38,460 nucleotides of DNA, from positions 1 through 38,460 of the IMG/VR virus record IMGVR_UViG_3300039412_000416, one strand, 5' to 3'. A program made the translations under genes and the position numbers. Of the stretch, positions 1-38,460 are shown one piece after another. The notes under the pieces are model-generated. The model was not told the DNA's origin. It saw only the letters and a list, made by a program, of their open reading frames with translations, and did no database searches. This DNA is from a virus. Position 1 is the first letter of the stretch. Each line of letters begins with the position of its first letter.

Positions 1-4
1 TTTT

Positions 5-1636
5 ATGTCCGACCTTTCCGGCCAATTCGATCTGCGGAACTGGGAGCCGACGCCCAAGAACAAGCGTATCCGCATGAGCAGGGCGCCGAACCGGCTGCGC
101 GTGGGCGGCACCGGATCGAGCAAAAGCGCGGACATGCTGATGGAGGCGATTCAGAGCTACCTGCTCTACTGGGATGGACTGGCGGCGCTGTGGATTCGGC
201 GCAACTACGGCGACATGAAGGACTCGGAGATCAAGGACCTGCACGAGTTCATCCCCAACGAGCTCTTCAAATACAACAAACGCGACCACGAGGCCACCTT
301 TTACAACAAGAGCACGTTGACCTTCGGCCACATGGACAACAACTCGCTGAGCGACCTGAGCCAGTACCTGTCGGCGGCGTTTCCGCTGATCATCTTCAAC
401 GAGTGCGGGCAGATTGCCGGCGAGGCCTACGCCTGGATGAGCAGCCGCAACCGGCTGAATCCCGGCTGCAAGCTGAGCGTGCACGGCACGCTGCCGCGGC
501 CCACCATGCTGGCGGCGACCAACCCGGTGGGCCCGCACTGGCCGTGGTACAAGACACAGTTTGTGGAGAAGCGGCCCTGGGAGGCTCCCGAGGGCGCGAC
601 GGTGGACGACAGGGGGCGCTACTGGCTGGAGCGGGACGGGAAACCGGCGTGCGTGTACGATCCGGCCGACTGGGATTATGTGCACTCGACGCTCCTGGAC
701 AATCCCCACCTGATCAAGCGCGATCCCACGCTCTACCAGAGGCTGATGTCGACGTTGAACGCGGCGGACCGGGAGCGGCTGCTCTACGGCAACATGGACG
801 CGCAGAGCGGGCAGTACTTCGACTGCTGGGACCCGGATGTGCACGTGGTGGATCTCAGGACCGATCCCAGCGCGATCCGGTGGGACGCGAAGCAGGCGAA
901 GTGGTGCGGGCAGGACGCGGGGCGGGCGCACTACGGAAGCTGTTTCTGGTTTACGTGGGCCAAGGTGCGGCCGAAGCTGGGCGGCGAGTGGCGGGAAAAA
1001 ATCGTGGTCTATCGGGAGCGCGTGGAAAAAGGAAAGGACCAGGCCTGGTGGGCGGACGAGCTGGCGCGGTTGAGCGTGAACCGATGGGAGGGGTACGACC
1101 GGGACAACAATCCCGTGAAAAAGGGCGCGAAGGAGAAGATAGAAGCCATCTGGTACAGCCATGAGCAGTTTGCGCTGCGGATGGAGGCGCACTCGCCGGC
1201 CGAGGAGTACACGGCGCTCTTGGTGAAGCGGGGGCTGCCGGCGGTGAGCCGGGGAACGCGGGACCGGAAGGCGTCGGCGTCGATGGCCTACAACCTTTTC
1301 AACCGGCATGGGATTGTGATTCTGGCCGAGTGCGAGGAGCTGATCCGGGCGCTGCCGAGCCTGATGCGGGACGAGGCGGACCCGGAAGATGTGGTGAAGC
1401 GGGAGGACAGCGACACCACGCAGAAGGCGGACGACTGCTGGGACGGGTTCCGGCACGGGCTGTATGGTATGCTTTCGGGCAGGCCGGAAACCTACGAAGA
1501 GAAGACCCGCGAGATGGCAGCGGCGCAGCCGGACCCGTTCAAGCGCTGGTTTCTGGTGGCGCAGCGGCAAAGGCAGCAGGCGGCAACGCGGGTGATCGTG
1601 CCGGAGTACAAGCCGGTGTGGATGAAGGAATTGTGA
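5..1636 (+). CDS. Terminase large subunit (TerL)
   Basis: ATPase-nuclease motor that cuts concatemeric phage DNA and drives it through the portal into the prohead. In the 543 aa product I see a Walker-A-like P-loop GGTGSSKS at residues 34-41, a hydrophobic Walker B with catalytic acid LIIFNE at 128-133, and the coupling motif ATNP at 171-174. In the C-terminal half, WCGQDAGR (about 301-308, Asp304) looks like the first acidic residue of the RNase-H-like nuclease. The length fits the family. The ATG lies 4 nt from the window edge, so its ribosome site cannot be seen and an upstream start cannot be excluded. No small terminase subunit is in the window. Downstream comes a heptamer array and then a run of small genes. 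The family call is secure; the packaging type (headful or cohesive end) cannot be read here. Confidence 0.93.
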   Translation: MSDLSGQFDLRNWEPTPKNKRIRMSRAPNRLRVGGTGSSKSADMLMEAIQSYLLYWDGLAALWIRRNYGDMKDSEIKDLHEFIPNELFKYNKRDHEATFYNKSTLTFGHMDNNSLSDLSQYLSAAFPLIIFNECGQIAGEAYAWMSSRNRLNPGCKLSVHGTLPRPTMLAATNPVGPHWPWYKTQFVEKRPWEAPEGATVDDRGRYWLERDGKPACVYDPADWDYVHSTLLDNPHLIKRDPTLYQRLMSTLNAADRERLLYGNMDAQSGQYFDCWDPDVHVVDLRTDPSAIRWDAKQAKWCGQDAGRAHYGSCFWFTWAKVRPKLGGEWREKIVVYRERVEKGKDQAWWADELARLSVNRWEGYDRDNNPVKKGAKEKIEAIWYSHEQFALRMEAHSPAEEYTALLVKRGLPAVSRGTRDRKASASMAYNLFNRHGIVILAECEELIRALPSLMRDEADPEDVVKREDSDTTQKADDCWDGFRHGLYGMLSGRPETYEEKTREMAAAQPDPFKRWFLVAQRQRQQAATRVIVPEYKPVWMKEL

Positions 1637-1640
1637 GAAA

Positions 1641-1678
1641 GACAGGGACCGAGGGAACAAGGGAACGAGGGAACAAGA
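1641..1678. repeat. GGGAACA/GGGACC-type short tandem array
   Basis: Directly after the terminase stop, degenerate 7-8 bp units (GGGACCGA, GGGAACAA, GGGAACGA) are repeated. The same unit family recurs inside the scaffold gene (9036-9115) and at the start of the gene at 19535. Confidence 0.7.
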
Positions 1679-1693
1679 AAGCAGGAGCGTACA

Positions 1694-1897
1694 ATGGGTC
1701 CGACTTTGCGGTTTGTGCCGGGAGCGCGGCGAAGGAAGATACGGGTGGTGCGGCAGGTGATGCACCTGCTCGATACGCTGACTTATGCAGTGAGCAGCGG
1801 CACGGTGCGGCGGCATGAACCGAAGCGCGACCGGACGGTGAGCGCGCGGCAGTGGAAAAAACGACAGAAGGAGGCAAGGCGTGGAAATCAACAATGA
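1694..1897 (+). CDS. Small basic phage protein, unknown function
   Basis: A 67 aa, strongly basic protein rich in Arg and Lys (motifs RRRKIR and RQWKKRQKEARRG), with no domain I recognise. The start is supported by CAGGAG about 8 nt upstream. The stop overlaps the next tiny reading frame by 17 nt, typical of a tightly packed phage gene cluster. The charge suggests nucleic acid contact, but that is inference only. A longer frame at 1330-1818 in another phase is a shadow of the terminase gene. Confidence 0.6.
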   Translation: MGPTLRFVPGARRRKIRVVRQVMHLLDTLTYAVSSGTVRRHEPKRDRTVSARQWKKRQKEARRGNQQ

Positions 1898-1976
1898 GAT
1901 CAAGTTGGTCAACGCAATCTGTGAATTTTTGCAGGGACTGATGGCATTTTTCCGGGAATTGGCACAAAAACCGTAA
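1881..1976 (+). CDS. 31-aa peptide behind a strong ribosome site
   Basis: A GTG start is preceded by AAGGAGG, among the best Shine-Dalgarno sequences in the window, with about 6 nt spacing. The frame encodes a 31 aa peptide (begins VEINNEIKLV, ends ELAQKP) with an amphipathic/hydrophobic middle (FLQGLMAFF). It overlaps the end of the 67 aa gene, so translation is probably coupled. The function is unknown. The strong ribosome site is the main reason for calling it a gene. Confidence 0.5.
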   Translation: MEINNEIKLVNAICEFLQGLMAFFRELAQKP

Positions 1977-1986
1977 CGGAACGGCG

Positions 1987-2022
1987 GCTGCTAGAAGTTA
2001 GCGGCTAGAAGCTGCTCTTAGC
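1987..2022. repeat. AGAAGCT-type heptamer array
   Basis: GCTGCTAGAAGTTAGCGGCT followed by further TAGAAGCT-like units lies between two small genes. It belongs to the same family as the arrays at 2357, 4415, 10192, 11235, 12992, 13674 and 15508. Confidence 0.65.
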
Positions 2023-2036
2023 AGGGGAGATGCGGC

Positions 2037-2354
2037 ATGTGGGTTGACAGGGAAGCCTGGGAACTGTTGAAGGATGAGCTGAAACATCAGCGAGCGGTGA
2101 ATCTCAGCCTTGGCGCGAAGCTCGACGAACTGGAGAAGCACCACCGGAAGCAGGAGGATGCGCGGGCGCAGGACGCGCGGGAGATCGAGCGGCTGGCCGG
2201 CGAACTGAAGCTGCGTGAGACTTGGGGGCTGGAGAACTCCACGCTCAAGGCAGAGAATGAAACCCTCAAGAGGAATCGAACGCTGCCGCCGCAGATGCCA
2301 GCGTGGGCGCGGGATGTGGACTGGTCGCGCGTCGAAGGGGCGCCGCAGACGTAA
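2037..2354 (+). CDS. Coiled-coil phage protein, unknown function
   Basis: A 105 aa protein. Residues about 5-75 are almost entirely helical heptads with alternating Leu and charged residues (ELKHQRAVNLSL, KLDELEKHH, EIERLAGELKL, STLKAENETLK), predicting a coiled coil. The tail is Pro/Trp-containing (LPPQMPAWARDVDW). AGGGGAG about 8 nt before the ATG sets the start. It sits between two heptamer arrays in the small-gene run between terminase and portal. A structural or assembly-chaperone role is possible but not shown by the sequence. Confidence 0.7.
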   Translation: MWVDREAWELLKDELKHQRAVNLSLGAKLDELEKHHRKQEDARAQDAREIERLAGELKLRETWGLENSTLKAENETLKRNRTLPPQMPAWARDVDWSRVEGAPQT

Positions 2355-2356
2355 GA

Positions 2357-2424
2357 CAGCCTCTAGCTGCTAGCTTCTAGCTCCTAGCTGGAGGCTAAAG
2401 GCTAAAGGCTAGAAGCTAGGAGCT
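2357..2424. repeat. Inverted pair of AGCTNCT/AGAAGCT heptamer arrays carrying a ribosome site
   Basis: The left half reads AGCTNCT-type units and the right half their complements (GGCTAAA, GGCTAGAAGCTAGGAGCT), so the transcript could fold into one long imperfect hairpin. The last unit contains AGGAG (2418-2422), 8 nt before the ATG of the next gene. Confidence 0.7.
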
Positions 2425-2430
2425 GTACTG

Positions 2431-2826
2431 ATGAGCTACAAAGCCACGGACGGAAAGGTTTTCCAGCACGGGGGACAGTTCCGCAAGTACCAGGACTGGC
2501 TGGACACGGAATCGAAGGCTCCCACGGGCCGGAATCACGAGCAGGGCGTGAAGGATCACGGGCTGCCGCGGCGGGTGATCATCGACAACGAGGGTGGAGG
2601 GCGTCACCGGGTGACGATGATCCACGCGGACGGGGAGAAGAGCACGAGCGTACACCCGGAGGCCTACCGGGCGATGGACGTGGCGCGGGAGACGTATGTG
2701 CCGCCGCCGCCGGAGGCGATCCAAACGCACGCGCGGGCCAGGGTACACCCGGTGGGCGAGAAGGAAGTGAAGCGGATTCGGGAAGAGGACGGGGAGAAGG
2801 TGGAGGAGACAGCACCTAGCTCTTAG
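2431..2826 (+). CDS. Hypothetical phage protein
   Basis: A 131 aa protein with no recognised domain. It contains HGLPRRVIIDNEGGGRHRVTMIHADG (residues about 43-68, shown here in outline only) and a Pro-rich PPPPEA followed by a charged C-terminus. Its Shine-Dalgarno (AGGAG, 8 nt before the ATG) lies inside the preceding heptamer array. Its last residues (Pro-Ser-Ser) and stop codon lie in the following array, so both ends of the gene are set by repeat DNA. It belongs to the accessory run between terminase and portal. Confidence 0.65.
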   Translation: MSYKATDGKVFQHGGQFRKYQDWLDTESKAPTGRNHEQGVKDHGLPRRVIIDNEGGGRHRVTMIHADGEKSTSVHPEAYRAMDVARETYVPPPPEAIQTHARARVHPVGEKEVKRIREEDGEKVEETAPSS

Positions 2827-2864
2827 CCTTTAGCTATTAGCTATAAGCTAACGGCTAAAAGCTG
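2811..2864. repeat. TAGCTNT/GCTAAAA heptamer array
   Basis: Units TAGCTCT, TAGCCTT, TAGCTAT and TAGCTAT are followed by the complementary AAGCTAACGGCTAAAAGCT. The stop codon of the upstream gene is its first TAG in frame. It is inverted in layout, like 2357-2424. Confidence 0.65.
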
Positions 2865-2878
2865 CTTTTGGAGGGACT

Positions 2879-3127
2879 ATGTTCGAGCGCATGATGAAGG
2901 GCGGCCCGGTGAAGGAGCGGGCGGTGGAGGCGGTGCAACTGGATACGCCGGGCGAGACAGGCGATGCTGTACCGCGAGGTCGGGGCTTCGTGAGGGGTTA
3001 CAGCGGGCGGCTGGGCGCGAAGAAGCCCGAGGACGTGGAGCAGCCGGAGGGTTGGAAGATGGGTCCGATTGCGCGGATGGGGGCGCGGCTGCTGAGGGAA
3101 CCGGGGCTGCGGGATCGCGGCTTTTAG
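2879..3127 (+). CDS. Hypothetical small phage protein
   Basis: An 82 aa basic, Gly/Arg-rich protein (RGRGFVRGYSGRLGAKKPEDVEQ region, about residues 33-55) without a recognised domain. TTTTGGAGGG, about 6 nt before the ATG, is a clear ribosome site. It is flanked by two repeat arrays, and composition and codon use match its neighbours. Function unknown. Confidence 0.6.
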   Translation: MFERMMKGGPVKERAVEAVQLDTPGETGDAVPRGRGFVRGYSGRLGAKKPEDVEQPEGWKMGPIARMGARLLREPGLRDRGF

Positions 3128-3132
3128 CCGCG

Positions 3133-3166
3133 ATTCAGGTGTCAGGTTTCAGGGAACAGGGATCAG
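3133..3166. repeat. GGTTTCA/GGAACAG short tandem array
   Basis: TTCAGGTGTCAGGTTTCAGG is followed by GAACAGGGATCAG: units of about 7 bp, a different flavour from the AGAAGCT family. The same flavour is found at 9889 and 19089, and in reverse orientation at 32141. Confidence 0.65.
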
Positions 3167-3179
3167 CCCGGAGGCGGCG

Positions 3180-3422
3180 ATGGTGACTGCGGATTGTTTG
3201 GGTAAGAAGGTGCGGTTGGCTTTCTCGGACGGGTCGACGCAGGGAGTGGGGCAGGCAGTTGGATTTTGCGATGCGCCGATGGTGATGATTCAGGATGAGG
3301 CTGGGGAACAGGCCTGGTGGCGCGCGGACATGGCGGAGGTGCTGCCGGCAGGGCTGCTGCTGAGGTTTCCGAGCAGGAAGGAGGTCCGATGGAGAGGCCG
3401 AAAACCGTTGTCTGCTTATTGA
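3180..3422 (+). CDS. Hypothetical phage protein, small beta-rich
   Basis: An 80 aa protein. The pattern KKVRLAFSDGSTQGVG, then QAVGFCDAPMVMIQDEAG, then WWRADMAEVL looks like a short beta-barrel, but no named family is recognised. CCCGGAGG sits about 6 nt before the ATG. The 3' end overlaps the next gene by 34 nt, so the C-terminal dozen residues share DNA with the next gene's ribosome site and start. Confidence 0.55.
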   Translation: MVTADCLGKKVRLAFSDGSTQGVGQAVGFCDAPMVMIQDEAGEQAWWRADMAEVLPAGLLLRFPSRKEVRWRGRKPLSAY

Positions 3423-3607
3423 GGGGCTCTAAAAATCCTGAGATCGGCGATATAGTGCGGTTCGCGCACTCCATGGCCGATCTGGATGCCGGTAAACTTT
3501 CCGGGACAGCCAGGATCTTCTCGATTGTACGAGGCGAGTACTTGATTGAATGTGAGATCGATGAACTGCCCGCTGGAGTGACATCAGAGGACATTGTTGC
3601 CGTGTAA
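3389..3607 (+). CDS. Hypothetical phage protein
   Basis: A 72 aa protein beginning MERPKTVVCLLRG. The start is chosen at this ATG rather than an upstream in-frame one (3317) because AAGGAGG ends 5 nt before it. The body (GDIVRFAHSM, LSGTARIFSIVRGEYLIECEI) looks like a small beta protein ending in TSEDIVAV. Lower GC than its neighbours in places. Function unknown. It is followed after 6 nt by the Cys-rich gene. Confidence 0.6.
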   Translation: MERPKTVVCLLRGSKNPEIGDIVRFAHSMADLDAGKLSGTARIFSIVRGEYLIECEIDELPAGVTSEDIVAV

Positions 3608-3613
3608 GGGAAT

Positions 3614-3841
3614 ATGAGCGCATCCGAAAAGAGCATCGGGACGGAGAAGAGCGGCTACGCGGGGCCGGAGAACGGGCCATTTGCCTGCGCCAACTGCGGG
3701 CATTTTAGCTGGACCGGGCACTGCGACCACTCCAAGGTGATCGAGGACGCGGAAAACGGCGAGCCGGGGCTGAGTTTGAATAAGGGCGGCAAGGCGCGGG
3801 TCGAGCCGGGAGGGTGCTGTAATGAGTTTCGGCAGAAGTAA
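3614..3841 (+). CDS. Small Cys-rich, probably metal-binding phage protein
   Basis: A 75 aa protein. Cysteines and histidines are spaced as CANCGHF (residues about 26-32), GHCDH (36-40) and GGCCNEF near the C-terminus. That CxxC...CxH...CC layout suggests a zinc site or small iron-sulfur fold. I have seen this pattern in small tailed-phage proteins of unknown role. No strong Shine-Dalgarno is present (GTAAGGGAAT just upstream). The metal site is inferred from the residues alone. Confidence 0.6.
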   Translation: MSASEKSIGTEKSGYAGPENGPFACANCGHFSWTGHCDHSKVIEDAENGEPGLSLNKGGKARVEPGGCCNEFRQK

Positions 3842-3924
3842 GCGGGGTTAGCGGAGCTAGCGGGGCTAGCGGAGTTAGGGGAGGCGCTTTTTACTGACCA
3901 CTGTTCACTGAAAACTGTGAACTG
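3842..3924. repeat. Mixed short tandem arrays (GCGGAGCTA and TTCACTGAAAACTG types)
   Basis: GCGGGGTTA, GCGGAGCTA, GCGGGGCTA and GCGGAGTTA are four roughly 9-bp units. They are followed by ACTGACCACTGTTCACTG and AAAACTGTGAACTG, i.e. 7-bp TGAACAC/TGAAAAC-type units. It fills the gap before a small gene with a strong ribosome site. Confidence 0.65.
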
Positions 3925-3941
3925 CGACCGGAGGGAGCGAC

Positions 3942-4133
3942 ATGGCGGGCAAATGGATCCAGAATTCGACCGAGCGGATGAAGGAAAAAGGTACCGAGGG
4001 CAGTTTTACTCGAATCGCACGCCGGATGGGCATGAGCACCGGCGCGGCGGCGCGCAGGATCATGGCCAACAAGGATGAGTACCAGGCTTCGACGGTCAAA
4101 AAAGCGAATTGGGCCAAAAACGTGGCCGGGTGA
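3942..4133 (+). CDS. Small basic phage protein with helix-turn-helix-like middle
   Basis: A 63 aa, Lys/Arg-rich protein. The segment SFTRIARRMGMSTGAAARRI (residues 22-41) has the spacing of a small DNA-binding helix pair; no family is named with confidence. GGAGGG lies 7 nt before the ATG. It is the last clearly supported gene before the portal region. A short basic phage protein of this shape is familiar near portal genes, but its role is not known to me. Confidence 0.6.
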   Translation: MAGKWIQNSTERMKEKGTEGSFTRIARRMGMSTGAAARRIMANKDEYQASTVKKANWAKNVAG

Positions 4134-4142
4134 GTACTAAAG

Positions 4143-4158
4143 TGTTTCACGTGGAACG
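4143..4158. promoter_or_regulatory. parS-like 16-mer
   Basis: TGTTTCACGTGGAACG matches the chromosomal parS palindrome (TGTTTCACGTGGAACA in one orientation) at 15 of 16 positions, only the last base differing. parS is the nucleation site for the CTPase ParB. No ParA or ParB gene is in the window, so any function would depend on the host protein. It lies in the 319-nt gap before the portal gene. A 13-codon frame crosses it but has no ribosome site. Confidence 0.45.
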
Positions 4159-4189
4159 CTTTGGTAAGGGAATGGAAAGGTAGGGCGCT

Positions 4190-4300
4190 TTGCGAGGATC
4201 TGATCTAACCGAGAAGCAGCTTAAAGCTGCGAAGGAGTACATTTTGCTTCGGCGAGTCGCCGATGGTGGCCCGGATCTGAGCGATGGGGCTCAGCTTTAG
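4190..4300 (+). CDS. Possible 36-aa peptide (TTG start)
   Basis: A frame reads LRGSDLTEKQLKAAKEYILL and continues to GAQL with coding-like helical character. The start would be TTG with only a weak AAAGG upstream. The stop TAG is directly followed by the ATG of the next small frame. It may instead be a remnant of a longer gene. Confidence 0.3.
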   Translation: MRGSDLTEKQLKAAKEYILLRRVADGGPDLSDGAQL

Positions 4301-4420
4301 ATGAGTTTTCAGAGTTTGGTGATGTTGGTGGCCGAATATGGGGCCTTGAGGGCCGGGAGCGTGGCAAAAGGTGGCAGCGTTGAAGAGCCCGGCGAAGTTT
4401 ACCTTACCGGGATGGGCTAA
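4301..4420 (+). CDS. Possible 39-aa peptide, coupled to the previous one
   Basis: The ATG immediately follows the preceding stop codon (TAG-ATG), suggesting coupled translation. The product starts MSFQSLVMLVAEYGALRAG and ends LTGMG, with its stop at the edge of the heptamer array before the portal gene. There is no independent Shine-Dalgarno. Weakly supported. Confidence 0.3.
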   Translation: MSFQSLVMLVAEYGALRAGSVAKGGSVEEPGEVYLTGMG

Positions 4421-4446
4421 AAGCTAAAAGCTAGAAGCTAGGAGCT
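4415..4446. repeat. AGAAGCT heptamer array that supplies the portal ribosome site
   Basis: Units GCTAAAA, GCTAAAA, GCTAGAA and GCTAGGA run in one orientation. The last unit provides AGGAG (4440-4444), 8 nt before the portal ATG. The same arrangement and spacing occur at 2418-2431. Confidence 0.7.
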
Positions 4447-4452
4447 TGAACC

Positions 4453-7400
4453 ATGGCAACCCAGGCAGTGAGCTACACGCAGAGCCCGTTTCCGTCTGGT
4501 GACGGGACGGGGCAGGCGCAGGACGAGGAGGAGCAAGAGCCGAAGATGCCGCAGTTCGATCCCGGCGAGCTGGCGCCGTTCTGGGCCTCGCCGCACGAAC
4601 CGGCGCAGCTCTCGGAGGATGCGGAAAAACAACTGTGGCGGCTCTGCGATCTGGTGGGCAACAAGGACGTGGCGGCGCGGCGCTGGGAGGTGGAGCAGAG
4701 CTGGGAGGCACGGCTCTACGACCATGGTTACCAGTATCTACTGCCACGCAAGGGGGGCGGCTGGGTGATGCCGCCCTTCGCAACCAACTACAACCGCGCC
4801 GGCTCGAACCAGAACAGCAGGAAGTGGTACGGCTACGAGACCAATATTTATTCGAGCTACGGAGAGATCATCACAGCGGCGCTGACGCGGGACATTCCCG
4901 CGGTGCGCTTTGAGCCGCAGGATCCCACCAGCGATGGCGACATTACGGCGGCGCGGGCGGCGACGAAGTATTCCCGGTTGTTTGCGCGGGCCAATGACCT
5001 GCTGGACTTGCAGCACCAGCTTGTGTACTACCTGAGAAACGATGGGCGAGCGCTGGTGGTGGTGGATCACATACTCGATGCGCAGCGGTTTGGGCGGCAG
5101 AAGTTGCAGGAGCCGGTGGTTCCCGAGAACGCTTCGGCGGAGAGCGAGCACCCGGCCATCTGGCTGGTGCGGCACGGCGAGACGGAGGCGAATGCCGACG
5201 GCAAGGCGCGGGGGCGACTTGAAATCCCATTGGATGAGCGCGGCGAGCGGCAGGCGGATCGCGCGGCGGACTGGCTGAAGCAGAGGCGCGTGGCGCGGAT
5301 CGTGAGCAGTCCGGTGGAGCGCAGCCTGGAGACGGCGCGGGCGGTGGCGCAGGCCACGGGCGCACCGGTGGAGATGGACGACCGGCTGGCCAGCCTGAAC
5401 ATCGGCGACCTGGCCGGCGAGGATGGGCAGGCGGCGCAGGGCGAGATCGAGCGCTACGAGGAAGAGCCGGACACGTCGATGCCGGGCGGAGAATCGTTCA
5501 ACGAGTTCAAGGCGCGGATCGAGGATGCGCTGACAGAGTTGCTCGATTCGGCAACGCCCGATGCGCCGGTGGCGATTGTGACGCACGATTCGGTGATCAC
5601 GGAGATCTTCCGGCTGCTGATGGGCGATGATATTCCAGTAGGCGGGCAGGTGCCGCCGGGCGGCGTGGCGGCGGTGGAGGCGAATCCCGATGGAAGCTGG
5701 GCGGCGCATACTGCCTTTCCGGCCATCGCTCCCGAGCCGGCGCGCAGCCGGACGCGGGGCCTGCCGCGCGGGCGCGAGATTGCCGAGGCCTACGGAAAGC
5801 TGGAACACAAGGTCCCTATCAACGCCATGACGCTGAGCGACTGCCCATTTGTGCAGGTGAGCAAAGAGTACGACTTCGCCTACGTGAAGGGCATGTTCCC
5901 GGACAAGGCGGACAAGATCAAGCCGGGATCGGCGGGCGCGGGCGAGAACGAGCTGGACCGGATTGCCCGGATCAACGTGGCGCTGGCTCTGGAAGCGAGC
6001 TACGTGACGGGCGATTCCATGGTGCGCGACTGCACGGTGCAGAGGACGTGGTTCCGGCCGTCGATGTTTATGGAAGTGGAAGACCTGAACGTGCGCGCGG
6101 AGCTGCTGAACGAGTTCCCGGACGGCTGCCTAGTGGTGATTGCGGGCGAGGCCTTCATTTTTGCGCGGCAGGAGTCGATCGACGACCACTGTACGCTGAT
6201 TCAGGCCTTTCCGGGCTCGGGCATGAACCGGCCCAGCCTGTGCTCGAAGCTGTTGAGCGTGCAGAAGCGGGTGAACAACTGGATCGACCTCTTGAACGAT
6301 TACTTCATCCGCTGCGTGCCTGCGCGATGGTTCAACGTGGCGCTGGGCGACCCTAATCAGATCAAGGAATCCGCCAGCACGCCGGGGCCGATGATTCCCT
6401 ATGATGCCAGCAGTTTGCAGAATCAGGCCGCGACAGGGATTACACCGGTCTGGGTGGAACCGGCGCCGCAGCAGAATCCGGCGATGTGGGACGCGATCAT
6501 GCAGTTTATCAACGGACTGGCGCAACTGGTGAGCGGAGCATTGCCGAGTTTGTTTGGCGCGCCGTCGAACACGGACGCCTCGAGCGGGGTGGCGGTGGCG
6601 ATCCAGAGAGACCAGGCGCTGGGGCGGCTGGGGACGCCGTGGCACGCCATGCAAGTGGGAACGGCCAGCTATTTTGCGCAGGCGGCGCGGCTGGCGGCAA
6701 GGATGCGCACGGAGCCGATCTGCGGCATGGACGGGGACACGGCGGTGCGGTTGGAGATCAGCGAATTGAAGGGCCAGGTGCTGGCGTTTCCGGAGAACGG
6801 TGCGAACTTCCCCGAGAGCTGGGTGCAAAAGCAGAGCCGCTACCAGACACTGCTGATGGACGCCGGAAATCCGCTGGTGGCGCAGTTCCTGAGCGCGACG
6901 CCGCTAAACATGCGGACGGCGGTGCGCATGGCGGGGATTGAAGAGCTGGAGATGCCGCAGGCGGATGCATGGGAGAAGCAGGTAGGCGAGATCGAGATCC
7001 TGATGCGGGCGGAGCCGGCGCCCAACCCGGCGCAGCAGCAGGCGCTGGCAGCGGCTGAGCAGCTTGGCGCGCAGGCGCAGGGGATGGCGCAGGGCGCGGC
7101 GACCCCGGAGCAGGCTAATGCGGCGCGGCAGGGAGCCGCTGCGGCGGAACAGGCGAAGCGGGCGGCGCAGGCGATGCCGCCGATGGTGAGTTCGCTGCCG
7201 GTGGACGCGGATTGTGACGATCACGCGACGGAGATGCAGACCTGCCTGTGGTGGCTGAACTCGCCGGCGGGGCGGGCGATGAAGAGCGGCAGCCCTGAAG
7301 AGCGGGCGGGGTGGCTGAACGTGAAGCTGCACATGCTGGCGCACAAGGCCAATGTGCCGCCGCCGACGCCGCCCATGAAGCCGGTGACGGTGACGGCGAA

Positions 7401-7578
7401 CTTCAAGGACCTGCCGCCGGAGGCCGCGGCGGCGCTGCTGAACGAGTACAAGCTGCCGGGCGCGCCGCAGAGCGTGGCGCAGGACCGGGTGGCGAAAGAG
7501 GCGCTGCGGCACCCGGCGGAGATGGGGTTGGCGCCGGAAAAACAGGGAATGGGGACGGAGGCCCAGAATGCGAGCTAA
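4453..7578 (+). CDS. Portal protein with an inserted histidine-phosphatase domain
   Basis: The portal is the dodecameric ring at the head vertex through which DNA enters and leaves. Portal-like parts are residues 1 to about 235 and about 426-1041: the first ends in NDGRALVVVDHILDAQRFG, the second resumes with GREIAEAYGKLEHKVPI and SKEYDFAYVKGMFP, as in long P22-type portals. A histidine-phosphatase domain lies between (about 237-415), in frame. It has RHGE at 240-243 (catalytic His241), DERGERQA, SSPVERS with Arg290, GGES at 345-348 and VTHD with His378. The usual catalytic Glu of the LRE-type motif is replaced by Ser314, so activity may be reduced. The insertion lies in what should be a surface loop. 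The C-terminal about 180 aa are Ala/Gln-rich and may be a disordered crown. AGGAG from the heptamer array sets the start. The portal call is strong, the phosphatase fold very strong; its role is unknown. Confidence 0.92.
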   Translation: MATQAVSYTQSPFPSGDGTGQAQDEEEQEPKMPQFDPGELAPFWASPHEPAQLSEDAEKQLWRLCDLVGNKDVAARRWEVEQSWEARLYDHGYQYLLPRKGGGWVMPPFATNYNRAGSNQNSRKWYGYETNIYSSYGEIITAALTRDIPAVRFEPQDPTSDGDITAARAATKYSRLFARANDLLDLQHQLVYYLRNDGRALVVVDHILDAQRFGRQKLQEPVVPENASAESEHPAIWLVRHGETEANADGKARGRLEIPLDERGERQADRAADWLKQRRVARIVSSPVERSLETARAVAQATGAPVEMDDRLASLNIGDLAGEDGQAAQGEIERYEEEPDTSMPGGESFNEFKARIEDALTELLDSATPDAPVAIVTHDSVITEIFRLLMGDDIPVGGQVPPGGVAAVEANPDGSWAAHTAFPAIAPEPARSRTRGLPRGREIAEAYGKLEHKVPINAMTLSDCPFVQVSKEYDFAYVKGMFPDKADKIKPGSAGAGENELDRIARINVALALEASYVTGDSMVRDCTVQRTWFRPSMFMEVEDLNVRAELLNEFPDGCLVVIAGEAFIFARQESIDDHCTLIQAFPGSGMNRPSLCSKLLSVQKRVNNWIDLLNDYFIRCVPARWFNVALGDPNQIKESASTPGPMIPYDASSLQNQAATGITPVWVEPAPQQNPAMWDAIMQFINGLAQLVSGALPSLFGAPSNTDASSGVAVAIQRDQALGRLGTPWHAMQVGTASYFAQAARLAARMRTEPICGMDGDTAVRLEISELKGQVLAFPENGANFPESWVQKQSRYQTLLMDAGNPLVAQFLSATPLNMRTAVRMAGIEELEMPQADAWEKQVGEIEILMRAEPAPNPAQQQALAAAEQLGAQAQGMAQGAATPEQANAARQGAAAAEQAKRAAQAMPPMVSSLPVDADCDDHATEMQTCLWWLNSPAGRAMKSGSPEERAGWLNVKLHMLAHKANVPPPTPPMKPVTVTANFKDLPPEAAAALLNEYKLPGAPQSVAQDRVAKEALRHPAEMGLAPEKQGMGTEAQNAS

Positions 7579-7801
7579 GAAGACTGCGGCCACAAGCGGG
7601 TCGGCGATTAGGGAACCGCGCACGCTTTGGAAAGCGAATTTAAGGGTGGGGACAGCGAAACACGATTTTCTCTTCCGTTGCGGCGAAGAATTTTCAGAGG
7701 CTTCGCTGCTGGCGGAGGATCTGCTGCAAACGAGCGAGAGCACACGGATTTTCGGTGCGGTGATTGTTGGAATCGAGCGGGTAGCGACGCTCAGAAACTG
7801 A
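7568..7801 (+). CDS. Small phage protein overlapping the portal end
   Basis: A 77 aa protein starting MRAKKTAATSG. The ATG lies 11 nt before the end of the portal frame, with GGAGG about 6 nt upstream, so translation is probably coupled. The middle (KANLRVGTAKHDFLFRCG, EEFSEASLLAEDLL) looks like a genuine folded sequence but matches no family I know. Its stop is followed directly by twin palindromes and the scaffold gene. The scaffold frame also extends upstream through this region (to 7627), but I judge that extension non-coding. Confidence 0.55.
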   Translation: MRAKKTAATSGSAIREPRTLWKANLRVGTAKHDFLFRCGEEFSEASLLAEDLLQTSESTRIFGAVIVGIERVATLRN

Positions 7802-7803
7802 GA

Positions 7804-7837
7804 TGTAACAAAAGTTACAAATGTAACAAAAGTTACA
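7804..7837. promoter_or_regulatory. Two identical 16-bp palindromes in tandem
   Basis: TGTAACAAAAGTTACA occurs at 7804-7819 and again at 7822-7837, an exact 18-bp period. Each is a perfect inverted repeat, TGTAAC and GTTACA around AAAA. They are AT-rich in a GC-rich region and lie just before the scaffold ribosome site (AAGGAGG). They look like paired protein-binding operators or RNA hairpins controlling scaffold translation. Confidence 0.5.
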
Positions 7838-7848
7838 AGGAGGTACCA

Positions 7849-9270
7849 ATGGACGGCGACGGGACGATGGTGGTGGATGCGGGCAGCGAGCAGGATGTGA
7901 GCTTGCTGGGCGATTTGGGCGGCGGGGATCAAGGCGACCAGGGCGACCAGGGGGACGCTGGGGATCAAGGCGACCAGGGCGATCAACAAGGGGATGCTGG
8001 GGACCAAGGCGATCAGGGAGACCAGGGAGACGCCGGCGCTGGCGGGGATGCGGCCGCGCAGGCTGCTCAGCGAGCGGACAAGACGCGCGCGGAGGTGGTG
8101 AAGTTTTTGCGCGAGGGCCGGAACGATCCGGAGCGGAAGCCGCTGATTGACGCGCTAAGCAAAGCATGGTACCGCGACCAGGAGTATGCGGCGCTGGGCG
8201 ACATCAAGGACCTGCGCAGCTTGAAGGAGCAGATCGACATTCTGGGAGGCCCGGAGTCGATTGGGCGGCTGCGGGACCTGGAAACCAGCGTGGAATCGAT
8301 CGACAAGATGGTGGACACGGGCGACCCGCAGGTGATACAAGACATGTTTGCGGAGAGCCCGGAGGGCATGAAAAAGCTGGTTCCGGTGGCGCTGGACCAG
8401 TTGCGCACACTGGATGCGCAGGCTTACGCCGCGGCGCTGACGCCGCACCTGGTGCAGGCAGTGGCGGCGAGCGGGCTGGGCGAGTGGATTGCCAGCGCGC
8501 GGGAGCTGCTGAACGATGCCTATAGCGCGACCGATCCCGAACACGCGAAGTTTTATATAGAGAAGGCCTTTCGGCAGGTGACGGGCGTGGCGCAGTGGAT
8601 TGCGGGCCTCGAAAAGCAGGGAACAGGTGAGCGAGTCAGCGAGTCAGCGAGTCAGCGAGTCAGCCCTGGGCGTGGCGTGAGTGGCGCGGGCGCCGGCGCT
8701 GGCCGGGGCGCCGCGGCTGGGGCGGGAACGGGCGATGGCGGCGGAGCCGATCTGACGGTGCAGGTGCAGCAGCAGCTTGTGCCGTGGGCCAAGACGGAGA
8801 TCGAGAAGGCGCTGAAGCCTCTGCTGGGCGCGACGAAGCTGGACGCGGCGAAGCAGGCGGACATGGTGAGCCTGATTGCGGCGGAGGTGGACCGTAGGTT
8901 GGCGGCGGACCAGAGCTTCCAAACCAACCTGAAGGCATGGCAGAAGACAGGTAAGGCGGATCGGATCCTGAAACAGTCGCAGAGCGGCATCTCGGGCGTG
9001 CTGGCGGCGAGCGCGCGGGCGGTGTGGGAACGGCATGGGACCAAGGGATCAAGGGACCAAGGGACCAGGACAACACAGAGGCAGGGAACAGGGAACAGGG
9101 AACAGGGAACAGGGAATCGCACGCAGACGGTGAACAAGACGGCGGTGCTGGTGAGCCGGAAGCCGGCGGACGGGGACTTTGCGCCGGGGCAGGACATGAT
9201 CGACGCGATGATCAAGCAGCAGGGGTACATCAAGGACGGGAACGGGCGCAAGCTGGTGCGGTGGAAGTAA
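7849..9270 (+). CDS. Scaffold-like capsid assembly protein
   Basis: A 473 aa protein between portal and capsid genes, the usual place for a scaffold. The start is the ATG after AAGGAGG, not the upstream in-frame one. Residues about 26-65 form collagen-like G-x-y triplets (GDQ and GDA). A helical acidic region follows (VKFLREG, LKEQIDILGG, ESIDKMVDTG, LDQLRTLDAQAY), then an Ala/Gly linker and a helical C-terminal half (EKALKPLLGATKLDAAKQADM). Two short tandem arrays are translated in frame: GAGTCAGC units (8631-8664) and GGGACCAA/GGGAACA units (9036-9115). The ending IDAMIKQQGYIKDGNGRKLV resembles the short basic capsid-binding tail of scaffolds. The scaffold role rests on position and composition. 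An intrinsic terminator follows at once. Confidence 0.7.
   Translation: MDGDGTMVVDAGSEQDVSLLGDLGGGDQGDQGDQGDAGDQGDQGDQQGDAGDQGDQGDQGDAGAGGDAAAQAAQRADKTRAEVVKFLREGRNDPERKPLIDALSKAWYRDQEYAALGDIKDLRSLKEQIDILGGPESIGRLRDLETSVESIDKMVDTGDPQVIQDMFAESPEGMKKLVPVALDQLRTLDAQAYAAALTPHLVQAVAASGLGEWIASARELLNDAYSATDPEHAKFYIEKAFRQVTGVAQWIAGLEKQGTGERVSESASQRVSPGRGVSGAGAGAGRGAAAGAGTGDGGGADLTVQVQQQLVPWAKTEIEKALKPLLGATKLDAAKQADMVSLIAAEVDRRLAADQSFQTNLKAWQKTGKADRILKQSQSGISGVLAASARAVWERHGTKGSRDQGTRTTQRQGTGNREQGTGNRTQTVNKTAVLVSRKPADGDFAPGQDMIDAMIKQQGYIKDGNGRKLVRWK
8631..8664. repeat. GCGAGTCA 8-bp tandem array inside the scaffold gene
   Basis: About four exact GCGAGTCA units are translated as Ser/Glu/Gln/Arg-rich sequence in the linker of the scaffold protein. 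Confidence 0.8.
9036..9115. repeat. GGGACCAA and GGGAACA tandem arrays inside the scaffold gene
   Basis: At 9036-9069 about four 8-bp GGGACCAA-like units, and at 9082-9115 about five exact 7-bp GGGAACA units, are translated in frame into a Gly/Thr/Arg/Gln-rich linker. These are the same units that lie between genes elsewhere. Confidence 0.85.
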
Positions 9271-9292
9271 GCCGGGATTCCTCCCGGCTTTT
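9271..9292 (+). terminator. Intrinsic terminator after the scaffold gene
   Basis: A perfect 7-bp stem, GCCGGGA and TCCCGGC around loop TTCC, is followed by TTTT. It begins immediately after the scaffold stop codon. This would reduce transcription into the capsid region, consistent with a separate promoter before the capsid gene. Confidence 0.75.
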
Positions 9293-9430
9293 CCGGTCAC
9301 CTGAAAATAGGATTACCGATTTGCAATGAGGCACGAAACAGGCGGGATTTGCGTTGCGAAGAGGTTTGGCTGGGGTGACCTTTGCAGTAAGAATAGCACA
9401 ACCGGCGACGGAGCGGTCGCGGAGGCAAAC

Positions 9431-9778
9431 ATGGAAAGACAAGCGCAGGGAAAATTGGTGACGGGACGCAGCCAACGGAACAACGCCGCAACACGGCCAG
9501 CCGCAACAGGACCAAGCAGGACGCTGCCGCCAGAGCCGGATCAGTGCGAGGCAGTAAACACAGCCAGCCTTATGGAGAGGCTGGAAAGCTTGGCGGAAGT
9601 GTTGCAATGCCAGATCAGCGCCCTTGCGGACCAGATTGTCTGTGATGAGTCCGGGAATGGGCAAGGAACGTCTGTGCCCACAGGCCTGAACAAGCGGCTG
9701 GAGCGTGTGGTTCGTATCCTTGCGGCTGCCAACGAGACCGTGGAGGGTTTCGCGGTATACCTTGGGATCAAACTCTGA
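9431..9778 (+). CDS. Hypothetical phage protein with helical C-terminal half
   Basis: A 115 aa protein. The start is chosen at MERQAQGK because CGGAGG lies about 6 nt upstream; the frame is open further upstream to 9326 without a ribosome site. The N-terminal 40 residues are low-complexity (Thr, Asn, Ala, Pro). Residues about 45-115 are helical (SLMERLESLAEVLQCQ, NKRLERVVRILAAANETVEGF) and could form a helical bundle or coiled coil. The 138 nt before it hold the scaffold terminator and no clear gene. Function unknown. Confidence 0.6.
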   Translation: MERQAQGKLVTGRSQRNNAATRPAATGPSRTLPPEPDQCEAVNTASLMERLESLAEVLQCQISALADQIVCDESGNGQGTSVPTGLNKRLERVVRILAAANETVEGFAVYLGIKL

Positions 9779-9814
9779 GCAAACGGTGAGGGCGCGGCCG
9801 CTATCGGGGGACAA

Positions 9815-9910
9815 ATGGCGCGGCGGTCAATACTCCGGCGCCAGAAGATGCAGATCCGATGGCCTGCATTAGCGGCGGTCGCGCACCGATCCCTGAAACC
9901 TGAAACCTGA
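9815..9910 (+). CDS. Possible 31-aa basic peptide
   Basis: A frame beginning MARRSILRRQKMQIRWPAL is preceded by GGGGGA with about 4 nt spacing and ends (KPET, stop) inside a GGTTTCA-type array read as CCTGAAA. It is short, basic and plausible but only weakly supported. Confidence 0.35.
   Translation: MARRSILRRQKMQIRWPALAAVAHRSLKPET
9889..9910. repeat. CCTGAAA short tandem array
   Basis: CCCTGAAACCTGAAACCTGA: three 7-bp units, the complement of the GGTTTCA flavour seen at 3133 and 19089. Confidence 0.65.
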
Positions 9911-9925
9911 CAAAGAGGAGGCAGC

Positions 9926-10189
9926 ATGGAAGAGGACATGGTGGGCGTGGACGCTGAGGATCGGGAGACCGAGAGCGGCGAGTTCAATGAAGACGAGCAG
10001 GTTTTTCTACGCGCCCATCGGCGCGGGCAGGAGACCTTTACCCTGGTGGCGCAGGACCGGAGCGCGCCGCGCACGATCCTGTACTGGATTGGCGAGAACT
10101 TTGAGACGGCGCCGCCGGAGAAGCTGCGGGATGCCTTCGAACGGGCGCTGCGGATGCGGGAGTACAGCCCAAGGAAGTGGGCGGACTGA
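9926..10189 (+). CDS. Small conserved-looking phage protein
   Basis: An 87 aa acidic protein. A strong site, AAGAGGAGG, lies 6 nt before the ATG. After a disordered acidic N-terminus (MEEDMVGVDAEDRETESGEF), a compact segment follows: ETFTLVAQDRSAPRTILYWI, then GENFETAPPEKLRDAFERAL. I recognise the general pattern (AQD-SAP...WI.NF..AP..KLRDA) from other phage proteins of unknown function. It is followed by a heptamer array and the DUF5131 gene. Confidence 0.7.
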   Translation: MEEDMVGVDAEDRETESGEFNEDEQVFLRAHRRGQETFTLVAQDRSAPRTILYWIGENFETAPPEKLRDAFERALRMREYSPRKWAD

Positions 10190-10191
10190 GA

Positions 10192-10263
10192 GACAGCCGC
10201 TAGCTGCTAGCTTCTAGCCTCTAGCTAGGAGCTAAAAGCTAGAAGCTGGAAGCTGGAAGCTGC
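10192..10263. repeat. Inverted heptamer array, left copy of a 47-bp direct repeat
   Basis: AGCTNCT-type units are followed by their complements, so the array can fold on itself. Positions 10194-10240 are identical over 47 bp to 11236-11282 on the other side of the DUF5131 gene. Confidence 0.8.
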
Positions 10264-10280
10264 GACCGAAGGGAGCACTG

Positions 10281-11252
10281 ATGGGGGCGAAGACGGGGAT
10301 TGAATGGACGGATTCGACGTGGAATCCGTTTATGGGCTGTTCGCGGGTGAGCGAGGGTTGCCGGCATTGTTATGCGGAGCGGTTCGCGCGGCGACTGGAG
10401 AGTAAGCCGAACTACGCGGGCCTCACGCAGATTGTGAATGGCGCGGCGGTGTGGAGCGGGGATCTGAAAGAGGGGTCCGGAGACACCTGGGATGCGCCGT
10501 TCCACTGGAAAAAGCCACGCAATATCTTCGTTAACTCGATGAGTGATTTGTTCCACCCGAAGGCCCGCTTGGCTGGTTGGATTTCTAGGGTTTTGGCTGT
10601 GGTCGCGCTGGCTCCCCGCCACAGATTTCAGGTTCTGACAAAGCGCCCCGAGTTGATGCTGGAGTTTTTCCAACAGTTCTATTCGGCGGAGGAATGGGCT
10701 GAATCCTTGAGCACACTGCGGGATGAAGACGATATTCCGCTGTTTGGCGAGAATGCCGAGTGCGCCATTGCCAACGCCATCAATGGGGTGCTGGGCGACG
10801 GGCACAACGTGGGCTGGCCGATGCGCAACCTGTGGCTGGGCGTGAGTGACGAAGGCAATCAGCACCAACGCTTAGATTTGCTCCAGCAGACTCCTGCAGC
10901 GAAGCGATTTGTATCCTTTGAGCCGCTGATTTTCGATCTTGGAAAAGTCAATCTCGAACACATCGATTGGGTGATCTGCGGAGGTGAGAGCGGCCCTGGC
11001 GCGCGGCCGATGCACACGGATTGGGCGCGGAGCCTGCGGGACCAGTGCGTGGCTGCGGGCGTGCCGTTCTTCTTCAAGCAATGGGGCGAGTGGTGCGACT
11101 GGGACCAACTGCCAGAAGATACAGCGCAACGTCTTGATGCTAATGGAGAAACGCCCACCGAAGGCCTTCTCCGTGTCGGCAAGAAAGCCGCCGAGGCGCT
11201 GCTGGATGGGCGCGAGTGGAAGGAGTTTCCAAAGGCAGCCGCTAGCTGCTAG
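10281..11252 (+). CDS. DUF5131 family protein (phage Gp37/Gp68 type)
   Basis: A 323 aa protein starting GAKTGIEWTDSTWNPFMGC, the hallmark of the family. The three-cysteine motif is C20-x6-C27-x2-C30 (GCSRVSEGCRHCYAERF), a variant of the radical SAM cluster motif. Later blocks fit the family: NIFVNSMSDLFH, RFQVLTKRPELM, PMRNLWLGVS, RFVSFEPLI, DWVICGGESGPGARPMH, VPFFFKQWG. The family is thought to bind an iron-sulfur cluster; its reaction is not established. Its frequent neighbour, the three-Cys-motif partner TcmP, is absent here. AAGGGAG precedes the ATG. The last residues (AAASC) and the stop come from the repeat array. The gene sits between two 47-bp direct repeats, suggesting it is an exchangeable cassette. 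Confidence 0.9.
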   Translation: MGAKTGIEWTDSTWNPFMGCSRVSEGCRHCYAERFARRLESKPNYAGLTQIVNGAAVWSGDLKEGSGDTWDAPFHWKKPRNIFVNSMSDLFHPKARLAGWISRVLAVVALAPRHRFQVLTKRPELMLEFFQQFYSAEEWAESLSTLRDEDDIPLFGENAECAIANAINGVLGDGHNVGWPMRNLWLGVSDEGNQHQRLDLLQQTPAAKRFVSFEPLIFDLGKVNLEHIDWVICGGESGPGARPMHTDWARSLRDQCVAAGVPFFFKQWGEWCDWDQLPEDTAQRLDANGETPTEGLLRVGKKAAEALLDGREWKEFPKAAASC

Positions 11253-11301
11253 CTTCTAGCCTCTAGCTAGGAGCTAAAAGCTGGAGGCTAGAGGCTGCTT
11301 T
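11235..11301. repeat. Inverted heptamer array, right copy of the 47-bp direct repeat
   Basis: Positions 11236-11282 repeat 10194-10240 exactly. The stop codon of the DUF5131 gene lies inside it. The array continues with GCTGGAGGCTAGAGGCT. Confidence 0.8.
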
Positions 11302-11314
11302 TCCACACCCCCTC

Positions 11315-11344
11315 TTGACAGGTGGGAAATTTCAGGAGTAGGGT
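11315..11344 (+). promoter_or_regulatory. Candidate promoter for the capsid transcript
   Basis: A perfect -35 TTGACA (11315-11320) is followed after 18 bp by TAGGGT (11339-11344), which matches TATAAT at 3 of 6. It lies at the head of a 320-nt untranslated leader and downstream of the scaffold terminator, where a new promoter for capsid protein would be useful. The -10 is weak. Confidence 0.4.
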
Positions 11345-11666
11345 GCTTGCAAGCGCCGTTTCAGCGGGAGTGGCGCGCCGTGAGGTTTGATCGACTTTCA
11401 GTACGACCGGGAAACCGGGGCGTTGGGCTGAGACGTGGCAATTCCCTCCGCGATAATAAGGACTGGGAATGGCAGCCCGGAAAGACGGGCACTGTTTTAC
11501 AGCCACCGGGATGTGCGGGCCGGGACCGCCCTTAAACTACACGGCTCCTCGCGGCTGACAATCCGGCCAACGACCAAGGCAACCTGTTGCCTTACCCAAC
11601 GCAGGGGCACGGACAATCGCACACGGCCAAAGGCCGCGTGCCTGAATCCAAGTTCAGGAGATTGTC
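11345..11666 (+). ncRNA. Hairpin-rich leader upstream of the capsid gene
   Basis: No convincing coding frame is seen in these 320 nt. Predicted stems by eye are: GCGCC/GGCGC near 11353-11376; CCGG-GAAA-CCGG (11407-11418, a GNRA-type loop); GCCCG/CGGGC (11475-11490); AAGGCAA/TTGCCTT with loop CCTG (11576-11593 region); a 10-bp stem with one mismatch, 11619-11628 with 11632-11641; and CCTGAA/TTCAGG (11641-11658). The last stem pairs the first bases of the capsid Shine-Dalgarno (AGGAG, 11656-11660). This looks like a structured 5' leader or cis-regulatory RNA. I do not match it to a named RNA family. Confidence 0.45.
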
Positions 11667-12989
11667 ATGGCGAGTCCCCTCGTGGAATCGGCCTTAGAAG
11701 CAATTGAATTGGATGCGTTCTCCAAGCGCATCTCCGATCTGGCGCCGCATGACGAAACGCTCTACGGCTACCTGAAGAGAAACGCAACCACCATCCCCAT
11801 CAGCAATGTGACCGCTGCGGGCGGCGTGACCCGGCCTTCGTTCCGCGTGCCCTTCCGGGCGCAGGCGGGCGCAGCCATCTCGCAGGGAACCGGCAATGCC
11901 GATTCGCTGGGACGCGGCACCGGCTCGAAATGGGCAGCCTTCGCGCTGTCTCCGGTCTTCTACTACTCGACCTGCGAAATCAGCTTTCTGGCGCGCATTT
12001 CGACCGAGGGCGCGAAGCGCGGCCTCTTCAACGTGCAGGCGCAGGAGCTGAAGAACACCTTTACCCAGGCGACTGGGGGCCTGGAGGCGCTGCTGCAGGG
12101 CGACGGCACCGGAACATTGGACCAGATCCCGTCGACGGCGACCATCACGGGTACGACCGGAAACGTGTGCACCATCGTGGGCCTGAACAACGCCTTCCGG
12201 TTCCAGGACCAGCAGACGGTGCAGTATTTCAGCGCCGTAGGCTCGTCGCCGACGCTGATCGGCAGCTTTACCGTCGCCTACGTCGATCCCGTGACCCAGA
12301 CGATCACAACCGACGCCGCCGGATGGAGCGCGGCGGCTCCGGTGGCCGGCAACTACCTGGTGGTGAATGGATCGAGCGCCGGAGTAGGCGCGTCGATTCT
12401 GGGCCTGGATGCGTGGCTGGTGAACTCGCCGACCGGCTCGATCGGCGGACTGCTGCGGCAGAACTTTGGCGGACGGCTTTCGACCCCGGAGATCGACCTG
12501 CGTGGCGCCAGCATTACGCTGAGCACCGGGCTGCGCGCGCTGACGCTGCTGTTGCGGGCGTTGGGGCCGCAGAACCAGGCCGCGAAGAATTCGGTGTGGT
12601 ACTGCGGGCCGGACCAGGCGATGCAGATGGCCGAGCTGTATCTGAACTCCATTTACAGCGAGACCAGCCGCAACGCCGGGGACGTGACGCCGGACGTGGC
12701 GAAGCGCGAGTGGCCGAAACAGTATGCCGGGCGGCCGGTGCTCGTGGGCATGAACGCCACGCCGGGCGAGTTGAAGCTGTTTACCGCCGATGTCGCGTAC
12801 CTCGGGGAGCTTCTGCCCCTTGAGCTCTACGACTTTGGCGGAGGCATCACCAGCGCTGCCGTGCCGGATATTGTGAACGGCGGCTATCTGACCTCGACCA
12901 TGTTTGCCTACGTGACCGCGCTGAACTTGGCGTTCAGCAACGTGCGCGCGGCGGTGCGGGTGGACAACGCGGCGCAGCCGACGATCTAA
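11667..12989 (+). CDS. Major capsid protein
   Basis: A 440 aa protein in the usual place after the scaffold, AGGAGA 6 nt before the ATG. The N-terminal helix (ASPLVESALEAIELDAFSKRI) is followed by an extended arm-like region with TRPSFRVPFRAQAG, then helical and beta segments: LKNTFTQATGGLEALLQGDG, a beta insert (residues about 150-230, rich in Thr/Gly/Val), RALTLLLRALGPQNQAAKNS, WYCGPDQAMQMAELYLNSIY and a C-terminal GGGITSAAVPDIVNGGYLTS. The length and arrangement fit an HK97-fold capsid with an inserted beta domain, as in P22-like phages. The name comes from position, size and pattern; no diagnostic short motif exists for this family. Confidence 0.8.
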   Translation: MASPLVESALEAIELDAFSKRISDLAPHDETLYGYLKRNATTIPISNVTAAGGVTRPSFRVPFRAQAGAAISQGTGNADSLGRGTGSKWAAFALSPVFYYSTCEISFLARISTEGAKRGLFNVQAQELKNTFTQATGGLEALLQGDGTGTLDQIPSTATITGTTGNVCTIVGLNNAFRFQDQQTVQYFSAVGSSPTLIGSFTVAYVDPVTQTITTDAAGWSAAAPVAGNYLVVNGSSAGVGASILGLDAWLVNSPTGSIGGLLRQNFGGRLSTPEIDLRGASITLSTGLRALTLLLRALGPQNQAAKNSVWYCGPDQAMQMAELYLNSIYSETSRNAGDVTPDVAKREWPKQYAGRPVLVGMNATPGELKLFTADVAYLGELLPLELYDFGGGITSAAVPDIVNGGYLTSTMFAYVTALNLAFSNVRAAVRVDNAAQPTI

Positions 12990-12991
12990 AA

Positions 12992-13084
12992 GACAGCTTT
13001 TAGCTGTTAGCTTCTAGCTTTTAGCTCCGAAGTTGGAACCGGGGCTTCTGGCTAGAAGCTAATAGCTAATGGCTAATGGCTGTT
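12992..13084. repeat. Inverted heptamer arrays after the capsid gene
   Basis: AGCTTTTAGCTGTTAGCTTCTAGC is mirrored after a 35-nt centre by GCTAGAAGCT, AATAGCTAATGGCT and AATGGCT. It could fold as a long stem and might act as a weak terminator or RNA-stability element after the abundant capsid message. Confidence 0.7.
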
Positions 13085-13104
13085 TTTACGAGAGGAGGGC
13101 CGTG

Positions 13105-13692
13105 GTGGAGGCTCCGGGGCTTTACCAGAAGGAGTTGGCGCGGTTCGGCAGCGTGGCGGAGGACAAGCCGCGCTACCGGCTGCACTGGATCGGCGACCCC
13201 ATGCCGGACTTTCCCGAGCACAAATTTGCCTGCCCGTGCGACTGCTGGGCGCTGATCTGGTGGGTGGACAACGACAGCGAGGCTCCCGGCAGCGGCGGCG
13301 GCTACGCATTGCTGCAGGCTTTCTACACCCAGGATGGCGGCCTGTTTGTGCCCACCATGCTGGATACCGTGGGCCTGAACCAGCGCGTGGTGGTGATGAT
13401 GGCCGGCGAGGCGGAGAAGCATCGCCGGGACTTTGCGCGGATCCGGCACGCGCAACTGGAACGGGAGCGGCAGCGGGTGAACGAGGCCCTGAGCAGCCAG
13501 ATTGCCGACGTGCTGCAGGACGCGATGCCGCAGTTTACGGGGCCGACCAGTTTTGGGGCAAGCGGAGGCGCTTTGCCGACCGTGGTGGAACGGAAGGTGG
13601 AGCAGATAGAGAGAAATCTCGCAACCATTACCCGTCGGGCGCGGCAGATGCCGCGGGGCCCGGCAATCAGGCAGCTCAAGGCTGAAGGCTAG
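13105..13692 (+). CDS. Phage structural or assembly protein, unknown
   Basis: A 195 aa product with a GTG start. AGGAGG (13093-13098) is 6 nt before this GTG and 3 nt before another at 13102. An ATG at 13069 lies in the repeat and has no ribosome site. The N-terminal half has LHWIGDPMPDFPEHKFACP and CDCWALIWWVDNDSEAPGSG, i.e. a compact, aromatic, Cys-containing domain. The C-terminal half is helical and charged (EAEKHRRDFARIRHAQLERE, VNEALSSQIADVLQDAMP). The stop codon falls in the next heptamer array. It sits in the head-tail module; role unknown. Confidence 0.65.
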   Translation: MEAPGLYQKELARFGSVAEDKPRYRLHWIGDPMPDFPEHKFACPCDCWALIWWVDNDSEAPGSGGGYALLQAFYTQDGGLFVPTMLDTVGLNQRVVVMMAGEAEKHRRDFARIRHAQLERERQRVNEALSSQIADVLQDAMPQFTGPTSFGASGGALPTVVERKVEQIERNLATITRRARQMPRGPAIRQLKAEG

Positions 13693-13713
13693 AAGCCAGA
13701 GGCCGGGAGCTGC
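13674..13713. repeat. GGCTAGAAGCC-type heptamer array
   Basis: AAGGCTGAAGGCTAGAAGCC is followed by AGAGGCCGGGAGCTGC. The stop codon of the gene at 13105 is the TAG of this array. Confidence 0.65.
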
Positions 13714-13732
13714 TTTCGAGAGGCGGAGGCAC

Positions 13733-14671
13733 ATGGCAATCGATGCAACAATCAGCGAGAAAACGGAGCGCGGGCGCGCGGAAGAGCGGCGCCTGATGCA
13801 GGAGGCGAACTCGGCCGGCGTGATGCTGACCGACTATTCGCGCGACGCCAACCTGAACCGCCGCCCGGACTTCATGGTGTATGTCTACTCGATCGTGAAC
13901 CGGCGCTTTGAAGTACACCGGCCGCCGAGCTTCCCGATCATCGTATTCGAGCCCTGCCCGGAGGACGAGGATTACAAGCTGGTGGGAGCGTTCCCTTCGC
14001 CGGTGAACGAGATGATCTGGATGGAGGACCGCACCTTCAGCGTGGGCGTGGACGGCGTGTTCTTTACCCGCGGGGTGCTGAACCCGAGCGGGGCCTGGGG
14101 CGAGATCGGCGCGGGCGGCGAGATGGAGTGGGCGGCGGCTTCCACCGATTTGACGCGGCGCGGACTGTTTATGAGTATGAGCCGGCCGCCGAAGCCGGAG
14201 GAAGTGCGGGCCTGCCGGACGCGGATGGAGACGCACTACCGCTGGTGCCTGAAGACGGCCGACGAGCTGGACCGCGCCAACCGCCGGCGCGAGATTGGGC
14301 CGGAGCACCACCTGGCGGCAGACTACTTTGCCTACAAGGCGAACTGGCACTATACCCAGACCGCTCCCACGCCGTGCCCGTACTGCGGCGAGTTGGTGCG
14401 GCCGGGTCTGGCCTACCACATGAACAGCGCCAACATGATGTGCGTGCTGGATTGGAGGCGCGCGGTGGCGGCCGGCGTGAAGAAGATGGAAGACGTGCCG
14501 GTGGCGGAGCGGGGAGAGTGGTGGAAAGACAGTGGTCAGGGGTCAGGGGTCAGTGGTCAGAAAAAGCGCGGCCCGAAGGAGCCGATGGCCGACACTGCGG
14601 CGGTGCAGGCCGCAGAGTTGGAAGGTTCCTTGCTGACCGAGGATCCAGGGGACGGGCAAGGCGGAGAGTAA
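13733..14671 (+). CDS. Zinc-ribbon-containing phage virion-region protein
   Basis: A 312 aa protein. GCGGAGG lies about 5 nt before the ATG. Residues about 40-150 look like a mixed alpha/beta domain (RRPDFMVYVYSIVNRRFEVH, PSFPIIVFEPCPEDEDYKLV, NEMIWMEDRTFSVGVDGVFF). Near residue 220 a CPYCGELVRPGLAYHM motif is followed by MMCVLDWRRAV, giving a CxxC...C zinc-ribbon-like site. The C-terminal tail is disordered and contains a translated CAGTGGT array (14530-14560) giving DSGQGSGVSGQ. It lies between capsid and head-completion genes. Similar Cys-pair proteins occur in podovirus head modules, but I do not know the function. Confidence 0.7.
   Translation: MAIDATISEKTERGRAEERRLMQEANSAGVMLTDYSRDANLNRRPDFMVYVYSIVNRRFEVHRPPSFPIIVFEPCPEDEDYKLVGAFPSPVNEMIWMEDRTFSVGVDGVFFTRGVLNPSGAWGEIGAGGEMEWAAASTDLTRRGLFMSMSRPPKPEEVRACRTRMETHYRWCLKTADELDRANRRREIGPEHHLAADYFAYKANWHYTQTAPTPCPYCGELVRPGLAYHMNSANMMCVLDWRRAVAAGVKKMEDVPVAERGEWWKDSGQGSGVSGQKKRGPKEPMADTAAVQAAELEGSLLTEDPGDGQGGE
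14530..14560. repeat. CAGTGGT/CAGGGGT heptamer array inside a gene
   Basis: AGTGGTCAGGGGTCAGGGGT then CAGTGGTCAG: four 7-bp units, read in frame as part of the C-terminal tail of the preceding protein. Confidence 0.75.
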
Positions 14672-14674
14672 AAG

Positions 14675-14705
14675 GGTCCGCCTTCGTTCTACGAGCTACG
14701 GCGGG
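14675..14705. repeat. REP-like element, CCGCCTTCG...CGAGCTACGGCGG
   Basis: TCCGCCTTCGTTCTACGAGC followed by TACGGCGG is an imperfect palindrome. A second copy differing at a few bases lies at 25224-25252, also directly upstream of a gene start. It resembles dispersed palindromic repeats seen in bacterial chromosomes. Confidence 0.65.
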
Positions 14706-14719
14706 ACATGGAGTGAAAC

Positions 14720-15484
14720 GTGACGGCGCAGGTGTACCCGAGCATCGAGGACGTGATGAACCTGGCTCGGGTTTACGTGAACGACACGCTGGCCGCGGGC
14801 GCCGGAATCACGCTGACCGATGCCGCGCCCGAGACCTTGCCCCTGCTGAACGCTTCGATTGCGCAGATGCAGCGCGACCTGTGGAACCGCTCCGTGCCCA
14901 CCATGATCCGGGAGACGGTGCTGACGGGCCTGCCGCCCATCAACTCCGCGCTGGGCGTGGGCGCGCCGAATCCGGCGGTGTATCAGGCGCTGACCTACAC
15001 TGGTTTTAACGATGGGTCGGTGGTGCATACGGGCATCGTGTTGCCGCCCGACCTGCTGGCGCCGATCAAGGTGTGGTTCCGGGCCGGCGGGACGAATTTG
15101 ACCTTTAGCGAGATGAACGAGGCGGCGAATGGGCTGGCCTCGTTTTACCAGGGGCCCTCGCCGGGGGACTGGGAGTGGCAGGGGGACCAGATTGCGCTGA
15201 ACGGGGCGACACAGGCGATCGACATGCGGCTGCGCTATCTGGGAACGGTGGCCTATTATCCATCGACCACGCTGCCCGTCCATTTTCCGACGACGTATCT
15301 GCCCTTCCGGGACAGCGTGCAGGCGCTGGCCTACCGGCTGGCCTACGATTTTTGCGCGGCGCGGGTGCAGAGCGGCGGGGCGAACGACCTGCTGGCGAAC
15401 TACCAGAGCTCGATTGACGGGATGGTGCAGCGGCAGGTGCGGCGGATGCAGCATGTGGTGTACGAACGCCAGCCATACGGGTAG
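14720..15484 (+). CDS. Head-tail adaptor / head-completion protein (probable)
   Basis: A 254 aa protein with a GTG start and GGAG about 7 nt upstream. The N-terminus reads YPSIEDVMNLARVYVNDTLA and TLPLLNASIAQMQRDLWNR, i.e. helices like those of gp4-type adaptors that dock under the portal. Next comes a beta-rich middle (VYQALTYTGFNDGSVVHTGI, APIKVWFRAGG, WEWQGDQIALNGATQAIDMR) and a helical C-terminus (RDSVQALAYRLAYDFCAARV, SSIDGMVQRQVRRMQHVVY). Position after the capsid and before the giant tail gene fits the neck of a short-tailed phage. The exact neck component is inference. Confidence 0.65.
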   Translation: MTAQVYPSIEDVMNLARVYVNDTLAAGAGITLTDAAPETLPLLNASIAQMQRDLWNRSVPTMIRETVLTGLPPINSALGVGAPNPAVYQALTYTGFNDGSVVHTGIVLPPDLLAPIKVWFRAGGTNLTFSEMNEAANGLASFYQGPSPGDWEWQGDQIALNGATQAIDMRLRYLGTVAYYPSTTLPVHFPTTYLPFRDSVQALAYRLAYDFCAARVQSGGANDLLANYQSSIDGMVQRQVRRMQHVVYERQPYG

Positions 15485-15507
15485 AGTGCGATACCTTCGG
15501 TTGGTTC

Positions 15508-15544
15508 GTAGAAGCTAAAAGCTAGGAGCTAATGGCTGTTTTTA
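15508..15544. repeat. AGAAGCT heptamer array
   Basis: TAGAAGCTAAAAGCTAGGAG and CTAATGGCT precede the giant tail gene. Here the ribosome site (AGGGGG, 15544-15549) lies just beyond the array rather than in it. Confidence 0.65.
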
Positions 15545-15557
15545 GGGGGTTCATGGG

Positions 15558-18500
15558 GTGGGGCGCTTCAACTTGGCCATGCCGGCGCGGCAGGTTCCGG
15601 TTACCCGGTTCGAGGGGTTGTTTACGCTTGCCGATCCGCGTGACTTTCCCGAGGGCGCAAGCTGGCTGGCTCAGGATGTGGACTTCACGATCGCTGGCGC
15701 CGGACCCCGGCCGGGGCTGACCGGCGCGATCAGCTTCAGCGCCACCCCAGGACAACTGCAATGGTTCACGGCGGCCCTGCTGGGCGCCTTGAATACCCTA
15801 CTGGCGCAGGACAAGCTGGGCAGTCTGTGGAGCCGGCTGCTGGCGGCGACGGGGCCGCTGAGCCCGATATACAGCGGAATTTTGAACGGCGCGCGGGCGC
15901 TGGGGCTGAGCGCGAACCTGCGCGAGTACATCTGCCTGAGCAACGTAAACAATGTAGCCAGCTATCCGCTGCTGCCGACGCCGGGCGCGCTGCAGGGAAC
16001 GGACCAGCCGCGCAACTACGACGGAATCTTTCTGGACCGGGTGAGCCAGATGGGGCCGGGCGTGGGGCCGGCGGTGGCGACGGTGGAGAGCGCGAATACT
16101 CCCGCCGCGCCGGTGCTTTCGTATGTGACCGGCGGCGACCTGCCGGTGCGCACGGCGTGGGTGGTGGTGGCGAACATCTCAGGGGGAGTGCTGGCGCCTT
16201 CGGCGGAGGCTAGCATTCTGCTGGGCGCTGGAACAAAACTAGTGGTGGATTCGCCTGCCTCGGCCAGCGGGGTGACCGGCTGGAACGTGTATGTGAGCGA
16301 GCAGGAGGCGGGGGCGGAGACGCAGCAGAATACCAGCGCCATCGCCATCGGCACCAACTGGACGGAGCCGGTGACGGGGCTGACGACGACGGGCGTGGCC
16401 GCGCCGGTGGCGCAGGTGGCGGCGGGTCCGCGCTACGCGATTGTGTTCTACCTGACCCGCTCCGGTTACCTGACGCCGGCCAGCCCGCCGGTAGCCTTCT
16501 CGACCGACGCCGGGACGATCGGGCTGACCTTCAGTAATTTGTGCACGGGGCCGGCCAATGTGCTGCAGCGCATCGTGGCGTGGACGCCGGCGAACGCGGC
16601 CATCGGCGGCTCCTATTTCTACGTTCCAGGCACGGTGACGGACGAGAATGGGAACCAGGTTCAGGCCTCGATTGTGCCCGACAATACGACCACCAGCTTC
16701 ACCATCAACATCAGCGACCAGGTGCTGCTGGAGGGCGTGAATGTCTCCGGCGTGGACGAGGGCGGCAATGCGGTAACGGGGAACAACCTGTTCACCGTGC
16801 GGGAGCTGGGCGAGCCGGTGAAGGGCGAGCAGTACGCGGGGCGCACCTTTTTTATGGGCTGCCGCAACAAGGTGGACCAGTTCCTGAATACCACCTTCGA
16901 TGGCGGAGGATCGGCGGCGAATCCCGTCTCGGGCTGGACGCCGCAGTCGCCGGACGGGAGCCAGACCCACGAACTGGTGACAAGCCCCATCTTCGGGTTC
17001 AGCTACTACTACAAGAACGGCTCGGCCGGGACAGTGAATCCCTCGCCGCAGGCCTGGAACCTGGCGGCGCTGGACATGATTGCGCAGCCCGCGGCGCAGA
17101 CGGCCCTTGGCACGCCGATTCTGATACAGGGACGGCGCTACGGGGTGCGGGCGACGGTATGGTCGCCGGGGGGCAACGCCACGGGCGAGGTGTGGATCGG
17201 GTTCGCCAGCGCGATAACGAACGAGATGGATGTTTACCGGATCCCGGCGAGCCGCCTGACGACGGAGCCGCAGGAGTTCATTGGGCCGCTGGGTTCGCCG
17301 GCAACCGGAAGATGGCTGAGCTTTCCCGTAGAAATCAGTCCTGGCGTCTATGCAGGGCTGGTGGGGCCTGGGGCAAGCGCGGCAACGCAAATCTATGCAG
17401 GAACAAACGTCGCCAGCGCTGCCACGACCTCCGATAGCACGGGAAGCATGGAGGCCTCCGGCGCATATCCGCCATTCAATCTCGGTACGACCTGCAAGGC
17501 GACGTTGACCTTCAATGATTTTGTCATGCCGGCGCTTCCCGCAGGGGCCATCGTGACGGCAGTCCAGTACCAAGTCAGATACACGGGCACGTTTGCGACC
17601 GATAATCCTGGCGCCGCATACTCCGCTACGGATCGGGACGATGCCGACATTGGCCTTCCCGCTCTGCCCTCTTCGGGAACCTGGACGAGCTCCAGTTTCA
17701 CCACCGACACATCGTTTTTGAGCGGCGCGCTGATCACGTTCGAAATGGGGAATACAAGCCAGTTTGCAAACTTCACGGGCAGTCTGTCTATCTTTTCCGT
17801 AGGCTACCTGGTGACCTTCTCTTCGCCGACCGCGCCGGTTTACAATCCGACGGTCACGCGGTTCAATACCATCCCCCCCGATCTGAAGCTGGTGGCGATT
17901 CCGGTGGGCTGGCCGGCCGGGGCGGACCTGGAGATCGACCGCATTGAGATCTTCGATTGGGACCAGCCGGTGCTGCAGAACCAGGTGGTGGCCAGCTACG
18001 GCGCGCAGCCGGAGGCCTTCGACGGGGTGACGGGGCTGATCGACATCTCGAACTACACCACGGACCCCATCACCAACATCTTCCGCTTCCTGAACCAGCT
18101 CTACATCTGCACGGCGAGGCGCTGGTTTGCCACGCAGGACAACGGCACCACGGAGCCGGATGACTGGACGCTGAGCGAGGTATCGAACGCGGTGGGATGC
18201 CTGGGACCGATGGCGGCGGACGTGGGCGAGGAGTTTGTATTGGCCGCGGACCTGCGCGGGTTGTGGATCTTCGACGGCGGCAGCCACGTAAAGCTGAGCC
18301 AGGAGGTGCAGGATCTGTGGGATTCGCTGAATTTTGCGCTGAGCGCGGGCTTCTGGCTGGTCAACGACCGGCACCGGCAGCGCGTGCTGTTTGGCTGCGC
18401 GTTGCCTACGCCCGGAAACTATACGCGGTTGCCCGCAGCTACGCCTACGCAGAACAACGTGACGCTGCTGTGCAGCTACCTGACGCTGGCGCCGGGATCG

Positions 18501-19088
18501 ACGATCGCCATGAGTCCGGGCGTCACGGTGAGCGCGTTCACCGGGCAGGTGATCAGCCGGGAGGGTGGCAGGAAGTGGGCGGTATGGTCGATTCCCGCGT
18601 GGTATGGGGAGTTTATGCCGCAGGGGAACGGCAGCGAGGCGCTGTGGCTGGGATCGGGCAAGACGGCGAAGATTTACTTTCTGGATGCCGCGAATTCGAC
18701 CGACGACGGCGCGGCGATTGCAGAGGCTTACGGGACCAGCAACTTCAGTGACACGCAGACCGAGCAGAACCTGCAACTGGGCAGCGCGCGCAAGATATAC
18801 GGGCCGATTTCGGTGCTCATGGATGTGATGGGGCAGTTCAAGCTGTCGATCCTCCCGGAGACGCAGTTGAATCCGAACCCGGTAGTGCTGCCGCTGCTGG
18901 GCGGGGAAAGCCCGGCGCTGGGCGACACGTTTTTGCCGGTGAGCGTGCCGGGGAACCGGGTGTTTCTGCTGTTCGAGACGGATGGGCTGGTGAGCGAGGA
19001 GGGCGTGGGCTCGAGCTTTACGCTGCGGCGGATTGTGATGGGAGCGCAGCCGCACCCGCGGATTCCGGTGACGGGGAGGCTTGGGTAA
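15558..19088 (+). CDS. Very large tail protein (nozzle/hub-like), 1176 aa
   Basis: The largest gene in the window; GTG start with AGGGGG 8 nt upstream. The first residues (MGRFNLAMPARQVPVTRFEG, TLADPRDFPEGASWLAQDVD) are of the kind seen at the start of podovirus tail tube/nozzle proteins. The middle (about 200-400) has beta-sandwich repeats rich in Thr/Gly/Val, with VTGWNVYVSEQEAGAETQQN resembling a fibronectin/Ig strand pattern. Residues about 800-1000 (LNQLYICTARRWFATQDNGT, FVLAADLRGLWIFDGGSHVK, WLVNDRHRQRVLFGCALPTP) look like blades of a beta-propeller. A central block (about 600-760) has lower GC and different composition, perhaps an acquired binding domain. The neighbouring genes support a tail role; the precise name is inference. 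Confidence 0.7.
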   Translation: MGRFNLAMPARQVPVTRFEGLFTLADPRDFPEGASWLAQDVDFTIAGAGPRPGLTGAISFSATPGQLQWFTAALLGALNTLLAQDKLGSLWSRLLAATGPLSPIYSGILNGARALGLSANLREYICLSNVNNVASYPLLPTPGALQGTDQPRNYDGIFLDRVSQMGPGVGPAVATVESANTPAAPVLSYVTGGDLPVRTAWVVVANISGGVLAPSAEASILLGAGTKLVVDSPASASGVTGWNVYVSEQEAGAETQQNTSAIAIGTNWTEPVTGLTTTGVAAPVAQVAAGPRYAIVFYLTRSGYLTPASPPVAFSTDAGTIGLTFSNLCTGPANVLQRIVAWTPANAAIGGSYFYVPGTVTDENGNQVQASIVPDNTTTSFTINISDQVLLEGVNVSGVDEGGNAVTGNNLFTVRELGEPVKGEQYAGRTFFMGCRNKVDQFLNTTFDGGGSAANPVSGWTPQSPDGSQTHELVTSPIFGFSYYYKNGSAGTVNPSPQAWNLAALDMIAQPAAQTALGTPILIQGRRYGVRATVWSPGGNATGEVWIGFASAITNEMDVYRIPASRLTTEPQEFIGPLGSPATGRWLSFPVEISPGVYAGLVGPGASAATQIYAGTNVASAATTSDSTGSMEASGAYPPFNLGTTCKATLTFNDFVMPALPAGAIVTAVQYQVRYTGTFATDNPGAAYSATDRDDADIGLPALPSSGTWTSSSFTTDTSFLSGALITFEMGNTSQFANFTGSLSIFSVGYLVTFSSPTAPVYNPTVTRFNTIPPDLKLVAIPVGWPAGADLEIDRIEIFDWDQPVLQNQVVASYGAQPEAFDGVTGLIDISNYTTDPITNIFRFLNQLYICTARRWFATQDNGTTEPDDWTLSEVSNAVGCLGPMAADVGEEFVLAADLRGLWIFDGGSHVKLSQEVQDLWDSLNFALSAGFWLVNDRHRQRVLFGCALPTPGNYTRLPAATPTQNNVTLLCSYLTLAPGSTIAMSPGVTVSAFTGQVISREGGRKWAVWSIPAWYGEFMPQGNGSEALWLGSGKTAKIYFLDAANSTDDGAAIAEAYGTSNFSDTQTEQNLQLGSARKIYGPISVLMDVMGQFKLSILPETQLNPNPVVLPLLGGESPALGDTFLPVSVPGNRVFLLFETDGLVSEEGVGSSFTLRRIVMGAQPHPRIPVTGRLG

Positions 19089-19135
19089 GACAGGTTTCAG
19101 GGGTCAGGTTTCAGGTTTCAGGTTTCAGGAGTCAG
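19089..19135. repeat. GGTTTCA heptamer array
   Basis: CAGGTTTCAGGGGTCAGGTT is followed by further TCAGGTTTCAGGTTTCAGG units: about six near-exact 7-bp repeats after the tail gene stop. Confidence 0.8.
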
Positions 19136-19148
19136 AAGGGCGCGAAAC

Positions 19149-19538
19149 GTGAAGATACGCGAATGGAAGCCGGAGGACAACGGGGCGGTACGGGTGATCC
19201 ATGACCTGATGGAGACCGGCTACCGGTTGCCGAATGTGGACGCGCCGTTGTTCCGGCTGAAGCGCGTGGTGGAGAGCGACAGCGGCGAGGTGGTGGGGGC
19301 GGCGGCGGTGAAGCCGGTGGGGGAGTGCTTTTTATGGGTTGCGCAGGATCTGCCTCCGGTCTTGCGCGCGCGGGCCTTTCGCCGGTTGATGGGGGAGGCC
19401 CGCGTTCAGGCGAGCGCGGCGGGATACGACGAGTTGACGGCATGGATTCCGCCGCACATACAGGCGAATTTTGGGTGGGCGCTTAGCCGGGCAGGATGGA
19501 CCATGAGCCCGTGGCGGAGCTGGAGCGTGAGGATATGA
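19149..19538 (+). CDS. GNAT-fold N-acetyltransferase (probable)
   Basis: A 129 aa protein with a GTG start and GAAGGG upstream. The N-terminus MKIREWKPEDNGAVRVIHD is a typical first GNAT strand and helix. It is followed by GEVVGAAAVKPVGECFLWVA (central strands), LRARAFRRLMGEARVQASAA (the helix after the acetyl-CoA loop) and YDELTAWIPPHIQANFGWAL. The family transfers acetyl groups from acetyl-CoA to amines. The classic Q/R-x-x-G-x-G/A loop is not obvious, so cofactor binding may be altered. Acetyltransferases of this size occur among podovirus tail genes, where their role is unknown. The stop overlaps the next start (ATGA). Confidence 0.7.
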   Translation: MKIREWKPEDNGAVRVIHDLMETGYRLPNVDAPLFRLKRVVESDSGEVVGAAAVKPVGECFLWVAQDLPPVLRARAFRRLMGEARVQASAAGYDELTAWIPPHIQANFGWALSRAGWTMSPWRSWSVRI

Positions 19539-20185
19539 CGAAGACAGGGACCAAGGGACCGAGGGAACAAGGGAACGAGAACGGTCTGCGGCGGATCAGC
19601 ACGCGGGTGGTGGTGGACATGGAGACCGGCGCAGTGCTGGAGCGCGAAAGCCTCCAGTATTGCGGGCCGGTGGCGCTGTGCGACCGCAGCGTGCAGAATG
19701 CCGCCAGCACCGCTGCGTCGACGGAAGGCACGCAGGCGTCGGGGATCGGCAGCTACATGACGCCGCTGCTGGAGAGCTGGGCGGGCGGGAACGCTCCCGG
19801 CTATGGGCAGGGCGCGGTGAACCAAATGACGGCGGCTGCGCAGACGGCGGCGGGAAGCGCTTCGAATGCTGCGCAGCAAGGCGGACTGCTGCGGGCGCTG
19901 CGCACCGGGAATGCGGCCGGCGTGGCGGCCGGAGACGTGGCCGGGGCGGTGGGCGCGGGCCAGAACCAGACGCAGGCGGTGGAGGATATACTGAGCCAGA
20001 ATGCGCAACTGAAGGCGCAGCAGCAGACCGGAGCGCTGAACATGCTGGGATCGCTCTACGGGACGGATGTGACGGGGCAGACGAACAATTTGAACACGCA
20101 GCTCAAGGCCGGGCAGAGCGGATGGCTGCAACAGTGGGGAGGTCCATTGCTCTCCACTTTGACGGGAGTTGCGGGGATTGGTTAG
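19535..20185 (+). CDS. Ala/Gln-rich virion protein, possibly internal
   Basis: A 216 aa protein. The start is the ATG that overlaps the previous stop as ATGA, with GTGAGG just upstream. Residues 4-14 are encoded by a GGGACC/GGGAACA array (TGTKGPREQGNENG). After VVVDMETGAVLERESLQYCG the protein is dominated by Ala, Gly and Gln (QMTAAAQTAAGSASNAAQQ, GNAAGVAAGDVAGAVGAGQ, DILSQNAQLKAQQQTG), consistent with long amphipathic helices. It is the first of three such genes and resembles the ejection-protein clusters of podoviruses by position and composition, not by motif. Confidence 0.6.
   Translation: MTKTGTKGPREQGNENGLRRISTRVVVDMETGAVLERESLQYCGPVALCDRSVQNAASTAASTEGTQASGIGSYMTPLLESWAGGNAPGYGQGAVNQMTAAAQTAAGSASNAAQQGGLLRALRTGNAAGVAAGDVAGAVGAGQNQTQAVEDILSQNAQLKAQQQTGALNMLGSLYGTDVTGQTNNLNTQLKAGQSGWLQQWGGPLLSTLTGVAGIG
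19544..19581. repeat. GGGACCAA/GGGAACA array at the 5' end of a gene
   Basis: ACAGGGACCAAGGGACCGAG is followed by GGAACAAGGGAACGAGAAC, nearly the same as the intergenic array at 1641, but here translated. Confidence 0.75.
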
Positions 20186-20200
20186 ACGAGGGAATAGGCG

Positions 20201-21553
20201 ATGACAAACGTGCTGGCATTGTTGGGGCTGAATCAGCGGCTGCTGCCAAAGGTCGGTGCTGTGGACAGCGCGCCGCCGCAACAGCCTTCCGAGGCGGCTG
20301 TGACCGCCGCTCGGACGCCCTCGGTGCTGCCGCGAGTAGGGATGGTGACCGCCGAGCCGCAGTATCTCCCTCCCGACGCGGCGATGGGCGCGACGGACAC
20401 GGTACCGCTGCTGCCGCATGTAGGATCGGCGATGCCGCAGGTAACGAACCCGCTAGAGCAGCAGATCGAGCGCCAGCAGGCGCTGGTGGGGCGCGATTTG
20501 ACGCCGCAGGCGCCATGGAGCGAACTTTCCCGCGGGGGCAAGGCGTCGCGCATTTTGGGGATGATTGTACCGGGCGCGATGGCGCGGATTCCTGGAACGG
20601 AGATCAATAGGCAGGCGCGGCTGGGACAGGACATGGGCGCGCTGGAAAAGCTGAGCGGGCTGGAGAGCCAGGCGCAGACGCAGGCGCGAGGCGAGGAGGA
20701 GGTGGGGCTGCGGCGGCAGCAGGTGGCGGACGAGGACACGCTGCGCCAGCAGGAGCAGGAGCGGCTGAACGCGCCGCAGTGGCAGCACCTGGCGACCGAT
20801 CAGGGCATGTTTCGCTTTGACCACAAGAGCGGCAAGCTGGAGCCGTTGACCTTTAACGGGCAGCCGCTGATGGGGCCGACGGCGCAGCGGGAGCAGACGC
20901 CAGAGCAGGCGGCCTTTGATGCGTATGTGAAGGGCGGCATGACGCCGGAGCAGGCATGGGAGAAGGTGCGGGAGAAGCCGGCGGCCGGAGGCGGCGCGGG
21001 CGCCGGAAGGGGCGATACAACGCGCCCTGGCGGCGCGGACAATCCGAAGTGGACTTATACGCAGCGGGCGGCCGCCTATAAGGCATATGAGCCGGCGATG
21101 GATTCTGCCGAGCGGTTTAACGTGATGGCCGATAACTACACCAAAGGGGTGAAAGGAAACGATCAGCAGGCCATGCTGAGCCTGCTGGCGAATCATCTGG
21201 GCATGACCATGAGCTTGCAAAAGGGTGCGCGGTTGAATCAGGCGATCATCCGGGAAGCACAGCAGTCGCGGCCATGGTTGCAGGGGATCAAGGCGCAATT
21301 CGACAAGGATGGCTACCTGACCGGGGTCACTCTGAGCCCGCAGCAGATGCGGCAGATGGTGGACCTGGCGCGAGAGCGATACGGCGAGGATGTGCGCAAG
21401 GCAACCAGTGAAGCGAATTACCTTGGTGTGCAGGGCGCTGGTCCCGAACGGGAACCCGGCGAGGCGACGATTGGATATTACACGGCGCTGGCCGGCGGTG
21501 ACCCTGCCAAGGCGAAGGCGCTGGCGCAGGCGGATGGATGGACGATCCAGTGA
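20201..21553 (+). CDS. Probable internal/ejection virion protein
   Basis: A 450 aa protein. GAGGG lies about 9 nt before the ATG. The N-terminal about 110 aa are Pro/Ala/Val-rich and probably disordered. A Gln/Glu/Arg-rich helical stretch follows (MGALEKLSGLESQAQTQARG, EEVGLRRQQVADEDTLRQQE), then a Gly/Ala linker and a helical C-terminal domain (YTQRAAAYKAYEPAMDSAER, MLSLLANHLGMTMSLQKGAR, MRQMVDLARERYGEDVRKAT). It ends with GDPAKAKALAQADGW. The repeated helices and the position between tail and fibre genes fit a protein injected with the DNA. No enzyme motif is seen. Confidence 0.6.
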   Translation: MTNVLALLGLNQRLLPKVGAVDSAPPQQPSEAAVTAARTPSVLPRVGMVTAEPQYLPPDAAMGATDTVPLLPHVGSAMPQVTNPLEQQIERQQALVGRDLTPQAPWSELSRGGKASRILGMIVPGAMARIPGTEINRQARLGQDMGALEKLSGLESQAQTQARGEEEVGLRRQQVADEDTLRQQEQERLNAPQWQHLATDQGMFRFDHKSGKLEPLTFNGQPLMGPTAQREQTPEQAAFDAYVKGGMTPEQAWEKVREKPAAGGGAGAGRGDTTRPGGADNPKWTYTQRAAAYKAYEPAMDSAERFNVMADNYTKGVKGNDQQAMLSLLANHLGMTMSLQKGARLNQAIIREAQQSRPWLQGIKAQFDKDGYLTGVTLSPQQMRQMVDLARERYGEDVRKATSEANYLGVQGAGPEREPGEATIGYYTALAGGDPAKAKALAQADGWTIQ

Positions 21554-21562
21554 GGTTGAGCG

Positions 21563-23005
21563 ATGCCGGATAAGTGGGAGCAGGCGGCTGCGGCATACAA
21601 ACAGGGCGGCGGGGGCTCGGCTGCGGATGCGGCTGCGCCTACGGGCGGCGGGGACGACTGGAAGATTTGGACCGTGAACGCGCCGGAGGTGAAGCCGCCG
21701 AGCCTGATGGATCGGGCGGAGACCGCGGGGCGCAGCCTGATGGGCGGGGCGGGCGATTTGCTGACCGGCGCTGCCCTCGGCGTGGGAAACGACGTCACCG
21801 GATTGCTGCACCTGGCGACAAAGCCGTTTCTCAGCCCGGAGCAATACGAGGCGCGCGGCGAAAGGATCAAGCAACTGCTGACCCCGGAGAACACGACCCA
21901 GGCGGTGGGAAAGGGCGGGGAACAGGCCGCGGAGTTTCTTGCGCCCGGATTGGGGGAAGAGAACGCGCTGCGGCTGCTGCCAAAGATTGCCGAGGATGCA
22001 CCGCTGCTGCTGCGCATGGCGCGGCCGGCGGCGAGGCTGGGCTACCAGGCGCTGACAACGGGCGCGGTGAACAAGGCGCAGGGAGGCGGGTTTGGGACCG
22101 GCGCGGCCATGGGCGCTGGCGGCGGGGCGCTGGGAGAGATTGGAAAGGCTGCGGCGCCGTATCTGGCCGAAAGCGCGCTGGGAACGCGGTTGCTGGAGCG
22201 TGGTGGCGGGCGGACTGGCGGAGCGATCGGCAAGGCGGCGCTGGAGGAGACCAGGGGGCTGACGCCGGAGGCGGTTGAGAAGTCGGCGAGCGAAAAAATA
22301 GGATCGCTCTACAAGGAGCGGCAGGGATTGCTGGAAAGCGCCAGCGAGCGGCCTGCTTCGCTTGCCAAACCGCGCGATTTCCTGAGCGAGGCGCAGGGCC
22401 GTTTTGGGCCGCTCGAAGGCGGCGGCATGGCGGCGCGGGAGCCTTACGGCCAGATCGGCGAGATGCGCAAGTCGCTCCTGAAGCAGCCCAAGAAGATGGG
22501 TGGCGGCGCGATCCCGGAGGAGCTGACGCCGGCTGACTATGGACGGCTGCAACAGGGATTCAGCAGGAACAACCTCTCCTGGAGCCCGGTGCGCACGCTG
22601 GATAAAGAGGCCATGGGCGCCGGGAGGCGGGCTTACGGGCTGATGACCGAGGAGCTGGAGCGCACGGCCCCGGAGAGCGTGCCACTGAATCGCCGCATCG
22701 CCAACCTGATCCCGGTGGAAGAGGGCGCAGGACGGCGCGCGCTGAGTATGCCGCTGGCGCAGCGGGTGATGGGAAGGTTTGGCGCGAGGACAGGCGCATT
22801 GACCCTGGGCGGCGGGGTGGGCTACGAGAAAGGGGGCCTGCCGGGGGCCGTGATTGGGGCCGGAGCGGGCGCGGTTGCTCCGGAGCTGCTTTGGAGCCCG
22901 ACGGCACAGATGACGGGCGCGCGGCTGCTGTATCGGGCCGCGCCCAGGTTCCTGCTGCCGGCGGCGGCGGGCGGCGTGTTGCAGTTGGATCGCAGCCAAC
23001 CGTAG
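21563..23005 (+). CDS. Probable internal/ejection virion protein, Gly/Ala-rich
   Basis: A 480 aa protein with GAGG about 6 nt before the ATG. Several Gly/Ala-rich segments could insert in membranes: SLMGGAGDLLTGAALGVG (near 55-75), GFGTGAAMGAGGGALGEIG (about 175-195) and GALTLGGGVGYEKGGLPGAV with AVIGAGAGAVAPELL near the C-terminus. Charged helical stretches lie between them (VEKSASEKIGSLYKERQGLL). This mix is what one expects of a podovirus ejection protein that forms a channel through the host envelope. That role is inferred from composition and place. It is the last of the three-gene block. Confidence 0.6.
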   Translation: MPDKWEQAAAAYKQGGGGSAADAAAPTGGGDDWKIWTVNAPEVKPPSLMDRAETAGRSLMGGAGDLLTGAALGVGNDVTGLLHLATKPFLSPEQYEARGERIKQLLTPENTTQAVGKGGEQAAEFLAPGLGEENALRLLPKIAEDAPLLLRMARPAARLGYQALTTGAVNKAQGGGFGTGAAMGAGGGALGEIGKAAAPYLAESALGTRLLERGGGRTGGAIGKAALEETRGLTPEAVEKSASEKIGSLYKERQGLLESASERPASLAKPRDFLSEAQGRFGPLEGGGMAAREPYGQIGEMRKSLLKQPKKMGGGAIPEELTPADYGRLQQGFSRNNLSWSPVRTLDKEAMGAGRRAYGLMTEELERTAPESVPLNRRIANLIPVEEGAGRRALSMPLAQRVMGRFGARTGALTLGGGVGYEKGGLPGAVIGAGAGAVAPELLWSPTAQMTGARLLYRAAPRFLLPAAAGGVLQLDRSQP

Positions 23006-23100
23006 CGTGTGGTAGGATGCAATTGCCGACGAAGCCGGGTGACGCGAGAAGCTAGGCTTCGCCGGACACAACCGAAAGGTTTACCGAGGAGGGTTTTTCC

Positions 23101-23802
23101 ATGGCGCTTCCAAGTCTAACAACGACCATCAATCCTTACCCGACGGGCAGGGACAAGACGCAGAAATGGCAGATTTACAAGGGCAAGATCGTGATCGGGT
23201 CCGGGGGACTCTACGCGACGAACGGCCTCCCCTGGAAGCTGACGGGGGCGGCGGTGCTGACCAACAGCCTGCCGGACTGGGTGGAGGCTTATTCGCTGAC
23301 CACCGGCTACACCTACAAGTGGGATCCGGTGAACCAGACCTGGCGGATCTACGAGTCGGGCGCGGCCACGGGAACGATTTCAGCTCCCACGCTGACCATG
23401 GACAGCTATACGCCGGCAGGCACGAATGCGGCGCCGACGCTGACCATGGACAGCTATACGCCCGCCGGAAGCGTGGCCGCGCCGACGATTTCGGTTGCGG
23501 CCGGGACGCCGACCACGAACCCGGTTGGTGCGGGCGCAACGAGCGGGAACACGGACCTGGTGGCCACCGACGCGGTAACAATCAACAGCGGGATCTCCGC
23601 GCCGGCGTTCACCGGCACGGCGCACACGCTAACCGGGACCAACAGCGCGCCGGCGTTCACCGGCACGGCGCACACTTTGACCGGCAGCATTTCAGCGCCG
23701 ACCTTCACTGGAAGCGGCACGGAAGGGCTGGTGGAGTTGGGCAACGGCGCCAGCGTGGCGGCAGACACCATCTACTTCCGGGCGGAGTGCGCTAGCAACT
23801 GA
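23101..23802 (+). CDS. Tail fibre-like protein with short internal repeats
   Basis: A 233 aa protein with GAGGAGGG 7 nt before the ATG. Residues 1-85 form a conserved-looking head (LYATNGLPWKLTGAAVLTNS, AYSLTTGYTYKWDPVNQTWR). The rest is beta-repeat: APTLTMDSYTPAG occurs twice in tandem, then SAPAFTGTAHTLTG occurs twice, followed by SAPTFTGSGTEG. Such Ala-Pro-Thr/Phe-Thr-Gly repeats are typical of trimeric phage fibre or decoration proteins. The 95 nt before it hold only a small stem (CGAAGCC, 23030, with GGCTTCG, 23055). First gene of the fibre block. Confidence 0.65.
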   Translation: MALPSLTTTINPYPTGRDKTQKWQIYKGKIVIGSGGLYATNGLPWKLTGAAVLTNSLPDWVEAYSLTTGYTYKWDPVNQTWRIYESGAATGTISAPTLTMDSYTPAGTNAAPTLTMDSYTPAGSVAAPTISVAAGTPTTNPVGAGATSGNTDLVATDAVTINSGISAPAFTGTAHTLTGTNSAPAFTGTAHTLTGSISAPTFTGSGTEGLVELGNGASVAADTIYFRAECASN

Positions 23803-23803
23803 A

Positions 23804-23892
23804 ACAGTGGTCAGTGATCAGTGGTCAGTGGTCAGACGTGCGCGGTGTGGGCCTCTGGTCACTGAACATTGAACACTGAACACTGAACACTG
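23804..23892. repeat. CAGTGGT and TGAACAC heptamer arrays
   Basis: CAGTGGTCAGTGATCAGTGG and further TCAGTGGTCAG lie at 23805-23835. CACTGAACATTGAACACTG and further GAACACTG units lie at 23860-23892, reaching to within 2 nt of the next ATG. The two halves are partly complementary. Confidence 0.8.
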
Positions 23893-23894
23893 CC

Positions 23895-25223
23895 ATGCCC
23901 AAGATTCCTGCCATCTCGCTGTCGCGCTACGCGGCCAACCTGCGGGGCATTCCCGGAGGTAACTGGAGCGCGCTTGCGCTGGAGGAGGCGGAGCGCAAGA
24001 TCAACCAGATCATCGGCGCGATCAACGGGCCGGAAACGGCCGCCTCCGCCAAGGCTTCGGCGAGCCAAGGCGCCGCAGCGGCAGCGCAGGGCAGTGGTAT
24101 TACGCAGCTCACGGGCGACGTGCTGGCTGGACCCGGGAGCGGGGCGCAGCCTGCAACCTTGCCGCCGAGCGGGGTGACGGCAGGCAGTTACACGAACACC
24201 AACCTGACCGTGGACGCCAAGGGCCTGGTGACGGCGGCGGCGAATGGCAGCGCCGGAGTTGGGACGGTGACCAGCGTGGGTCTGACTATGCCCGCCGAAT
24301 TTTCCGTAGCTGGATCGCCGGTGACGGGCAGCGGAACCCTGGAGGTGACGAAGGCCAACGAGAGCGCCAACACGGTGTATGCCGGACCATCGTCGGGGTC
24401 CGCCGCGGCTCCTACGTTTCGCAGCATGGCCCCGGCGGATCTGCCGGTGGCTACGACATCTGCGTTGGGTGCGGTGAAGCCGGACGGGACCACGATCACT
24501 ATCGCATCGGGCGAGATCAGCGCGGTGAGCGGCGCGAGCGGTATCGATCAACTGACGGGCGATGTGACGGCTGGGCCGGGAAGCGGGAGCCAGGCGGCCA
24601 GCGTGGTAAAGGTGAATGGCGCTGCAGTCCCGGCCAGCGCCAAGGTGGTGGGTACAAACAGCAGCAATCAAATCGTAAGCGCATCGTCGGCCGACATCCA
24701 GAGCGCCATTGGGGCTGGCGTCTACGACGCTGATGGTGCTGCGGCAACGGCGCAGTCAAATGCCGAGACCTATGCTTCCGACGCCAGCAACCTGAGCTCG
24801 GGGACCGTGGCGACTGCGAGACTTCCAGCGGACAACACGGTGCGCACGCTTGGCATCACCATCGACGGCGGTGGAAATGTACCCTCGACTGGGATCAAGG
24901 GCTACATGACGATTCCGTGGAACGGTACGATCACCGGATGGACGTGCATCGCGGACCAGGCGGGAACGTGCACAGTGGACATTTGGGACATTGCCGGAAG
25001 CGGAGCGCCTCCAACTGCGCCGAATATCCCGACATCGGCAAACAAGATCAGCGCGTCGGCTCCGGTGGCGCTGGCAGGGCCGGAGCAATCGGCGGCTGGC
25101 GGAGCGTCAGCCATCTCGACGTGGACAATGGCGCTGGCGCAGTGGGACACGCTGGCCTTCAATCTAAGCGCAGTAGGAACTTGCACGCGGATCACGGTGC
25201 AGTTGCAAGTACGGTTGAGTTAA
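23895..25223 (+). CDS. Tail fibre-like protein
   Basis: A 442 aa protein. No Shine-Dalgarno is visible, because the heptamer array ends 2 nt before the ATG, so initiation is unusual or the true start is further inside. An N-terminal helix (LALEEAERKINQIIGAINGP) leads into Ala/Ser-rich sequence. Then the fibre signature GITQLTGDVLAGPGSG appears near residue 68 and again as GIDQLTGDVTAGPGSG near 216, each before long Ser/Thr/Gly beta stretches. The C-terminal about 130 aa (GYMTIPWNGTITGWTCIADQ, STWTMALAQWDTLAFNLSAV) look like a compact receptor-binding beta-sandwich. Role in adsorption is inferred. Confidence 0.7.
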   Translation: MPKIPAISLSRYAANLRGIPGGNWSALALEEAERKINQIIGAINGPETAASAKASASQGAAAAAQGSGITQLTGDVLAGPGSGAQPATLPPSGVTAGSYTNTNLTVDAKGLVTAAANGSAGVGTVTSVGLTMPAEFSVAGSPVTGSGTLEVTKANESANTVYAGPSSGSAAAPTFRSMAPADLPVATTSALGAVKPDGTTITIASGEISAVSGASGIDQLTGDVTAGPGSGSQAASVVKVNGAAVPASAKVVGTNSSNQIVSASSADIQSAIGAGVYDADGAAATAQSNAETYASDASNLSSGTVATARLPADNTVRTLGITIDGGGNVPSTGIKGYMTIPWNGTITGWTCIADQAGTCTVDIWDIAGSGAPPTAPNIPTSANKISASAPVALAGPEQSAAGGASAISTWTMALAQWDTLAFNLSAVGTCTRITVQLQVRLS

Positions 25224-25252
25224 TCCGCCTTCGCTCTTCGAGCTACGGCGAG
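25224..25252. repeat. REP-like element, second copy
   Basis: TCCGCCTTCGCTCTTCGAGC followed by TACGGCG matches 14675-14705 with few changes and again precedes a gene by about 15 nt. Confidence 0.65.
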
Positions 25253-25266
25253 ACCAGGGGGATGGA

Positions 25267-26289
25267 ATGAATATCTATTTTGCTGGCGGCGAGGACATCG
25301 ACTTTCTACAAAGCGGGAACGCGCCCACAGTGACCACGAATGCCAGGTATTTCAGAAGCGGCTATGCCCGTTGCGCGGTGGGTTTGACGGCCAACCAGTG
25401 TTTGCTTAGAAGTGCTCCATTTGCGGCGGGAACGCAGACGAATTGCTGGCTGACCTTCCGGTACTATGTCACCTACATGTCCGGGACGCCTTCCGGAATC
25501 ATGATGTGCGGACTGGTCAATAGCGCAAACGGGAACTCTGGGTACGGCCTGTGGATTGGCTTTCAGAATAACGGCACGCAGATCACGCTTTACGCGAATT
25601 CCTCATCTGGTCTCACACAACTTGCCGTTGAACCTGGCAGCACATTCAGCTACAGCACTTTGGGAAAAATCGATCTACAGGTCTCTTCGTGGGGAACCAG
25701 CGCGACGGTGAATGTCTACTCGAACGGGAGTCTGGTCATCACATGGACGGGGAACCTATCCACGGTCTCAGGCGGAACGGGAATCAGTAACGTGGACTCA
25801 GTGTGTGTGAATATTCCCGCCTCGATCTACGAGGTATATGTATCTGAAGTTGTGGTGGCGGATTCCGACACTCGCGGATTGATCGGCTTGCAGACGCTGG
25901 CCTTGACTGGAGCCGGGACAACGCACGCCTGGACGAATAACACCTACACGAACATCAACGGGACCAGCTATTCGGATGCTTCCCCAGCCTACACAAACTC
26001 AACCGCCCAGGATCAAGAATACACGGTGACCGCGCCGACACCCACTGTCTTTTCAGTGATCGGCGTAGTACAAAACGCGCGGGCCGCGATCCCGGCAGGA
26101 TCGACGCCGACGCACCTGAAATTGGGTTATGGAAGCAGCGGTACGGGCTACTTTGGGACCGGAGCACAGAAATCGCCCACGGTGGGATTTGCGGAGTATC
26201 AGCAGATCGATCCGACCAACCCGATCACCAGCGCAGCCTGGGCGCAGAGCGACCTGACCGGGCTGCAACTCGACATGCAGAGCGCGTAA
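25267..26289 (+). CDS. Fibre-like / lectin-like surface protein
   Basis: A 340 aa protein with GGGGGATGGA upstream of the ATG. The first 200 residues are a beta-rich, aromatic domain (FAGGEDIDFLQSGNAPTVTT, GTQTNCWLTFRYYVTYMSGT, SGYGLWIGFQNNGTQITLYA, DLQVSSWGTSATVNVYSNGS), like a concanavalin/jelly-roll fold. The C-terminal part (TNNTYTNINGTSYSDASPAY, IGVVQNARAAIPAGSTPTHL) reads like a second beta domain. Lower GC than the head genes. It probably decorates the tail fibre or virion surface and may bind sugar; this is inferred from fold pattern only. Confidence 0.6.
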   Translation: MNIYFAGGEDIDFLQSGNAPTVTTNARYFRSGYARCAVGLTANQCLLRSAPFAAGTQTNCWLTFRYYVTYMSGTPSGIMMCGLVNSANGNSGYGLWIGFQNNGTQITLYANSSSGLTQLAVEPGSTFSYSTLGKIDLQVSSWGTSATVNVYSNGSLVITWTGNLSTVSGGTGISNVDSVCVNIPASIYEVYVSEVVVADSDTRGLIGLQTLALTGAGTTHAWTNNTYTNINGTSYSDASPAYTNSTAQDQEYTVTAPTPTVFSVIGVVQNARAAIPAGSTPTHLKLGYGSSGTGYFGTGAQKSPTVGFAEYQQIDPTNPITSAAWAQSDLTGLQLDMQSA

Positions 26290-26292
26290 GCG

Positions 26293-27477
26293 ATGGCGAT
26301 TGCATACAGAACCTCGGCAGTCGGCGGCAACACGACGACGGGAACCAGCCCGACGGCGACGATCACGCCCGTAGCTGGCGACCTGTTTCTGGTTTTCTGC
26401 CAGGCGACCGGAAACACGAATGCCACGCCGACCTGCTCGGACGGGAATACTGGTGGCGCTTATACGCTGCTGTTTGCCGAGGGGTCGAACACAAACGGCA
26501 ATTATCTGTCCTGCTTCGTCAGGAACAACCTGCTGGCAAATACCACCTCGACAACCGTTACGGTAGCCTGCGGAGCGCACAGTGCGGCCGAGATTTGCGT
26601 GGTGGCCGTGAGCGGCGCTCCTGTAGCGGGCGCGGCGGCTATCGTGCAGTATGGCGTGCAGGCGAACCAAGCTGCCTCTACAACTCCGGCTCCGGCCCTG
26701 AATCCGCTCACCTCTGTAGATGTGATTCTCTCTGCTGTGGGGAACGCAACGAACCCCGCCGGAGTTGCAGTTCCATCGAATACGCAGATATGGACCTGGA
26801 CCAGGCCGCAGAACGCAGGGCAAACGGGATGCGGGCTCGGCGTTTCCTACAGCACGGGAGCCATCGGTGCGCTCCCCGGCGGCGCGGTGACGTGGGGATC
26901 GACATCAGCCTCTGTGTTCGCTTCCTGCGCGGTGGAGATTGGGGCTGGCGCGGCGAATGCGGGCGTGAACGTGAGCAAGCTGGTGGGCTATGGAGTCATG
27001 GCTCCGCCGGCTGGCGTGGATGTCTCAAAGCTGGTGGGTTACGGAGTATTGGCTCCGCCGGCTGGCGTGGATGTCTCAAAGCTGGTGGGTTACGGAGTAT
27101 TGGCTCCGCCGGTAGGTATAGCTGTGAGTAAGCTCGTAGCTTATGCCGTTTTGAGCGCGATCAACACAAATCCCCCGGTGTGGCCTACCATCTCGCCGCC
27201 GATTGGCCACGTGGGTAATGCGTATTCGCTTACCTGGGATTTGAGTCCGGCCGCGCCTCCAACGACATATACGCTTTACAGCGGGTCGCTGCCGCCCGGA
27301 CTTAGCCTGAATAGCATCTCAGCGGATTTGGGCAGCATCACGGGCACGCCGACAACGGCGGGGAGCTACTCGTTTGTGGTGACGGCAACCAACGCTTATG
27401 GTAAGGCGAACCAGCCGATGACGATCACGATCAACAATCCCGTGGGCGGAGGCGGTGCGTTTGTGTGGGCGGGGTAG
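26293..27477 (+). CDS. Fibre-associated protein with 17-aa repeats and an Ig-like domain
   Basis: A 394 aa protein starting 4 nt after the previous stop, with no clear ribosome site, so coupling is likely. The N-terminal 220 residues are a Thr/Ala/Gly-rich beta domain with scattered Cys. Residues 224-291 are four 17-residue repeats (GVDVSKLVGYGVLAPPA consensus); the two middle copies are identical at DNA level over 51 bp. The C-terminus (SLPPGLSLNSISADLGSITG, TPTTAGSYSFVVTATNAYGK) is a putative Ig domain of the He_PIG type, common in bacterial and phage surface proteins. It ends GGGGAFVWAG. Last of the fibre block. Confidence 0.7.
   Translation: MAIAYRTSAVGGNTTTGTSPTATITPVAGDLFLVFCQATGNTNATPTCSDGNTGGAYTLLFAEGSNTNGNYLSCFVRNNLLANTTSTTVTVACGAHSAAEICVVAVSGAPVAGAAAIVQYGVQANQAASTTPAPALNPLTSVDVILSAVGNATNPAGVAVPSNTQIWTWTRPQNAGQTGCGLGVSYSTGAIGALPGGAVTWGSTSASVFASCAVEIGAGAANAGVNVSKLVGYGVMAPPAGVDVSKLVGYGVLAPPAGVDVSKLVGYGVLAPPVGIAVSKLVAYAVLSAINTNPPVWPTISPPIGHVGNAYSLTWDLSPAAPPTTYTLYSGSLPPGLSLNSISADLGSITGTPTTAGSYSFVVTATNAYGKANQPMTITINNPVGGGGAFVWAG
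26962..27165. repeat. Four 51-bp tandem repeats inside a fibre gene
   Basis: Units begin at 26962, 27013, 27064 and 27115. The units at 27013 and 27064 are identical, and the outer two have diverged. Encodes the 17-aa GVDVSKLVGYG repeat. Confidence 0.85.
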
Positions 27478-27482
27478 GAATT

Positions 27483-27869
27483 ATGACTTTTAAGCGCATT
27501 CTCCGCATCATCGCTGGGCTATTGCTGGCCGGGGCCATCGCGCACGCGCAGACGGCGCTGCCGACGGCTACTCGGGTCCAGGTGAACCTGACCTGGGATG
27601 CGCCCACGAACTCGCCCGATCCGGTCGCTGGCTACAATGCTTACCGCGCGCCGGATGGCAGCACGGCGTACGCGCTGCTGAATGCCGCGCCGCTCGCGCT
27701 CACGCCCACTGCCTATACCGATGCCACCATCCAGTCGGCCGGGACTTACGACTACATCGTGGAAAGCGTCGACGCCAAGGGCGTTTTGAGCGCCCCGAGC
27801 AATATGGCGAGCGTAACCGTTCCGGTGGCGCCTTTGCCCGCTGGAACTCTAACCGGAACCACCACATGA
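27483..27869 (+). CDS. Exported single fibronectin type III protein
   Basis: A 128 aa protein. MTFKRILRIIAGLLLAGAIA then HAQ is a textbook Sec signal peptide, with basic N-end, hydrophobic core and a probable cleavage after AHA (residue 22). The start is placed at this ATG rather than one 6 codons upstream. The mature part is one fibronectin type III domain: VNLTWDAPTNSPDPVAGYNA, then YTDATIQSAGTYDYIVESVD, then SAPSNMASVTV. It would act in the periplasm or outside the cell, unlike a virion fibre. The ending PLPAGTLTGTTT is like the ending of the next protein. It starts 6 nt after the previous fibre gene. Function unknown. Confidence 0.7.
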   Translation: MTFKRILRIIAGLLLAGAIAHAQTALPTATRVQVNLTWDAPTNSPDPVAGYNAYRAPDGSTAYALLNAAPLALTPTAYTDATIQSAGTYDYIVESVDAKGVLSAPSNMASVTVPVAPLPAGTLTGTTT

Positions 27870-27878
27870 GGAGAAATC

Positions 27879-28262
27879 ATGCGAAACACCATTCTTGCAA
27901 TCTGCGCCTTTCTGCTGTTCAGCGCCGCCTCCATTTCACAAACGCTGAGCGGCTTGCCATCCCCCACGTCGCCATCCACCATGCTGACTGTGAGCTGCCC
28001 ATCGCCGGCCGCAGGCAGCCAGATCTGGCGCGCCACGGGCACCAGCGCCACCGTGACTCTGGCCACGAGTAACTGGCAGGAGTTAGGCACGATTTCTGGC
28101 GCGAGCGGCACTTACACCGATAACACCGGCGTCATCGGAACCACTTACGGCTACACGGCCATCTGCACGCAAGGATCGACGTTGGCGCCACCGACGGCAA
28201 TCTACTTCGGGACGCCCACAAGCCCTTTAGCGGCAGGCACACTCTCTGGAGCGACATCCTAA
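27879..28262 (+). CDS. Second exported beta-sandwich protein
   Basis: A 127 aa protein. GAGGAG lies 6 nt before the ATG. MRNTILAICAFLLFSAASIS is a signal peptide with a probable cut near residue 20. The mature part (QIWRATGTSATVTLATSNWQ, SGASGTYTDNTGVIGTTYGY, TAICTQGSTLAPP) has the strand pattern of a fibronectin/Ig domain. Its end (PLAAGTLSGATS) matches the previous protein's end, so the two genes are probably diverged duplicates. Two Cys in the mature region could form a disulfide in the periplasm. A signal peptide on two neighbouring phage genes next to the lysis genes is unusual. Confidence 0.7.
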   Translation: MRNTILAICAFLLFSAASISQTLSGLPSPTSPSTMLTVSCPSPAAGSQIWRATGTSATVTLATSNWQELGTISGASGTYTDNTGVIGTTYGYTAICTQGSTLAPPTAIYFGTPTSPLAAGTLSGATS

Positions 28263-28343
28263 AGCTCCTGGAGTGGTTGTTCGGCTGGATCTGACGCAAA
28301 GAGGATGAAGCTGGAGGCGGGGAAACAATGCTTGGGGGTTGGG

Positions 28344-28625
28344 ATGAACGACGGGGCCGAGAGGGTACACAGTGGGCGCGAGATGTGCCCGCTTCCAGAG
28401 TGTCCGCTGGGGCTGACTGCGGGCGATGTGGCGGTATCGGGACAAGACGTGGAGAGGCTGATGAAAACAGTCTTCGGTGACGGCGACGGCAATAAGGGGC
28501 TGCTAGCCCTGACGCAGCGTAGGGAGGGACAGCTATCGCTGCTGATCTGGCTGTTTGGACCAAGCAGCATCTTGGGTCTACTGATCGGGATCGTGGCTTT
28601 GATCCTGCAGGCAAGAGGCCACTGA
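28344..28625 (+). CDS. Small C-terminally anchored membrane protein
   Basis: A 93 aa protein. GGGGGTTGGG precedes the ATG; an in-frame ATG at 28305 with AAAGAGG touching it is an alternative start. The N-terminal part contains a Cys pair (MCPLPECPLG). Residues about 63-90 form one membrane helix (SLLIWLFGPSSILGLLIGIV, then ALIL) ending QARGH. The layout of a soluble N-part, a charged helix (GQDVERLMKTVFGDGDG) and a C-terminal anchor resembles XhlA-type holin-associated proteins. The lysis role is suggested by position before the endolysin, but the similarity is only in layout. Confidence 0.55.
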   Translation: MNDGAERVHSGREMCPLPECPLGLTAGDVAVSGQDVERLMKTVFGDGDGNKGLLALTQRREGQLSLLIWLFGPSSILGLLIGIVALILQARGH

Positions 28626-28662
28626 CGAGGCCGCTGCGCTCGGGCGAGCCAGGGCTTTGGCG

Positions 28663-28668
28663 TATAAT
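28663..28668 (+). promoter_or_regulatory. Perfect TATAAT hexamer
   Basis: TATAAT is rare in this GC-rich window. It lies 22 nt before the start at 28690, but the -35 position (TCGGGC) does not match. Weak promoter candidate. Confidence 0.25.
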
Positions 28669-28689
28669 GGCAGCGATCCGGAGATAGCG

Positions 28690-28866
28690 ATGGGCGCAAC
28701 GCTGGGAGTGAGGGTGCTGTTGATTGCCGTAGCCGTTGCATGGCTGTATCTGGCGGCTGGCTGCGTGCTGTTGTGTTGCGGCGCAGGGTCGAGCGACCGG
28801 AGACGGCGGAAGATTTTGGAATGCAAGAAGAGGGAAAACGAGGAGAGACTATGCCACCGTATCTGA
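28690..28866 (+). CDS. Small membrane peptide or lipoprotein
   Basis: A 58 aa protein. The start is placed at the ATG preceded by CCGGAG; a TTG at 28657 in the same frame is less likely. MGATLGVRVLLIAVAVAWLY then LAAGC gives either a membrane anchor or a lipoprotein signal with a lipobox-like LAAGC (Cys25). A Cys/Ser/Arg segment and a very charged end (RRRRKILECKKRENEERL) follow. A short lipoprotein or one-helix protein beside lysis genes could be a spanin subunit or a holin partner; the sequence does not decide. Overlaps the next gene by 16 nt. Confidence 0.45.
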   Translation: MGATLGVRVLLIAVAVAWLYLAAGCVLLCCGAGSSDRRRRKILECKKRENEERLCHRI

Positions 28867-29537
28867 ACACACCGGGACAAAAAGTGCGGGCTTTGATGCC
28901 GGGAACGCCGGAATATCTTTACGGCAGCTATGCGCAGGACCAGGCCACCACGAAGATGTGGGTGAGCGAGGTGAGCCTGACCAGCGACGTGGCCACGCTG
29001 AACGTGCAGGTGGCGCGCGGGCCGATTCCTGCGATGGGATCGCTGGTGACGGTGCGCGATACGCAGACCGAGGGCGGCGAGTTCAACGTGACGCGCGCGC
29101 CGCTGACGGCGGTAAGCATCAGCATTGTGGGCGGCCAGGCGGTAGGAACCATCAGTTACGCGCTGAGCCAGACGAACGTGGCTGCGACCACGGACGGCGG
29201 GAGCGCGGTGGTGGATACGCCGGAGGTTCCCGAGGCGGTGGCCGCGGGCTCGAGCGTGCCGGCGTTTCTGGCCGCGGATCGGATTGCGGCCGGCGGCGCG
29301 CTGGGCGCGATCGTGAAGTTTCCCGTGCTGCCCACTGATGCAGTGGTGGACCTGCAGTGGGCGATCCATAATGTCGACGGTGAGTATGAAAAAGTGGGCA
29401 CGGTGGCGACGGTGGCCACCGGCGAGCTTACCGTGGGAGCCACGCAGTTCGCCGCGCCGGCACCGGGGTTCTACCGCTTCCATCAGTCGGGAGTGACGGC
29501 AGGGTCGGGAACGATCGTGGCGAAGTTGCTGGCGTAA
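28851..29537 (+). CDS. Beta-rich phage protein, unknown
   Basis: A 228 aa protein. AGGAGAG lies 5 nt before this ATG, which is preferred over an in-frame ATG at 28740. The sequence alternates Val/Thr/Ala strands (WVSEVSLTSDVATLNVQVAR, MGSLVTVRDTQTEGGEFNVT, AVSISIVGGQAVGTISYALS) and ends VDLQWAIHNVDGEYEKVGTV then FYRFHQSGVTAGSGTIVAKL. It reads as two or three beta-sandwich domains and has no signal peptide. Possibly a virion decoration protein, placed oddly among lysis genes. Confidence 0.6.
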   Translation: MPPYLNTPGQKVRALMPGTPEYLYGSYAQDQATTKMWVSEVSLTSDVATLNVQVARGPIPAMGSLVTVRDTQTEGGEFNVTRAPLTAVSISIVGGQAVGTISYALSQTNVAATTDGGSAVVDTPEVPEAVAAGSSVPAFLAADRIAAGGALGAIVKFPVLPTDAVVDLQWAIHNVDGEYEKVGTVATVATGELTVGATQFAAPAPGFYRFHQSGVTAGSGTIVAKLLA

Positions 29538-29592
29538 AGATAGTGGCCAGCCGCCTACGCGGGGGCTTCGGCGAGCATGGGTTAGGTATCAG

Positions 29593-29703
29593 ATGAAAAC
29601 TGTATGCGATGCAGTGAAAAGGAAATTTGCATCGCGGGGCTTGACAAAGGGTGCGGAGGCGGCACGGTTTATGGAAATGTGGACGGCGCGCGCCGATGGC
29701 TGA
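29593..29703 (+). CDS. Possible 36-aa basic peptide
   Basis: MKTVCDAVKRKFASRGLTKG, then AEAARFMEMWTARADG. The start is ATG with a weak TTAGG about 6 nt upstream. It is a coherent helical, basic sequence in an otherwise empty 235-nt gap. It may be a remnant; weak support. Confidence 0.35.
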   Translation: MKTVCDAVKRKFASRGLTKGAEAARFMEMWTARADG

Positions 29704-29772
29704 TGGTTGGGAGCGTTTTTGCGGGGCAGTGGTATGCTGAATCTACTGAAAAACACCGAAAGGAAGGTTGAG

Positions 29773-30573
29773 ATGAATCTGATCGAGAAGTTGATCGCGG
29801 GTTTTGTTGAGCGGGCGTTCAAGAATTATGTGACCACGATCATTGGCGCGCTGGTGATTGTGGGCGCTACGCTGGGGGGCCTGGCAGGCGCCATTTCCGA
29901 CAATCTATCGCTCTACGGGGTGAACGTGCATACTGCGCTGGTGACGGCGATTGCCGTGCTCGGCGGCGTGGCGTGCATCCTGGCGAAGGACAGCGGCACC
30001 AAAGTTCCCACCCAGGTGGGAGTGCTGGTGTTTGCGGTTGCGCTGATGCTGGTGTTTCCTGCCCAGATGCGCGGGCAAACCGCCGCGCCGACGCCTGCGC
30101 CAGCACCGGCGGCAAGCTCCGGCGTGGCTTTTACACCGGCGAGCTACGCCGTCTACGTGGACCTGGCCAAGACCAGTTCCGTGGCCAATCTGACGACTGA
30201 GACGCTGAACATCACCAAGACCTGCGGGATCGAAGGCGCGGAGCTGCTGGCGCCGGCGGTGAACCTGCAGGGCTACTATGGCGGCGCGGCGTGCACGCCC
30301 GACCTGAGCAAGCTCTTTACTAAAACGCTGATCCCAACGAATGCTTTTTCGTTCAGCTTTGCCGGGGATGGAGGGTGGGCGCTGAATACCACAACGAATG
30401 CGTCGACCAAGAATGCCTCGGCACAGTTCCGCGGCTGCGTGACCTACAACCTCGGCTCCTCGGGAGTCATCGCCCCTGTTTGCGCGGGCTATCTCTATGC
30501 GCCGGGATTCGGGGCTAGCCCGCACGGGTTCATCTTTTCGGTAGGTCTCGGCAAGGTGTTCGGCAGCCTCTAA
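29773..30573 (+). CDS. Multi-span membrane protein with exported C-terminal domain
   Basis: A 266 aa protein. AAAGGAAGG lies 5 nt before the ATG. The first 100 residues hold three hydrophobic segments: VTTIIGALVIVGATLGGLAG (about 19-40), ALVTAIAVLGGVACILA (about 51-67) and VGVLVFAVALMLVFP (about 78-93). The first two and the short loops look like a small phage holin. After RGQTAAPTPAPAPAASSG comes a 150-residue domain with four spaced Cys (TKTCGIEGAE, GAACTPDL, RGCVTYNL, VCAGYLYA) and many beta strands ending FIFSVGLGKVFGSL. The third hydrophobic segment may be an internal signal releasing this domain. A holin fused to an exported domain is possible; no family match is claimed. Confidence 0.6.
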   Translation: MNLIEKLIAGFVERAFKNYVTTIIGALVIVGATLGGLAGAISDNLSLYGVNVHTALVTAIAVLGGVACILAKDSGTKVPTQVGVLVFAVALMLVFPAQMRGQTAAPTPAPAPAASSGVAFTPASYAVYVDLAKTSSVANLTTETLNITKTCGIEGAELLAPAVNLQGYYGGAACTPDLSKLFTKTLIPTNAFSFSFAGDGGWALNTTTNASTKNASAQFRGCVTYNLGSSGVIAPVCAGYLYAPGFGASPHGFIFSVGLGKVFGSL

Positions 30574-30586
30574 GGCTGGAGGCCCT

Positions 30587-31012
30587 ATGTACCGCAGCGA
30601 AGAGTTGCTCGAGCATATTCTCGACGAACTGATCGAGATCCGGCGCGAGCTGAAACCGAAACCTCGCCTGGCTACAGGCATCACCTTCAAGGAGATCACT
30701 ATGCTGCCTACTACTGGGGGAAACACCCTCGTCTTCACCGGCACTCTTTCACCGGACGGCGCCACCATGCTGGCAGACGCAACCTTTACCGTAAACTCGA
30801 ACGATCCATCGGTTGTACCCACTGTGGACGCGACGGGGCTGATTGTGACCGTACCGCTGCCGGCAGGATGGGTGGAGAGCACAACGGCGCCGCTGGCGAT
30901 CGGCTACACCGCGGCGAGCGCGAGCAACCCGTCCTGGTCGCTGACAGCGATCATCCAGCCCTCCGCGCCGCCTGTGCTGCCCACTGGCATCACGTTTGTG
31001 CAGACGACCTGA
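30587..31012 (+). CDS. Hypothetical protein with short helix and Ig-like domain
   Basis: A 141 aa protein; GGAGG lies 5 nt before the ATG. The N-terminal 25 residues form a charged helix (MYRSEELLEHILDELIEIRR). The remainder is a beta-sandwich pattern (GGNTLVFTGTLSPDGATMLA, ATFTVNSNDPSVVPTVDATG, GWVESTTAPLAIGYTAASAS), like a bacterial Ig-like domain. It starts 14 nt after the preceding gene, so they probably share a message. Role unknown. Confidence 0.6.
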   Translation: MYRSEELLEHILDELIEIRRELKPKPRLATGITFKEITMLPTTGGNTLVFTGTLSPDGATMLADATFTVNSNDPSVVPTVDATGLIVTVPLPAGWVESTTAPLAIGYTAASASNPSWSLTAIIQPSAPPVLPTGITFVQTT

Positions 31013-31228
31013 CAGGGATTCCCAGCGGCTACTTCGAGAGTGGAGTAGCCTACGATCCTTCGGCGATGTCGGCAGTGAAACGCCTCGACGTGCTGCGCTT
31101 CAATGGCAGCGCGCGACGTGGAAACGAGGGATAACCGGGACGCGCCGGACGCGCATGGGCCCAATGCGGGTGGAAATTGGGAGGAGCCGGGGACAGATCG
31201 GCACAGTGGGGTGGAAGGCCCCACAGAA

Positions 31229-31268
31229 AAGCAGTTACTTTCTGGCATAGAACAAATAGTAACTGCTT
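31229..31268. promoter_or_regulatory. 11-bp inverted repeat with 18-nt spacer
   Basis: AAGCAGTTACT and AGTAACTGCTT are exact complements. It could be an operator pair or a hairpin in the leader of the endolysin message. Confidence 0.4.
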
Positions 31269-31350
31269 ATCATGGCGGGCGCTGCGGCTCAAAACGCTGC
31301 CGGAACTGAGAAGCCGGCGGTAAAACACTGGACGCAGCGCCGGCCGTGAA

Positions 31351-31386
31351 AAACAGTGATCAGTGGTTAGTGATTAGGGATCAGGG
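31351..31386. repeat. CAGTGAT/CAGTGGT heptamer array
   Basis: AACAGTGATCAGTGGTTAGT then GATTAGGGATCAGGG, directly upstream of the endolysin. Confidence 0.65.
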
Positions 31387-31398
31387 AGAGGCCGCGCG

Positions 31399-32007
31399 AT
31401 GGCGCAGTTTGGACCGGCGTATGACTTTTTGATGGAATCGGAAGACTCGCAGCGGCGGTGCACGGTGGTTGCGGATCCGGTTCCACAACGGCCGAACCCG
31501 GCAGACAATGCCGCGATTGCGGCGGACAATCTGCTGCGCGAGTCGGCGCAGGCGATCAGCGGCATCAACTCCTACAGCTTTCCGCAGGACTTTGCGCGCA
31601 TTGCCTCACTGCCGCAAGCGGCGCGCGGCTACGCGGTGCAGCAGTTCTACCAGGCGCAGTTCTGGACGCCGCTGCTGCTGGCGCAGCTCACTAACCAAGT
31701 GGTTGCGGACTGCGTGGGTGACGCGGCGGTGAATGAAGGCGCCGGCGCGGCGGTGAAGCTGTTCCAGGAAGCGATCAACGACTGCTGGACGGCGATGGCG
31801 CAGACGGAACCCGTCTACCTGGATGAGGATGGCGCCATGGGGCCCCTGACCATTGCGGGGGCGAACTCCTGCAATCCGAACAGCCTGCTGCTGGCCTTTG
31901 AGACGCGGCGCATTACGGCCTACGAGCGGATCGGCGGCCCGGATGTGGCGGCGTGGACGGCAAGGGCGCAGCGGTGGCGGCCGCTGGTGCCAGCCAATAG
32001 CCAGTAG
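31399..32007 (+). CDS. Endolysin, GH108-like muramidase
   Basis: A 202 aa protein that probably cuts the glycan strands of peptidoglycan to release virions. Family-like blocks: YDFLMESEDSQ with Glu13 and Glu15 in the place of the catalytic EGG Glu, FPQDFARIASLPQAARGYAV, QQFYQAQFWTPLLLAQLTNQ, VADCVGDAAVNEGAGAAVKL (the VFDxAVNxG block), FQEAIN, DEDGAMGPLTIAGAN (peptidoglycan-binding DGxxGPxT motif) and LLLAFETRRITAYERI. The usual EGGYVNDP segment is altered to MESEDSQRR...DPVPQRPNP, so the enzyme is divergent. There is no signal peptide, so it needs a holin. GGGAGAGG precedes the ATG. A bidirectional terminator follows. Confidence 0.8.
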   Translation: MAQFGPAYDFLMESEDSQRRCTVVADPVPQRPNPADNAAIAADNLLRESAQAISGINSYSFPQDFARIASLPQAARGYAVQQFYQAQFWTPLLLAQLTNQVVADCVGDAAVNEGAGAAVKLFQEAINDCWTAMAQTEPVYLDEDGAMGPLTIAGANSCNPNSLLLAFETRRITAYERIGGPDVAAWTARAQRWRPLVPANSQ

Positions 32008-32028
32008 CCAATAGAGAGCAGGCAGACA

Positions 32029-32056
32029 AAAAGCCCCGGATCACTCCGGGGCTTTT
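32029..32056. terminator. Bidirectional terminator between convergent genes
   Basis: A perfect 12-bp stem, AAAAGCCCCGGA and TCCGGGGCTTTT, around loop TCAC. A run of T follows on both strands, so it ends the rightward lysis message and can also act on the leftward dnaB message. Confidence 0.9.
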
Positions 32057-32140
32057 CGCGTTCATGCTGCCTCCTGTTGGGTTAGTGGATGAGGGTTGCG
32101 GCCAGGACGCCTTTCGTGTGGGATTACAAATTGGTTTTTC

Positions 32141-32172
32141 TGATCCCTGATCCCTGAAACCTGTTCCCTGCT
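32141..32172. repeat. GATCCCT/CCTGAAA array after dnaB
   Basis: TGATCCCTGATCCCTGAAAC then CTGTTCCCTG: 7-bp units, complementary in type to the GGTTTCA/GGGAACA arrays of the rightward genes. It ends 2 nt before the dnaB stop (read leftward). Confidence 0.65.
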
Positions 32173-32173
32173 C

Positions 32174-33541
32174 TTACGGCGCCGGGTTCTCAAAGCTGGA
32201 CAGCGCGGCCAGAAAGTAAAGCTGGACGCTGCCCGTGGGGCCGTTGCGCTGTTTGGCGACGATGAGCTCGGCTTTGGCGCGCTCTTCGGCCGAAAGATCG
32301 TCGTCGCGGCTGTAGTAGGCTTCGCGGTGGATGAAGGCCACCACGTCCGCATCCTGCTCGATGGAGCCCGACTCGCGAAGATCGGAAAGGAACGGGCGCT
32401 TGTCTTCGCGGCGCTCCGAGTTGCGGGAGAGCTGCGACAGAGCCAGAACCGGCACATCCAGTTCCTTCGCCATAGCCTTGAGGCCACGAGAGATGGCCGA
32501 GACCTCTTGCACGCGGTTTTCGTAGCCGCGGCCGCCGCGCGTGGAGGGCGTAGCGGACATGAGCTGGAGGTAATCCACGATCACCAGGTCGAGCGAGCCG
32601 GCGGTTTGCTTGAGGCGGCGCGCTTTGGCGCGCATCTCAGAGAGCGCGAGCGCGGCTGCGTCGTCGATGAAGATGCGGGTATCGAGCAGGGTGGCCAGGG
32701 CGTCGGTGAGGCGCGCGCGATCGTCGGGGGAGAGATCGCCGGCGCGCAGACGGCGCTGGTCGACGCGGGCCTGCGAGGCCAGCATACGGCGCAGGAGCGA
32801 GGCGCGGTTCATTTCCAGCGAGAAGATGGCGACAACCGCGTTGAATTGCAGGGCCGCGCGCTCCGCAATGTTGATGGCGAGCGCGGTTTTGCCCATGGAT
32901 GGCCGCGCTGCAATGACGATGAGATCGCCGCGCTGCAGGCCGCTGGTCATTTTGTCGAATTCGTAAAGCTGCGTGGGCAGCCCGGTAACTTCGCGGCGGT
33001 TTTCGTAAATCTTGTCGATCGACTCGAAGGATCCGCGGACGATCTGATCGATGGGCTGGAGACCTTGCTGGAGACCGATGTCGGCGAGCTCGAGGAGCTG
33101 GGCGCTGGTTTCGTCGAGCACGCCGATTGCGTCTTCGCTCTGGTCGGCGGCTTTGGCGATGGCGGCCGAGCAGATGCCCATGAGGCGGCGGAGTTGTGCC
33201 TTGTCTTTGACGATGCGGATGTAGTCTTCGATCACCGGCCGGCGGGGCAGGCCCTCGGTGAGAGAGGCCAGATAGGCTACGCCGCCGGCGGCTTCGACTT
33301 CCTTGTAGCGGGTGAGCGCGTTCGAGAGGGTCACGATGTCGATTGCTGAACTCGCATCGGCCAGCTCGGACATGCGCAGGAAGATGCGCCGGTGGGAATC
33401 GACGGAAAAGTCGTCGGCCTGGAGGGCTTCGGCGGCTTCGGCGTGGGCGGCGTTGTCGAGCAGGATGGCGCCGAGGATGGTCTTTTCGGCGTCGATGGCT
33501 GCGGGCAGGCCAGCTTCGAGGGTGAGATCGGGGGTTTTCAT
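32174..33541 (-). CDS. dnaB: Replicative DNA helicase DnaB
   Basis: Hexameric helicase that unwinds the phage replication fork. In the 455 aa product, the N-terminal DnaB domain has PAAIDAEKTILGAILLDN, DDFSVDSHRRIFLRMSELAD and AGGVAYLASLTEGLP. The RecA-like domain has Walker A ARPSMGKT at 212-219, SLEM at 241-244, Walker B VDYLQLM at 322-328, LSQLSRNSERREDKRPFLSD, and DLRESGSIEQDADVV near 390. All key blocks are present and the length is normal. The start is taken at the ATG whose first bases overlap the stop of a 17-codon leader frame (ATGA); a GTG three codons upstream is possible. It is the last gene of a leftward operon of small genes. It could replace or supplement the host helicase. Very secure call. 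Confidence 0.95.
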   Translation of the reverse strand: MKTPDLTLEAGLPAAIDAEKTILGAILLDNAAHAEAAEALQADDFSVDSHRRIFLRMSELADASSAIDIVTLSNALTRYKEVEAAGGVAYLASLTEGLPRRPVIEDYIRIVKDKAQLRRLMGICSAAIAKAADQSEDAIGVLDETSAQLLELADIGLQQGLQPIDQIVRGSFESIDKIYENRREVTGLPTQLYEFDKMTSGLQRGDLIVIAARPSMGKTALAINIAERAALQFNAVVAIFSLEMNRASLLRRMLASQARVDQRRLRAGDLSPDDRARLTDALATLLDTRIFIDDAAALALSEMRAKARRLKQTAGSLDLVIVDYLQLMSATPSTRGGRGYENRVQEVSAISRGLKAMAKELDVPVLALSQLSRNSERREDKRPFLSDLRESGSIEQDADVVAFIHREAYYSRDDDLSAEERAKAELIVAKQRNGPTGSVQLYFLAALSSFENPAP

Positions 33542-33591
33542 CTGAGGCACCGTTCACGGAAGTTGCTCTGCCGATCTGCCTGCATATGCAT
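33538..33591 (-). CDS. Possible 17-codon leader peptide coupled to dnaB
   Basis: The frame MHMQADRQSNFRERCLR ends in a TGA that overlaps the dnaB ATG as ATGA. AGAGGA lies about 14 nt before its ATG. dnaB itself has no Shine-Dalgarno, so translational coupling from this frame would explain its initiation. Confidence 0.3.
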   Translation of the reverse strand: MHMQADRQSNFRERCLR

Positions 33592-33627
33592 GATCACTTT
33601 GTATCTTTCCTCTGTTGAACCGTAGCC

Positions 33628-34107
33628 TTACGCTATGAGTTGGGCTTTCGCAATCCCCGTCAGCCGCCAGTAGAGGTTGGTGAGGTTGAACTCTGGCGGC
33701 AAATCGGCAGGGACCGCGGTAAACGGTTTGTCGGGAGTGTAGGCGCGGCGGAATTGTAGAACGAGATCACGCTGGGGCGTGGCTGTGAGATAAGGCCTCC
33801 AGCCTTCATTGGCGGAGGGTACCCACTGATCGGGAGGAACTTGCGGCGGGCGGCACCTCGGGCGCGGCGGGACACAGCGACGGAGCCCCACCCAACTGCC
33901 CCCCTGCACGCAGGCCGCACCTGCACCAAGGACCAGGCCCGCGATGCGCCGGAGACGGCGCGTTGAGTTGATGACAGCGAGCGTGTATTGGTTGCCGTCG
34001 CTGTCGACGCCGGTTTTGGTGAGCGGCGAAAGAGATTTCCAATCCACAGTTCGCGCCCACTGGGTGAGGGCCGGATCGTCGTTGGCGACGGCTACGATTC
34101 TGGCCAT
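33628..34107 (-). CDS. Hypothetical protein of the leftward early operon
   Basis: A 159 aa protein. The N-terminus (MARIVAVANDDPALTQWART, DSDGNQYTLAVINSTRRLRR) looks like a small alpha/beta domain, followed by a Gly/Ala and Cys/Pro/Arg-rich stretch and a C-terminal part (WRPYLTATPQRDLVLQFRRA, EFNLTNLYWRLTGI). It overlaps the upstream gene by 16 nt, so translation is coupled; AAAGGA is about 12 nt upstream. No domain is recognised. The Pro/Arg-rich middle is unusual and may be a linker. Confidence 0.5.
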   Translation of the reverse strand: MARIVAVANDDPALTQWARTVDWKSLSPLTKTGVDSDGNQYTLAVINSTRRLRRIAGLVLGAGAACVQGGSWVGLRRCVPPRPRCRPPQVPPDQWVPSANEGWRPYLTATPQRDLVLQFRRAYTPDKPFTAVPADLPPEFNLTNLYWRLTGIAKAQLIA

Positions 34108-34322
34108 GGCGGCAGCGATCCTTTCTGGGGTTGCGTGGCAATGAAGCGAAGATTGGAAACTTGAGCGAACGCAAGGACGCGAGCCTGGAGACCTCGATAG
34201 AAGATGGCGCGATGGCGCGCCATGAGGCGTTCGAGCGGCGAGAGCGTTTCCAGGGCAGCTTCGAGATCGGCTTCCGCGGCGAGGTGGCCGAGTTCGGCTA
34301 CGAGATCCATGTTGGCCGGCAT
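34092..34322 (-). CDS. Small helical protein of the leftward early operon
   Basis: A 76 aa protein. The start is set by CCGGAGG 5 nt before the ATG and a one-base overlap with the stop of the previous frame (TGATG); the longer frame to 34493 is not supported. The body is helical: MDLVAELGHLAAEADLEAAL, then ETLSPLERLMARHRAIFYRG. Its 3' end overlaps the next gene. No family is recognised. Confidence 0.6.
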   Translation of the reverse strand: MPANMDLVAELGHLAAEADLEAALETLSPLERLMARHRAIFYRGLQARVLAFAQVSNLRFIATQPQKGSLPPWPES

Positions 34323-34447
34323 CAGCGCCTCCGGTCTTGGCGGTCGTCGAAGATCGGCGGATCGTCGGGGTCCACGATAACGTCGGGCGCGGGGCGGCAG
34401 AGCGCGACGCAAACGAGGAAGGCGAGAAAAAGGATGAGGTCCATCAT
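34322..34447 (-). CDS. 41-aa membrane peptide
   Basis: Too short for routine gene finding but well supported: AAAGGAG lies just upstream of tandem ATG codons (34447 and 34444) and the stop overlaps the next start (TGATG). The N-terminus MMDLILFLAFLVCVALC is one membrane helix; the rest is acidic and Pro-rich (PAPDVIVDPDDPPIFDDRQD). A one-helix phage early peptide could act on a host envelope protein; that is speculation. Confidence 0.55.
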   Translation of the reverse strand: MMDLILFLAFLVCVALCRPAPDVIVDPDDPPIFDDRQDRRR

Positions 34448-34535
34448 AAAGCTCCTTTCGGCCGTCTTTCGCCCGGCCTGTCCCGGTTACCACCCGAGAA
34501 CGCTTCCCGTGCCCAGGAGACGGGCTCGGGGAAGA

Positions 34536-34733
34536 TCAATCGTCAGAGGTTGCGTCGGCATATTGGAGCCGCAGGGTGTGAAGGCAAGCGGCGGCGGTCT
34601 CCACGTCGGCGAGCACGTCGGCGGGATCGAAGCCGCAGGCGGCGCGGAAGCGGGCTAAACGCCGCTCGAAGGCGGCAAGCTCCAGCTCCGCGCTGCGGAT
34701 GGATTGGGCGAGTAGAAGGGCGCGGTGGATCAT
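34536..34733 (-). CDS. Small helical protein of the leftward early operon
   Basis: A 65 aa protein with GCGGAG 6 nt before the ATG. It is almost entirely helical (LLLAQSIRSAELELAAFERR, LARFRAACGFDPADVLADVE). Its start overlaps the stop of the previous frame by 4 nt (ATGA). No family is recognised. Confidence 0.6.
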   Translation of the reverse strand: MIHRALLLAQSIRSAELELAAFERRLARFRAACGFDPADVLADVETAAACLHTLRLQYADATSDD

Positions 34734-34837
34734 GTCAGTCTCCGCTGCGGCAACGATCCGGCAAATAGTTGACCATTGAAGAAATCGAAGGCGGTTTGGA
34801 AATCGATGTATTGCTGCGCGGTGATTGTCTCTTTCAT
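34730..34837 (-). CDS. 35-aa peptide resembling the N-terminus of SprT-like proteins
   Basis: MKETITAQQYIDFQTAFDFF, then NGQLFAGSLPQRRLT. TGGAGG lies 7 nt before the ATG, and both ends overlap neighbours (ATGA). The pattern (aromatic helix)-F-N-x-x-L-F-x-G-x-L-P matches the first helix of SprT-like metallopeptidase domains; the HExxH part is missing, so this would be a truncated remnant or a tiny stand-alone domain. The first six residues are the same as an internal start of the next upstream gene. Confidence 0.5.
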   Translation of the reverse strand: MKETITAQQYIDFQTAFDFFNGQLFAGSLPQRRLT

Positions 34838-35043
34838 CTGTTTGCCTCCAGTCTCTCTTGCTCTTTCCAATCGCAGATGGCTTGCTCTATCGCTGCACGC
34901 GGATCGAAACCACAGTGCCTTTCCAGAAACAGGCACCGGCCTTGCAGCCATCGATCCGGTATGCGGGTTGTGATTGTCTCTTTCATTGCGCCCCTTTCGC
35001 GTGTGTCTCGTACGAGCAGTTCCTGTATCTTCAAGTTGTTCAT
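34834..35043 (-). CDS. First small gene of the leftward early operon
   Basis: A 69 aa protein beginning MNNLKIQELLVRDTRERGAM. AAGGAG lies about 7 nt before this ATG; an internal MKETITTRIPDRW start with AAAGGGG upstream is also possible. The rest (GRCLFLERHCGFDPRAAIEQ, AICDWKEQERLEANR) is basic and helical with two Cys. It lies nearest the presumed leftward promoter. No family is recognised. Confidence 0.6.
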   Translation of the reverse strand: MNNLKIQELLVRDTRERGAMKETITTRIPDRWLQGRCLFLERHCGFDPRAAIEQAICDWKEQERLEANR

Positions 35044-35083
35044 TTTGCTCTCCTTGCAGTTGGTTGCTGCAGTTGATATTGGA

Positions 35084-35111
35084 AGCATAGCACAAGGGCG
35101 GAAAAAGGCAA
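35084..35111 (-). promoter_or_regulatory. Candidate leftward early promoter
   Basis: Read leftward: TTGCCT (35111-35106), 16-bp spacer, then TATGCT (35089-35084) preceded by TGC, i.e. an extended -10. Both hexamers match consensus at 4 of 6. It lies about 40 nt before the first leftward gene. Confidence 0.45.
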
Positions 35112-35368
35112 GATCACGAAAGTAACGTGCGCAAGTAACTGAGGAATATGACGGATATTAGAAAAATGGCATTAAATCGAAGGTGAGTGTGAAGTGCGCG
35201 TGTGTGTTGCTGTAAGTGATTGATTTGGCGTGTTGTAGGGGTGGGGGGAGGGGGCGCTCTCGTGCGCGCGAGGCGGGTCGCGCGGGGCAATCCCACGGGC
35301 TGGGGATCTGACTCAAACAAAAGGGCATCCGGCGCGAACGAAAGGGGGATCGAAACGGACGAAGGTGG

Positions 35369-35378
35369 GTAACGTTAC
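35369..35378. promoter_or_regulatory. Palindrome GTAACGTTAC
   Basis: A perfect 10-bp palindrome, 45 nt before the recombinase start. The same core lies in the iteron-like array at 37184-37193. Likely a protein-binding site, perhaps of the replication initiator or a repressor. Confidence 0.4.
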
Positions 35379-35423
35379 TTCTGGAATCTATGAACGGGAC
35401 CGATCAGATGCTAGAGTGGGGGC

Positions 35424-35972
35424 ATGAAAACGATTGCGTACTACCGCGTAAGTGATCCAAAGCAAGGGGTTAGCGGCCTGGGACTGGAAGCGCAAAAGGC
35501 TGTCGCTGCAGCCTATGAGCCGCTGACCGAGTACATCGAAGTGGAGTCTGGCAGTAAGAACAAGGGCTCGAACCGGCCGCAACTGGAGGCGGCGCTGGCC
35601 CATTGTAAGCGGGCCAAGGCTACGCTGGTGATTGCCAAGCTCGACCGCCTGGCGCGAAATGTGCACTTCATCTCTGGCTTGATGGAGGCGGGCGTGGACT
35701 TTATCTGCTGCGACATGCCGGCGGCGAACCGCTTTGTGCTGCACGTGATGGCGGCGATGGCGGAGCAGGAGGCCCGGAACACGAGCGAGCGCACCAAGGC
35801 GGGCTTTGCGGCGCTGCGTGCGCGTGGCATGTGGAGCAATAAGCTGGGGCGCGTGGTAAAACCCGGTAATCCCCGGTGGAAAGAGTCGATCGAGCGGGCG
35901 CGTGCGGCTAGGTGGCCGGCGTTGCCGACCAATCCTGAATTGCGCGACAAGCGGCATGGCTCGTGGGCGTAG
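35424..35972 (+). CDS. Serine recombinase (resolvase/invertase family)
   Basis: A 182 aa protein. The N-terminal catalytic domain is complete: AYYRVSDPKQG with Arg8 and nucleophile Ser10, LGLEAQKAVAAA, ATLVIAKLDRLARN (72-79 contains the conserved Asp-Arg-Leu-x-Arg), and FVLHVMAAMAEQEARNTSER in the long E helix. The C-terminal 45 aa are basic (KLGRVVKPGNPRWKESIERA) and lack a clear Hin-type helix-turn-helix, so DNA recognition may differ. The family breaks and rejoins DNA through a 5'-phosphoserine. It is too short for a large serine integrase, so resolution of dimers or inversion is more likely than integration. GGGGGC before the ATG is a weak ribosome site. Confidence 0.9.
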   Translation: MKTIAYYRVSDPKQGVSGLGLEAQKAVAAAYEPLTEYIEVESGSKNKGSNRPQLEAALAHCKRAKATLVIAKLDRLARNVHFISGLMEAGVDFICCDMPAANRFVLHVMAAMAEQEARNTSERTKAGFAALRARGMWSNKLGRVVKPGNPRWKESIERARAARWPALPTNPELRDKRHGSWA

Positions 35973-36521
35973 GCGCTGGTCCCAAGGCTCGGAGCTGGCT
36001 GGCGCGTGCGTTCTGGATCGGCGGCGCGGCGGCGGCTTGGGACTCCAGCCCTGCCTGGGGGTGGCACACCTTGCAGAGGCCGGGTGGCAAACTGAAAGTA
36101 CCTATCCCCCGGCAGAGGGGGTATGGGCAGCGCTGCTGGATTTCCGTTTGGGTTGCCCCAAAATTTTTTCAACGCGAAAAACTTTTCGGCCCGCTCCGGA
36201 TCTGTGGCTTGCGGCGATGGGAGGCCTGCTTAAACCAGCCAGCGCCCGCGTCCTGCTATAGCGCCCTGCGCGCGATGGCGGCCCAGACGCTCCTCACGAC
36301 CCCCCGGTCACCGCGGCGCGTCCTGGGGCATTTCTGGCGGTTTTTACCGCGTTCCGACTCCGCTGCCGATTCGTAAATGATTTTTGGCCGCGCCCGCGCT
36401 GGGTTTTTGAGGGTTTTCCACAGAAACAGACGGTTTTGCACAGGGAAAGGCTCTGGATTCTCTGAGGCTCTGGTGCTAGAAGGGATAGGTTCCGGTTTTC
36501 ACCTTGAATCCTGGAGATGAG
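35973..36521. other. 549-nt gap; possible replication origin region
   Basis: No convincing gene. Open frames at 35902-36261 and 35963-36376 lack ribosome sites and have odd composition. The region holds T-rich tracts (TTTTTTCAACGCGAAAAA near 36165-36182), AT-richer sequence at 36375-36440, and two DnaA-box-like 9-mers at 36414 and 36434. Confidence 0.45.
36414..36442. promoter_or_regulatory. Two DnaA-box-like sites
   Basis: TTTTCCACA (36414-36422) and TTTTGCACA (36434-36442) both fit TTWTNCACA, lie in the same orientation and are 20 bp apart. AT-rich DNA precedes them. Candidate origin element upstream of the initiator-like gene. Confidence 0.4.
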
Positions 36522-36728
36522 ATGGGCGTCCGCGGACCTCATGCACAGATTGATCCGCGCAAGCTGCGCTACGTTGTACTGATGAGGTCCTCGGGTCTAC
36601 ATTTCAATCTGAGGCCACTGCGGCGGCGGCTGACCGGTACGTTCCTGACCCAACTCGATGCCTGCGCCTGCGACGAAGCACGGAGGCTAATGTTGCGCCC
36701 GATCGGCGCTGGCGCGAAGAGGGCTTGA
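36522..36728 (+). CDS. Small hypothetical protein
   Basis: A 68 aa protein. CTGGAG lies 5 nt before this ATG; an in-frame TTG at 36504 is less likely. The content is PRKLRYVVLMRSSGLHFNLR, then RRLTGTFLTQLDACACDEAR, basic with a CAC pair. It ends 4 nt before the replication gene, so the two are cotranscribed. No family is recognised. Confidence 0.5.
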   Translation: MGVRGPHAQIDPRKLRYVVLMRSSGLHFNLRPLRRRLTGTFLTQLDACACDEARRLMLRPIGAGAKRA

Positions 36729-36732
36729 TGCG

Positions 36733-37620
36733 ATGCCGTTTGTAAAGCTGGATACTGGGATCCTGCGCTCCACGCTTTGGATGGAGCGGGACCAGTGTGA
36801 CGTGTTTCTGACGGCGCTCCTGATGGCGGAGCCGAAGGAGTTCAAGGAGCCGCAGTCGCAGATCGAGGTCGACAGCCTGGAGCTGACCGGCTTTGTGGCG
36901 CCCTCGGGGTGGTACGGGTTCTGCGCTGCGGCCGGCGTGGGCATCATCCGCATGTCGCACACCGATCCCGAACCGGGAATGGCCGCGTTGCGAGCCCTTG
37001 GAAATCCTGACGACGAGAGCCGGAGTAAGGGGTTTGGCGGCCGGCGCATGATCCGCGTCGACGGCGGTTACCTGATCCTGAACTACATGGCCTACCGGGA
37101 AAAAGACTACGAGGCCAAGGATCGGATGCGGCTTTTAAGGCAAAGACGTAAACTGGAAAGCCAAGATGTTACGCCGAACAGGCGTAACGTTACGCCGAAC
37201 AGTGACAGTGTTCACCCGAACAACCGTAACGGAATACCAAAAAGTGACGCTGTTCCCCCGAACGTTACCCAGGCAGATGCAGATGCAGATGCAGATACGG
37301 GGATCCCCCCTACCCCCCTTGCAAGCGAGCTGCACATGACCCGACTCGTGGGAACCACAGGGAACAGTGAGTGGCGGGGCTTGGCGTGCGGCGTACTGGA
37401 TGGGGCGGGGATTGCCTATGGGGTGGCCTTGCTGCGGAAGGTCGAGGCGGCGCTGATAATTCTAGCGCGCGAGGAGGAATGTGAGGCCGCGACGGCGGCA
37501 GATCGGTTGCTTGAGCGGATGCAGGCGGCAGCGGAAGAGGGTCCGCAGAAGTGGCTTTTGTGGATCGAGGACGGGCGCTGGAAGAAGGCGGCTGAATTTC
37601 ATCTGGAGGGCCCGGCATGA
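36733..37620 (+). CDS. Replication-initiator-like protein
   Basis: A 295 aa protein. The N-terminal about 135 aa (VKLDTGILRSTLWMERDQCD, VFLTALLMAEPKEF, GGYLILNYMAYREKDYEAKD) resemble the winged-helix domain of phage replisome-organiser proteins. A basic helix follows (RMRLLRQRRKLE). Residues about 146-180 form a linker of five 7-residue repeats (VTPNRRN, VTPNSDS, VHPNNRN, GIPKSDA, VPPNVTQ), then an Asp-Ala run (ADADADADT) from GCAGAT repeats. The C-terminal about 100 aa are helical (AALIILAREEECEAATAADR). A repeat-bearing linker between an N-terminal DNA-binding part and a C-terminal helicase-recruiting part is common in such proteins. It overlaps the next gene (ATGA). No strong ribosome site. 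Confidence 0.65.
   Translation: MPFVKLDTGILRSTLWMERDQCDVFLTALLMAEPKEFKEPQSQIEVDSLELTGFVAPSGWYGFCAAAGVGIIRMSHTDPEPGMAALRALGNPDDESRSKGFGGRRMIRVDGGYLILNYMAYREKDYEAKDRMRLLRQRRKLESQDVTPNRRNVTPNSDSVHPNNRNGIPKSDAVPPNVTQADADADADTGIPPTPLASELHMTRLVGTTGNSEWRGLACGVLDGAGIAYGVALLRKVEAALIILAREEECEAATAADRLLERMQAAAEEGPQKWLLWIEDGRWKKAAEFHLEGPA
37168..37272. repeat. 21-bp iteron-like array in the replication gene
   Basis: Five units start at 37168, 37189, 37210, 37231 and 37252. Four share GTT-A/C-C-G/C-CCGAAC; the fourth is degenerate. Units one and two create GGCGTAACGTTACGCC (37181-37196), a perfect 16-bp palindrome. The period of two helical turns suits a row of bound proteins. Confidence 0.7.
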
Positions 37621-38015
37621 CGCTGAAGCAGCTCGAGGCAGTGTATGTGCGGGCCTGCCGCAAGCGGCGGCTGCGGCCGAACCAAGCGGAGGGGCAGGAG
37701 TGGTTCCTGCGGCTTAGCGGGTTTGACATCGCGGACGTGGAGGCTGCGCTGGCGGCGTGGGATGCCGATCCGGCGCTGGATCTGAACGGCAAACCGAAGG
37801 CGAAATGGCTACCGAGCGCGGTAGAGCTAGTGGCGTTAACCGCCGCGATCGCTGGAAAAAAAGTGAGGAAGACGGCTGGGCGGCTGCGGGAGTTGCGGTG
37901 GCGATGTGATGGAGTATTTCAGCACGAGTGGATGACGTTTATTCCCGAGGAAGAGCAGCAGGCCGAAGCGATAAATTGCCCCTGGTGCGGGGCGCCGGCG
38001 CAGGTGGAAGGGTAG
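37617..38015 (+). CDS. Small early protein with C-terminal zinc-ribbon-like end
   Basis: A 132 aa protein. The start overlaps the previous stop (ATGA), so the two are coupled. The N-terminal part (MTLKQLEAVYVRACRKRRLR, NQAEGQEWFLRLSGFDIADV, EAALAAWDADPALD) is helical, and KAKWLPSAVELVAL resembles a motif in phage proteins next to replication initiators. The C-terminal LRWRCDG with NCPWCGAPAQ gives three Cys, possibly a zinc ribbon with one ligand from a His (QHEW). A helicase-loader or replication accessory role is suggested by context only. Confidence 0.65.
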   Translation: MTLKQLEAVYVRACRKRRLRPNQAEGQEWFLRLSGFDIADVEAALAAWDADPALDLNGKPKAKWLPSAVELVALTAAIAGKKVRKTAGRLRELRWRCDGVFQHEWMTFIPEEEQQAEAINCPWCGAPAQVEG

Positions 38016-38022
38016 GTGCGGG

Positions 38023-38460
38023 GTGGAGAGTAAGCGATCGCAGGGCCAACTTCGGAGGTATGCGAAGCCGGAGGTGCGGGAGAAGCTGCGCGCGGCCATG
38101 AATCGGCCGGAGGTGCGGGAGAAGCGGCGCGCGGCCATGAATCGGCCGGAGGTGCGGGAGAAGCGGCGCGCGGCCATGAATCGGCCGGAGGTGCGGGAGA
38201 AGCTGCGCGCGGCGCAAAAGGCGGCCTGGAATCGGCCGGAGGTGCGGGAGAAGCTGCGCGCGGCCATGAATCGGCCGGAGGTGCGGGAGAAGCTGCGCGC
38301 GGCCTGGAATCGGCCGGAGGTGCGGGAGAAGCGGTGCGCGGCGCAAAAGGCGGCCATGAATCGGCCGGAGGTGCGGGAGAAGCGGCGCGCGGCGCAAAAG
38401 GCGGCCTGGAATCGGCCGGAGGTGCGGGAGAAGCGGCGCGCGGCGCAAAAGGCGGCCTGG
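38023..38460 (+). CDS. Repeat protein of NRPEVREKLRAA units (cut by window edge)
   Basis: GTG start 7 nt after the previous stop; the frame VESKRSQGQLRRYAKPEVRE is open to the window end. Nine units of NRPEVREK-L/R-RAA follow the leader: short ones (13 residues, ending M or W) and long ones (17 residues, with QKAA added). The pattern NPEVREKxRxA resembles the short DNA-contacting repeats (NUMOD3-like) found beside HNH and GIY-YIG nuclease domains of mobile phage endonucleases. Here the copies are almost identical, which points to recent expansion. The C-terminus, where a nuclease domain might be, is missing. Longest open frames on the other strand are shadows. Confidence 0.6.
   Translation, partial: MESKRSQGQLRRYAKPEVREKLRAAMNRPEVREKRRAAMNRPEVREKRRAAMNRPEVREKLRAAQKAAWNRPEVREKLRAAMNRPEVREKLRAAWNRPEVREKRCAAQKAAMNRPEVREKRRAAQKAAWNRPEVREKRRAAQKAAW
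38065..38460. repeat. 39/51-bp tandem repeat array
   Basis: Nine units with nearly identical sequence (core CGGCCGGAGGTGCGGGAGAA), in two lengths (39 and 51 bp), translated as NRPEVREKLRAAM/W or with the extra QKAA. It runs to the window edge. Unlike a CRISPR array it has no spacers. Confidence 0.9.

Follow-up and report, generated by a model that had tools for sequence, protein, structure and literature searches.

A composite DNA element in the linker of a phage initiator-like gene, and its probable role as a replication origin

The initiator-like gene and its internal repeats

The window, by which we mean the whole stretch of 38,460 bp that was analyzed, is an IMG/VR virus record described as a soil phage. 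On its plus strand, positions 36733-37620 encode an initiator-like protein of 295 amino acids with an N-domain, a linker and a C-domain. Its N-domain (residues 1-140, 36733-37152, plus strand), which is conserved across 57 non-redundant viral relatives, is predicted to be a winged helix, and the C-domain (37297-37617, plus strand), which is exchanged among relatives, is presumed to be the part that recruits the replisome. Pfam, PHROG and PDB sequence searches with the protein all ended without a match. The AlphaFold2 model of the N-domain (pLDDT 83.7) weakly resembles CRP-type winged helices in a structural comparison (Z up to 7.3), and Foldseek returned nothing under E 0.7; the winged-helix assignment is a prediction from these weak structural matches. 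The phrog_186 profile (DnaD-like helicase loader) was matched by two of 20 relatives (best E 0.00044) but not by the window protein, relative L004 matched phrog_10469, likewise DnaD-like helicase loader, at E 0.036, and a DnaB-like helicase gene lies close downstream of the initiator gene in L019 and L037. Because of the predicted DNA-binding-type fold, the helicase neighbor in L019 and L037 and the DnaD-like PHROG names of two relatives, the product of gene 36733-37620 is likely a replication initiator. Shortly upstream lies a gene for a serine recombinase (35424-35972; Resolvase N-terminal domain, Pfam E 3e-24; PHROG DNA invertase).

Within the linker, a 21-bp array of five units (37168-37272, plus strand) is in frame with the gene. 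The units start at 37168, 37189, 37210, 37231 and 37252 and encode the peptides VTPNRRN, VTPNSDS, VHPNNRN, GIPKSDA and VPPNVTQ, and the array contains GTNAC-centred sites, putatively bound by the initiator, at 37168, 37184, 37189, 37202, 37226, 37244 and 37264. Unit 1 (37168-37188) is a perfect inverted repeat, GTTACGCC-GAACA-GGCGTAAC, whereas the inverted repeats of the remaining four units are partial, and a 16-bp palindrome, GGCGTAACGTTACGCC (37181-37196), spans the junction of units 1 and 2. The array is followed by what we call the RCAGA tract, (GCAGAT)4 at 37273-37296 on the plus strand, which has a GC content of 50% and is a putative opening or helicase-loading element. An earlier sequence-only reading had described five units coding for VTPNRRN-type repeats, GCAGAT repeats beside them and a perfect palindrome arising from the first two units, and all three are confirmed at these positions.

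The exact 21-bp period, on which that reading also dwelt, is present in the window, but it is not distinctive of the DNA. The self-match of the array at a 21-bp shift (0.46) exceeds that of base shuffles (0.26, p = 0.0002), while it stays within the null of synonymous shuffles (0.42, p = 0.14); at a 42-bp shift, which was picked post hoc, the self-match is 0.65 (p = 0.006 against synonymous shuffles). Since an exact 21-bp period could stem from a heptapeptide, the period alone cannot separate DNA from protein. The excess of GTNACG/CGTNAC sites, by contrast, does distinguish the two: the window linker has nine such sites against a codon expectation of 3.3, a number not reached in 300 synonymous shuffles, and eight fall within 90 bp at 37168, compared with a maximum of four in Markov-simulated windows.

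No DnaA-box-like site (with at most one mismatch) is present at 37168-37300, where the tract has a period of 6. Three one-mismatch DnaA-box-like sites are found within 140 bp (36414-36442 and 36539-36547) upstream of the initiator gene, and 10 in the whole window. A cumulative GC-skew minimum had been suggested as a check on an origin at this place; the skew is positive nearly throughout the window without a switch, and therefore lends no support and is uninformative on origin position.

The window contains further repeats. Many of the intervals that separate predicted genes are filled with tandem repeats of a 7-bp period (AGCTNNN- or CAGNNNN-like), which commonly lie directly before a start codon and are in part inverted (2358-2418, 2817-2850, 4416-4450, 10195-10261 and 11237-11268 in the first half of the set; 12995-13081, 19091-19135, 23805-23892, 31354-31384 and 32140-32170 in the second). 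An open reading frame at 38023-38460, which runs off the window end, consists of near-identical 39-bp and 51-bp repeats of the NRPEVREKLRAAM type, and it is within these repeats that two further contigs, which upstream have the same sequence as the window, depart from it.

Conservation of the element inside and outside the gene

Searching viral contigs with the protein and with growing alignments yielded 57 relatives that are non-redundant by N-domain, the window included. These are metagenomic contigs, and all evidence presented here is comparative. For the N-domains tried, INPHARED yielded no named close relative, and one scan of genome contigs gave no relative. Linkers vary greatly between relatives, and C-domains differ widely among relatives that share one N-domain; six deposited phages have the C-domain of L084 joined to other N-domains. 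In Stenotrophomonas phage CUB19 (L104, 1111-1986) and Pseudomonas phage KLEP17-4 (L105, 988-1788), which combine the L084 C-domain with another N-domain, the linkers contain the repeats CCCCCGCAGCAG and GAACAGCAGGT, respectively, and both resemble further in-gene repeat sets.

As judged by comparing these sequences, what is conserved among the relatives is a composite DNA element in which clustered GTNACG/CGTNAC sites precede an RCAGA tract. The strict 21-bp period and the palindrome of the window are not the conserved features. When the definition is a chain of two or more tract units preceded on its 5' side, within 75 bp, by three or more sites, the element is present in the gene, about 140 codons past the start, in 36 of the 57 relatives and upstream of the gene, at most 300 bp before the start codon, in nine relatives that have no linker. 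No relative has both, and the element was found nowhere else in 286 kb searched on both strands. The remaining 12 are without the element as defined, several of them with variant or inverted tracts. In L050, whose gene is shortened, the element straddles the gene's 3' end, immediately beyond the stop codon.

It could be argued that the only role of the repeats is to provide the protein with a flexible, charged linker, which grows by slippage, the DNA regularity being a by-product. The great variation tolerated in linkers is compatible with this explanation, as is the position of the window's 21-bp period within the synonymous null. However, when 46 linkers were randomly recoded according to the codon usage of their genes, sites (299 observed compared with 99.5, sd 8.7), dyads (114 compared with 31.9, sd 6.8) and summed tract length (149 compared with 37, sd 3.6) all far exceeded the recoded values. 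Tract units are GCAGA, ACAGA or GTAGA, mostly 6 bases apart but also 5 or 7, and more than one codon phase is used in 11 of 35 coding tracts. The tracts are translated as AEAEAE, ADADAD, AESREQR or RSRSRS, and as SASASA where they lie on the other strand. An exact 20-base junction pattern occurs at nine places in all viral contigs, seven of them at this initiator gene.

Motif definitions were set after the first relatives had been viewed, with the exception of a 6-mer test that was trained on coding linkers and tested upstream. The 6-mers derived from coding linkers only peak in the 150 bp upstream of linkerless initiator genes, with scores of 14-41 upstream in L069, L070, L074, L076 and L079 compared with maxima of 4-12 elsewhere in the locus. 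The upstream copies occupy the other strand, their tracts directed away from the gene, and appear to be mostly in non-coding DNA: no other open reading frame convincingly covers the copy in L070, L076, L079 and L081, whereas in L063 and L074 a long opposite reading frame partly overlaps it, making the non-coding status less certain there. The same element outside the gene refutes the protein-linker explanation for the family, and we regard that explanation as very improbable for the window. The sequence-only reading had named, as evidence against itself, relatives in which the peptide persists but synonymous changes have erased the DNA motif; the comparison showed the opposite, in that the DNA motif is kept as frame, strand and peptide change, and in linkerless members it stands outside the gene, next to the start codon. 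Taken together, four tests favour selection of the composite element as DNA over selection of the peptide, and the linker peptide would largely be a by-product of the DNA element.

A different proposal is that the repeats are recombination junctions that aid the exchange of C-domains, which would fit the fact that relatives sharing an N-domain differ in the C-domain that follows the linker. In relatives whose proteins lack a linker, however, the element lies upstream of the gene, where there is no domain junction, and we consider this proposal very unlikely.

Explaining the upstream state on the N-domain tree takes four changes, only one of them imposed by well-supported branches. Clusters of sites also occur upstream in 11 members that have a linker, and for this reason mutual exclusivity was not found for site clusters alone (Fisher p = 0.38); it holds only for the composite with its tract. 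In coding as in non-coding copies, sites are most often about 21-22 bp apart, a distance consistent with two turns of the helix. In the family, the tract is a local minimum of helix stability (-1.34 compared with -1.52 per step).

A candidate origin and its parallels

Because the element is kept in other reading frames or moved outside the gene, it is probably the site where the phage starts copying its genome. We propose, with a probability of roughly 0.78, that 37168-37296 is the replication origin of the phage, placed inside the linker-coding part of the initiator gene. The predicted winged-helix domain at the N terminus would attach to the GTNAC-centred sites, this binding would open the adjoining RCAGA tract of low stability, and the C-terminal domain would help load the replicative helicase at the opened tract.

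Alternatively, the sites might be an operator for transcription of the initiator itself, with an unrelated role for the tract and an origin elsewhere. In linkerless relatives, the initiator gene has good sigma-70-like promoters that the upstream sites overlap, so that part of the signal may be regulatory, and the upstream clusters in linker members point in the same direction. However, an operator accounts poorly for a full composite located inside the gene, some 140 codons past its start, in 36 relatives, or for a tract that comes after the sites in both positions. Autoregulation is moreover compatible with an origin, and in linkerless relatives it is likely a second role of the sites; as a complete explanation, we consider the operator rather unlikely.

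A candidate origin inside an initiator gene recalls phage lambda, in which four iterons spaced 20-24 bp apart lie inside O, at codons 117-145 of 299. The corresponding sites in the window are at codons 146-179 of 295, in agreement with the lambda-like position that had been pointed out from the sequence alone. Iterons of lambda and Stx lambdoid phages are imperfect inverted repeats adjoining an AT-rich tract that is needed for unwinding (PMC7466680). In the window, the inverted repeat is perfect in unit 1 and partial in the other units, and dyads are in excess in the family. Unlike in lambda, its sites are GTNAC-centred, RCAGA repeats of 50% GC take the place of the AT-rich tract, and in some relatives the element sits in upstream DNA. 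Homology of the window protein to O was not detected with Pfam or PHROG, searches that may miss remote kinship; given this result and the RCAGA repeats in place of an AT-rich tract, we do not class the element as a lambda O origin, and the resemblance is an analogy of layout. The suggestion of a dual-use sequence and a lambda-like in-gene origin nevertheless gains support from the family comparison, with origin activity as the conditional part.

In DnaA-trio and other bacterial opening elements, short repeats abut the initiator sites, with a spacing of 3 bases in the trio. The short repeats of the window similarly abut sites and would be a plausible opening site, but their spacing in the family is 5-7 bases and the array has no DnaA-box-like site.

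If the proposed origin is correct, a cluster of sites with an RCAGA tract, in the initiator linker or just upstream, would provide a sequence rule for finding origins in uncultivated phages, and unexplained low-complexity linkers of phage initiators would become candidate origins. Within a single gene family, an origin-like element is also seen to shift between coding and non-coding DNA. In the open-access literature searched, neither the RCAGA tract nor this initiator family was described.

RCAGA tracts in other phage initiators

Scans of viral contigs with (GCAGAA)5 and (ACAGAT)5 suggest that the tract extends beyond the family. Among the matches listed, most open reading frames are initiator-sized with the tract near codon 140-150, and many match replication-initiation, primosomal or DnaD-like families. 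Since the simple repeat itself could cause such profile matches, N-domains free of the tract were checked, and all but one of eight gave one or more profile matches, together covering several initiator or primosomal families. The coding of the repeat was also unequal: among the matches listed, (DT)5 coded by GATACA lies in initiator-like reading frames in 59 of 80 cases, compared with 7 of 73 for (DT)5 coded without ACA (most of the seven being GATACT or near variants), a difference that again speaks against a role as protein linker only. A cultured phage with a GATACA linker is Pseudomonas phage YMC11/07/P54_PAE_BP (L472).

Phage initiators with DTDTDT, AEAEAE or TETETE linkers, annotated in PHROG as DnaD-like helicase loader, replication initiation protein or primosomal protein, thus share with the window protein the order of N-domain, RCAGA-tract linker near codon 140-150 and C-domain. 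They differ from it in belonging to several other N-domain families and in often having other repeats before the tract. A connection between tract DNA and linker in these initiators was not previously reported in the papers searched. It is plausible, if less certain than the result within the family, that the tract is common to unrelated phage initiators. We consider the chances about even for the broader idea that RCAGA repeats with 5-7-bp spacing are a DNA module that initiators with unrelated N-domains and sites use regardless of frame or strand, and that acts as a common opening, helicase-loading or primase-loading element. If so, the AEAEAE, DTDTDT, SASASA and TETETE linkers of phage replication proteins would be coded origin DNA. 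Every unit of the RCAGA repeat places 5'-CTG on one strand. Limnohabitans phage DC33 and an uncultured relative combine a different N-domain with GATATCA repeats and (GAGACA)n.
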